Below are positions 1 to 64,000 of a DNA stretch of 64,000 nucleotides, in pieces; position 1 is the first letter of the stretch, and the number at the start of each line of letters is the position of its first letter. The stretch is from Marchantia polymorpha subsp. ruderalis. Lineage: Eukaryota > Streptophyta > Marchantiopsida > Marchantiales > Marchantiaceae. A program made the position numbers and the translations under genes. The notes beneath the pieces are model-generated. The model did not search any database. It saw only the letters and a list, made by a program, of their open reading frames with translations, and had not been told where the DNA came from. Where the stretch lies: assembly GCA_037833965.1 (NCBI GenBank), contig AP031352.1, positions 15,666,501 through 15,730,500 of the forward strand, written 5' to 3'.

Positions 1-1
1 A

Positions 2-43
2 TCAAAAGAGTTGGCTTCCAAAATTGAGCTGATGGAACAGCAG
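2..43 (+). CDS. possible 3' end of an exon from a gene to the left
   Basis: The first bases give an open frame of 14 codons, SKELASKIELMEQQ, polar and heptad-like as in a coiled coil, followed at once by a GTGAGA donor-like site at 44. It could be an exon of a plus-strand gene that starts outside the window. No following exon was found, and a 14-codon frame can arise by chance, so this is only a pointer. Confidence 0.15.
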
Positions 44-3000
44 GTGAGAAGGTTGGCCATTGTTTATACAGCTTCATCCGTACTTCATGTAGCATTTATT
101 CCTTAACGACTTGATATATAATCTTTCTGATTTTCAACTCCTGTTCAATGAAAGATAATGGAGATTTGAGTAAAAAATCGCAACAGGTTTCGGTACTTGC
201 AATATTTGTCAATTGGGGCATCATAGTCATAGCTTGTAGTAATGAATGAACCACCTGATGTCCACTCAAAGTTTGTGCCTTCAAAATACTGCAATCCCCA
301 TAGATAGTATCACATGCGGAAAGAAACAATTTCTTGAATAAAATGAACAGTCAAATCTTCCCTCCAGAGCGTGCCAAGCAAGCTGCAGTCTTAGGAAACA
401 GGGACTCCAACACATATTACTGAACATAAAACTCACTTCGAGCACGTTTTGAGACGTTGAAGCTTACTCCCGTCAATACTATGATAAGGCATGACTGTAC
501 TCTTCTCAACTAGATCAAAGTCTGGAGAAGACTACTTCAATGTATGGAGAATGATTCAAAAGGCCACGCAGATTTTTGGAATGATATAGACTACTATTTG
601 TAGGGCCTTGGACTAAGAATTCAGTTTCAAATAACTGCGTCCTCTCTTTCACACAATTCTCTGTGTAATTCCTGTGACGAAGTCTTTGTCAATATCATGT
701 AGTAGTTCTGGAAAGTGCCTCCTCTTTGATAAAATTGGGCCATGGCGAAGGCATTTTCTTGGACTGGCCTATGTGGCACAAGGCCTCCCCAAAGCTGGTA
801 CCTGTTCAAAGGGCCAGCATGCATATCTCTGTGTAAATCATGTGAAGAAGTTCTTCATGTTTCCATATTTCAGGAGGTGAGTATGTTGACAGTCTGAAGG
901 CTTTTTGTGAGATCAACTAGTAAGATTGATTGTCACTGGATGTTACAATCGTCAGAAATTAATGGGGCAATTCATGGATTTGAGTATAAGTTTTAGATAT
1001 TCATTTGAATACCATCACAAGTACATAACATCCAATTGATTAGTTTTGTTGAAATAGAAATACCAGTTTTGCAAGTTTCACTATCTTACCAGATCCTATG
1101 TTGCTTGTAAAAGCAACATAGGATCTGGTAAGATAGTGAAACTTTACAATCAATTTACTTTATAGGGAAGCTCTTATATGATACCTTGGAATCTGTTAGG
1201 AAGAATCGTAGAAAGAATAAACGCGCGAGCCAAGTAGAAAGAATAAATACACGAGCCAAGTACTTTGGATCACTTTGTCTTTCCTTTTAGAAAAAACTTA
1301 TATACGCTTTAGCATACAATTAGCATGAACTCAAGTGAAATCATTTATTATAATTTGGATTAAACTGAGCTTTTGCGTGAAGAGCAAGAGTTATACATGG
1401 ATGCTGGATAAATTCATACTTTGATCAAGCCGTTGGGGAAACACTTTCAAGGTGACCGACGCAGTTTCAAGTTTCAGTTGACCAATTCTACTGTGAGGAA
1501 CTATGGTCGTAAGTATGACGTCGAGCAGGTTGTGAGAATAGATTCCCTCCTAGTTAATGACGATGGATGCCCAGATGTTCTTATGGTTCAATCACTTCGA
1601 TGCTCCACCGGAAAACTGAGTGCCAATCAGGAAGCTGCCCGGTTAGCCTGCCCGCACATTTTTTCATCTTTGGTCCAAAAGAGAAGAGTCGCAACGAAAA
1701 GAAGAACTCCCGTCCTATATATAGGAGCTGTGTATAAATTTGTGCAGCTAAACCCATCCGATATGTATGAGTAGTTTGCAGGCCAGGATGAAACTGAAGT
1801 AACAAAATTGAGTACGGATAGGAGAGAAACACTATCGTAAATTGCATGGAAGGATGCGATAAAAGCATTAACCTCTTCGTCGTGTACAGATATCGTGCTT
1901 TGAAACTCTGTGGGTGATCGCAACAAGTACTTTTCCGGCATAGTATTAAATGACTATATCTGATGCTCCTTGCTGTTAGACGTAAGTAGTTAAGCCTTTT
2001 TGCCGCTACGAACCTAAGAAAAGAACCTACGATCCTCAGAACTGTTGACTGGGATCGCTGTGTATCTGGTTGACGATATGCTGTCAAGGCATACTCCAGA
2101 TTTCGGTAAAAACTTTCACACACACGCGAGCGTATTGAGAGCAGTAGCCAGCTAAACGTTTTTCATCAGTCCTGAAAGCCACGCGAATATTCTTTCATCA
2201 CTGTACTAAGACATTCTTTGAAGAGAAAAGAAACTAAAAATGCGCTTCTCTGCGATTGCCGACGAATCAAAGTATAAAGTAAGTGTCAGCAAATCTAACT
2301 TTGACGAGTTGTGACTCCATGACTCCGTCTTCCCTTGCAGCTATCAAGCAGCAGTGTCTCTGCAGTCGGTAGTTCGTCTCCTGCACGCTCGACGTGTGAC
2401 TGTTAGAACTCCACTTGAAATAGTACTGTCTGCTTGCTGACTGCCTTGCATTCAACTCTTGACTTTGGATACATACAGACTGAAAAGCGCGTAAAATTGT
2501 GCAGATGTTGAAGGGGAGGTAGTTCAAGAGCATTGGATTGAGGAATGCTTTCCGGTAGATATGACTATAGAGAAGACTTCGTCTATCTCATATAGCCAAT
2601 TAGGAAAAAGAAATTATCTTATAAGAATTCGGGAACAGGACCAAATCTGGAACCCAGGGATATCTCGTTGCATTGTTCGCATGTCGAAAAGGACGATTAA
2701 AATTGAGGCAAACTTTCAAAAACATCGACTAATGCCACGTTTGTCATCACTATACGTGATGAGATGAACTCTACGTGCGTTGATAACTATATGGAAAGGA
2801 TGAGAGGAGGTAAAATTAAATGAGTACATAAGAGAACCATTTTGACTGCCAGTAAAATGATGGTGGATGACATCATTTCAGGTAATTCGGCTGTGCTTCA
2901 ACGATGGCGAGAATGGTGTTGAAACATTACCACCATGCTTTCACATAGTTCGTCCAGCCCAAGAGAGAGAGCATGCGAAATGCTAGTCGATTGTAGTAAT

Positions 3001-3836
3001 CCTCGAACTGGTTTTCTGCCACAAGTCCGAAAGTGACAATCAAACAGGTCTTGCCGTAGGATAGCGCCATGGAAGAGTCAAAAAAGGGCTAGGTGCAAGG
3101 TCAAGCATGGCGAAACCTCGGACAACGACAAGGATTCACACGGGTGAAAATGTCAAAATTGAACACTCATTTTTTAACATCATTTCCTGTAACAGTGCAT
3201 GCACGACAGAGGATAGAATGAGAACGGCCTGCCTTTTGAGTGCAACTTCATCCTTCAAGGCAAGTTGTTTGTGCTGGAAAATACAAATAATCCACATATT
3301 TCTACATGTAAGGCCCTGTAAGTTGATGCGTGCGCTAATGGCGAAAGCAGACAAAACTAGAGAGAAGCCTATCCTCATCAAACAAACAAAACAGTCCGTA
3401 TATAGACGAAAGCTCTCTACAGGCGTCGTCGGCAAGAGCAACTCCATTATACTGAGGAGCTTACAATCCTTTGAAAATTCCCACCAACTCCCACGCGAGA
3501 CCAAAGCCAATGGGACAAACAGGTGATGGATTCACAAACTTTCTCAAACCTGATTCTTAGAGGGAGCTTAGATTAGAGCTCTTTACTTGCATGAAATTCT
3601 CTGAAGGCACCGAGTTCAATGAAGTCTAACTACACCAGAAGATACCCCAGAAGAAATAGACGGACCCAAAAATGCCTGCAGAGACCTTCGCCTCAAATAT
3701 GATTACCAGGACTACCTCCCCTTGTCACCCTACCATAACTAGCTAATGAACACAACTACACGCTGCAAGATTCCACAGACGAGTCCACCTGGTCAAGACA
3801 ACTAAAACCATCTGCAAGACTTTTCTGGTCAAAACT
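44..3836. other. intergenic, no gene recognised
   Basis: Only short open frames with unfamiliar products occur here. The longest is 117 codons on the plus strand at 1421-1774; it has no motif I recognise. A 26-bp unit is directly repeated near 1207-1258, and a long palindrome is listed separately. Nothing else can be supported. Confidence 0.5.
1073..1144. repeat. 72-bp perfect palindrome (34-bp arms, 4-base loop)
   Basis: Positions 1073-1106 are exactly reverse-complementary to 1111-1144, with only GTAA between them. No transposase gene or terminal structure accompanies it. Confidence 0.9.
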
Positions 3837-6065
3837 TCACTCGTAAAGCCCCTCTTGCTCCCAAACGTCAACCAGGAAGTCCACCATTTCCTGCATATCA
3901 ATGTCAAATGACATAAGTAAGACGTTTTATATTAAAAAGCAATTGATTGCTCACATAATTTGCATGGACAACCGCATGGATGCATCTACATGTTCAGGCT
4001 TAGAGGGATGTAAAACAGTACTCCGCATCGCAAGAAGTCCATGATGTATCAAAAACAAAATTTGAAGAATGAATCCATCGGGTATGCTGGAGGTGGAAAA
4101 ATTGCATTCTACAAGGATGGAAACTTCAGATACATGAAAACTTGTAGTTAAGAAAAAACCTTAAAGACTATGTAGGAATAAGAATACCACTCATTTTTCC
4201 AGATGGAAAAAACACATGCAATAGACATTCGAGATGACACAGTACACACAGGAAGAGAGAGAGTCAAGAGAGTAGGAGCAACAAATGAGTAGAGTACAAA
4301 CATATGCAATGCAAAACATACAAGGCTCAAGTGTTGATAGATATATTTCGCAACAAAAAAATTTGATTGTTTTTTCGTTTTTATGGTAACAAAAAGAAAA
4401 TAAAGATGTATATAGAAAAGGGAGACGTAGTGCGCGGGGAGCGTGTTCGGGTATCGTGCGCAGAAATTGTAAAAGCCTAGTACTAGTACTCAGGACGAAC
4501 GGTATGGACTACGATAAAAATTTTAAGGCTTGCCCAGATAGAGAAGTGTAAATTAAGGACAAGCAATTAAACAAGCAGGGTCGGAAGCAATTCAACTCGC
4601 CTCCGAAGTAGTTCAAGAACGCAAGGGGACCCTAAAACTGTTGAAGTTTGTTGGAACGTAACCAGAAACAGATATGCTATCTTAGACCCTATTGATGCTA
4701 GATAGAGGTCCAGGTCGATAGAGCTCAGGTGGTTCAAGCAAAGGACAGAAAGTGTTTGTCTCATTGCTTTGTGTCCGAGCGGTTAAATCATATACGCAGG
4801 AGAAGAGACATATGGATGTCCAGATTTACCATTTGATAAGTTTTTCACATGGGTACAATAATTTCTATTAGATTGTGTTAAACACCTACCGGTAGAGGAA
4901 CAGGCTGGGGAAAAGGACGGCTGGTGGCAAGCAAATCCTCATACGTTGTGCTCCAGCTGCAAAAGTACAAACAAACAAACAAACTCCTGTTAGATATAAA
5001 CAACAGATAATCATGTTCATGAATATTTTATCCTTTGATGATTCTATGTTATTTATATCCCTGATGAAGTTCATTTTTGTACAAATGCTATGATATTTTA
5101 TTTATTTGAATTTCTAGATAAGTTTATTTCGATTAACTTAGTATAAGAGCTAGTAAAGTATAGCCGGGTGACTGCGGATCCAAAGGTGCTGGTTAGATTC
5201 CCCATACTAGCTCTTTAACATATTTTTGAACACTACGTTGGTCATCACTAAATAAATCATGAAAACATCTCTATCAGAATAGATGAAGGCAAAAATCAAG
5301 AGAAGACTGCAAATGGGCTTTAACGTAACCTTATGACTGGCTCTCGAGGCTGAGCAACCCGATGTCGAGGCCGGTTTCCGATCCATTCTCTTCTTCGTTC
5401 GTTCCACAACATCAATGCTGATTCAGGCATTCAAAACAACAACAATCAGAGAGTTATTCAGGACCATTAATTTTCTGGCATAACAGAATTTCCTGGATTT
5501 GCTCGTTGAACCCATATAGTTACCTTCATCAACCAGTAGGAAGCTTCCTCAGTTCGAAACGGGCAAATAGTGAACATTATATTTGCTAACTCCTATGGAC
5601 CGGGGACCTATTTCTGGAATGACGTGCCTAAAATTAAATTTCCCAAAGTGCAGATCGCAGAAGACTTGAGCGAGGAGTTGGTAAACAGAGGGTGATCGAC
5701 CATCAAATGATGTGGATGTTTCTCAGCCAAACGGATTACATTCCTAAGCAAGACTGTAAGGAGAATACTTAGTAAGGTACAAACGAACCATGATTCACAA
5801 AAGTCGAGTTGGTGGAATTGCTTGCGATTCCTCTGGGCTCTTGTTGATGATTAGGTGTGCTCACGGTCGACGTATTCCTTTGCAAACTACGAGGATTGGT
5901 TGAGTTGCTTTCCATCTCATTGGAACTTGAAGTCCACCAGTCCTTCTTCGGGGCGTGGGTCGTATGCCCACGTCCCCCTTTCTTCAGCAACTTTTGCTTC
6001 TTCGGGTGTTTCTCTGACGTGATTACCGGTGGGGGTTTGATACAACCTCCAACACAACCACTGCT
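3837..6065 (-). CDS. DUF4050-type plant protein (5' end unresolved)
   Basis: Four exons on the minus strand join in phase: 6065-5789, 5417-5330, 4956-4890 and 3890-3837, giving 161 residues to a TGA stop. The product matches a small plant family of unknown function that I know as DUF4050. Its landmarks appear in the family order: SSGCVGGCIKPPPVI at the start; a basic linker; KKDWWTSSSNEMESN followed by a serine-rich stretch; FVNHALMLWNERRREWIGN, where family members have FVNHGLLLWNQTRQQW; SWSTTYEDLLATSRPFPQPVPL; and the C-terminal EMVDFLVDVWEQEGLYE. The 5789 donor is GTTCGT and the 5330 donor is GTTACG, both unusual. Upstream of 6065 an acceptor AG is present, so at least one 5' exon with the start codon is missing. 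It may lie toward the GC-rich island at 8.6-10.4 kb. No catalytic motif is visible. The family match is from memory; the exon joins are read directly. Confidence 0.85.
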
Positions 6066-8600
6066 CTGTTGCAAATCAGGTCCATAATCACAAGACAAAC
6101 AACACAAGGAAAACACTTCAAGACGGAAACTTCGAAAAATGAGAATATATTTCATTCGGTACTTTCAACATCTGGACGAAATAACTGGACAAATATTTCT
6201 AAATCATGAGTGAGGAGCAAACACAACTATTCACAATTGTTGACCTGCACAGTGAAGGACTGACCAGTAGGGTTTTTATCAAGCTCAACGCGCCATAACT
6301 AAGCTATCAAGTGTTCCCTATATTGTGCCAAGATAAAAGTTGCTCCTCCAAGAGTTTGTCCCAGCAGCAGCTTTGGTGGGGTGACAAGCACACATCAAAG
6401 TTGCAAACAGTTTATTTAGAAGCAGCACCTTTTCAACCTGTTGAGGCAAGAGGATGAGAGGTGTTTAACAGAGTCCAGTCAAATGCATACATAGTTCTGC
6501 AACAAATATATGGACTTAGTCTCTTCTTCTGAGTCTAGGATAAGAAACCATTTGCTCACAAGTAAGTTGGAACAAAGCGAATCTCGATAGCTGAATTTGA
6601 CAGAATCTTTAAGATTTAATTGGTTTTATAAGTTTCCTGTCACTACATTTTCTTCCTCTACTTTCAAAATTCAGATACGGATAATTCATCGTCCTGTATT
6701 ATTACGACTCTCATGACGAGACTAACGACGAGTCGTCATACGTTTTCTCAAACTAAACAGAGAGTATACTTTCCATCAAAGTATATGCTCTAAAATTACC
6801 CAAGAGGTTATCGAAGTATTGATAATAAACGTGTAACCATAGTACATCCAAAAGTTGACAAATGGCATACAACCTAACAAATCTTAGGGCCAAAATTCAT
6901 TCAAAATTTCCAGTACTTTTGGTGCACGAAGAAACAAACAGATGAAAGGGGAATAAAAGGCTGATACTACCTTTACTCATGTTCCTGACTAAGAGAAAGA
7001 CTTTATCAATATGACTACAATTTCAGTTAGAACAAGGTGGAAGAACACACACCCCATACATGCGATTGAACCACTGATAAACGATGCAAACGCTCCAGCA
7101 AATGATGACAATACGAACATAAGAGCTGGAACACTTTTAGATATATTCTGAAGTTGCTGAGACGTGGTCCAAACTCATCCTCTAAGAAGCTTCTCCCGGG
7201 TCATCGCTGAAACTGCATCACCAAAACATGTCAAGTACTTGAGCTCTCTCTTACTCTACTTATCTTCGTCCGTGTGCAAAGGACCGACTTGGAAATTAAT
7301 TGAATGCTTCTGTTCAAATCACACATAGAACTCTACAGTAACTTCATGATACTAGAATCAAATCATTGAGCATTGGATTCCAAAAACTCCCAGAAAAAAT
7401 GCAATAACCCACGATCGCCACATTCAGTAAGGATTCCCCGCTGCGTAACCTTCACCCTCAAGAAGCGTGTAAAGGTGGAGAGAAAGGGCTCTGACAAGGG
7501 CACATATTTTTGAATATTACTCAAACAAATTTCACCCCAAGAAAGAAAAAATCGCTCCACGACTCTGTCCGATTCCGACTACGCCAACCTAGGCTAGCAG
7601 ACGTAATATAGATCAAGAATGAGAACTATAATAGAATCAGCTGCTAAATCGTACAAAAGTTGAACCAAAATTTGATGTATCAAGATCTCCTGAGCTTGTA
7701 CGACTAAAGAGGTGGTCGGGTGTCGAGTTTCGGGAACTAAAACAAACACAATTTCTACCACTCGGCACTCTTTAGATGCTAGAACCTCGAATGTAATTAA
7801 AGGAATCTATACATGCATGGAACTAGAACCTTCCGCACTACTAACCCTCGTCGCAAAGTTCCTCCTTGGATCGAACGCAAAAAGTAAAAACCATCGGGAA
7901 AGCGACAACACCGCCAACACCCATAACCGTTGAAACATTCGAATACCTCACACGATAAGAAATTCTCAAAATCGATTGAACATCTCTTAACTTCGATATA
8001 CGTTTAATCTTCACTTCGACGACTCCATTGCGCCTCAAAAACTCACGACAGAGAGTTGCCTGGCCTTCGTGTACTAGACGGTTCATTGAAAACCCTACCC
8101 AAGGCTCTACGTTCTTAGTCAACAAACCGAACTTTGGTGGTTCGCCTAGAATCTGCGAACTTCACCATCTGACCCTTCGGCTACAAATTTCAGTAGCATG
8201 TCTGCAAGCATGCATCATACGCAAACACCGATAAGGATATTATCTTCTAAACCTCTGCTGGAAATGCGTGGAGGATGCCAAGAGTTCGTAAGAAGATATC
8301 CTCGAAATCTCAAGGTCACGGATGCAGCGGGAAGAAGAAGCACCTCATGAGGCAAGCTCAGGCGGGAAAGCATCGTCCTACAAAGAATAGACAGAAACCT
8401 GAAGCCATGAGGTAGTCTGTGATGGTGAAATAGGGACTATGTACCTCTACTCCACGTGATCAACACTATGAGGTTTTGAATTTTTCTTCGAGGAGAGAAT
8501 TCGCTAGAGACGGAATCAAGAAGAAGAAGAAAGCATGGACATTACTCAAGCGAACGCGTCAGAACCTTACTTCGCACTTGAAGGCTAAAGAAGATATGGC
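6066..8600. other. no gene recognised; may contain 5' exons or an intron of the DUF4050 gene
   Basis: I found no exon here that fits the N-terminus of the DUF4050 family. Minus-strand open frames at 7363-7560 and 7841-8125 give unfamiliar products. A lysine/arginine-rich 46-codon plus-strand frame at 8275-8415 is described under findings. Confidence 0.4.
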
Positions 8601-10450
8601 TGAAACCATGATCAGACCACCAAACTAGGAGTCATTCGAAGAATCACCACCACAACTTCCACCAAGCCAGGAGAAGGAAAGAAAGAGACTGAGTGCCAAG
8701 GGTCAAGGGTCCACACTGCGAACGAAAGATCTCGAGAGCGAGCAGGGGAGTGCGAAGAAATATCAACAATCCCGCCGGTTGTGCGGAAATAGTGCCAGCA
8801 GATGAGAAACGCCGATCCTCGAGAGAGGGGCGAAAGGGGAAAGACGACGCGACAAAAAGGGCTGGAAACCACCTAAAAGTGCATTCATCACAGTACACTA
8901 GTGTTAAGAACAAGGACCCGGTGAAAACGCACACAAACTCACCTCACATCACATTCTTCTCCCCATCCCAGTCCCCTCCCCGTCACTCGCTTTCTCCCTC
9001 TGGGCCTCCCCCGGCACTCACTCTCCCTCTCACCTTCCTTCGGGGTAATCCAAGGAAATCAACCCCATCACAACCCTCGTCTGCGGACGCAGCCAGCATC
9101 GGACAAAGCCGACGAAGCGGCCAACGACGACGCCATATCTATGACGTTTGTTTTGCTCGCCATGTCCTTGCTCGCTCCCTCGCTCGCTTCCTTTCTCCCT
9201 TCCTCCCTCCCTCCCTTCCTTTCCTTTCTACTGACGCCGGGCCGAGACAGGCCCAAGGAACCGCGGCATGTGTCGCTAAATCCTCCCTGCCGCTCCTCTT
9301 CCCCTGCAGCGCCCTAACGGACTTCTTTTCTTTTGTCGGCCCGGTGCCCCACGGACTCTCTCCCTCCCTCCCCCACCGGCACGCCTCGATTCTTCCCGGT
9401 CACAAACAAGTCGGCCGCTCCTTTCGCATCCTTTCTTTTCCTTTCCTTTCCTTTCCTTCGCCGGGAATGATTTCAGCAGGGACATCAACAGGCTCGTCAT
9501 TCCTTCATCCATGCCGCACCCCCCCATGTGCTTATCTACAAACTCCATTTCTTAATCGCCTTCCCAGTGCCGGCTTTCCTCCTCCTCCGGCCGTGAGAGC
9601 GTATGATTGCAGCGGCCATGCTCCCGCGGAACTCATCTAGAACCGACTTTTAAAATTCCTGTTAGGGGTGAGCAGGATCGCATGGCCCGAAGACGAGGGG
9701 GTAGGGTCTTCGCTTCATATGTCCGAGCTCTTCATTAGCTGTAAACTCTCGACCCAACTGGTCAAAAAGCATGCGCGGTTACTGGTGACGCGTGTTGCTG
9801 GCTTGTCCTCGGTTGACCGCACTCACCCCGAGGCCGACGACTGGAGTTAACTCGATGCGAGTTCGGCCAACTCGGGTTCGCTTGTAGCCCAAGTGGTAGT
9901 CGTTGTTATGGGTTCCAGGGGATGGAAGGGAATCCCCGAACTAGATAGGATGAACTCTCCATTCTTCGACGGACGGACGGACGGACGGACCGACAGACAG
10001 ACGTGGATCTACCGCAAGATGTTTGTTGGTGATGTAATGGATGGAGTGGGAAGGGTGAGATCTCCGTTCCAAGAGTGAGATCTGACCTCCTAGTGAATCT
10101 TATGCATGATGGACAGCACGTGGTCCGCTGGACGGAACCTTCTGCGCCTCGTAAGTTACGGATGTGTTCCATTGAGAGATCAAGGACCTGCTCCGGATAG
10201 AGGACGAAGGTCGACGAACATACGGAGGACGGACCGATTCTGCATTTCTGACTGCGGGCCGAGCTCTGGGTTGTTCTTGGCGGAGATTCCGATGGGATCC
10301 GTGACGTAGCCTGCATGGACTCTCTCTGTACAATTATCCCTTGTGGGCATGTTTTTTAAAGCTGCAGTCATCTCACGGGATTCCCACCGCCGGGCGGGCG
10401 GCGGGGGGCGGATATAGCCTCGATGGAGCATGCTCTCCCCTCTAGGATCA
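8600..10450. promoter_or_regulatory. GC-rich, pyrimidine-rich island, probably a promoter/5' UTR region
   Basis: The stretch is clearly richer in GC than its surroundings and full of C/T runs on the plus strand. It contains a TTTCC repeat at about 9428-9456 and a GGAC repeat at about 9966-9990. Five other GC-rich stretches in the window lie directly upstream of identified first coding exons, so by analogy this one probably marks a transcription start. The downstream gene is unknown; the minus-strand DUF4050 gene is the nearest candidate. A 315-codon open frame at 8693-9640 looks like a by-product of the composition. Confidence 0.4.
9966..9990. repeat. tetranucleotide microsatellite (GGAC)n
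   Basis: About five GGAC units run in tandem, followed by a related CAGA-type tract, inside the GC-rich island. Confidence 0.85.
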
Positions 10451-13400
10451 TCAAATTATTGAACCTTTCAGCAACGGCTTCGAAAGTCCGTGCTCAACAC
10501 TTTTTAGCGTTTACGAAAAGGTAAATAGATCAAATGGCATTTCATCACACGAGCCCAGCTGAAAGAAGTTTCCTTGAGAACCGATCAAATGGTTATGACT
10601 AAATGTATTGAAGTATGAGCGTAGTCTGAGTAAGTAAAATCTTCACCTATCTTTGGTACGTTCAAAATGACTTCTTGGCTGATTTGCACTATAATAAAGT
10701 ATGAAATTTTCAGTTTTTTGGTAGACACTGAGTAATATTTAAAACATTTAGGTACAGAGTTCAATTGAGTAGCTACAGGATTGTGTACTTGCCATCCTTA
10801 CCACTGCCAGTGGTTTGCAATTGAACACATGATTTCAACCAGAAAATAACACTTAAACGAAGTCCAAAATATCACTACAAATTGTGTGAGGGTTTTTTTT
10901 TTTTCAAGAAATTAGAAGGAGCCTGTATCCAGCAAACATATAATCAACAGTTTATCTTTTCTAAGAGCTTCTACCACATAGAAATTTATAGTAAGATTAG
11001 TGCGCGCATTGAACTCACACATGTACACATTTTACCATCTTATCGATCCAAACAAAAAGTTTCTTCGTTCTGAAAGGAGAAGGAGTTCTTGAGATAATAT
11101 CATAATGTGTGATTGAAGTTCTACAAGTACAATCATTCAAGCAAATAAATAGTTCGTCTTTGTTGCATAATTTAAGTACATAATATCCAGGGAGATTTAT
11201 GACAATCTCATTACTTGTGCTCGGCCGCCACCATTTACATCGGCTTCAGATTCATATTGGAGAGATTCTAGCAGGACGGTTTGCATAAACGGAGAATGAC
11301 AGCCCTCGATAAGAATTTGAATTTAAGTTATATACCTTTCAAACTTCTTTGTTTATCCTAGAAATTGTAGGCTATGTAGTGATTACGACACGAAGAATTC
11401 TCTTACAAAAGGAAAATTAAGCCCTCGATTATAATTTGATCTAAATTTACACATCTTTCAACTTTCTTTGTTTAGCCTATCAACTGTAGGTTATGTGGTG
11501 ATTGCGTCACCACATAAACTAAACTCTATAGACTACAAATCTCGTTAAGATCCCTTACACTCTTACACAAAAAAGGTAATGCATGGAGTACATATATATA
11601 TAATTTTTCTTCTTGACCATTTTATTTTGGTGAAAGCTATGGTCTATTTCTTACTGTTAAGCAATATACGATAAACAAAGGAATAGGGTACGAAGATATC
11701 AATGTATGACAAGTTTTGCATTACAAAATTTGATTTGAAAAAATGTTAAATGTAATGAGATGTATACATACAACTAAAATTTAGATCTTAAAAATCACAA
11801 GGTGATTTATAAACTGTTGATATGTAATATTTGTTATTTTTAAAAATAGTTAAAGAATATTTTGGGTCAATATCATTAATTTTACTCCTCAAAAGCTCAG
11901 TTCAATGTGATATCAAAATCCATATAGAGTAAGTTCATTTTGCACACTAAGAAGTTCATTTTTCATTAGTTCCTTGCAATATTTGAATTTTTGTAGATAA
12001 ATAACCAAGATATTAAAATCAATCTCGTCATATAATATACTTGTCATTGATTAAAAATCTGTCCTTTCAAATATATTTATCTTATTCGAAATTTATCTAA
12101 AATAGATATATATATATTCATATTTTTTTAAATGAATATGAAAATTCTTATACATCATTCATGCTAAACAGTTTCCTCATCAAAGTTGATCATATTTTTT
12201 ATTATATTTTATATATCAAAATTTTGCATAATTGAACAATATAAAGTGAGAAAAAATTTTTATGTTTATATAACGAAAGAATTATGAATCAATTCTATAA
12301 AAATCATAAATTAATACAAAAAAATACTTTTTATGAAATTTTGATAATCAAATAGCTCATATGTTTATATATATATATATATATATATATGCATTAAAGT
12401 TGATACTTATCATCATCATTTTGAACACTTCTTCCATAAAGCGGTGTTGTCCATTGTATTGGCATCCAAAATAGTAAAAGGGCGTAAAAACCTTTAAAAA
12501 AAATTTAAGTTCATATTAAAGGATCGAAATTGGTATTGGCTAAAAAATCAATTTTACTAAGATGTTTGAGTTAAAAGTTTTAAGTATTGAAGACTAAATG
12601 AACAACTTCAAGCTATTATCTTCTTATATTTTCAATCGTTTTCTTCACCAGAACATTCAATCGGCAGGAGCGACGGGCAATGTGTACAAAGGGCAGGGAC
12701 GTAATCAACTTACTAGGAATTCCTCGTTGCAAATCAATAATTGCAATGATCTATCCACATATATCGAAAAACACCTAATTATATCTTAATGAAATTTCAG
12801 GCGTTAGAAACCCAAACCAAGCTATATTTTGAAAGAACCACTCACTCCAGATAAATCTATTGGTATGAAAATGATATATTTTAAGTACATGATGCCAAAT
12901 GGGTAACTTGAATCGGTGATTTGAAAAATAGTATTCACATGTAGTGTTGTCATTTAAATACAATGATGTTGAATGTGTATTTGTGCTTGATTCTGTTGAC
13001 ATTATAGGTTAAAGAGGTTTAGAAGTATCGAATGATGGAGATATTGAGGTTGGATATACAACTTAAACTACAAATGTGTTTCTCGGTATGACAAGATTTG
13101 CAAATCTACAAAGGTATGTGTATATATATATATATACCACAATGGATTTTCTTACGAACCAGCTAGAATCTTAATGGCAAATATATGCATCCATAGCAAA
13201 TACCAGTTCCTAATCGTTTACTTTTGCTGTTGGTTCTGATTTTTTATTATGCAATTTTTTCTTTGCCACTCTATAACATGACGTTGACAATATCTTCAAA
13301 ATGCGTTTCCACATCACCATTTTGAGACAGGCTTTTTAGCTTTAATTGATCACGTTTGGTGTCAATACTCGAATACTTCCAAATATTAGTTACAATATTC

Positions 13401-14854
13401 TGTTTTAGTTTGAGAATCACTCTACCGCATAGAGTGCATTTACAGTTCACACCACTATAAATGCTATAAAATGATTTTCGCCCCTGATGTTCACCATAAT
13501 ATTCTTACACATATCTGCACATTAGACAATGAAATTTGGAAACGTAACTAGATTCCGAACTACACTTCTGTTATGATATAGATGCTTGTTGGTGTAAGTT
13601 CGTGTTAAGTATTGGACACGAACCCACGTGGTTGGAGCCACTTAAATTCATAAGTTCCAACCATAATCGAACTTTGACCTTCTCTACACGATACAGAAAA
13701 ACTACGAGGAATGAGTATTTACATGCTACATGTTTCGTGAGAATTTCAACAAAACATGTGGTACATGTCTTTCTCTGATTCCGGGAAGAAAATCACCGAT
13801 CCATGCAGGTTCCGCAATCCACTACTCTGTAGACAGATGGGAGACTTGCCTTCCAAGGATCTCTTCAGAGAGCTGAGCTTTTGCACAATCAAAAGACTAA
13901 CAATTCTTTTTGCATGTAGTGAGTTTAATGCATTATATATCAAGCAAAGTCATTATATCTCAATGCTTAACATGACATTTCACATTAAAGACCTCTGAAC
14001 CCTCAAGTCCACCATTGAGTTCAACTTTGCAGGTGAACAGCTTTTCAGGTCGACTTTCCAATTTCAGAAGGTGAAGATGAACAACTGTCCACACGGTTTG
14101 AAAACATACATTACATTCGCAAATAGTTACGGTACAGCAGTCAGTTCCAGTGTTCTGGGGGGTTCAAAGACACGCGCATCAATACATAGAAATCATCTGA
14201 GTACATGAGAGAAAGATTCGAGGAAGAAAAACTTTTTTCAAGAAATATAGCGACAGTCTCGCACGGCACACTTGCAACACATAGACAAGACAATGCAAGA
14301 ACGACGTGAGCCTTCAACGTCCACATAACAAACGGCGGAATTGCACCTGAATGTAAGGTGTAATTATACAACTCACTGACCGTCTTCAGATATTCTATTT
14401 TTCTCATTAACCTGGATACTACCCATAATATACAATACCTTGAAACCGACAGCTACTAACAGTTTATTCAGCAGATTACATCCCTTCCACTTCTGATTCT
14501 GCCAGTTGTTGGTGTAGAAACCCAAGGATTGACAACCTCTGCAAATATAATCACAATTGATCAGAAATTTTAACTGGCACATTGTTTCTAGTAAACAAAA
14601 TTCTTCGCCTAAACAATTTGTAATACTATCAAATACAAAACACAACCGCAAAACCACAGAAATGCACAAAGGTTTAACACGAAATCAGATCAACTCAGTA
14701 CCAACATCAGGACAGTTTATTTGCCTAACCATCGAATTAGACTGGTTAAAAAAAAAGAGTAGCTCCATTATAATGGTGCAGTCATTACGACACTATATCT
14801 GAAGTTTTGGATACAAAACAGCACAGTAATCAAGATTAGTAGTAAGCTTTTCAG
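10451..14854. other. AT-rich intergenic region
   Basis: Strongly AT-rich DNA with TA microsatellites (about 11589-11600, 12366-12391 and 13122-13136) and no open frame with a recognisable product. It separates the GC-rich island from the 3' end of NCA1. The right-hand few hundred bases probably include the NCA1 3' UTR. Confidence 0.6.
11301..11540. repeat. diverged tandem duplication, period about 119 bp
   Basis: A block starting AGCCCTCGAT at 11301 recurs from 11420 with the same order of landmarks: CCCTCGAT, AATTTGA, CTTTCAA, CTTTGTTTA, TGTAGG, TATGT and GTGATT. The second copy ends in a 10-bp inverted repeat with a 5-base loop (about 11491-11515). Confidence 0.75.
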
Positions 14855-17663
14855 TCAAAAGCGGGGTTCCAGAGTTTGACAAACCACCTTCTTCTCTAAG
14901 ACTGGACAGTCTTCACCATTGGCAGGAGAAAAGTCTTCCAATGACTTCACAGCTTCTTGGAAACCCTTACGACCAGCTGTCTCATCTCCCAAAGCCCGAT
15001 TTACGTCGGCAACTTTGGCCAAAGATATGGCGACATCAAGAACCTGCCATATCACACAACATCAAATGAAATAAATCTCAATTCAGCTAAACACTCATCC
15101 TCTTCAAGTAGAACACGAGTGTGCCAGTTTACAGACCCAAGACATTGTAATAAGTTGTAACTATATTGAAGGACTTGTTGAAGCTTGCAAAATGAGTGCT
15201 AGTGGCCTCAGATATACTTTGGATGATAGTTTCGAAAAGTCTGTTGCATTTTGGCGCAGTTGAAGTGCACGGGCATAATAATCACGAGCTGCAGTCAAGT
15301 CTTCAGCGTAGTATTTCAGATCTCCAAGTTTGTTCAATGATACGGATAGTGCATGAACCACCTGGAAAGAAAATTGGAGATTAACGCATGTTCAAGCAGC
15401 TCAAATTAACAACGCATTCCCTCCTTAGCATATGGCAAACGAGGTGCTTGTCTTATACACATATAGTGCTTGGGACAAACCAGACAACAAAACACAGAGA
15501 GATCTCTAAACGAGACGAGTTCTACAAGTAAAAAGATCATGCACCTCGTCATCCTGGTGAGACAATTTCGAGAGCATTTCCACACTTTCTTCATATTGAG
15601 CCATAGCACCATCGACATCCCCCATCGCGCGGCTGCAAAAAGCAAATCCTGTTCGTAAGTTTCAAAGGACGTGAACCCATCCAGACGTGAAGTTGGTTGT
15701 TTGCGTGGTTACAAATTTGTACTAAATCATGTTCATTTGAACGCTTGAGAGAGCAACTCTTGAGCATAAACGATACCGCTATGGGAGTCGTTCAGCAACT
15801 TTGTATGGGTTTTCGACCTGGTTTTAATTCAAATCATCAGGAGTGTGGCAGGTGTAGGGTTGTTGTGTGCCAGCAGGAACAAGCAGCATACCGTTCACGA
15901 GTACACAATTTAAATCTTAGGTAAGGATGAACAGAGGGCAATGAAGAAAATGCTTTCGAAGAACAGTTTTGTGATAAACATCAACGAAGTCATGGAGGGA
16001 TATTCACAGTATATTTCTTCGTTAACAGAAGAGAAAAGGAATTATGATGAGTGAATAACATGCATCGGAGAATGAAACAAGACATTAACTTTTTTAGGGA
16101 ATATGTAACAATAAAGGACACAAACTAGATGCTTTATGGGAAAAAAGAAGGAAAAATGAAAAAAAAAAAAAAAAAAACTGCACGACAAAGTTTACAGACA
16201 AGTGAGAGGAAAAAAGAAAAAAGAAAACAAAAGGAAAAAAAGTAAAGCACATAGTACTTCCAATTCTAAGGAAAACTAAAGAGAATGCAAGCCAGCAATT
16301 GTCCGCATACCCAAATGATCTGAAGGCTTGGAACAAGAATGTCTGATTAAGATGCACCTACCAGCAATCTCCCAGCATCCCAAGGACTGCTCCAAGTTGT
16401 GAACATACATCTACGGTAACACCACTCCTCGAAAGCTCCTCTCGTGTGTCTTGGGCACATATTGTCAATCTTGACTTGGCACTCTCGAAATTTTGAGCTT
16501 GAAAGGCCTGTGTACAACAGGCTCTTAAGTTAATACAAAATTATTCTATAATATCCTCGCCCAACCCCTAAACCAAAATCCTCTATCGCTACGGCACTAG
16601 ATTTTTTTCTTCTGTTGAACTCTTCCTGTAATAACTGAAACTTCCCAAAACGTTCACGTAGAATACATAAACACACTACACACTCTTTGTCAGAAAGACC
16701 TAAGAGGAGCACCGAGAATAGAACTGTTGAACACAATCTATCATCCAGCTGATAAGTCAGTAGGACGTCAACGCTTAGCATACCCTCATGGCATGTTGAA
16801 TCAAGAAGCTTCCTCTGGCCAAAGACACGTCCTCATAAGACACCACTTTTGAACGGGGGCTTTCCTCGTCTGTAGAGTCTCCATCAGTTTTAACAGATCG
16901 TTTAATTCGGGCATGTCCCTCAATGAAGCGCTCAACCGTCTTCTGGAGCTCTATGTCGGCATTAACTCCTTCAATGTCAGCTCCACAAATAACGCAATCC
17001 TGAAACTTTGAGATACAACCCCTGCGAAAGCCGATGATTCAATTCATCTCCTTGAACTCTCGATAGAACATTGGACAAAATGTAGCTGATGAAGGAAACG
17101 ACTCCTGCTGAACGCTACCTCTCCAAATAAGAATACTATAATACGCTCAGTAATGCTTCACGCTAAACGCCTGTCAATATCCCCTTCTTGCTTTCGATAA
17201 CCGGTATAGAGAGGAAGCCGATTAGACTCAAGTATTCTAAATTGAAACTCCAAACTGGAGACAATGACCATCTTTTCTTCAACCAACAAAAAAAAAACTT
17301 TCCTTGCTTTGAGCCCTCACACAACTTTCCTCATCGAACGATAGGCATTTGACAATGACCATAAGCAGAAGTCGAAAAGAAAGTCGTCGAAACGAACCGA
17401 CAGAATATATGATCGCATGGTACACATCTGGCACTTTCATACAGTAGTGCTCGGCAGATAACACAACTCAGTGGACCAATCTTGAACGATCCAGAGTCGT
17501 AGCCATAAGGGCATTTTCCACCCTGAGCATCTGCCTCTTCCCTTTGACGCTCCTTCTCTACGACTTTCGAATCACTTTCTCTCGCACAAGCCTCGCTTCT
17601 CGATCTCTGTTCTGGACGCTCAGCGTCTTTGACACTGAGCCTGGCGAAGGGGCAGCCACTCAT
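14855..17663 (-). CDS. NCA1: NCA1-like RING/TPR catalase chaperone
   Basis: Six exons join in phase to 356 residues: 17663-17398, 17021-16784, 16507-16362, 15632-15545, 15361-15218 and 15043-14855. The product matches plant NCA1 (NO CATALASE ACTIVITY 1), a cytosolic protein that binds catalase and keeps it in an active, folded state. Residues 51-62 carry the family's CPYGYDSGSFKI. A C3HC4-type RING follows: C67, C70, C83, H85, C88, C91, C98 and C101, with C80 as an alternative ligand. Next come FIEGHARIKRS and TPR helices (SFLIQHAMRAFQAQNFESAKSR; SQLGAVLGMLGDC; SVSLNKLGDLKYY; VLDVAISLAKVADVNRALG). The start at 17663 gives MSGCPF, like the Cys-Pro-Phe N-terminus of Arabidopsis NCA1. Exon 1 ends at a GTTCGT donor. 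The C-terminus (LEKKVVCQTLEPRF) is shorter and different from the Arabidopsis one. Upstream lies a GC-richer presumed promoter. Confidence 0.93.
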
Positions 17664-18350
17664 CCCTGCGGAGAGATGGAAGAAAAACACCCTGCAGAAC
17701 AAAGCACTCGCCTACACCCAAAGTCACACGCATTCAGATCTTCCCACGGCGCTAGTTCACTAGAGCACAGTCCACCTGCTCGAAAGCAATCCCTTGGACG
17801 AAATTAAATCCCGAGAACTCATAACTGAACCAATTCAACGCTAGGGGTTTACGACTACGACCACGACCGAGAACACAGAAAATTCGCACCCCGAAACAAA
17901 GAACACTCAATTCTATTCCCTTCCGACGCCTCGTCCGTGCCCTCCCACGAATTGGACGCGGATTCGGACCAACCGCAATGCGATTCAATGGCAATAGAAT
18001 CTCACCTGAAACTCAATCAATCCGACGCAATTATGGATACACGTCGTCCAGGCGATACAGCTTCTGCTCCTCTACCAGAGCGCAGCGTTTCTATGCCAGT
18101 CGGAGAGGCAGAGAGATGGTGGAAAGCGAAATAACTTATCCTTGCTCGAAAAACGAGGTTCCCACTTGGGGCCACATCAGCCTCGGAGCGCCGAATAATG
18201 CTCGCCAATTTCTTCCCGTACCGCCCAATGTCGTCCGCAAAGATTCAGCGCTTTACGGTCGAAAAATCACCCGCTGGCCACTGCGATTTGATATCCTTGG
18301 TTTCCTTCTTTACATCCATCAGATTATTTTTATTTTCATTCTTGTAGACC
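17664..18350 (-). promoter_or_regulatory. presumed promoter/5' UTR region of NCA1
   Basis: This moderately GC-rich stretch lies directly upstream of the NCA1 start codon. Short plus-strand open frames at 17937-18134 and 17978-18355 overlap each other in different frames and have unfamiliar products, so I do not call them genes. No TATA box could be assigned with confidence. Confidence 0.4.
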
Positions 18351-20879
18351 CCTAGGAACTCAGAAGAGCCTAGGAGTATGCGACTGCACACATTACATGC
18401 TCCAATGAAAGGTAAATTCTTACATGAAATAAATTTTATTTCCATCTTTTCTTAGAATATGGCATACCAATTGCGTGCATCTGAATTTGTGCTAGAGTTG
18501 AAGGTCAGGTAGATGGACAATGTGCTCGCCTTGGATGCTCCCGCATCCGCATAGACTCCCGTTGCCTCGATCACGACGATGAATCTCATATATGGTGTTC
18601 TCTTCCAAGGGAAAATGAACATGTAAAGTATTTAATACAGAGAAGTAATATCATGAAGAATGTCTAAATTTCAAATAATGAAATTCTTAAGTGGTTATAA
18701 TCTAGAATAAATTCAATGATCGAAGGTTCAAAACTTTCAGATAAATTTAATTGTGATCTTTCCAACATATCATTGTCACAATATCCATCTGCAAACCTAT
18801 GTCTAGTGGCAGGTTGTTGAATACGGTAGGTATAGTGCAATAGTTTTCACCACGGATGGCAGGCAAGAGTAAGCTGTTACTTTGTCACCAAAATCATATA
18901 TACATGCTTTGAGACTTAATAATCGTTTTGGTAATGCAAACACATCATGACATGGAATGATAGCAAAGTCAAAGATTTTAACATATATTTCCATCTATTT
19001 AAAAAAAACTAAATCTCTTTGTATGTTGGAGCATTCAACATACAAAGGGATTGAATTCTTCGTATATTGTGAGTATATTATGTTGTATGCAATGAGTCTC
19101 CATATGGATGTTCATGAGAATTGTTATCTATGTGCTCTTGCTATGAAAAGAGATTGGCATCGGATTATGAGAAATGAAAGTCGTAAAGACTTGCGCAAGG
19201 CATACCTTGTACCTAACGAGTTCTAGGGAGAGAGTGTGATCAATTGTTTGTCAAGTACTCTATTTGTGATTACATTGAGAATATCGAGTATTACAAAAAG
19301 ATGATGATCAATTGTTTGTTAAGTACTCCATTTGTGATAGCATTGAGTTGCAACCGTCTCTACTTGATGATCATAAATACATGTGATATAACCGTCAAAG
19401 AAAAATCAATCAATGAGCAAACATGTTGGTAATGCAAAAGTCAAGTGTTCTAAATGCAAGCAATCACGACACAATGTCATACATGCAAAAGAAGAGCCAT
19501 TGGAGAAATTGTAGACATTTTGGATGAGTAGGATGTTGAATCAAGTGACTATCCATATTTTGAAAGTGTGCAGATGTTAGAAGTGCTTTAGACCAATACT
19601 CCAACATGTTCAATTTGGCTAAGTTCAACGGACATTTATAATGAGATCAAAAAAATATCTAAAAGTTACATTGAAGAAACTATTAATGATCCCTGTAGTG
19701 ATAGCATTCAAGTATATTATGATGAAAATAACAACGATGATATGAATAATTTGATGGAATTATAAGCCAAGGACTATAGTTGAGAGAGATAGTTGGATGT
19801 TTTCTTGAAACTATTGAACGCTCATACATTGAAATATGGACAAGATATATTTAGAGATGATATTGATCTATTCAGCATTGATAGCATCTAATCTTGCAAA
19901 TACTTTCCTTGGTAAAACAGACTATGTTAAAATGTCAATGTCCACATTATTATTCTAGTTCTTCACTCCCTGTATTCATTTGTGTTCTCTTAATAATCAT
20001 GTGTTGTTATACTTGTCATTCAGCTCGTATTGGACTTGTTGGCAAAGGAATTTTTTTGCTTTAGTCTTCATTCAAATATATTACTTTGTGTTGGTTTGAC
20101 ATGTTTTAAACAATTTATTTCTTGTTAAATATTGAAGCTCACAATAAGGCTTCATAGTATTAGTATTGTTTGAACTTTAGTCATATCTCGAGTACTTGGA
20201 TATGATTTTGTCAATAAACAGTGGTTGCATCTATATGTTGGGATTTTTACTCCTCTAGTTTATCTTGACGCATGTAACTTGAAACTTTTCCATTGTGTTT
20301 AATATTAATTATCATATGATAGAAAACACATTTTGCAAAAAAATTAATTAATTACATTTCCTGATAAATTGAAGTTGCATTGCTTCGTTTGGCATTATTC
20401 ACTCCTGAGAATACTATATCTTAAACAAAAAGAGAATTTAAAAAGGTAAGCTTATGAGGTTTACTAACTAATAATTTGTCTTTGCGAGAGTAGATATGAA
20501 CTTGTATAATTATGTTTTTGGATCTGAAAACTTCACTATCTTTTACTTCAACTCTAAAAACATATTTATGGCTAATGCATCTGCATTTGCGTGCACTATA
20601 AGAAGCTAAGATAAAGAAACGTACAGTTCACTAATTTTTGTTGAGTACTTTGGAATAGTCATTCTTCTTCCTCTTGAAATCAGCAACCACAGCTATATAT
20701 TGCAGCCATGGATAGATAAGTTTTTCAATCACTTATCCCACCAATACCGTTTACATCTATATGAGTCTCTAACCGAAACTGATGTGATCAAGTGTGGTGC
20801 AAGCTAACAAATATTGGCAGACGATATATGAAAAGTTGTTATGGACAAAATCAAACACAATTCAACTTAACAACAATTT
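18351..20879. other. intergenic with old transposon debris
   Basis: No intact gene. Between about 19000 and 19900 the plus strand holds interrupted coding-like stretches. At 19446-19487 it has a degraded zinc-knuckle pattern (C-SK-C-KQSR-H-NVIH, then Ala where the last Cys should be), as in retroelement Gag proteins or some DNA transposases. A block of about 45 bases at 19236-19280 is repeated imperfectly at 19303-19347. The element type cannot be assigned. Confidence 0.4.
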
Positions 20880-21465
20880 GTTAGTATTCATGCTTGCTCT
20901 TCAATTTTGATACTTCTTCATATATAGTAATCTTTACGGTGTCTATGTTATTCATGAGGGTGAGATATCAACTTTAATTACATGTCGTTTTTCTTTAAAG
21001 TTTTTTGTCGTTTTTTTATTGTTTACTAATCAACTCGCTAATGTGTCCATATACTATTGACGGTAAAGATTCATTTTGATATTTTTCCGTTATAACAGAG
21101 TGATTTAAAGTTAGTCAACGTATTAAAGGATTCATTACAGTTAGGGAATTTCAAAAAAAGTTGATTGTGAAAATTAGTAAACACATTGAGAGGTAGAAAA
21201 TCATTTGTGAGGAAATGTTTGTCTTGCTCGGAAAAGAAGAAAGATTTTATGTATATCTCACCAGATTGAAATTTTGTAAAGATGATGAGAAGTAAAAGTT
21301 TGAGTACATTGATCTTGGTTATATACTCAAACCATCTTCATTGAGTAGTTTACGGGGACTAGGCTTTTAAGTTGAACCTCGTCAACAAATTCTTCTGTTT
21401 GTTATTGTGTATGGACTGTAATTTTTCTTGGTTTTAGAAATTCCAATTACTATAGTGATATTAGA
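20880..21465 (+). repeat. 5' LTR of the copia element (approximate ends)
   Basis: It shares an ordered series of blocks with 25300-25905: TTATTCATGAG, GAGATATCAACTT, TTTTTTGTCGTTTTTTT, GTGATTTAAAGTTAGT, TTAAAGGATTCATTACA, ACACATTGAGAGG and GATTGAAATTTTGTAAAGAT. By eye roughly one base in five differs, which suggests an old insertion. Confidence 0.8.
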
Positions 21466-24400
21466 TCATTGTATTATCTATCTTGATTTCATAGCTATGT
21501 CAATTTTCTTTCCGGCGCTCAATTCATTCAAGCAATTTTGAAAGCATCAAATCGTCGTGCAAAGCCCACCGGCAAGCTAAGAAGGAGCAACGATCTTTCA
21601 CAGCAAAGCACCAACACCAATTTGTCACAACAAAGTGTATAAAAGCTCAATTTTTAAAATTTTGGCAATGAAAATCGATCTCAAGAAATTTAACGTAACT
21701 AGTAATTTTTGCATCTAGCACTAGAAAATCTTAGCACTAATATAAATCAAATCATCAAAAATGCCAAAAGATTTGAACGCTTCTCGCTCAATAAAGATTG
21801 CACGGGATCATCTCCGATCATGTGCCATGGCCTAATAACATAATCCAAGATCAAAAAGAAGTAATGTATGTGACGTACATGGATACGAAAATTTTTCACC
21901 TATTTAATTTGATTATTCTTCTAATTGACAAGGAAGACACACCAACAAAGATGTGGAAGAAATTTGAGGAGATATTCAATCTCGCTCTCTCTCCAACAAG
22001 ATCTACCCAAACGAGAGGCGCTTTGAATTCAAAATGTATCAGAAAAAGTCATCAAAAGCCAACTTAGACGAGTTCTTGAAATTACGATCAAGCTTGCAAA
22101 TTCCGGTGAAAAGGAATAGCTCAACGACGAGAACACGACAATCATTATTTTCAATTTCCTTTCAAAAACATATAGGGGTGAAATCGGCAATCAATGGAAG
22201 GTCATCGATCACCCTAGATGAAGTGATATTTGTGCTCAAATCCAAAGACTTGGAAATCAAAGTAGACAAAAAGAATTTCTAGTGAAGGCATGAACCAAAT
22301 GGCTTATGGCAAAAAACAGTGAAGAAACATTGATAGAAGCAACTCAAAGCTAAAGAACCACGGCAAAGCACCTACAAAGACCAACAATCGAAGTACTAAT
22401 CCCAACGGCGATACGAAGTGTTTCTATTGCAACAAGATGAATCACGTCAAGAGGTATTGTTACCCATCAATTAAGAAAAACAAGGAGAATCAAGGTAGCA
22501 CATCACAAGGTCAACAAGATTTAGTAAACTTTGATGATGGCTACAACAACAGGAAATTTTTTCATGGCGTCAAGAAATCTCAAGGCCTCGGACTCAATTC
22601 TTGAATCTGGTTGCATCTATCACATGACACATAACAAGCATTGAATGTCAGACTACCAAGAATAGTAATTAATAATAAATTAATAATGGCTAACAACCAT
22701 TCTTGTTATGCTGTTGGTGTAGGACATGTTAGCATTTAGATGATTGATGTTGTTATGAAAATTCTTGAAAATATTAGATGTACTTGAGTTGTATAAAAAG
22801 CTCATCTCATAAATGTCAATACATTTCACATGAATCGGATTATACTAACAAGATAGAGCAAGTCTCTAAGTATATTGCAAAAGGTATTATTATTTTGAAC
22901 GAAATAAAGATAGCCAATCTTTATTGTCTCATCAGAGAGATTTTTCATGGAGATGCGTTAGTTGCCACTATCCAAAATGACAGCAAAGCTATAAAATGGC
23001 ACTAAAGTCTCAGTCATATCAATGAGAAGGTTCTACAATGATGAGCAACCAGAATTTGCTCGAAAAGAACAAAGTAAGCAAACTTGATTTGTCCAAGCAT
23101 TGCATTTTGGCAAAACAACGGAGGCAAAAATCCTACACAAGTCCTTGAATACATTCACTCAGATTTGTGGGGACCTTTAAGTACAACAACATATGTTGAT
23201 AATTTTTATTTCTTATCTATCATTGATGACTTCTTTAGAAAAGTTTAGATATATTTGTTGGAACACAAATATCAGACTTTTGAAAGATTTAAAGAATGGA
23301 AAATTCTGGTTGAAAATCTAACTAATAAAAAGGTTAAGACTTTAAGAACAAATAATGATCTTGATTTATGTAAAGCTAAGTTGGATCAATTTTGTGCCAA
23401 TGAGTAAATTCAAAGTCATAAAACTGTGAGACTAATCCCTCAGCAAAACGGAGTTGCTGAAAAAATGAACATGTCATTAGTGAACAAGGTAGTAACATGC
23501 TATTCAATTCAGGGTTGGCTAATAATTTCAAGTTTGAGACAATGGTCATTGTTGAATATCTTGTGAACAAATATACTTCAAGTGTCATTGAATTCAAGAC
23601 ACTAGAAGAAAAATGGAGTTCAAGGCCATCTGATCTCAATCACTTGATAGTGTTAGGATATTCTTTCTATGTTCATCAAAGTAAATGCAAATTGGTGTCA
23701 AGAGTTATCAAATGATAACTCTTTATCTTGCAAGATAAAAAAGGCTATCGACTGTGGGCAATGGAAGCTAACGGTTTCAAAATTATCAATAGTAGTGACG
23801 TGATATTTAATGAGACTGTTATTACTTGTCAATCATGAACTCACCCAAGTCCTAGTGATGTGAATGTCATTAAACTTGCAGAAACCTTAGAGAATATTAT
23901 TCAGGTAGAGCCAGCTGTTCATGTCACTACTCCACTAATCCAAAGCCAAAGCACCTCAAGTGACTATGAAGTTCATGACACACAAGTCCTACATCATGTC
24001 TCTAAACCAAGTGATCAAACTTGTCAAATGCAAGGCAAAACAACTAAGAGCAATTTCAACAACAACATGACTATTTTCTGACTAGAAACAAAGAAAAGTG
24101 ATTGTCAAGGCTTACATAGATATATGGCTTCTCCTCATACTCTTTGATCCTTGCCTATGCGTTCACATCAGCCTTGGAGATTTATATCAAGGAGTACCTC
24201 TACTATCAAAATGTTGTTGCTAGATCAAACTTATAAAAAAATCTAAGGAAGCCATGAGGGTTGAAATAATGTCACTTTACTGGAAGAAAACTTGGATCAT
24301 GGTTGCAAGATCCAAGTATCAAAATCTAGTGATGTGACGATGATTTTAAATTTTCAAAGAAGTCGTGATCAGTTTTGACAAGTTTTGATTCAAGGCCAAG

Positions 24401-25299
24401 CTAGTGGCAAAAGGCTTCACACAGGTTGAGATAGTTGACTATAATGACATTTCTCACATGTGTTGAAGTACAAGAGCATAGTGATCCAGCATAACTTGAA
24501 ATTACAGCAAATTGATGTGAAAATAGCATTTCTTCACGAAAACTTTGAAGAAGAGATTTACATTGAGTAGTCACCAAGATACAAAGTGCATAAAGGCAAA
24601 GACATGATGTGTCTACTTAAAAAATTGCTGTATAGTTTGAATCAGTCATCTAGTCAATGATACAAGCTTTTCAAGCATGAATGTGTTGAAACGTTCCAAT
24701 ACATTCATGCTTGAACAAGTATACAACAAGAGTTTCTATGACGCATGCTTGTAGTTCAAAGAAAATGAAGTATTGAAAACTATCTATATCTGCTTGTATA
24801 TAGACGATATGTTATTGATCAACCGCTCAACTTCAAATACCTTTGAATTCAAGAAGATTTTGAGCAAAGAGTTTGATATGAAAGATTTAGATGATTCTAC
24901 GATAGTCCTTAGAATCAGCATCATTAGAGAGAGTATTATGATTCATTGGTATTGTCACAACATGTCTATTTGTAGAAGCTAGTTGACAAATTTATCATGA
25001 GAAATGCAAAGCCTGAATCTAAACTTTGGCAAATGATTTCAGACTTTTTGCAAGTCAATGTCTTGTTTCAGCATCAGCAAAGCAAACCATGAAAGATGTT
25101 TCATATTCAAATGGAGTAGCTCAATCATGTACACTATGACGTGTTCAAGAGCTGATATTGCTCATGCCATTGGTGTTCTTAGCAGATACATATCAAATCC
25201 TAGCAAGTAACACTAATTAGCTAAGTAATGACTTTTAAGTACCTTAAAGGTCATTACTTATGTGGTTTTAGTATTGCAAGACAATTAATTTGGTTCTTG

Positions 25300-25905
25300 T
25301 GAAGTAATATGTAGACTTTGACTATGCTCTTCAATCTTTATGCTTCTACATATATTGTTGGCTTTACACTGTGTCTGTTATTCATGAGTGTGAGATATCA
25401 ACTTGAGTTATATGTAGTATTTATTTACAGTTTTTTGTCGTTTTTTTTATTTTTTAGTAATCAATTTGCTGCTGTGTCAATATCCTATGGGCTGTATAGA
25501 TTCATTATGATATTTTTCCATTATAACTCATAGTGATTTAAAGTTAGTTAGGGGATTAAAGGATTCATTACAATTAGGGAATTTCAAGAAAAGTCGATGG
25601 TGAGAATTAGGAAACACATTGAGAGGGAGACAATCATTTGTGATGAAATTTTTATCTTGCTTGGAAAACAAAAGTGATTTTCTTTGTGTGTGTTTTTCAC
25701 CCGATTGAAATTTTGTAAAGATGGTGAGAAGTAAAAGTACTAGAAAATTGATCTTGGTTATATGCTCGAACTAGCTTCATTGAGGAGTTCACACGGGAAC
25801 TAGACTTTTGAGTCGAACCTCGTAAACAAATTCTTGTGTTCATTATTGTGTATGAATTATGATTTTTGTTGGTTTGAGGATTCAAGTCCCTACAATGAGG
25901 ATGAG
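25300..25905 (+). repeat. 3' LTR of the copia element (approximate ends)
   Basis: This is the right-hand copy of the long direct repeat described for the 5' LTR. It follows directly after the RNase H-like remnant, as expected for a copia 3' LTR. Confidence 0.8.
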
Positions 25906-27286
25906 TGTTATACCTTAGATCTGAAGAAAATCTACACAAAGCAGTGAAGTATCTCATTTTAGACACTTTGATTTCCTTCATCCCCAATTTGACTTACATC
26001 TTTACTTTATCATGCAAAATGGATAGTGTAAATCTAAAACCTTGTTCAATGAGAGAAGTTTGGAGTTATTGAAGAATCACAATAGCACTTTGAACTTTCT
26101 GCACATAGATGTATGCCATAACTAAGGACAAAGTTCTTAGTTGTTTGATTACTATTTTCTTCAAGTTAACAAATCGAAGTTCATGATGTAAATATTCCGC
26201 ACAAGGTGCGAGAAGATTATACCGCAAGTAGCATAGAGTGCAACAGTTGCATTTGCTGCACTTTGCAAGGTAAATTGTAAGGATAGTGACACATAGATTG
26301 TGGGTAGAAATCTTCATGTTTATGTTTGACTTACTGTTGTTGATTCAATTGGTTTAGGAGAATTCTACAGTTCACTGCTGATGATTTTCCTATCTGAGTT
26401 CTTCATTAAACTGGGAATTAATTAAGCTTCTTAATTGGGAGTATTGTTTGCTTTTGGCACTTTTGCATTAGCCATCTTGTTGTTGTGTGTTGTATGCTTG
26501 GTACTTTTGAAGTTTGATTTCCACCCATTCATGAGGATGAAAGCATTATAGTCTCATTGGCCAAGTGGTGTCTCGCATGAAAGTTTTATGCTCTCACTTG
26601 TATATGCTGCGGAGCTACGGAGCTCTAGATGCAGCAGCCCATCCAGACTTGGATATGGATGTTGTGCAGATCCTGAGGAATGCAGTCTAAGCCCAAGAAA
26701 ACTTGCAGAATGGAAGATCCATACTTACATTCACGATCATAAGCTCTTACGGGAATTTTTTCTTAGGACATTACATAGTAAAATGGTTCATATTTAGATG
26801 TAGGTATAAACCTGCTCTGCTTCAAAATCTGATTCCAGCTTGATGCTGCCTTGTATGATGCAATTAGGATTTTCCTTGGACATTTTATGGAACTGATTTG
26901 GAACTGCTATACTTCTTTGCAGTTGGACCAACTGGAGACCATTTGTCCTGACAAAAGGTGGAATCAAGTTAAGTTGCTCTTCTCCGAAACATTAACTGAA
27001 ATGCTATCATTATGTGAGGAGGTCGTAGCCAAAGTTCTACTGTTTGAGCACAAGCAAGTGCAAGATGTTTTTTGTTTGATTGTTGTTGTTTGTTTGCTTG
27101 TCATCGTAACTGATGTGGTCGAGTATGGCGCAAGATGTGAACATTTGGCACGAAACACAAGAAAGAGTTTTTTTGGAAACAGTTGAACATCTTCAACAGT
27201 GGAGCGTCTTGATTCTAGCCGTGATTGCTCTGCAATCTTGGTACTCCTTCGTCTCTCGAACATGACTTGTGAATTTATTGAACCAT
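25906..27286. other. unassigned region with weak coding character
   Basis: No recognised gene. At 26840-27070 the plus strand has acceptor-like AGs followed by coding-like stretches (LDAALYDAIRIFLG; LDQLETICPDKRWNQVKLLFSETL). They abut the 120-bp tandem repeat and could belong to a decayed gene that I cannot identify. Confidence 0.3.
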
Positions 27287-27646
27287 GACTTGCGGATTTC
27301 AATACATAGCGCTGCGCGTGGATTGCATGTAAAAGAAGAATTGGCTGTTGCTTCGTTGATTGAACAAAGGTCCGATGAATAGCATGTTGTGAAAATACTG
27401 CATCCTGATTTGCGTATTTCAGTGAAAAGCGCTGTGAGTGTATTACTTTTAAAAGTGAAAATGGTTGTTGCTTCGTTGATTGAACAAAGGTCCGATGAAC
27501 AGCATATTGTGAACATACCGCACCCTGATTTGCGGATTTCAGTACATAGCGCTGTGAGTCATTGAGATGTAAAAGTAGAAATGGCTCTTGCTTCGCTGAT
27601 TTAAAAATGGACCGATGAATACCATGTTGTTCGACAACAATCTTTT
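27287..27646 (+). repeat. tandem repeat, three copies of 120 bp
   Basis: Copies begin at 27287, 27407 and 27527, exactly 120 bp apart, and are largely identical. Since 120 is a multiple of three, the same frame persists in each copy and reads a 40-residue unit containing DLRIS..SAV and ASLIEQRSDE. Copy 1 has one stop in this frame, copy 2 has none and copy 3 has two. Confidence 0.9.
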
Positions 27647-29298
27647 CAAGTTTTGAGGGCCGCGGGTCTTCTAATGTTAGGACTTCACGAAGGTGACTTG
27701 GGAGCTATTGTGACTGTATGTCACGACTACGAGATTCCGATCTATCAAGCTTTGATATCCAATGAATTCAACTTGAAACATATGACACTGCTTCATGCTC
27801 AAAAAGTATGTGTTGTGATGGTATATTCCAATTGAATTGGGTATCAGATTTCTACTCCTATCTTTCTATTCTTTGACACTCTTCTTGTGTACATATTATT
27901 CGTGATTGTTCGTTGAACACTCTAATGTATTGTTCCTTAGGTCTTTCTCCGCTTACTAAGTCTCAGACTTGCGCTACTTCATGTTGTACAATCTCAGCTT
28001 AAGCGTCTCTTCTCCTTTCACCATCTCTACAATAGATTCCTTGAAAAGGAATTAACTGCATTTGATAGAACCAAAAAAATTCTGAACGTAAAAGATGGTG
28101 TAACATCAAAGATGGTTTCCTTGAAATTGAACTTCCTGAATCTATAAGTCCCATATTTCCGTCGGAACTATAGACATTTAGATTTCAAATCTGAAACTCA
28201 CTGCACTACTCATAACAATTTTACTTAATAAAAGTCGCGACGAGACATTTTAAGCCGTACAAGCAGAGTCACACACCGGATATATATTTTATTTTTCGCT
28301 CCAATGATAGACGGATGGAATCCCGATAAAAATATACATTGATATAACAGGTTAGTGTTAAACCTATGAAAGTGCGTGCAATCCCTCAGACAACTGCGGA
28401 ATCAGAGGAAAAGATCTTATTGAAGGAATCAAGTTATCTACTATCAAATGGGTCGAAGAAATACTGACGAAGGTTGAAGTCAAACATGGCTACATACATC
28501 TGCTATAGAGGTCTCAATCTATGACTTAAAGACCCATCACTAGCTCAGTCCAACGTACAACCCGTACCAATTGGAGACCGAGCCATTCACCGTGAATACT
28601 CGCAGTTGAAACTTCCATGCGATCACTTCCTCACTATAGCCTGCAACATGTACTTACAAGAACAATTTTTAGAACTTGGAGACGGTGTGCCTTCGGTGGG
28701 TCCCATCGGGTGAAACTACACGTGATGGGTCCAGTACGCTACTTATATTCCGATGGGTTCGCATTAAATAGTTATCTCCTTGCCACGAGTACCACTCAAT
28801 CCAAAGAGGACCCAATGTAACGAATGAGGTGTGTCAAGAAGCAAATAATACAGCAGCACAAGACGCACATCATCTTCAGACCTTCACATTTATTGAAGTT
28901 ACAAAGTTGGCCCACTGCATACATCCATGTGGTGACTAGAGGGCATAAGATACTCAGAAATTTGAACAGCTCTCAAGGCTTGGAACACCTTGAAAACGTG
29001 CATCTTTCTCCTTACTGTTCTAGTTTACAGCTCCTTATATCTGTGAGATTCAAAGCTTTATGTACACGTCAATGCTGACTCGGAAATCTCTGCGTCAACT
29101 GGACCAGAGGTAGTTAGCGTGCTCGGCTAGACCCCCTGTGCCAGACCACGCTTCACCTGATCCGGGAATCGCATATAATCCACAGGTTATCACCAAGTTC
29201 TACATAATCTAGAAATTCTCCCTTTATAGATCTGAAGAGATTAGCGCAAAACTCTGCACATTACCAAAGCATTTGCCTAGAACCCATCTAGTCTTCTC
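27647..29298. other. intergenic, no gene recognised
   Basis: Only short open frames with unfamiliar products. The last few hundred bases probably include the 3' UTR of the minus-strand metallo-beta-lactamase gene. Confidence 0.5.
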
Positions 29299-32200
29299 TT
29301 AAAGTTTCCTTTTAGCCCAGTACAATGCAACCGCTCCGAGCAGCACAGCAACTGAGACTCTTGAAATTACAGTGGACATCGAGCTGGACGTAAAGTGCAC
29401 CCATGGCGCCCAAAGAACGTACTTCGTAACAGCAGGGAGACATTTGAGCAAAAATGGACTCCTGCTACTCCGCTCGAAATTCTCCAGAGAAAAGTCCTGC
29501 GCAGCCATAACAACAAGCTCATCATATATTTATTCACAACCTATATTTTATATACATAATTTACCCATTGCTAAAAGTAGCTTGCATCGGCGTCCTGATT
29601 GTTCTTCCCTGAGACTGCGATTTACACTACTTTTGAGGCAATACAGACACTTTCCTTTCATTCTACGGTGCATCATCATACCTGGAACGCTTTCTCTCCA
29701 AAACTCTATGCTTAGACAAAATTATGTATGAGGTATACTTATATGAAGCAATGAAGCTCATGAAAATTGGCTTTGCGAGTTCGACAGCGGAAATTAGACT
29801 CATTAGTGTTGCACCTTCGGCAGTTTTTTATTGTCATTCAAATGCTCCACGTGCAAGATAACATTATTCAAAGCTTGAGGCCATAAGCTTGCTGGTGTGT
29901 CGGCGTAAGCAGTAGATGTAATCTCGTAAGCTGTTCTTGCGCCACCTTGAATAGCTTTCAATATTTTTGCCTCTCTAGCTTCCCGGTGTCTGAGGAAAGT
30001 CACATTCAAAAGAAGTGAATACACTTGTGGTATAAGATATACTCGTTTTCACACAGCACGCAAGGATCCAAGAGTGCGCTTGGCTAGATATAAGGAAGGA
30101 AGTCAACCGCTATCTCCTTCAAAAATGAGATTGTGAGACTCAAAGCTAACAAAACCATATTTTGACTACAGACCCTCGAACGGGGTGGAAATGCCTGACT
30201 TTTACTCTGTCGCACCGCGTAGGAAAACAAATCATTTACATGTTCTATATGCGGCCCAATTTGGGCACTCCGAAGAAAAACCACGACTTACTTTATATAT
30301 CCGCAGAGCATGTGTGCAGGCCACAAGTTTGGTCGTCCATGCATGGGCACAAGATAATGAGGCCCGAGGTCGAGAAGTCTTCGAGTTGTTAGCAGATAGT
30401 CCTGTCAACAGAATGGAAAACAATCAGTTATACTCGGAGGCTTCTTGACAACATGCTTGGTCGAAACATCCACGATGCGTTCACGAAGTTTACACAAATC
30501 GCTACCTGAAGATTGCCACCCGACGAAGGATCTAACAAAGAGCTTCCCTGCCTGCACATAGAAAGAAGGCTCCTAACATGTAAGTTACGATAACGAATAA
30601 AGTTGGACGACGCGTTTGCAACTAAGATCAAATGTGAGCGGCACCGTTACGCTGCTATGGAGTTTGACTGTAACCCTTGACCCACAAATACTAGGACGCT
30701 CCAGTTCATCCGAGCGGTGTTCAGATGACACGCTTCGTCGAAGACAATAGAACCGGACTTAACAAAACAAGGCATAAATAAGAGCGAGTGCTTATCGACC
30801 TCCAGTCATTCTCTTGTCACGAGTACTAGGCAGAAAAAGATAAAACGAGAGAGAGCTAACAAAATAGAAAAGGAAATCAAATTCAAATTCTCACCCCAAA
30901 CAATGATCACCGACCACAAGAGTTCCAGTCGCTGAATCATATATGGCCAAATGACCGTCAGTATGACCCTGCCACAGTGAGAAAGATTGATGAATATCTG
31001 TAACAGATGACAGTTGTCAAACAAAGTATCCGATTCAGAAGATGAGTTAACATAAGTCTAGATGTTCGTGTGAAAAAACTGAGACATCAGTGAACTGAAT
31101 ATCTTACCGGTGCTGATATAATCTCGAGTTCATGTCCAGATATCAACACTTTTGACCCTCCCTCGACGGTTATGCAGTTAAAACCTTTGGTGGCTGCAAA
31201 CCATATACGCCCTCAGATAGAAGCAAAATTGCAAAAGAGTAGTAAATGCTGATGACGACCATAAATTTGTCCCAAAACAACCAACAAACCGCAAAACCAT
31301 GACTGACGAAAGAGATTGACAACGTTCAAAGGTGATGATCTTGGCCTACGCCTCACTGAGACCAGAGATGTTGTGAAACTACAAAGGTCTACAGAGAGCG
31401 CTGAGAGAGAACTGAATGGAACAACGAAGGTCAGGAAGTGTCAAAACACTGAGGATATACGTAGAGTACTAACCTTTGCCCATCCGTCTGAACGTGGCTT
31501 CGCTGGCCACCAGCACAGCTTCCGAGTTGTTCTTGCGCACAACAGGTAAGCCTACACAAACGACAGTCATAAGCGTAGCTACAACTCAGGTTCATCAAAT
31601 AATGCAATAAGCAGTACTAAGAGAAAACACTTTTTTCGTTCACCACCAAATTCGGAAAACTGTAACACAATTTCCAATGTCAAATTCAAAAATACTAACC
31701 ACATACCATCGATATGATCATAATGGTGGTGAGTCAAAAACACAAGAAGCTTCCTGGGAAGCGATTTGACGATATGTGCCAACTGCTCTGCACCAATGGA
31801 CGCATACTTAGAGATATGAGCACACACAGCAAAGTACAATTTTCATTTACTCCCCTTCACATAGCATTCCTTCCCCCAAAAATAAGCTGCTTCCCTGCAG
31901 CCTTCCTTCAAAAGCAAGAACCGAAAGGACGTTGAAAACCTTCGTCTCAACGGTTGGCTTACCTCGGCTTGAGCGGCACCAATACACCCTGGATCACAAA
32001 TCATTACATCACCTGTTGCAGCATGGTTTGAAAGTGTTTCCCCGCATTGGCCAGACAAGTTTGAAGGGGAGAGTATAACAAGGTTCGTTTTTCCGAAAGG
32101 CTTGGGAATAATCGATCTCATCGGCAGCACAACAATACCAGGAGGGTACTCCTGTTCACAAAATTGGTAGGTTTAAATTAGAGACACTCAGTCCGGGTCA

Positions 32201-33671
32201 GCAGTGGCATGACAAATCCACAAACCTCTACTCGCCTTCAACTGTTATAGCACCTTCAAACACAACCCCATTACCTGGCCATGTATACTTTCAAAATTTG
32301 CAACTAAGCCATCTGGAACATGAGTAGAAGCTGCGAGAGCAGCCAAAGGTCCAATTCGCCTGCTGTGAGCTCCCCACTGGATCAGCACGTCCATTGTGGT
32401 TTGAGAATCCAACCACTCTCCTCCGCCTGCATCAAAAGGGGAATGAAAGTTAGGTGTTTGTTCGACATTTTACTCCTGCGGGAGATACAGAAACCTGAGT
32501 AGAGGTAGCGATAAATTTCGGTTTCAACCGTTGCTTCACATAAGAAACCGACATTAGTCTCTAGATGTCTACCATCACAACACGGTACTCTTGCACATTT
32601 GTTCAAGTTTTCAGCTTGATTAGGTTCATGAGAGTTATAAGATTCATAAGATATGTGTAAGACCAATCGTTAAATAGCGTATACATCGACAAATAGCATT
32701 CTTGGTCAAAATCAAGTCATTTTTGTCCGACAGCTTCTGTCGGTATGACATCACAACCTTTAATTTACGGCCTTGCGACTTCGGTTTTGAGCTGCCAAAG
32801 CCAATATCCACATAAATTACCATCAACAATCAAATTCTCTTTGTTTAAGAGAATTTGGATTCTAAGGACGCAAGCTGATGTAAAAATGGAACCGAGAAAG
32901 CATACTACAACAAGGCGAGAGACACGACCTGGAACTTCGGATTTGTCGATGAAAAAGTCAGTCATAAATATTACAGTGTGGAGAGGAGGTCCAGGTCCAT
33001 ATTCGGATTCTTCCACCAACTTCCAATATCTCCAGGGTGTCATGTGTACACCAGGAGGAGCGACTTGGGCCTGGATCTGTTGAGAAAGCGATCACGTGAA
33101 AAATAAGATGAAGCTTTCACATGGAGCAATAAAATTTGTATCTATCAAAGAAGCTTGTCAATTTAGTGCAGAAAAACAATCTACCTTGTTGACATTACAT
33201 GACTCGGACTTACACCGACAACTTCGAACGTTACTTACATCCCACAACAAACTGATCCACTTCTTTCCAAGGAGTTTTGCTCAAGCATCTACAAGTTTGG
33301 AACGATATACCTTCAGTCTTGCAGAAGGACAAAGTTCACACTGATATTTGTACTAACGACTAGTACTTTCTCCGTACCTGAGAAATGGCATCGACGACGT
33401 CAAAGCCTTTAAGCCCCAACTTCTGCATGGAGCTTGACACACTTTTCCCGAGACTGACGGATCCCTCATTGTCTTCGGAAATTGGTGACATGATCAAACC
33501 ACTCTCATCTATGCGAGAAAGACGAGCTGAGGGTAGATCCCATAACTCCTTGTCTATATAGGGCAACCCTTCGAACTTTTGTTCCGAGGGCCTCCTCTGT
33601 CTAGTCACGAGAAACTCAAAATTTTCCACATTATGATTTCTCACGATCAACGCCAGCTGATAAGCTGCCAT
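29299..33671 (-). CDS. LACTB2-like metallo-beta-lactamase protein with Nudix-like N-terminus and C-terminal anchor
   Basis: Twelve exons join in phase to 542 residues: 33671-33378, 33076-32929, 32426-32275, 32151-31963, 31785-31707, 31551-31474, 31193-31108, 30968-30895, 30551-30506, 30401-30292, 29989-29815 and 29496-29299. The whole length matches the plant family of Arabidopsis At4g33540. Residues 1-200 are the Nudix-like part (MAAYQLALIV, ELWDLPSARL, EYGPGPPLHTV). The metallo-beta-lactamase fold follows, with metal ligands in H280-x-H282-x-D284-H285 (THHHYDHIDG), H344 (GHTDGH), D363 (GDHC) and H403 (PMHG), so the hydrolase centre looks intact. HVEHL and a helical C-terminal region follow. 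Animal LACTB2 is a mitochondrial endoribonuclease; the plant substrate is not known to me. Residues 520-537 form a hydrophobic helix followed only by AKRKL, suggesting tail anchoring. The start at 33671 fits the family N-terminus. Confidence 0.92.
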
Positions 33672-34620
33672 CTACTCCAGGTAAGCTCCTAACTTCAAAT
33701 CTTCAGCCCTTCCCGATTCTCGTCGGACGCCTATCTAGTCCAGCTCCTAAAACAAGTGCCCTCTCCTTCGGCCATGAAACCCAAACCCAACTCAATTTTT
33801 CTTGAGACTGCAATAGAAACCTTCAGCAGTAAGACCCTTCAAATGCCTGGGTCCCAATCACTGCGTACTCAATTCGGCCCACCTACGAGTTTCTTCCTCT
33901 CACGCTCTCTGCCGCCTCCGCTGACTACACATCCACCCAAATCCTTGCACTGGACTTTAATTCCCTGGAAACCTGCTCCGGATTCCAGTGCAGCACAGTG
34001 GTCTGCGTCGGACTGGATGAGTCCATGGAACACAGCATCGGGAGAGGAGAGGAGAGCAGAGCAGACGAGGTGGGACCTGGGGATGAAAGCGCCCATGAAC
34101 AGCCCATACAAGGTCGGATGACTGATCAGGCCTCGATTGGCTTTCGAGGGTTTCAGACAAAACTTCTAAAAAACGTCAGGGCTTGACACCTGCGAGGAAG
34201 ACTGGCCGCGTCCACCCTGTCAAGAATCCACAGAAAGATTCATGTGCATGACCTCGAGGACTCTGACCTTCGAAGGCCACTCCCAACTTATCCTCGTCAC
34301 TACTATATTATCCCACGTAGCTCGCACCCACTGCTGCCTCCGCTGTTCCCTCCCTGCTTCTTCTCTCTCCTTCGAGCCCCGAGTTCCTGTGCCCAGCACG
34401 GATGCCCTTGGAGTCCCACCATGCATGGATTCCTTCACTGCGCAGTCCCGGGTAGCGTACAATATACACCACACTGAGCATCATCTGCTCGGCTTGTGCG
34501 GCACTGTGTGCTCTTCCCAACTTGGTCATCGTCATTTCTCTCATACTGGACGTTTCTAGAACCACGATGACGCAAACTCGTCATACTAGCCAGCGCGTCA
34601 ACAGTGCATTTTCCTCCTTC
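33672..34620 (-). promoter_or_regulatory. presumed promoter/5' UTR region of the metallo-beta-lactamase gene
   Basis: A C/T- and GC-rich stretch directly upstream of the first coding exon. Several overlapping open frames on both strands (33756-34565) reflect composition and resemble no protein I know. The core promoter could not be placed. Confidence 0.4.
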
Positions 34621-37600
34621 CTCTTGGCCGAACTGGCGACTGAAATTGAAAATGAAAATGAAATCCCAAGACTTCTGAGTTTTTAATTACAGTGATTCGT
34701 GTACATTATTTCCGTTTTGTCGGTTGGCAAACACATAACGAAATGTATACGAAGAGCCTGCATGTCTTGCATGGCAGAAACCAAAGATGTTGGATGCGGC
34801 TTGCCTCCATATGATCAAAATGTGAGAAATGCAGTAATAAAATAATGCCCAAGAACATGCAAAAAATAGATGGCAATACACCATCGAGCCCTAAAAAATG
34901 AAACTAAATTCTTATAGCATCACAATGTAACATGTCTAGGCATCATATGGTACTCTATACATCCATCCTGGTTTAAGTTCTAGATGTTAATTCAGCATCT
35001 AAAAAAAATCATCACATGGTGTGATACCCCTCCTATGTATTTCATCATTGATTGTTCTTGTAAAGAATCATATATATGAGGCTCAAATAGATTGAATAAA
35101 GTGATAACCATGTCGCTGGTAACATCTTACACGAAAGTGTGTACTCGGCACTCCATGTCCATGTAAGTCAAAAGCTTACGTACATAAGAGGTGATATTTG
35201 AAATATTACTATACTTTGAGACCTTGATTAATTTCGTTTCACTTGACATCCATCCATGATGATGAAAAATCATCACTTCAAAACTATCAGATGTAGACAT
35301 GGGGAATCATGATATTGATAAGCTCTTCTCAAACCAAGTTTGAAATAACTTTAGTCTCTCATCGAGTATCGATGTTTTCTCCATATAAGGTTTTCAACTT
35401 TAGTTTCATACTAATCATCTCTACCTTGACTCTTGAAAGATTGCTAAATTTCCTGCAAGAGTCCAAAGATTTAAAAACATGAAAAAGATTGGATCAGTCA
35501 AGAAGTAATCTCTAAATCAACAAAACAATCTTAAACATTCCTAGTATTCGAAATTATAAATGTAAACGGAGTTTAAAATTTGAAAGCAAGAAGGTAGAAC
35601 AAAGGCGTTTAGACAAACCTATTAAAAGATGTTTTCTAGTTTACCTGTAGATATGCAGAAAGTTACAAACCATCCGGTATAGAAAGGATTTTGTGATAAA
35701 TCGGGTCAAAATAACTGTTCAAATCACGTTCTTTTATAACAATTAAGCATATTTTATTCAATCTATTAAATAATAAGATCCAAATTGCTTATATTGAATT
35801 TTTTACATGCAATACAATTATGCCATTTTCATTATAAAGAATAAATTTATCTCATAAATTGCACACAGATTTATTCAATTGATTCGAAATTGATAATTCT
35901 GGACAAATTTTAAATCAAACATTTTGGATGATTGATCTAAACATTTCTGAAATTTCACAAAACTAAAATAAAACTTCTATATGATATTATGAATTTATTT
36001 TAATATTTATCATTATAAATGAATATTAAATCATATTCTTTTAAATCTTGTTTTAATCTTTTAAATATTTTTTAAACATAATTAAATATTCAATTAAAAA
36101 ATACTAAAAATATATAATCCGGCCATACTATAAAAAATGATAGTCGAAATTATAATTTCAACATAACTGAGTATAAGCGACCATGAAAATCAATATAAAA
36201 AAATTTAATCCCAAATTATCATCATTGTCATTAATTTTCCAGTAAAAAAAATATCCAGAAAAAATTAAAAAATCTAAGCATCTGGACACAAAAGTTACAA
36301 GAAAATACCAATGACAGTATATGTTTGGTTTAATACACATCCAAATTGAATGAATTAAAGAAAAATATTTGTAATATCCCAATTTTTAGTATAACATGGA
36401 AAAATGTGTTTTTTATTAAATGACAGTTTTCATGTATTGACATCATGTCGTAACACCATTATATTTTAAGGGATGAGATGACTGTAATTGATTGTATTTG
36501 TGACAATAATGCATGTATAAATTGATGATTTATCTTATGGGTATATTTCAAACCTCCATTCTGATAGAAGCATATTATTTAAAACTAAATTTATGATTTG
36601 AATTTTCCGCATGTCAATATGTTTTATATTTAATAAAGTTATTTTTTTCTAAAATACCAACAAATAATCAATCATTGTAAATTGTCAAAATTGTATTCAA
36701 CAGCCAAATGCAAATTTGATGTATATTTAAAAAAAAACATAGATTGACACAAAAAATGTTCATATATATATATATATATATAACGGTGTTTTCATGTTGT
36801 AAGCATTATAATCATTAATAACAGAAAGACTGAAAGTTTTTCACAAATCTCAGAATGTTTACTTACATTTTATTCAAATTCGAAATGCATTAAAGTTTTC
36901 AATTTTTTATAAAAAATAATAATTTATTTTTCATATCAAAGTATGGACAATGAATATTAAAATTAAATTCAAAAGACAATACAATGCATAAAGGAATGTA
37001 GATGTATGCTTGTTTCATTTGTAGTTTTTTTTAAACCTGGCCTCATGTTGACATTAAACAATCTTTGATGTGTTAAAAAATGAGAGCACAGCACATTAGA
37101 TTTAGGAAATTGAACTTCTCATATATTATATTGACATGGTTTTTTGTTCTAAAGCATTACAAATTATTTACATTTTGTATGATAAAATTATTTGAAAATT
37201 ACCCCTAAGTTCAAATTTTAAATTAGATATAATTTGTTTCCATTTATTACTAACTTGAGCTATATTTATCATTGCATCAAATCATATTCAGAAATAATAA
37301 TCTACATTGCAATTAACATTGCATGTTAGTTATTGATAGATCACCCATTGTGTTGTAAGAACTCATGACGCAAGAAATAAGAAGAAATAATGAAATAATA
37401 TTTGAAGAGCAATGATTATTATTGAAGATTTAAACATTTAGCTTTGACATTTATTATTGGTATCAAACATTCAAAATTCTGACTTATGAACTGATTTTGA
37501 CATATCGACATTATTTTATTACAATATAGTTTTTCAATGAATAATATTTTTTAATATTCTGAAAAAATCAAAATTATCAAATTCATGAAAATAAATACAT

Positions 37601-39840
37601 TAAGCTTAAAATATATGTTCAAGCCAAATTTATGATTTATTTAACTTCTTTCCACTGTAATTAATTTTTTATAATAGATTAATTCATTTTTATTAAAATA
37701 TAAATGTTTATGTAAATTAAAAATAGTTATGATCGAATTTCAAAAAAATAAAAAACGCAAAATTACATTTTTTTATGATTGGTTTTTTGGATCTAACATA
37801 TTTTATTTATTTATTTAACTTCTATATAGATGATATGGATAACCAAAACTTCAATGAAACCAAATTGTTAATAATAAAGCTTTTATTACAATTTTGCACA
37901 TAACATTTTTGTCGCATATTTTTGCACAAAAATGAATTTGTGAAACTTATGTGCGAACTCATGAGTTATATATCAGTCATAGATACAAATTGCAAATTTT
38001 GTGACTATCATACTTGTAGTGTTATGTATCTTTTCATTTCATTTCAGGATATTTCAAATCGTAATATTTTCTGTTACACAATATTTGTTCCATTAATATA
38101 TAGATTTAAATCAAAATTACTAGAACAGGTTATGGAATTGTTTCCATGTTGTTTTTATGTCAGTTATATTTGTGATGTTTAAATGAAAAAATTAAATAAA
38201 TTAGTCAGTCACACATGATTTGAGCAATTTACATCCTGAGTAGATTTAAAAATAATTTTATTGCTTTTCAGAATTACTTCTCATTGTACTTGACCTTCAA
38301 AGTAAAACAACAATGTTTAAATTTTGAACACATCAACTAATACTCATATCAGACATATCCATTCAAATTCAAAGTAAGATATTGATGTTTAGATTTTGTA
38401 TACATCATCTATAAGTCATATCTTTCATATTCATCCAATAAATTACAAACTTTACTGTAAAAAATATAAAATTTGACACTGATTCAACATACTAAACACA
38501 TGCACAACACATAAGTGATTGATCCAATGTTGTATACCTAACAAAATGATTTTTTCTTTTAAAGTAATAACATCTTTCTTTGTTATAATCTAATTCTTTA
38601 CCTAAATATTACATTTTCAATACTTTGTTTGGTTGGGTGCAAATGTTGATAGAAGTGTTGTTCATATTTTGCTTCTTGGTCATGTGGTTTATGAATTTGT
38701 TATGTTTAATGCAACAATTTTACTTGTAGAATTATTTTGATGTAAAATAAAAACTTAGATCAAATTTTGATATCCATTGTGCAATCTTTTCTCGTCATTG
38801 TTTTGAAATAAAGATTTGTTTGTCTCGTTTTTGTATATTTTTGAATATATTATTTTTTAGATTATTTAATTTGTAATCGTCGTGTCAAAGATCTGTGTGT
38901 TTGGTTGGTAGAATATTTATTGTTATTTGAAAATGACACATAAGTAATCCATGTGTTTGTTAGTATTATTTTCCATATCATCGATTCACTAGAAGTGAAA
39001 TGAATAGTGAATATGAGATATTATATATTTTTTATTTGTTGGTAAGATCTATATAAAGAAAAATATAATCATTATTGTAATCTTAAAAAATAAAATAATA
39101 AACTAAAACTTGATAACCAGAGAATACAATTTTGCATTTTTCAAACTCTTTAGTCCTGCAGTGTGGTTCAAGTTTTTATTATAATCATGAATAAATTCTA
39201 AAGAGATTAATTATTTGCACAATTTTTGTTTAAATCAAAATTTGGATAATCTTCAAGTAATAATCTTTGCAGTGCGATCTACCTCCTCATCTCTTTTCAC
39301 CTCTAACAATCCATCCATGACTTGAAATTCTAGCAATTAGATCTTTATTTTTAAAATTGTTTTCTAAATGAAGAGCAGAGAAACAGTCAAGAAGTAGTCC
39401 AAATGCATCAAATAAACGAAAAGTCGAAGGATGATGCTCGGATTGAAGGTACGCAACCACATCGACCAAGTAAAATAAATAAAAGCCAGCCAACAAGGAA
39501 AAACAACCTCGGGTTCGTAAAAGAATGAAAGAACTATGTACGCAACCAAGCCTCGGGTGTCCTCTACGCGCAGAAACTCAATGCAGGTGCTAGATAACGA
39601 GAGGCCTAACAATTATCACATCGATCAAACTTATCTTTCTCATGATGATTTGCAGTCAAAATAAGTTATAATGCAATGCATATATGCTAAATTATTTTCG
39701 TCATGAAGATATAGAGATCAAAGTGCGTTATAATGCCAAGCATATACACTACTTATCACATCTAATACAACACACGTGTTCATATATATATATATATATA
39801 TATAATATGACAAAGCATGATATATCCATATCTGGACAAA
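34621..39840. other. AT-rich intergenic region
   Basis: About 5 kb of very AT-rich sequence with homopolymer runs and TA microsatellites (about 36763-36782 and 39783-39803). No open frame gives a recognisable product. There may be remnants of old elements, but no LTR pair, terminal inverted repeat or domain was seen. Confidence 0.6.
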
Positions 39841-41890
39841 AAATGTGGGATGAAGATATTTGCCGGCATGGGAATTCGACCTGTGGCAACGCAATAATGC
39901 GTCAATCAATCGGGAATCGGGAAGCACAAAGCACAGAGCTGAAGGAGCTGGGCGTTCCCAGTCACCGAACTGCGTCGTCCCAAGGACAGTGCGTGCTCTA
40001 TGGCGCATACCGCATGTGGCAGAGGTGGACGTGCTGGGGCCGGGACGGGCAGGAAAGGGAAAGGACGAGGGGAGCGAGAGAGAGGGCAAAGACCACCGAG
40101 CATCGGGCCAAGCCCGGGACAGTGAGGGACTGATCCGGGCCACAGAGTGATTCTAAAAACTGAGGCGAGAGCAACTTGGCGGAGCGAGTGCGGCCTCGCG
40201 ATCGCAAGGCAGTGAGAGAAAGAGATCAGGTTTCGCGAGACGAGGAGCATTTTCGGCCTGCCAAATCCGTCCTCGTGACGTCTGGGCAAAAAGTAATAAT
40301 CCACCTCGTTCTCGACCCGCTTGGCACCGAACTGATTGTCTTGCTCGAAGAGTTCCTTGGTCCTTCCGTGCGCATGTCCGTGAGAGGAGGGGGCCCATCG
40401 AGACTAGAGCACAGTTGAAGGATCGGGAGTCATCGTAGAGGGCAACGTGAAAGTAGGGCAGAAAATTCTGGGAAGGGAGGAGGGAGGTTAGTCGTTGTTG
40501 CCGTGTTTGCACGTCGCAGCCCGCTAAATTCATGACGGCTATGCCTTGTTGCCAGCGGCCTGTGGTCGGCTGGGCCTTGGCGATCTCTCTCGGCACCCGC
40601 TTTCGCCTTCCTTCTACCGTCATCTCCAGCTTGCCTACGGGAATTGTAATTGAACGCCTCTTATCTTCCTGTGGCATGACCGAGCGGCATTCCCTGCGTT
40701 TACGTGCTTACAGTTGGCTTGTTTGGTTTTTCGGATTTCTGGTCTGTGTAGTGTTTCGAGCCGGCCCTCAATCTGTCCACTCTGGACTCGATCATCCGTT
40801 CCACTCAGCAACTGTCTTCACCAGTAAAACATGGACTCAAGCAAAATTTTATTCCTGAAGTTGTCACTATCCTTGACTTGGGTGCACAGCGGAGTTGTTT
40901 GAAATAAAGAACATTCCGGAACTGTATACTGAGCACCACCCCATCACCGATACGAAACCGTGAAAAGTATCCACGTATCAGATAATTCAGTTCTTAGAGA
41001 CCAACATTCGGCTAGCTTCACGTCTGCCAGGAGCTGGCTGATCAAGTTATTAGAACCTAACTCAGTAATCTGGAAGCCGTCCACCTCCGGACTCATGGGG
41101 TTGTTGAACGGAAGTACATTTGTCGAAATGCTAATCTTTTGACCAAATCATTCAACGCTGAATTGTAAACATCGCACGCTCGAACGTACCAATTTACATC
41201 TCCTTAACACTGCTGTCTCGCAGAGGCAATCTCAACCAGCGGCGTTGTCCGGGCAGTTTGTGAGAAGGAGGCTCTTTCCTAATCTTCATGTGCGTGTATC
41301 CACTACTCACTGTATAGTCAGGTCTTCGTGGGATTTTCATGGACACTTCGATGTTCTCCAGTTGTGTTGTTGATAAAATTTGATACTTTTAACAACATTC
41401 TTTCATTAATCTTGTCAAGGGCTTTTCAGCATTTTCTTTTAACTAGTGTGGAGCAATGAGCAACTTTCAGCAGTGTTGTTGATTAGCCTTCAGTAGTATA
41501 GTTTATTTATGTTTTTATCAACTCCTACATATTTTGGAAATGAGTAGCGAAACAGCTGTTTGCTACTAAGATTCGATCTCAAATCAGATTGATTAAGTTG
41601 ATGGAGACTTCAATTTGGATTTGAAACCACTAATTGTTTTATTCATGAATCAACAGCTCCGAGGAGTGGTGCGCCACGCAAGTGGACAGTTGCGTTCCTC
41701 AACAGTAATTTCTCATTACATTTATCTTTGTATTTGATCTTCATAGATACATATTTTCTTTCAGCTCTAAGCCAGCTGATTGACCTGGATCTAGTAAAAA
41801 AAACAAAAATCATTAAAGTCACGCGAGGCTAATTGACCGGCGAGATTTGAAGAGGTCAGTGTAGTTAATCGTCTCGATGTATCCTGACCT
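39841..41890 (+). promoter_or_regulatory. presumed promoter and 5' leader of the aminopeptidase gene
   Basis: GC-rich from about 39850 to 40720, then of ordinary composition up to the coding region. An open frame at 40532-40645 (38 codons, starting MTAMPCCQRP) ends at a GTAATT donor in phase 0. It could splice to the acceptor TTGCAG just before 41921, also in phase 0, giving an alternative N-terminus for the aminopeptidase. Confidence 0.4.
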
Positions 41891-44800
41891 ATGTTTCGTC
41901 CGATTATCACGTTGTTGCAGGGACGGAGGCATCTTAGTGGGATTGTACGCTGCACCACCGCAAGCCCATCACAACCCGCCTTAAGTGAAGCAGTCACAAT
42001 GAAGGAAGCTCCCAAGGAGATTTTCTTGAAGAACTACAAGGCTCCTGCTTTTCTTTTCGATGAAGTGCGTTCCATGGCCATATCTTGAATGCTTGAATTT
42101 TGTGTTTCTGGAAGCCAGTCGACCTTATAAGTAATCCATATTAGTTTGAGATTTGTTTGGAGACACATCTTGATTTTGTTGGCTAAAATAGTATCTTGTC
42201 GTTGCAGGTGCACCTTACTTTTATACTTGGAGAGCAGACAACAACTGTGCTCTCAACCATCAAAGTCTTACCAAGCTCAAATGGTAAGATATATGGTCTT
42301 TGTTAGAACGTGAACGTCCATGCGTTGGATATTGACAGCAACCTGATTCTGCTTCGTACCCCTTCCGAAATGCTGTAGTCGTTCTCCAAGTTTCCGTTCA
42401 AGCTTTTACCATGCCTCGTTCAACGAAGCACAATCCCATCGACTGCTGGTTTTTGTCTAAGGACTCCTGATGCCCTTATTGTATTCGAGATGTGTGTAAC
42501 ATAAGGATGGTATATTGGGGATGTCACCGTTCTTAGGGCCTGAGCTAGGCTTAACGGTTTATCGAGGCTAAACTTTGCATACGTGGATGACTGTAACAGC
42601 GGCTAAAGCCCCTTTGACGCTGGATGGTGAGGATTTGAAACTCTTGCACATTAAAATTGATGACAGACAGCTTGAGGTATTTTTCCCCTCTTTTCTTGAT
42701 ATGTCTGAGAATGGTTGAACTGCTTATAGTTGAGCCTGATTCAGAGCACTTGATATTAGTCAACCTTTTTTTCTTGGCTTCTGTTCGTTCATTTGTACTC
42801 ATTATTTTGTTGGGTTTCAGATCGGAGAATTTGAGATAGTGAACCGCAAGCTTGTTTTGACAAGTCCGCCATCAACTCCGTTCGTCCTAGAGATATCAAC
42901 AGAAATTCAACCACAAAATAATACATCTCTTGAGGTGAAATAATTCTACATTGAGGTGCAGCCGTGTAGAAATCTCCATAGTCTGTTATATATGAATTGT
43001 GGATGTCTTCACTTGCACCTTTAAAGTTTCAATCTCACGTTTGATTTACTATTTAGATCTAACATTCTTCTCAACAGGGTCTTTATAAATCCACGGGCAT
43101 GTTCTGTACTCAATGCGAAGCTGAAGGTTTCAGGAAAATAACCTACTACCAGGTTCTTATTCCGTGTTTTGCACCCCAAAGAACGACTCTCGGTCTCTAT
43201 AAATACATTCTTCTAGTGAATTTGATTTAAGTAGAGAGTCGGTGTGATAGGTGTATTTTAATTAGGTTGGACGTGGAGATATCGAGAGAAGAAATCGAAA
43301 CACGTTCACTTGCTTTGTGTCGTTGTCGTGCTTCGTAAGTATCTCCTAAGTCAAGCTGTATAATTTATGCAGGATCGGCCCGACGTTATGGCAAAATTCA
43401 CCACAAGGATTGAGGCAAACAAAGAGCTGTATCCTGTGTTGCTGTCGAATGGCAATCTTATTGACCAGGGTGGTCTTGAAGTAAGTGACCTATCGGTTCT
43501 CTCCCTCTATCCTGCTCCTCGATTTTTATGCAAATCACTTCCGTTTCGTGAAGGAGTTACCTTCTTCTCGAAGGAGACCTGAGTTGGCTAACTATCGATG
43601 ATATAATCATCAAGTAGTTTCGTCGATTCTTTATTTCTCAGTAAGGACCAAACTATACACGTCCACTAAACACCAAGCCTTAGCTAATCCTCTTGGAGTG
43701 ATCGGCTTGAATCGGGTGGCAGGATGGCAGGCACTATGCTGTCTGGGAGGATCCATTTAAGAAGCCTTCCTACCTCTTCGCTCTTGTTGCTGGTCAGTTG
43801 GTATCACGAGATGATACATTCACGACAATGTCAGGTCGTGAGGTCGTCCTCCGAATCTATACTCCTGCAGGTGATATTTCCAAGACAGCACATGCCATGA
43901 CATCTTTGCAGGCGGCGATGAAGTGGGATGAGGATGTAAGTTCCCTATATGTTTCGGAGTATATCTTCTACTATAAAGTTCCAGCTTTATTTTACAGCTC
44001 AATTCAATGACGTGTAAATCATTATCTTTTGCTCAGCCTCTTACTTTGTGTAACCTAGCTGTGTATCTCGATTTGTTTGGTCTGATATTTTGATTGGCTC
44101 GGCAGGTGTATGGGTTGGAATACGATTTGGACCTGTTCAACATCGTGGCAGTTCCCGACTTTAACATGTACTTCTTCTCTTCTTACTAGCACATGTTCCC
44201 CAGGCAGAGAGGTTCTTGTCATGAGACTTGGTTTCGCCTCTGTACCTGATTTCTCGACACAAGTTTTGTATCAGACGTAATCCTCTAGTTGCAGATTACT
44301 GTAATCCTGTCTTTTCTAAACGTTGATTTTTGTTTTTTAAGTTTGAAATCAGGGTGCGGGTAGGATGAGGTCCTGATTGTTGCATTGTCCTGAATTTGCT
44401 TGCATTGTCCTTTGAACAGGGGAGCCATGGAGAACAAGAGCTTAAATGTAAAGTTATTTTTTGTCTTCATTGTTTTCTGTAGCTTCATTGTTGACGGCTA
44501 TTGTAAATGTGTGATTAGTTCCCGTTTTTTTGTAACGCCCTATTGTTACGGAGTATATTTTGGTCGGCCAGGTCTTTCAAGTAGGTGAAGCTGCAAGTCT
44601 GACATAATTATGCGATTCAGATTTTCAACTCAAAGCTTGTTCTGGCTTCACCCGAGACTGCAACAGATTCTGATTATGCATCTATCGAAGGTGTTATTGG
44701 ACATGAGGTTTGTCAACTTTATTTCCCAATTGGACTATATGTCCGTTGCACTCCTCTCACTCATCTTGTCGTTTTCTTTATGACCTCGCTATTGTCCATC

Positions 44801-47800
44801 GATTTATCCTGACATTCCTTATTCTCTCTTGTAATCGCAGTATTTTCACAATTGGACGGGCAACAGGTGAGCAACAGTTATCATATAATTACCAACAAAA
44901 TCACATCACAGTCCAGTCGCGAGATTGTTGGTTTTCTCAGTGTAGTATTCATCGGTGCACGATGAAGTAGTGTGTGTTTTACAGAAAAAAGATCGTTTAG
45001 AGTATCGGTTGGGATGGAAGTAGACACATGTATCCAACATCAGCATTGGTTTTTGTTTGAACTATCAATCCTGCTTGCATGGATGAGCCATTTCCAAAGT
45101 GTTTTCTGAGTTTGCAAGTCGAACCGCGCAGGGTGACCTGTCGAGATTGGTTTCAGCTGAGTCTCAAGGAAGGTCTGACCGTATTCAGAGATCAGGTAAT
45201 ATTCTTGAAGTACGGTGCGATGAGAAGTTTTGGATAGATTTCCGACAGGTAGAGATGTTAACGTTGTCTTCTGCTAGGTTGTAAGAAGAACTTTATCTAT
45301 GATTCTGGCCACTGCTTTCCAGGAATTCTCATCGGACATGGGTAGTCGAGCAGTGAAGAGGATTGCAGATGTCATAAGATTGCGGATTTCGCAGTTCCCC
45401 CAGGTGAATAAATGTTCCAGATGTCATGTTCCCGCTTGCGAAAGTATGAAATCATATCTTTCGATTTCCTGTGTCGCAAGTTTTTCTACCGTTTCAAAGA
45501 TGTATGGAAAATGTTTTGTAGGACGCTGGGCCAATGTCTCATCCAGTTCGTCCGCATTCGTACATCAAGGTGAGCTTCTCTCGATAATTGTGAATGCATT
45601 TCACTATGTCCTTTTTCCTGGTTCAACAGTGGCTGTTTCGCAAGTTGGGAACATTGTCAAATCTAAATCTTTTCGGTAAACTGTATTGAAGAGAGTCCAA
45701 GAACGTTAGCTTCTCATGAGTTGAACTGAATCCACTTCTTTTTACTGTTGTGTCCAAGAGCTCTTAGCCTCACCTGGCCTTACATTTCGTTTTTGTTTTT
45801 TTATCTGTTTTGCAAGATGGACAATTTCTACACTGGTAAGAATCTGCAATGACTCATCTCAACCGTCACTTTCACGACGTCGTTGCACGCTAGGGACTTG
45901 GATATTCCATATTTCGGCTTGTACTACTGATGAGAGCTCTGTGATTGCAACGCAGGATAAGCTTTCTCTTCGTCTGCTGTACTTTGCTTTCTGCCAAGAT
46001 TGGATTTCTCTTTCAATTCTGACTACAAATTGTCGTTTGGCGTCCCCCTTATATCGTTCTATCGATCCTGCTTGTTTCAGTCACGGTAAGCATGTCATCC
46101 TTCTGAACGTAATTTTGCTTGACCTCGTTGAATTGCTTATTCTTGTCTTGCATTTTTGTTTGGCTCCAATACTTACTTCTTCGTTTTTATGTGGCGTGAT
46201 CCTTTTTCGTTGCTGGCTCGGCAATTTCCTTCAGGTTTATGAAAAGGTACTGAGTACTTGGTTCCGTTCCCGGCAGACTTTCTTTTTTCAGTTTGATAAC
46301 TGTAGCCTCTGCATGGGTTGGACGTACCTGCCTAGGCTTGAAAACTACGACACGCTCGTTAAATACTAATCATATAGACAAATAAGTAATGTTCTTGTGC
46401 ATTCAAAGAGTCCAAAGAAAATAAGTTATGAAACAAAACCGGATGCGTTTCTTTATAAGTTCGAATAAGTGTCTTGAACTTCTTTTTTATAAATCTTATT
46501 GCAGGGTGCAGAGGTTGTACGAATGTATCAGACATTATTAGGGAAACAAGGCTTCAGGAAGGTGAGTGGTGAGGTTGTTTGATTTTGAAACGTAAGGAAG
46601 TCTTGGTTCTTGTGTTACTCCATTTGAACAATGTGAGCCGATGCAACCAACCGACTGTGCAGTAGTGTGCTGCCTTGCGCGCCACTTAGTTCGTTCCCAC
46701 ATGTTTGTTAGGCAGCTTTGTGGCCAACGAAATCCTTCTGGAAAGAAGTTCATTCAAGAAGTTTGTCAATTATACACCAGCTTTGAGGATAAGTTGGTTT
46801 TTTATACCTCGCCCACAGAATGTCAGAAAATAAAAGAAATGAAAAGAAGCCTGGAGCTTACTGGGATCAGTGCTGGTCAGTTTTTAAAACTCACATCAAA
46901 TCTCTTTATATGTGGTATTTAGGGGATGGACCTATATTTCAGCAGACATGACGGACAAGCCGTTACTTGCGAGGATTTTTTATCTGCCATGTTTGACGCC
47001 AACAATGTGAAGATTCCAACTTTCCCCTTATGGTGGGTTGCTACGACTTGTTTACAGTTCTAATCTTCATAAGACAGTATGAACTGTCGTAAGTTCGGCA
47101 CCTTTTTCCTAGCTTCACGGACACATCATACCGTCATCTGCCTACGTGACAAGCGGATCATTTGTGGTCATGTTTATTCAAAACACAATGCTGTTGCTTG
47201 GCGCTTGAGAACCTGCCTAGGTCGATCGTTCAAGCTTTATCTAGTGTTGCAGTGGCCAGCTGTTTCTTTAAGTCCACCTTATCGCTTGGTTTATTTATCA
47301 GGTACTCGCAAGCAGGAACGCCTACTCTCACAGTCACTTCATCATATGATGCTGAAAACCACACTTTCACTCTCAAGTGCAGGTAACGTTTGTGGATGTG
47401 GTCAGTCGGCGCTTGCTACGATCTTTGTGGTTTTGGGACACCCGCATGCTATTTGGGTCTTTAAGTAAGTCATTTCTATTCTAATTGAATAAGAATGCCG
47501 ATGGGGATCTACAGGCAGATAGTGCCTCCTACAGCTGGGCAGCCAGATAAGAAGCCAATGCTGATTCCACTAGCAGTTGGCCTTCTCAACTCGAGTGGAC
47601 AAGATTTACCCTTGTCACTCGTGTATGACGGCGAATCTTCGATTGATCTAAAAGTTGACGGGAACCCTGTCAAAACAGCTGTACTGCGAATTGAAAAGGT
47701 GATGATGGTGCATTGTGCTTTCATCTTGTTATAGCCTGGGAAATACTATATGTTAGTGTACAAATGGGCTTCCACATTACGGGTTCATTCTTTCGTGTCT

Positions 47801-50083
47801 GATCGAGTCAAATTGTTCCGCTCTGTTGTCCGGTCCAGTCATTCACTAAAATGTATGCTTCTTTCTTGAAGGCTGAGCATGAATTTACCTTCAAAGACGT
47901 CACCGAGAAACCAGTGCCATCACTGTTGCGCAACTTCAGTGCGCCTGTGAGACTAAACACGGATGTCACGGATGATGATCTCTTGTTCTTGCTAGCGCAC
48001 GACTCGGATGAGTTTAATAGGTATTTTTTCTTCATGTACATTATACTGTCCTTAGAGAGAACGTGCAAGTTGAAGAAATCTTTCACGTTTAAAGGGTAGA
48101 AACAACTCATCTTAGTTGACTTGACGCTGGCTATTCAGGTGGGAAGCAGGTCAAACACTTGGTCGAAAAATTTTACTGGACTTGATCTCACGAGTGCAGA
48201 GAGGAGAGGAGCTTACTTTGAATGAAGCTTATGTCGAAGGACTTCGATCTGTACTTACAGATCAATCTCTGGACAAGGTGAGAACGTTTGTCGGCGACTG
48301 GAATTAAAACGTTGTTAATGATACAGCTGAACATGTCGTGACACTGCTCCTCCATGTTGGTCGCTGCAGGACTTCATAACCAAAGCCATCACTCTTCCTG
48401 GTGAAAGCGAGCTTATTGACCTCATGAAGGTTGCTGACCCGGTAGCTATTCACACTGCTCGTCGGTTCGTCGTGAGGCAGTTGGCACAAAGCCTTCGAAA
48501 AGAGCTTAAGCAAGCGGTACGGTTTATGTCATTATTTTACAACACACTCAATGTTCCTAGGTAGATGATAGTTGGGACTTCATTATTCTCCCATTTCCTA
48601 GTTATTTCCAACTGCTCTGCCCACTCAGGTCGGTAGGATTAAAGTTTACTTATGTCTGTCAATGAACAGGTGGAGGCGAACAGATCGTCGGAGGCCTATG
48701 ACCCTTCCCACCCGCACCGGGCCCGAAGATCATTAAAAAATATGGCTTTAGGTAATGAACATCTTTGTGGTGGTAGCGTTGTGTTTCTGTGTGTCTGGTC
48801 TTTGTATTGAAAGAGATGGTCGTTTGAAAACACTGTGCAACAGCTTACACCAAACTGCGCTTACTTTGGTGTAAGCGCAGTTTATCTTGCTTCTTTGGAC
48901 GAACCAGAGACAACTGAGCTAGCCGTACAGGAGTATAAGGCTGCAACCAATATGACGGACCAGTTTGCAGCTCTGGCTGCTATAGCCCAGAACTCCGGCA
49001 GTGCTCGTACTCAAGCCCTCTCGGACTTTTACGACCAATGGAAGCATGAAACCTTGGTACGTAATTTGCTGCTAGGATTTTCCAGGCAAAAAAATTCTTT
49101 CTTTCACCTTAGTACAGGGCAAAACTCTAGAGGAAACTTTATGTATATTTCGAAGCTTTCCAATATGAGGATCAGAAGTTCAAAGTAATAGAAGTCAAAG
49201 CGGTTGTTGTCTAAAGTTACGTAAATATCCGTCCTGACAATTGCCTGTTCGTTAATTATTCTTGAATGTATCCAGGTGGTGAACAAGTGGCTGGCGTTAC
49301 AAGCGGCTTCTGATATTCCCGGCAATGTCAGAAACGTGCGAGATCTGCTGGATCATCCTGCATTTGACATCTGCAACCCCAATAAGGTGCTCATTTTTGG
49401 ACAAAAGCATTCAAAATTGACTCGTCTGAGCGCATAATGATGGCACCATTATGAGATTATCACAATGTTATACAACTCCTTCACGTTATTCAGCTCTCAA
49501 GTGTATGGTGCAGGTTTATTCCTTGATCGGAGGTTTCTTTGCATCTGTCGTAAACTTTCATGCCAAAGATGGTTCTGGATACGAACTTTTAGGAGATGTT
49601 GTCATCCAGCTTGACAAGTTGAACCCTCAGGTACCGTTTTCTACAAAACTATGTCATTTTTCTTCATGGGTTCTGAAACTTACCTCTCTGATGAGCTAGT
49701 TAAGTACAAAGTAGGTCGGTCCTTCGTATGGACTGTTGTGAACTGAAACTCCGATCATATTAGTATCCGAGGAGTGACGTACCTTGTGACACTGACATGT
49801 GAAACTTTAATGTCTGCCCTTCCAGGTTGCTTCTAGAATGGTTTCAGCTTTCTCGAGGTGGCGAAGATTTGATGAAGAGAGGCAGGCACTGGCTAAGGTG
49901 CGTGTGTGCGTATGTGATAGCTTCTTTGCCGATAAGTCGGGCTGTGCTTGTTTTATTGTTGGTCTAGTTTCGGGACTAATCGTCATGTTTGTGAAAATGT
50001 AGGAACAATTGGAGAGAATCACCAAGTTGGAGGGTCTATCAGACAACGTGTTCGAAATTGCGTCAAAAAGTTTAGCCTCTTAA
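41891..50083 (+). CDS. PepN-type M1 aminopeptidase
   Basis: Thirty coding exons join in phase to 924 residues: 41891-42064, 42208-42283, 42600-42676, 42821-42934, 43078-43152, 43373-43480, 43723-43935, 44106-44167, 44420-44447, 44621-44707, 44841-44866, 45132-45195, 45323-45403, 45522-45569, 45817-45835, 46081-46085, 46235-46246, 46505-46561, 46923-47032, 47302-47382, 47515-47698, 47872-48020, 48139-48277, 48370-48516, 48670-48751, 48881-49056, 49276-49386, 49514-49630, 49826-49897, 50003-50083. The product matches the plant zinc aminopeptidase At1g63770 and E. coli PepN, which remove N-terminal residues from peptides. The substrate-anchoring GAMEN is at 301-305. HEYFH (337-341) and E360 form the HExxH-x18-E zinc site, and Y421 aligns with E. 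coli Tyr381. All catalytic residues are present. The N-terminus is basic and looks like a plastid or mitochondrial targeting peptide. Start choice is uncertain, because an acceptor-like site at 41920 allows an upstream first exon. Very short exons are discussed under findings. Confidence 0.95.
46081..46085 (+). other. 5-nt microexon of the aminopeptidase gene
   Basis: The previous exon ends after one base of a codon, and the next begins in phase 0. The family needs Thr-Val-Thr-Val-Tyr here. The five bases TCACG, between TTTCAG and GTAAGC, supply exactly the missing Val-Thr and restore phase. Confidence 0.85.
46235..46246 (+). other. 12-nt microexon encoding the catalytic tyrosine
   Basis: Twelve bases between CCTTCAG and GTACTG encode Val-Tyr-Glu-Lys. 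The tyrosine, residue 421, lies 80 residues after the second zinc histidine, the same spacing as His301 to Tyr381 in E. coli PepN. Confidence 0.9.
48843..48880 (+). repeat. two overlapping, mutually exclusive hairpins at a 3' splice site
   Basis: Positions 48843-48854 pair perfectly with 48865-48876 (12 bp). Positions 48855-48864 pair perfectly with 48871-48880 (10 bp). The two stems share bases and cannot form together. The acceptor AG of aminopeptidase coding exon 26 is at 48879-48880, inside the second stem. Confidence 0.85.
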
Positions 50084-51190
50084 ATAGTGTAATCATTACA
50101 AGCCCATATTTTGAAAGAATTTAGATATCAAGATATTTGGTTTTATTATTTGGTATCAAGATACCAAATGTGGTCACTTTGCGCGCAAGCTGAACTCTAC
50201 GGCTGGTAGCACGTGCATAAATCATTAAATCATCTCGCCATAGTGATCATCTTATTCTTTATCATCACAAAAGTGACCAAGTTATTCTCGAAGCCAAGAT
50301 TGTGCTGGGCTTATCTTACAAACTTCACGAAACTGGGCAATAGCAGAGAACGGTGTTTTCTGCGTTCGTGTTTCTTACACAATCTGGAAGATAACTATAG
50401 GGTCTTTCATTGGAGTGCTTTGTCGTCCAGATGAGAATGCATCCTTTCAACTACTAGTGGAATAACAGGAAAGGACCCTGAGCTTACTTAGAAAGCAGCT
50501 TACGTACCGGTGCGGGCGCTAACTGGAGACCCAAGAACTCTCCGCCGCATACATATTCATATCGACTTGACAGACTCGCAAGTACCTGTTAGCGATGAGT
50601 CAACCGAATATCAGCAAAGTCAAGTGTAGTCCACTTCATACCCACAACAAGCGCAGCAGATAGATGATGCGCAGATGAAGCTCACGGGACGTCCATGCCG
50701 TGAAATGTACTGACATGCAAGGCTCAAGACGCAAATGTGAAGACGTACGTAGGTTACAAATGGGTAGGACGATATCTAGAGACAAGCGAGGAACGAAACC
50801 CAAATGTGATAGCGCAAGGAAAATACGAATAATGGAACTTGAATACGGGAGCGGTTTAAGAAATGAATGTTGAAGGTTTTCTCCATCACGAACTGAGCTC
50901 TGGAGCGGACGAGAGTCGTGATCTCGTCACAGCAATTCCGCCACCGATGTTCACCCAATTTTCATGTTTTGAGTTTCTGTATGGGGTCACGAGTCTGTCA
51001 GGTCCTTGTATGCACTTTCGCAAAATAATAAAACGTTCCTCGACAGTGGATCTCAATGCGCAACATACTGGGTGCCCAGGAAAGACTTCCTGGACTTGGT
51101 GTAGCAGAAACGTAACCTTGCAAGCCGAGGTATCCGAATGATGACGGGCTGAAAATATGGTTCGTAATTCCACCTTTCATGTAGCTACAT
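50084..51190. other. intergenic: 3' flank of the aminopeptidase and spacer
   Basis: No gene recognised. The first few hundred bases should contain the aminopeptidase 3' UTR. A small palindrome with 10-bp arms and a 2-base loop lies near 50147-50168. Short open frames at 50863-51173 on both strands have unfamiliar products. Confidence 0.5.
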
Positions 51191-52058
51191 TTGCAGGGCA
51201 TGGCGTCTGTTGACTCGTGGGCTTCCCAGCACAGCATCAAATCGCCACGCCCTGACCGAAGCGATCGAATATGATGCAAGAGGCCTGCGAAGAAATGGCA
51301 GAAGATTCACATGGACCTGGACCAGGACTTGGACCCGGGCCGGAGAAGGAGAAGGAGCAGGCGGTGCGTGGGCATGGCCGAGGCCAACGTACGGTCGCCC
51401 GGCTGCCGCAAATTCTTCGACGCGAAATGCATCCATCCCCTTGCCCTGATTTGCCACAGTCCCCACAAAGCGGAAGATGATGGAAGAACGCGGTTGCGTG
51501 ACCGAGGAGGACGAGCTGGTCCTTGGGACGGGACGGGACAGGGCAGGGCAGGGGAGTCTTCGGAGAAGGGAGGACTATCTAGCGGAGATCGGGGAACGGA
51601 GGAGTCGAGGACTGTACTGTAGTCGGGAAAGCTGAGCCTCGGGGGCGGCCGCGACCACGGACGGCCCTTGCGAAGGGAGGGACGGAGGATACAGGAGGAA
51701 TCGGGCCCGGTCTGTTGTGCGGGGAAAGAGACGGGGCCCGGGCCCGGCACCCGGCATCGTCCATCGCCGCGTTCCTCTGCAGCAGCAGGCGCTCGCTCGC
51801 TCGCTCGGCTCGGCTCGATTCGGCCTCAGCAGAGCAGGACGAGGCGAAATGCGTCTGTCTGCTCCTTGCACCCGCTGTCGAAGATCGATTCCATAGTAGG
51901 CCGGCTGGCGTCTCACGAGCTTGCGGATTGCGGTTGCCGTGTGCCAAGCTTAGGTGATTGATTGCGATTTGGCCGTAAGATTGATTTGTAGGGAAGAAAT
52001 CGAGAGCGACGAGCCCTGTGGACAAAGTCGGGAGAGCAGAGGGTCGGGGCGGGTCACC
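51191..52058 (+). promoter_or_regulatory. presumed promoter/5' UTR of the CCDC25 gene
   Basis: A strongly GC-rich stretch with purine-rich and GGGAC-type tracts on the plus strand, immediately before the start codon at 52059. Long overlapping open frames on both strands (up to 233 codons on the minus strand at 51579-52280) follow from the base composition and overlap the real first exon. Confidence 0.45.
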
Positions 52059-54332
52059 ATGGTGTACTACTTCAAAGCTCGGCCCGAGGCTGGCGATTAT
52101 GTCATCTACATGGGGTTGGACAAGCACGAGAACGAGGATCTCATCAAGTACGGGCTGCCGGAAGATATTTGGTAAGGTTTCTCTCTGGATGTTTCTCGTA
52201 ATCTTTTCCTTCGATGTACAACTTGCAAGCCGTCGGAGCGCTTTAGTTTGGCTTCCTCTCAGAGGAATTTCGTCACCCAATGAATGTGTTTTATCCTTCG
52301 GTCTTCATGATGATAGCTTTATCACTCTGTAACGATCTGGAATTCGTGTTCTTTTTATTCGTCCACTGCCCGAGAGTCCTCAACTATTAATTTTGGATTT
52401 GTTTCACTTCTATGGCTGCGTTTCGGTTGGCTCTTCATGAAGGGGCCTCCACTTAAATCCCTTGAACCTGCTTGCATACAGCTTGTTTGGTCTCCTTGAG
52501 GCCAATCCGGTTCGTCGATTCAACCAAAATCTTTCCAGCCGACATTGTCTTCTTGTTTTCACTCGGCGTATTGTCAGGATTGCATAAACCTGCTGTTGAT
52601 GAATTCGAAATGGGTGAGAAGGTTTCACTGCTGGCTTGTGGCTTGTCTAGACGTTGCGTGAATCACTGAAGACTGGACTCGGAACATTGCAGATATATTT
52701 TAGCAGCTCTTTATTACCCTGCACATACTTTCTGCTTAGACTTCTTGTTTTCTTTCCCCCCTACGGCTCGGCTTTCGTTCTTCGCGATATGTTTGATCCA
52801 CCCGGGAGGAAAGTAAAGCGATCTTGCAATCTTGTAACAAAATGACGTGTCTGTTCGTGCAGGTTTCATGTCGACAAGCTGTCATCAGCTCATGTGTACC
52901 TCAGGATGCAAAAAGGGCAGACAATGGAGGGCATTTCAGCGGAACTTTTAGAAGACTGTGCTCAGTTGGTGAAGGCTAACTCTATTCAAGGTTTGCAATC
53001 CCTTTATTCTGATTCGCTTTTTTCAATACCCCTCTTGAAACATCTTTACAGTGAAAGTTGGTGACTTTGCCATGTACTCCTGCTTATATAGCAGCGTCAC
53101 CAACTTCCACCTCTTAAACTGTAGTTTATGTGAAGAGCTCATCACCCCAAGCAAGTGGTGGAACAATTTTACGCTCGGTGCTTCTAGGGACATGGCATTA
53201 AGTCGCTATAGATGGGCTGTGGAGACTAAAACGAGATATGAACCTGAAAAGAAAAATCATCAACATCAATTGAGGCCGGGAAGGGGTTATACATAAAGGA
53301 GATGCTTCCACTATCAATTGGGTCTGGCTTTTCTTGTGTCTGAACACCTGTCGCTAATGTTGTTAGATGGTTGTCACCAGGTAACAAAATAAATAATCTG
53401 GACGTTGTATATACACCTTGGTACAACCTGAGGAAGGTTCCATCTATGGATGTCGGGCAAGTTGGATTCCACAATCCTAAGCTTGTAAGACCCCGATACA
53501 TCAGTAGAAACTGTTGAAAATATTGTTAACTCCCTTACATGCCTCTTTGTCGCACGATGTTGGTCTCTTGATAGCCTCTTGTGAACCCTAACGAAAAGAA
53601 ACTCACTTTTAGCGACGAGAAACGAACTGCACGAGGATAGGAGTTTCTCCTTGAGATCTTTTCTGATTTGAAGTTTTGTGAGCAGGTGCGAACAGTAAGA
53701 GTTGAGAAGCGCGTAAATGAGATTGTGAACAGGCTGAATAAAACTAAAGTGGAGAGAACACCTGATTTAAAAGGTATAATACGCCCATGGTCTTCTGTTT
53801 TTACTTATTCAATGTTTTACTATGTATTCTTGGATTTGTCTTATAAAGAAGAAATTGATCCTGATTAGTTTCTGGTATATCGATAACAACTTCTATTTTG
53901 TTTTGTCGATACAGCTGAGCGTGAACAGTACAATGCAGCAGAGAGGGCAGAAAGAAAGGCTCAAACAAGAGACAAGGTAAGTTCCCTGCTGGCTGCATGA
54001 GTCGTAGCTCGGGCCATCCCCAGGCTGGAGCAAATCTGAACTGGTTGTATAACTTTGAGATCTAAGGTTTTTATTGACACGAATTATATTAAGCTGTGCT
54101 CGCAAAAGCTTGGCATCACATCGATCTGTCGTTAACATTGATATCTTCTGGTTATCTGTGTTCGTGTTGACATTATCAGAAAAGACGGGAAGAAATTGAA
54201 CGACTAGAGAAGGAGAGGCAGGCGGAAATTCGAAGCTACAAAGGGTTGATGGTTTCACAGAAAATGACCTCCAACAAAGATGTTGCTTCTAAAGGAAAAT
54301 CACTCCAAGAACTGGAAGAAGACTTCATGTGA
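52059..54332 (+). CDS. CCDC25: CCDC25 homologue, NFACT-R (DUF814) domain protein
   Basis: Six exons join in phase to 215 residues: 52059-52171, 52863-52990, 53381-53484, 53686-53773, 53915-53976 and 54180-54332. The product matches human CCDC25 (about 208 residues) along its whole length. Conserved stretches are [95 protein letters not shown] and the terminal EEDFM. Residues 1 to about 110 form the NFACT-R domain. About residues 135-190 are a charged, Arg/Glu-rich helix likely to form a coiled coil. No membrane segment is obvious. In human cells CCDC25 is described as a surface sensor of extracellular DNA; the related NFACT proteins act in ribosome quality control. I know of no established role in plants. 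The start at 52059 gives MVYYF, matching human MVFYF. Confidence 0.95.
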
Positions 54333-55759
54333 TGCCTTTAGCGTGCCACCGACGTCAATGAATTGATTGTCAATTGTTCTCGTCAGCAGCTGGAGAACAT
54401 GAACGCGTTTACTTTCAGGATGTTCATCTAGAAGATCCTGTGGGCAGAGAAGGAGATAACATCGATGGAACACTCTGCTTGTAAGAATTGGTCGTATTCT
54501 CACCATGGATATTGCCTTTCGGTGAAGCGCTGAACTGTTCAGCAGCAAGACTTCACCCGTTGATGTTATTTGTCATGATGTAATCGAGCGACTAGTAAAC
54601 TGGCTTTCGCAATGTAATCTTTCGCAATCTAAGTAGATGATTTGTGGACTTTCAAAATACAGAGTGAATAGTGTGGTAGTTGGAGAGGTTCCGCATGGTG
54701 AGTGGTTCTTTTCTGAGGGCAAGTTCAGCACAGAGGCGAACAGCTGTCATTTCAAATCTCCTCTCAAGGCATTGGATTTTGCGTACCTTATTACCACGGA
54801 GAGGTATTGCTTTCAGTTTTTCTGTCCAAGTCAGGAGTTGGAGTTGAGTGAGATGTCTCACTTACACAGAGGAAGTCACTGGCTAATTCGAACCAAATAA
54901 AGTCCATTTGGAAGGTGTGACGTCCTTTCAACTTTTCCGTAGGCGACATATTTGCAAAGGATTGTGGAAGTGCTGAGTCAGGTCAGTAGGCTTAGGTTCT
55001 GGTGCTGTGAATTTCCTTTACCGGGAAACAAAGCCTGAGCAAGCCTAGACTTTAGACAAGATCAAGATGGTAAGTGTAAGGGACGGTGTCGAGAGCGAAG
55101 CCGAAGATTGTCTTCCGCCCCAGTTTATATCCTACACTCTTGATAACGGTCTGTTTTGTACAACTAAGAGTTGCTAGACCAGCTTTATCAGTATGATTTA
55201 GGATGAAGAGTCCTTTGGCATTGGAGTGCACGTTTCCATTGATGCACACGTTTGAGGATTGATACTGTTATGAATTTCCCGCTACTAAAAGTAATTTCGG
55301 TGTAACGCTCTGACTTTGTAAAGTAAATGTAGATATTAAGCATTCTCTCTATGGCACATTGAAAAGGAAGAATTTTCAACACTCGATTAATATGAATCTT
55401 CTGTTCTTGGGAGATTTTACCGGATGTTGGTTATAACTCTATTGTAGTGAGAGAATTCAGTGTTTTGGTCTTTTCTAGTGCATATCAAAGGACGTTGACA
55501 TCGTCCAAACGCGGAATATGGTCAAAGCAGAAGAAAGACCACTAATTACCTTGTATACATGTAGACTTAAGTAGTAGTATATGTGTAAAGTATGTTCAAA
55601 TTTCTGTAGAGGTTGAATATCTCGACTGAATTGACAAAGATTTGGCATCGTCAATTGCTGAGTGTACCGAGTATTCTAAAAGTGTGCAACCTTCATAAGT
55701 TTCTTGAGGAAAATGAAGACCTTGCGTTGTTACCGTGCTTTTTCTGTTATTCAGTTACA
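54333..55759. other. intergenic: 3' flank of CCDC25 and spacer
   Basis: No gene recognised. The left part should include the CCDC25 3' UTR. Short open frames on both strands have no recognisable product. Confidence 0.5.
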
Positions 55760-55907
55760 GTGTAGCAGTCCCCACCTATTCTCCACGGATCTTACCTGGC
55801 ACTTCAAAGGTTGGGACTCGCACTATGAAACAAGTGTAGCAGTCCCAACCTATTTTCCACGGATCTTACCTGACACTCCATAGGTTGGGACTCTCACTAT
55901 GAAACAA
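55760..55907. repeat. tandem duplication, two copies of 74 bp, each with an inverted repeat
   Basis: Copies at 55760-55833 and 55834-55907 differ at only a few positions. In copy 2, a 13-base arm starting AGTCCCAACC is perfectly reverse-complementary to an arm 26 bases downstream. In copy 1 the same arms are slightly mismatched. Confidence 0.9.
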
Positions 55908-57385
55908 GCGAACGTGACAGTGACAATAAGACCTATTTACTGTCATAACACGAACTCGATAAACATGATTCATGGTTGATCGTTTACGACATGTACATCC
56001 TTTAATCACTAGTTGGGGAACGTTGTTTCCGGGCTGTCAAAACCTGGCTGTATCCTTGTGGAATAGAAGTTGGTGAGAGGTTTACACTAATGTGCCCATA
56101 AATTTCCTTGGCACGTTCACAAGTGACCGGGAAACTTAGGGATTAGGGTTTATGAATGCTCAGTTTGCAAATATTATCTTTTTGGCCTGAGTACTCTGAT
56201 CGTTACATACATCGATTGTTTGCTACTACAAATTACAACATTTCAAAACGACTCATTCGTCGATAGTGAATGTATGTCAGCTTTGAATTGCAACCAAAGT
56301 GCCAAGAATCATCTACAATGCAAGACACCTTTGCCATTCAAATATAAGTTTCAAGACCTTATTGTCATTTCAAAATTGCAATTCATGACACATTGTTTGT
56401 AAGTCCCAAGTCATGAAACATGGGATGTGCCTTCCGTCATCAAATATCTACCCCAAGTGCAATCACAGAATACTGAGCAAAGTTTAATGTGTCTATTTAT
56501 AATTAATACATATGCATTAATTGACATATATATATATTTCTTGATTGATTTAACCACAGGAAACACATGCGATAAATATTGAAGTAAATAATGTTGATAA
56601 ACATTGAAAGTCACATCATCATAACCCTTCAGCTAATTTTGTTTGCCCTACATGAAAGAAAGAATCCACCTTAGATTCCAATGTAGTAACATTTTCTTGA
56701 ACACCCGAGGAATCTTAGACTCACTACTCAATACAACTGAATAAACATACGTGCTAAACTTCTCTCGGTAAGGCATGTGACCACAATTACTTTTTTTGGC
56801 TAGAGTACGGTCTACTAGTTTCATGATTCTCTTCTATTATCAAAAGCTGGCATGGTCACCTCATCAGTTAAGATGACCTAACATTGGTGAAACATCTCTA
56901 ATATGCACATTGATATAAACAGACTTCTTTTCAATTGCACTATCATTCCTTACTTTAGATCTTTTGAATTTGAGAATCTAAATATTCAATCCAAACATCC
57001 GAAAGCCTCATGGAAATTTGCTCTAAGTATAATATCGTAGTAACGTAGCAAGCATGAGTCAATAATCTTCGTAATTGGCGTTATAGAAAACAAATCAAGT
57101 GAAGCATATATGATGTTCAGATTATCAATTCTCATATAGGCTTTTAAATGTTAATGTGAAAAGTTTGTGTGAGATGATGTTTGAACCATGGGCAAGTTTA
57201 CGTTATTTTAAATTCTAAAACCATGATGAACTTTCACATAGCCATCTAAGATAAACCTAAGTGAGATTCAGCTTGAAGGTCACGACTCCCCGTTTTTTCA
57301 ACTTTCTATCTTCATCTGACCCTAGCGTACATGCACCACCTCTCTCAAGTGCGCATCATCATTTATCATTCTTCCCTCGCGCACT

Positions 57386-57537
57386 CGTTTGCACACCGTT
57401 TGCTTGAGGTCGTAGTTCAAGCTATCGACTGCTGCTTGCTTGAGTTTGCTCTCGCAACGCTCGCTTGCACACCGATTGCTTGAGCTCGTACCTTAAGCTT
57501 GCGAGTGCTGCTTGCTTGAGTTTGCACTCGCAACGCT
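57386..57537. repeat. tandem duplication, two copies of 76 bp
   Basis: Copies start CGTTTGCACACC at 57386 and CGCTTGCACACC at 57462, both ending in CTCGCAACGCT. Each is also rich in the shorter words GCTTG and TGCTTGCTTGAG. Confidence 0.9.
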
Positions 57538-58837
57538 TGGCTGTTACTGCTTCTGCAGTCGTTGATGTTGAGAACCATGATGATGTTAATGGTGATCGTC
57601 TATTCATCTTGTTTATGTTAGTAATCAAAACTCGTACACTGCCAACATGCGTCTTGACTCAATGCGTTCAAGCAAGCACAAAAGACAGATAATGCGGATA
57701 AGAGCGTCTGAGATCAAAACGACGTCAATGAAGTGAGAGTTATGTATGAGTTGGAAAAAATTGAGTTCCAATCTGACCATCATCTTTGCAAATCTTTCGT
57801 GCTCAATCCATTCTATTGGTTTTTATCCCGTTCTTGATCTAATTAGATCAAATAAACCTATTGATTCTTACTCAGTATTTTCTCTCTACCAATACTACTT
57901 CACACCAAGCTAAATTGATTGGTAGCAACTGGAACTACAAAACGTGAAATGCGATACTGTAGTTGACAAAATCAAAAGAATTTTAATCACAAAGTCTCAC
58001 AAACCTGTAATTTCTCAAAACCTCAAAGCCATAAGATCAAAATCAAATTCCACCCCAAGCTTCTTTTATAGAGGGACTCACATCACATAACAAGTCATGT
58101 ATTCTTTCATACACGGATATAAAGCGTGACGCTTTTGTCAATTCCTCATTGACATATTAAAATTTTTGATCAAAATCAACCTCCACAAACTTTGTTTAGT
58201 CAAGTGGTATTCCTCCCACTTTGCAAATATACAACAATCTTTCACAGGTTGAGGAAACTAAGCAAAAAACACATACACCAAATTCCTGATTTGCTTTCTT
58301 CACAATGTATACAAAAGTGTGATGCAATATGCAAAAACGGCAACTAAAAATCAATGACAAGTGTGATAGATGAGTGACAAAACATAGAAAAAGTCTACTG
58401 AAGAAACAAGGAGGACAAAAAATTCACACATCGAGATACGATACAAGATTGAATCAACTTTGAACTTTAGTTCCTTAGCGGTAGACATAACTTTATTTTC
58501 GAGACGAACAAAAATCTTCTTTGCAAACAATGCATCGTTCTAATATTGACTGATGAGCTCAAATGCACAACTCAAGAAGATAAAAAACACAAAAAGTACA
58601 CAGAGTTTGTACTTTTTGGTATAGTCAACGAGAACAAATAAATGATATGTTTAGCGTGGTTAGTAGACTTGTCGCACTAAGTAGTACTATAGAAACTCCA
58701 ATGAATGAGTAGATACATGATATTAAGTGTCACAAAGTATCGTCTCAATTTGGATTTGATCTAACAATATTACCTTTTTGTTTATATTACCAACATATGT
58801 AACCCGCACTTAGTAATTATATTAATCAAAATATACA

Positions 58838-58876
58838 ACATTGATTCACATATAAATTTCATATGTGAATCAATGT
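58838..58876. repeat. 39-bp palindrome (16-bp arms, 7-base loop)
   Basis: Positions 58838-58853 are exactly reverse-complementary to 58861-58876, separated by seven bases, in AT-rich intergenic DNA. Confidence 0.9.
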
Positions 58877-59841
58877 GTATATCATATAGAGTTTCATGCA
58901 AATATTTTAATATCAAAAAATCAATAATGATTTGATGTTAAATAATAAAAAAATCGCTATATGTTTAACACATACATATATGAAAATATATTCAACATTC
59001 TAAAACTATAGTTATTAGCAAGATACTTAGAGTCATTGAAATTAAATTGAAAAATATTTCAAACAAATTATGCAAATCTATACAAAAGAATTTTAAATTC
59101 AATTAATTACTTTTTTCCAAATTTTTAATTTAATTATTCAATTAATGAAAAAATATTAATTTCAAAAATTTTGCCTTGGGTTAATTATGAAACTTGTTAT
59201 TTTATCACACGTATGATTTATATAATTTTTTACTATGAAGATCACAACTCCCTAGGATTATTTAAATGTTCAATAATCTTAGCCTTATTAGGCGTAAGAA
59301 TTTGTGAATTTTGAATCGGGTCACATGATGCGCAGTCCGTCGCATGATAGGACCAACCCCTTTCACCGAACGACGGCTTGGGTGGTGACTGGAGCAACTG
59401 AGCGTCAAAGCAAATGATATGCTTTCATCCAAGGGGACGGTTTCGTGAACTATGATTAAATAACTCGGCTTTTGCCTTATACATTCAGAACCTTGTTCAG
59501 AAACTTAAAATAATATTCAGTATGATCTTTTTTGATGGACATAGCACTCTTGAAGATGAAGCACATTGTACGACGTGTCTCTTGCGTTGGTGGCTTGACT
59601 TGAGTGTTTCTTGATTTTACATGTACAATTAACACATTCAAAAACTTTCGTGACAACAAATAGAGTTCTAACAATGACATCATGATGATGTATCATCGAT
59701 ATAAAATTGCTCAACTTTACGTTGGAGAGCCTAAGATGTAGAGATTTGTATATCAGTAACATTGTTCGTTGAATTAGATGTTTTGGAATTGAATGACATA
59801 TCTAGAACGTACAATCTAGACTTTCGATATAGTCTTAGATA

Positions 59842-60547
59842 TTTGCTCTACGATGATATCCTTGTGACATAGCAAGCACATCTCGATAATCCTAGTCAAC
59901 GCAATTCGAGCGAATCAAGTGAATTGAGATAAAGAATGATTTTTTGGATGAAGCATGTATGGTTGTTTAGAGAAATTTTTGAAATTTTTTTCTACGTATG
60001 ATATCGTGGTGTTGCAACAAGCACAAGTGATTAATGTTTGTCTGCGCAATTGGAGCAAATCAAGTGAGTTGAGATAGAGAATGGGTTTTTTGGATTAAGC
60101 ATGTGTGGTTATTCATGTATACTCTTAGAAATTTGATCTATAGAAAATAACGTGGTAACGTATCAAACACGAGTGGATAATCTTCGTTTGTGCAATTAAA
60201 GCATATCAAATGAGTTGAGATAGAGAATGCGTTTTTTGGATGAAGCATGTGTGGTTATTTGGGGATACTCTTGAAAATTTACTCTATACGTAATATCGTA
60301 GTAATGCAGCAAGCAAGAGTGGATAATCTTCGTTTACGCAATTAAAGTAGATCAAGTGAATTCAGATAGAGGATGCGTTTTTGGGATGAAACATGTGTAG
60401 TTGTTCAAAAAGATTTTTGGAAATTTGCTCTATGGATGATATCATAGTAACGTAGCAAGCACGAGTGATAAATCTTGTTCTCCACGATTGGAACAGATCA
60501 AGTGAGTTGAAATAGAGAATGAGTTATTTGAATGAAGCATGTGCGGC
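59842..60547. repeat. tandem array, about five copies of 145-146 bp
   Basis: Units begin near 59842, 59987, 60132, 60278 and 60424; the last is cut short. Each contains, in order, TTTGCTCTA, ATATCGTAGTAACG, AGCAAGCACGAGTG, ATCAAGTGAGTTGAGATAGA, TTTTTTGGATGAAGCATGTG and TGGTT. The copies are diverged but keep the period. Confidence 0.9.
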
Positions 60548-60809
60548 GTAAACAAATCGCACGGAAGACAAACGCATTGCGCACGATCAACTCTTTTGAT
60601 CCACGGATGACACATCATTCTCTCATCGAACTTCACGTCGATCTCTCATTGTACATCACGTTATCATGTAGCAGGTGCCACATAACTCTCATGGAACCAC
60701 ACTGATCAAAGTCAGTGATACGTCATCCCACCAATTGTGACGTCAATTTCATAAACGCGGACATATGACTTAAGACACCGACACGTGGTGCGCATTAGAC
60801 GCATTGTGA

Positions 60810-61365
60810 TGTGAGGTCAAATCTTGAGTTCACACAATAACAAAGTTGTATGTGCAAGACGTCACATAGTCACGGTAAGCACGTTTGAGTAGACCATTCA
60901 TGCAATTATATCATGATGATGATGTATCATCAATATTAACTTGCCTGACTTTACGTTGAAGAGCCTAAGCTATAGAAATTTGTATATCAATAGTTTTATC
61001 AAATCTCGAGTTCACACGTGCCAGATTTGTACGTGCGAGAGGTTACATAAGCGAGAGTAGCACGTTCCGGCAAGCCACACAATTAGTTATATGATGATAT
61101 ATCATTGATATTAACTTGCCTGCTTTTACGTTAGAGAGCCTAAAGTATAGAGATTTGTTTATCAATAGATTGTTTGAATCTTGAGTTGACATGTGGCAGA
61201 GCCGCATGTGGCGAGCGTCACGTAGACGCATATAACACGCTTGGGCATGCCACACAGGCAGTTATTTCATGATGATGATGTATCATTGATATTAGCTTGC
61301 CTCACTTTACATTGAAGAGTCTAAGCTGAAGAGATTTTTATATTAGTAGTTTTGTTCGTTCAATT
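60810..61365. repeat. tandem array, three diverged copies of about 175-181 bp
   Basis: The core (TCATGATGATGATGTATCAT, ATTAACTTGCCT, CTTTACGTTG, GAGAGCCTAAG, AGAGATTTG) recurs near 60921, 61096 and 61277. Between cores lies a block with TTGAGTTCACACGTG and GTCACGTAGACG. A further partial core lies near 59680-59750, on the other side of the 146-bp array. Confidence 0.8.
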
Positions 61366-62230
61366 TCATGTTTTGGAATCGGATGACTTGATGAATAGAC
61401 AAATTTGGATACAACACTATTCAAAAGTTTGACTCAACAGTGTTTGAGGCACCTACACATAATTGATACTTGTCACGCATTGGTGTTGTTAGATTTGCGA
61501 CTTCTGGTCTTACTCTCACTAAAGTTTAATTCATATTGTTTTTTGATAGCTCATCATGGTTTCAGAAGCTAGGATTCTCATTTTATGCTAGAATTCAGGT
61601 CGCACTAAGTTAACATTAGATCTTGTCTAAGCAATGAAGTTTCTATTATTTAGGCAAACCAATCAAAATTAATCAAGATGATCATTGCATTTTTGATGAT
61701 GTTTCCCATGAGATTACTTTGGTATAAAATTGTAAGAGAAGAAATCTACATCAAACTTGTATCTATATACCTTCTAGTTATGAATGTAGTTTGCTTGATA
61801 GACCAATAGTATGAATATGAGTAGACATGGATGTTGAGTATTAGTTGGATAATTTTCGTAATCATGATTACTAGCTAAGTGGTTGGTTCCCAACAAAGCA
61901 ATATAGTGGGATTAAGCTTTTGTAAACGGAGGTTGATTCAAAATGTGCACTGGGAAGAAGAAGATTCATATCTACCATAGGGGTGAAATATAAATATTTG
62001 TCATGTCTTGGAGTTTTCTTGCTATTTCATTTCCTGCACTAAATTAATTTTTTATGAAATTGAGATTTAATGTTCATCGTAAATTCATACAATCTGTATA
62101 TACTGAACCATTCTTATTTATGAAAATTGATCAATAATGAAATAAAATTTTTCATAAAATTAAAAATCTGCTCCAATGGTTGAAAAGAGATTAATAGTAT
62201 GCATCATATGTACTTGCCACGAGACAAATA
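61366..62230. other. intergenic, nothing recognised
   Basis: AT-rich DNA without a recognisable coding stretch or repeat, between the repeat arrays and the PRP31 upstream region. Confidence 0.5.
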
Positions 62231-62721
62231 TGTTGAGACAGGAGTTCAGATGACCTTGTGACCATGAGCTCGAACATGGACATGGTGTCACCGCTTTCCT
62301 AGTGCCTCTAACTTACGGAGTTGGCGAGAATCAATGACCACGTTTCTGTTGTGTCGATCGGTAGCGCAATGTCTGGGGTATGAATAAATGATTAACAGCT
62401 TTCAGATCAAGATCACCGTCTGTTCCCGTCTGTTATGAGTAGCATCCGAGCCGATGCTAGTTTGTAAATTTGTACAGCATTTGTGGTACAGGAGCTGGGA
62501 TATGTTCGTTCGCTGCAACAGTTTTGAGGTTTTGTAGTTTGGTCGAGGGCGTGGGTTCAGGGCAAAGCAGCCGCTGCCGGGCCCTGTGGCGGACTCTGTG
62601 CGATACGTAGAGCGAATTTCAGAGGAGGCTGGCTTGTTCGTGAATTGTTCAATTGTTTTTTCACGTGAATTCTGAACGGCGCAAGGGACAGAGCGTGCAG
62701 AGATTGTTCGGCATCACTGCA
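62231..62721 (+). promoter_or_regulatory. presumed promoter/5' UTR of PRP31
   Basis: GC content rises here, most clearly around 62540-62640, directly before the PRP31 start codon at 62722. No core promoter element could be placed. Confidence 0.4.
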
Positions 62722-63676
62722 ATGGTAGGCTTTACCGTCTTTTTTCTCTCACGTATCTTTTGGATGTGGGGAGGGGCGGATTAGTTCGAATAGGATGACC
62801 TCTATTCGTTGTGATTTCTGATGTATATCATTCTTCCATTTCGTGGGCTGGTGAATCATCTCTCGCTAAAAGGGTTTAGTGATTGACATTGATAAGCGAA
62901 CACAGCATGTACACCTACTGTAATTTCAATTTTTTTGTATGCTTGTCTGTCTCGTCACAGGGTTTAGTGATTGCTTCATATTATGGAAATTGAGCTTGTA
63001 AATAGAAAATTGCGCAGGTCTTACCGCTGATTTTGTTGTGATACGGTCGCGATCTTTTCCTAACAAAAATGGGAGTGTCCTTTTTTCTGTTCGTTTTACT
63101 AGTGAACTGCAGAGAAGCATGTACATCTTGCCGTTTGATTCTGTTGTTGACATGTTACTTTGCGTTTTCAAATTTTTACGGGTTGCAAAATAAGTGATAA
63201 GTCTCCTTCATCAAATTACAAGTGGTTGGGTTTTCTCTGTAGGCAACACTGGCGGACTCCTTCCTGGCTGATCTAGAAGATCTGTCGGATAATGAAGGCC
63301 CTTTCGAGGTTAGTGGGGCAATCTTGAAAGAAATGTTGTTCAATACCGCAATTTTGCCTTTGAGCCTTGATTACCTGCTAATGACGCTTGTTCATACACC
63401 TATGATACTTCATCTTTAGATGAAGTATCATAGGTTTGGCTTGCGATATAGGTCTCGATTACTTGTTTAGTGTTATTTTTGAGTCACTATTTCATTGTGT
63501 TTTATATGTCCATATCTATAACTATATCTTGCTCTTGGCTTCAGGTAGAAGCAGAAGAAGGAGACGACACCGCCGACGTCGACGATGTCATGGACGATGT
63601 CGAAACGTTAAACTACGATGATTTAGACTCTGTTGCCAAACTTCAGAAAAGTCAACGCTTTCATGACTTAACGAAG
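62722..63676 (+). CDS. PRP31: PRP31 U4/U6-U5 tri-snRNP splicing factor (5' part only)
   Basis: Three exons are visible: 62722-62724 (only the ATG), 63243-63308 and 63545-63676. They give 67 residues that match the N-terminus of plant PRP31: MATLADSFLADLEDLSDNEG, an acidic Glu/Asp-rich stretch, then DDVETLNYDDLDSVAKLQKSQR. PRP31 is a nuclear protein that bridges U4 snRNA and the U5 particle and is needed to form the tri-snRNP. Its NOSIC/Nop domain and C-terminal region must lie right of the window, since the family is about 480-500 residues long. The frame is closed by a GTGGGT donor at 63677, and no further exon was found before 64000. The start codon directly abuts a GTAGGC donor, so coding exon 1 contributes only methionine. 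Confidence 0.9.
63398..63435. repeat. 38-bp palindrome (18-bp arms, 2-base loop) in a PRP31 intron
   Basis: Positions 63398-63415 are exactly reverse-complementary to 63418-63435, with only TT between them. It lies in the intron 63309-63544. Confidence 0.9.
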
Positions 63677-64000
63677 GTGGGTATTTTGGAAGGACTACCT
63701 TTGAATCTAACTCTGTATCTTTCTCACTCCTTTTTTTTTATTTTCTCGTGACTGTTGAACTGTGGTGTTGCAACCGAAGTCTTAAGAAATCAATTTGATG
63801 CTACAGTGGTATGCACAAATATCCCCGATACTTTCAGTCAAGTATCCAAGCTGTCAGGTTCAGTGAGGCGCAAGGCCTGTACTGGTTCTAAAGTCTGAAG
63901 GATTCCTTCGTCCTATTGTTTATTTCAGGCCTGACTTGTCTTGCTAAGGCCGGAACTCCTGTTTCGTATTTGTAATTTGAGGTGTTTCAACACCTTAGCT
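63677..64000 (+). other. PRP31 intron running off the window
   Basis: Follows the donor of coding exon 3. No stretch resembling the next PRP31 exon is present, so the intron is at least 324 bases long. Confidence 0.6.

Follow-up and report, generated by a model that had tools for sequence, protein, structure and literature searches.

A known plant microexon pair in the catalytic core of a PepN-type aminopeptidase gene of Marchantia polymorpha

In a stretch of 64,000 nucleotides from Marchantia polymorpha subsp. ruderalis (termed here 'the window', that is, the whole stretch of DNA that was analysed), the coding region of a predicted M1 aminopeptidase passes through two consecutive exons of only 5 and 12 nucleotides, the second of which carries the tyrosine expected to stabilize the transition state. 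This arrangement raises the question of whether exons of that size are genuine and, if they are, whether they provide a splicing-level switch of enzyme activity, as the original prediction for this locus proposed, or are instead a conserved and routinely spliced feature of the gene. The microexon structure is real and was correctly described by that prediction, and it was already known rather than new. The account that best accommodates the evidence, to which a probability of roughly 0.94 is assigned, is that the gene is a PepN-type M1 orthologue of the At1g63770 type, bearing a published pair of microexons (clusters 7 and 28) that is constitutively included and that originated through intron gain.

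The gene, its product and its catalytic residues

Direct reading of the forward strand produced a gene model of 30 coding exons, in which all 29 introns display GT-AG borders, and translation of that model yielded a predicted product of 921 amino acids with one terminal stop and an otherwise uninterrupted frame (Table 1). The numbering of exons 15 to 17 presumes that translation begins at an ATG within exon 1, at 41891, and the 5' end of the gene is provisional. By eye, an acceptor-like ttgttgcag ending at 41920 falls within model exon 1, and a possible short coding exon is located at approximately 41657-41704; the interval 41657-41920 suggests that another start, with a different (transit-like) N-terminal sequence, might be used.

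PepN-type M1 aminopeptidases are distinguished by a GAMEN motif, an HExxH motif with a downstream glutamate, and a catalytic tyrosine. Each of these elements was found in the 921-residue product, together with four Pfam domains (Peptidase_M1_N, Peptidase_M1, DUF3458 and DUF3458_C). A search of the PDB (E up to 0.001) matched 114 distinct sequences, with solved aminopeptidases present among the best 60 of those 114, and the top match, to aminopeptidase N (E = 7.2e-269), spans residues 40-921. Pairwise alignment with E. coli K-12 PepN (427 identities across 867 aligned positions) placed the GAMEN motif of PepN (261-265) at residues 298-302, and His297, Glu298, His301 and Glu320 at residues 334, 335, 338 and 357, with identity at every one of these positions; PepN Tyr381 aligned with Tyr418, which is encoded wholly inside the 12-nt exon 17, just as the original prediction had indicated. 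Three of the 16 PepN positions that were compared differ in Marchantia (Tyr275 to Leu, Arg293 to Gly, and Asn373 to Asp). In the M1 family, loss of the catalytic tyrosine would be expected to abolish activity. A modelling passage of one published study is in keeping with that expectation and, in its authors' model, the hydroxyl of the PepN-type Tyr381 forms the oxyanion hole together with zinc (PMC12190285).

The coding sequence is divided unevenly. Eleven exons fall inside the Peptidase_M1 domain (44106-46561) and have a mean length of 44 nt, whereas the remaining 19 average 120 nt; none of the six exons of 51 nt or less lies outside that domain. Given this fine subdivision of the entire catalytic core, the presence of the tyrosine on a 12-nt exon needs no special explanation.

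Table 1. Features of the aminopeptidase gene, in window coordinates (position 1 is the first nucleotide of the window)
Feature	Position	Strand	Basis
PepN-type M1 aminopeptidase coding region, 921 aa	41891..50083	+	gene model, Pfam domains, PDB matches; 5' end provisional
Exon 9, 28 nt, bears GAMEN (G298-N302)	44420..44447	+	gene model, PepN alignment
Exons 10 (44621-44707) and 11 (44841-44866, 26 nt), zinc motif HE/YFH divided between both	44621..44866	+	
Exon 14, 48 nt, first of five exons around the microexon pair	45522..45569	+	gene model
Exon 15, 19 nt, MDNFYT and base 1 of a Val codon	45817..45835	+	gene model
Exon 16, 5-nt microexon TCACG, entered in phase 1, finishes Val and encodes Thr	46081..46085	+	
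Exon 17, 12-nt microexon GTTTATGAAAAG, phase 0, Val-Tyr-Glu-Lys including Tyr418	46235..46246	+	
Exon 18, 57 nt, last of five exons around the microexon pair	46505..46561	+	gene model

The microexon pair and its published counterparts

The gene model agrees with the original prediction on the lengths, positions and entry phases (0, 1 and 0) of exons 15, 16 and 17, all of which have AG/GT borders, and on the assignment of Val-Thr, across a codon boundary, to the 5-nt exon and of Val-Tyr-Glu-Lys to the 12-nt exon. Exons this small might nonetheless be artefactual, representing chance matches, residues that are in fact supplied by another exon, or the remains of a pseudogene. To see how often such patterns arise by chance, the 669-nt interval that separates exon 15 from exon 18 was shuffled 5000 times with its dinucleotides preserved. 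The pattern of the 5-nt exon (AG-TNACN-GT) arose in 113 of these shuffles (2.3%), a result that favors an artefact and because of which the 5-nt exon, considered by itself, is weakly supported. The pattern of the 12-nt exon (AG, the VYEK codons, GT) arose in none of the 5000, nor did the two patterns in their proper order; a chance origin of the 12-nt exon is excluded, and the 5-nt exon is fixed through order, frame and homology. When the 16-base pattern AGGTNTAYGARAARGT was sought across both strands of the 241-Mb genome, seven matches were found, versus 13 for a reversed control, and these genome-wide counts correspond to approximately 1e-5 to 2e-5 expected matches in 669 nt.

Nor was another source of the residues located. 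The three forward frames across 45570-46922 were searched for seven motifs (VYEK, TVTVY, YEKG, NFYT, FYTV, VTVY and LTVY), and only NFYT (at 45823) and VYEK (at 46235) were present, both at the proposed exons; a larger hidden exon supplying Val-Thr-Val-Tyr-Glu-Lys, an alternative that the original prediction had itself raised, was found in none of those frames. Searches for a second or processed gene copy returned only the gene itself, in that all four genome matches to the spliced exons 13-19 fell on its own exons and all five DUF3458_C matches also lay inside it (in each case among the best-scoring candidates). These results, together with the intact 921-residue frame, render an artefactual origin of the tiny exons scarcely credible.

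The pair has direct counterparts in print. In passages of the study by Yu et al. in 2022, microexon cluster 7 is defined as 5 nt in length with phase 1, and cluster 28 as 12 nt in length with phase 0; the two are described as adjoining in Peptidase M1 genes (for example, AT1G63770.5), and the pair in rice (Os08t0562700) as having been validated by RT-PCR sequencing, while the introns flanking cluster 7 have been lost from a sunflower gene, so that this cluster is not universal (PMC8831610). Passages of a 2024 study in Nature Genetics further report that the pair was verified by RNA-seq in the Zygnema gene Zci_04270, where annotation had overlooked it and was missing the Peptidase M1 motif, and describe a layout of five exons over a 108-nt tag in Arabidopsis, land plants and Zygnema; M. 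polymorpha is named there among the 16 genomes of the study (PMC11096116). A dedicated plant microexon resource, MEPDB, is described as containing 20,224 microexons from 132 plant genomes (PMC12409088), and the product of At1g63770, MPA1, is presented in part of another report as one of two probe-labelled M1 proteases in Arabidopsis (PMC9322406).

Exons 16 and 17 correspond to these descriptions in size, phase and adjacency. The former is internal and coding, has 5 nt and begins in phase 1; the latter, likewise an internal coding exon, adjoins it and has 12 nt and phase 0, as the definitions given in passages of PMC8831610 for clusters 7 and 28 specify. The 108-nt tag likewise extends over five exons, comprising the 19, 5 and 12 nt of exons 15 to 17 and portions of the exons on either side (48 and 57 nt), with the match to Arabidopsis being a match to the layout as described in print. 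The Marchantia pair is a copy of clusters 7 and 28, whether this genome adds to those already analysed in print or is one of them. Judged from the shared microexon layout, and from a similarity in sequence that we take to exist between the two genes, this gene is probably orthologous to At1g63770 (MPA1). The choice of At1g63770 as a comparison in the original prediction was well founded, matching the published exon layout of that gene, while any novelty of the 5 + 12 nt pair is negated by its prior publication (passages of PMC8831610 and PMC11096116).

Inclusion, skipping and retention

The consequences of altered splicing were computed from the gene model. If only exon 17 is lost, the frame is preserved (917 aa), and if only exon 16 is lost, it shifts (with a stop after 416 aa), and to that extent the original prediction was accurate; it made no mention of the joint skipping of exons 15 and 16 (913 aa) or of exons 15, 16 and 17 (909 aa), both of which are also in frame, and for that reason an in-frame skip is not peculiar to exon 17. 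Frame shifts also follow from the skipping of exon 15 (stop after 425 aa) and of exons 16 and 17 together (442 aa), and retention of intron 14, 15, 16 or 17 introduces a stop after 413, 419, 422 or 460 aa, respectively, versus the full 921.

Splice-site strength was scored using small and noisy donor and acceptor matrices, the former being a 9-mer matrix trained on 25 introns (with introns 14-17 left out). In the 669-nt interval that separates exon 15 from exon 18, the highest scores among the 43 GTs went to the predicted donors at 46247, 45836 and 46086, in that order; across the 29 introns of the gene, the exon-17 donor was the fourth strongest and that of the 5-nt exon 16 was the ninth weakest. 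The microexon acceptors were weak, being the third weakest of 29 for exon 16 and the seventh weakest for exon 17, and among the 24 AGs in the interval those that precede 46505, 46235 and 46081 ranked second, sixth and tenth. A weak exon-17 donor had been considered as a sign of regulated skipping, based on a six-base count of 3/6, but that argument was dropped because of the rank assigned to this donor by the 9-mer matrix.

The top score among the 24 AGs (8.67 on the small acceptor matrix) belonged to the AG just before 45956, which the model leaves unused and which may be an acceptor decoy within intron 15. The weakness of the microexon acceptors and the presence of this stronger, unused AG therefore leave room for some mis-splicing.

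A separate observation concerns intron 25, at whose 3' splice site two overlapping and mutually exclusive perfect inverted repeats occupy 48843-48883. One has 13-nt arms (48852-48864 and 48871-48883, 6 nt apart), with the AG of the intron (48879-48880) inside its 3' arm, and the other has 12-nt arms (48843-48854 and 48865-48876, 10 nt apart). The predicted RNA fold of 48840-48900 has an energy of -22.2 kcal/mol (z = -5.25), with none of 200 shuffles as good, and when 48800-48900 was searched against the genome, no other place was reported. If formed, the hairpin with 13-nt arms would bury the intron 25 acceptor, and that with 12-nt arms would free it.

Judging from the sequence, constitutive inclusion of both microexons is the most likely state in Marchantia. 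Plant coding microexons are mostly included, with intron retention being more common than skipping, although they do undergo alternative splicing as well, according to passages of the same published survey (PMC8831610); the strong exon-17 donor agrees with that tendency, whereas the weak microexon acceptors count against constitutive inclusion and would also fit a detention of the upstream introns. Under constitutive inclusion, an ancestral catalytic core would have been cut into short exons by successive intron gains (the intron-gain account being taken from print), with two of the resulting pieces left tiny. Production of the enzyme would then need both microexons to be included, and a failure of splicing at either, chiefly through intron retention, would truncate the frame and generate a non-productive transcript.

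The activity switch envisaged in the original prediction would instead require that the 12-nt exon, and no other, be skipped under regulation, giving a near-full-length enzyme without its transition-state tyrosine. Such a process would be consistent with the preserved frame, with the loss of four residues that include Tyr418, the counterpart of the residue that lines the oxyanion hole in the published model (a passage of PMC12190285), and with the weak exon-17 acceptor, and a factor that affects microexon skipping, GRP20, is described for Arabidopsis in part of a further report, in the main text of which neither 'peptidase' nor AT1G63770 occurs (PMC10808074). It is opposed by the strength of the exon-17 donor, by the additional in-frame skips noted above, and by the predominance of inclusion, and of retention over skipping, among plant coding microexons in passages of PMC8831610. 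Furthermore, no report of an isoform that skips exon 17 was found, as judged by title, in the literature collection that was searched for plant aminopeptidase microexons and At1g63770 splicing. A putative splicing-level activity switch is not supported and appears highly improbable, and an equally slight chance attaches to a minor, regulated isoform lacking the 12 nt that would produce a catalytically dead M1 aminopeptidase, with a dominant-negative or peptide-sequestering role, in one tissue (for example, sporogenous cells).

A different form of control, in which slow removal of introns 15-17 would keep transcripts in the nucleus and thereby set the amount of enzyme, is a possibility that we regard as doubtful. 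Rate-limiting or detained introns of this type would generate no inactive isoform, and would be compatible with constitutive inclusion. They would fit both the weakness of the two microexon acceptors and the truncation of all four computed retention products, as well as the raised retention and post-transcriptional splicing described near microexons, above all for upstream introns, in passages of PMC8831610; the published property, however, is general to microexons rather than specific to the Marchantia gene.

Annotation, other M1 loci and known systems

When the Peptidase_M1 profile was run through all six frames of the genome (E up to 0.01), it produced six matches at two loci, at 1.32 Mb on C4 and 9.47 Mb on C3, and no match in the microexon-bearing gene, which that profile probably misses because its exons are too short to score. 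At the two other loci the Y-x-KG motif falls within an open stretch, of 85 aa in one case and 299 aa in the other, such that neither needs a microexon at that position, and the idea that microexons are a general trait of M1 genes in this genome was rejected. For annotation, a predictor that missed the 5-nt exon would introduce a frame shift and damage the catalytic domain, and the failure of the six-frame profile search to register the Marchantia gene is akin to the missed motif described for the Zygnema annotation (passages of PMC11096116). The pair also represents a marker of streptophyte intron gain. Were the skipping of exon 17 to be regulated, it would constitute a four-residue on/off switch for an enzyme, but nothing that was observed points in that direction.

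Elsewhere in the window, an open frame of 246 aa on the reverse strand (26964-27704) displays imperfect repeats of approximately 40 aa by eye, with units resembling RYVLKSANQGAV...HRTFVQSTKQQPF, and has no Pfam match. Of the 23 stop-to-stop open frames of at least 130 aa in the window, eight were compared with Pfam and none of the eight matched a family (E up to 0.01), and a tRNA scan of the window with bacterial settings returned no genes.

In animals, the neuronal microexons of the nSR100/SRRM4 programme are regulated and often skipped. They resemble the Marchantia exons in their very short length and in that one of the pair is of in-frame length; plant coding microexons, in contrast, are mostly included, according to passages of PMC8831610. 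E. coli PepN belongs to the same protein family as the Marchantia enzyme and has the same residues at PepN positions 261-265, 297, 298, 301, 320 and 381, but its gene lacks introns and the identity between the two proteins amounts to 427 of 867 aligned residues. Inclusion of the pair has been verified at the RNA level for Zygnema Zci_04270, whereas that in Marchantia is deduced from the genomic sequence; the Zygnema and land-plant layout, as described in passages of PMC11096116, is otherwise like that of Marchantia in dividing the 108-nt tag among five exons and keeping the two microexons apart. The closest correspondence is to clusters 7 and 28 (AT1G63770.5 and Os08t0562700): when compared by their published description in passages of PMC8831610, no difference was found, and the Marchantia pair shares with them its protein family, its sizes of 5 and 12 nt, its phases of 1 and 0, its adjacency and its order.
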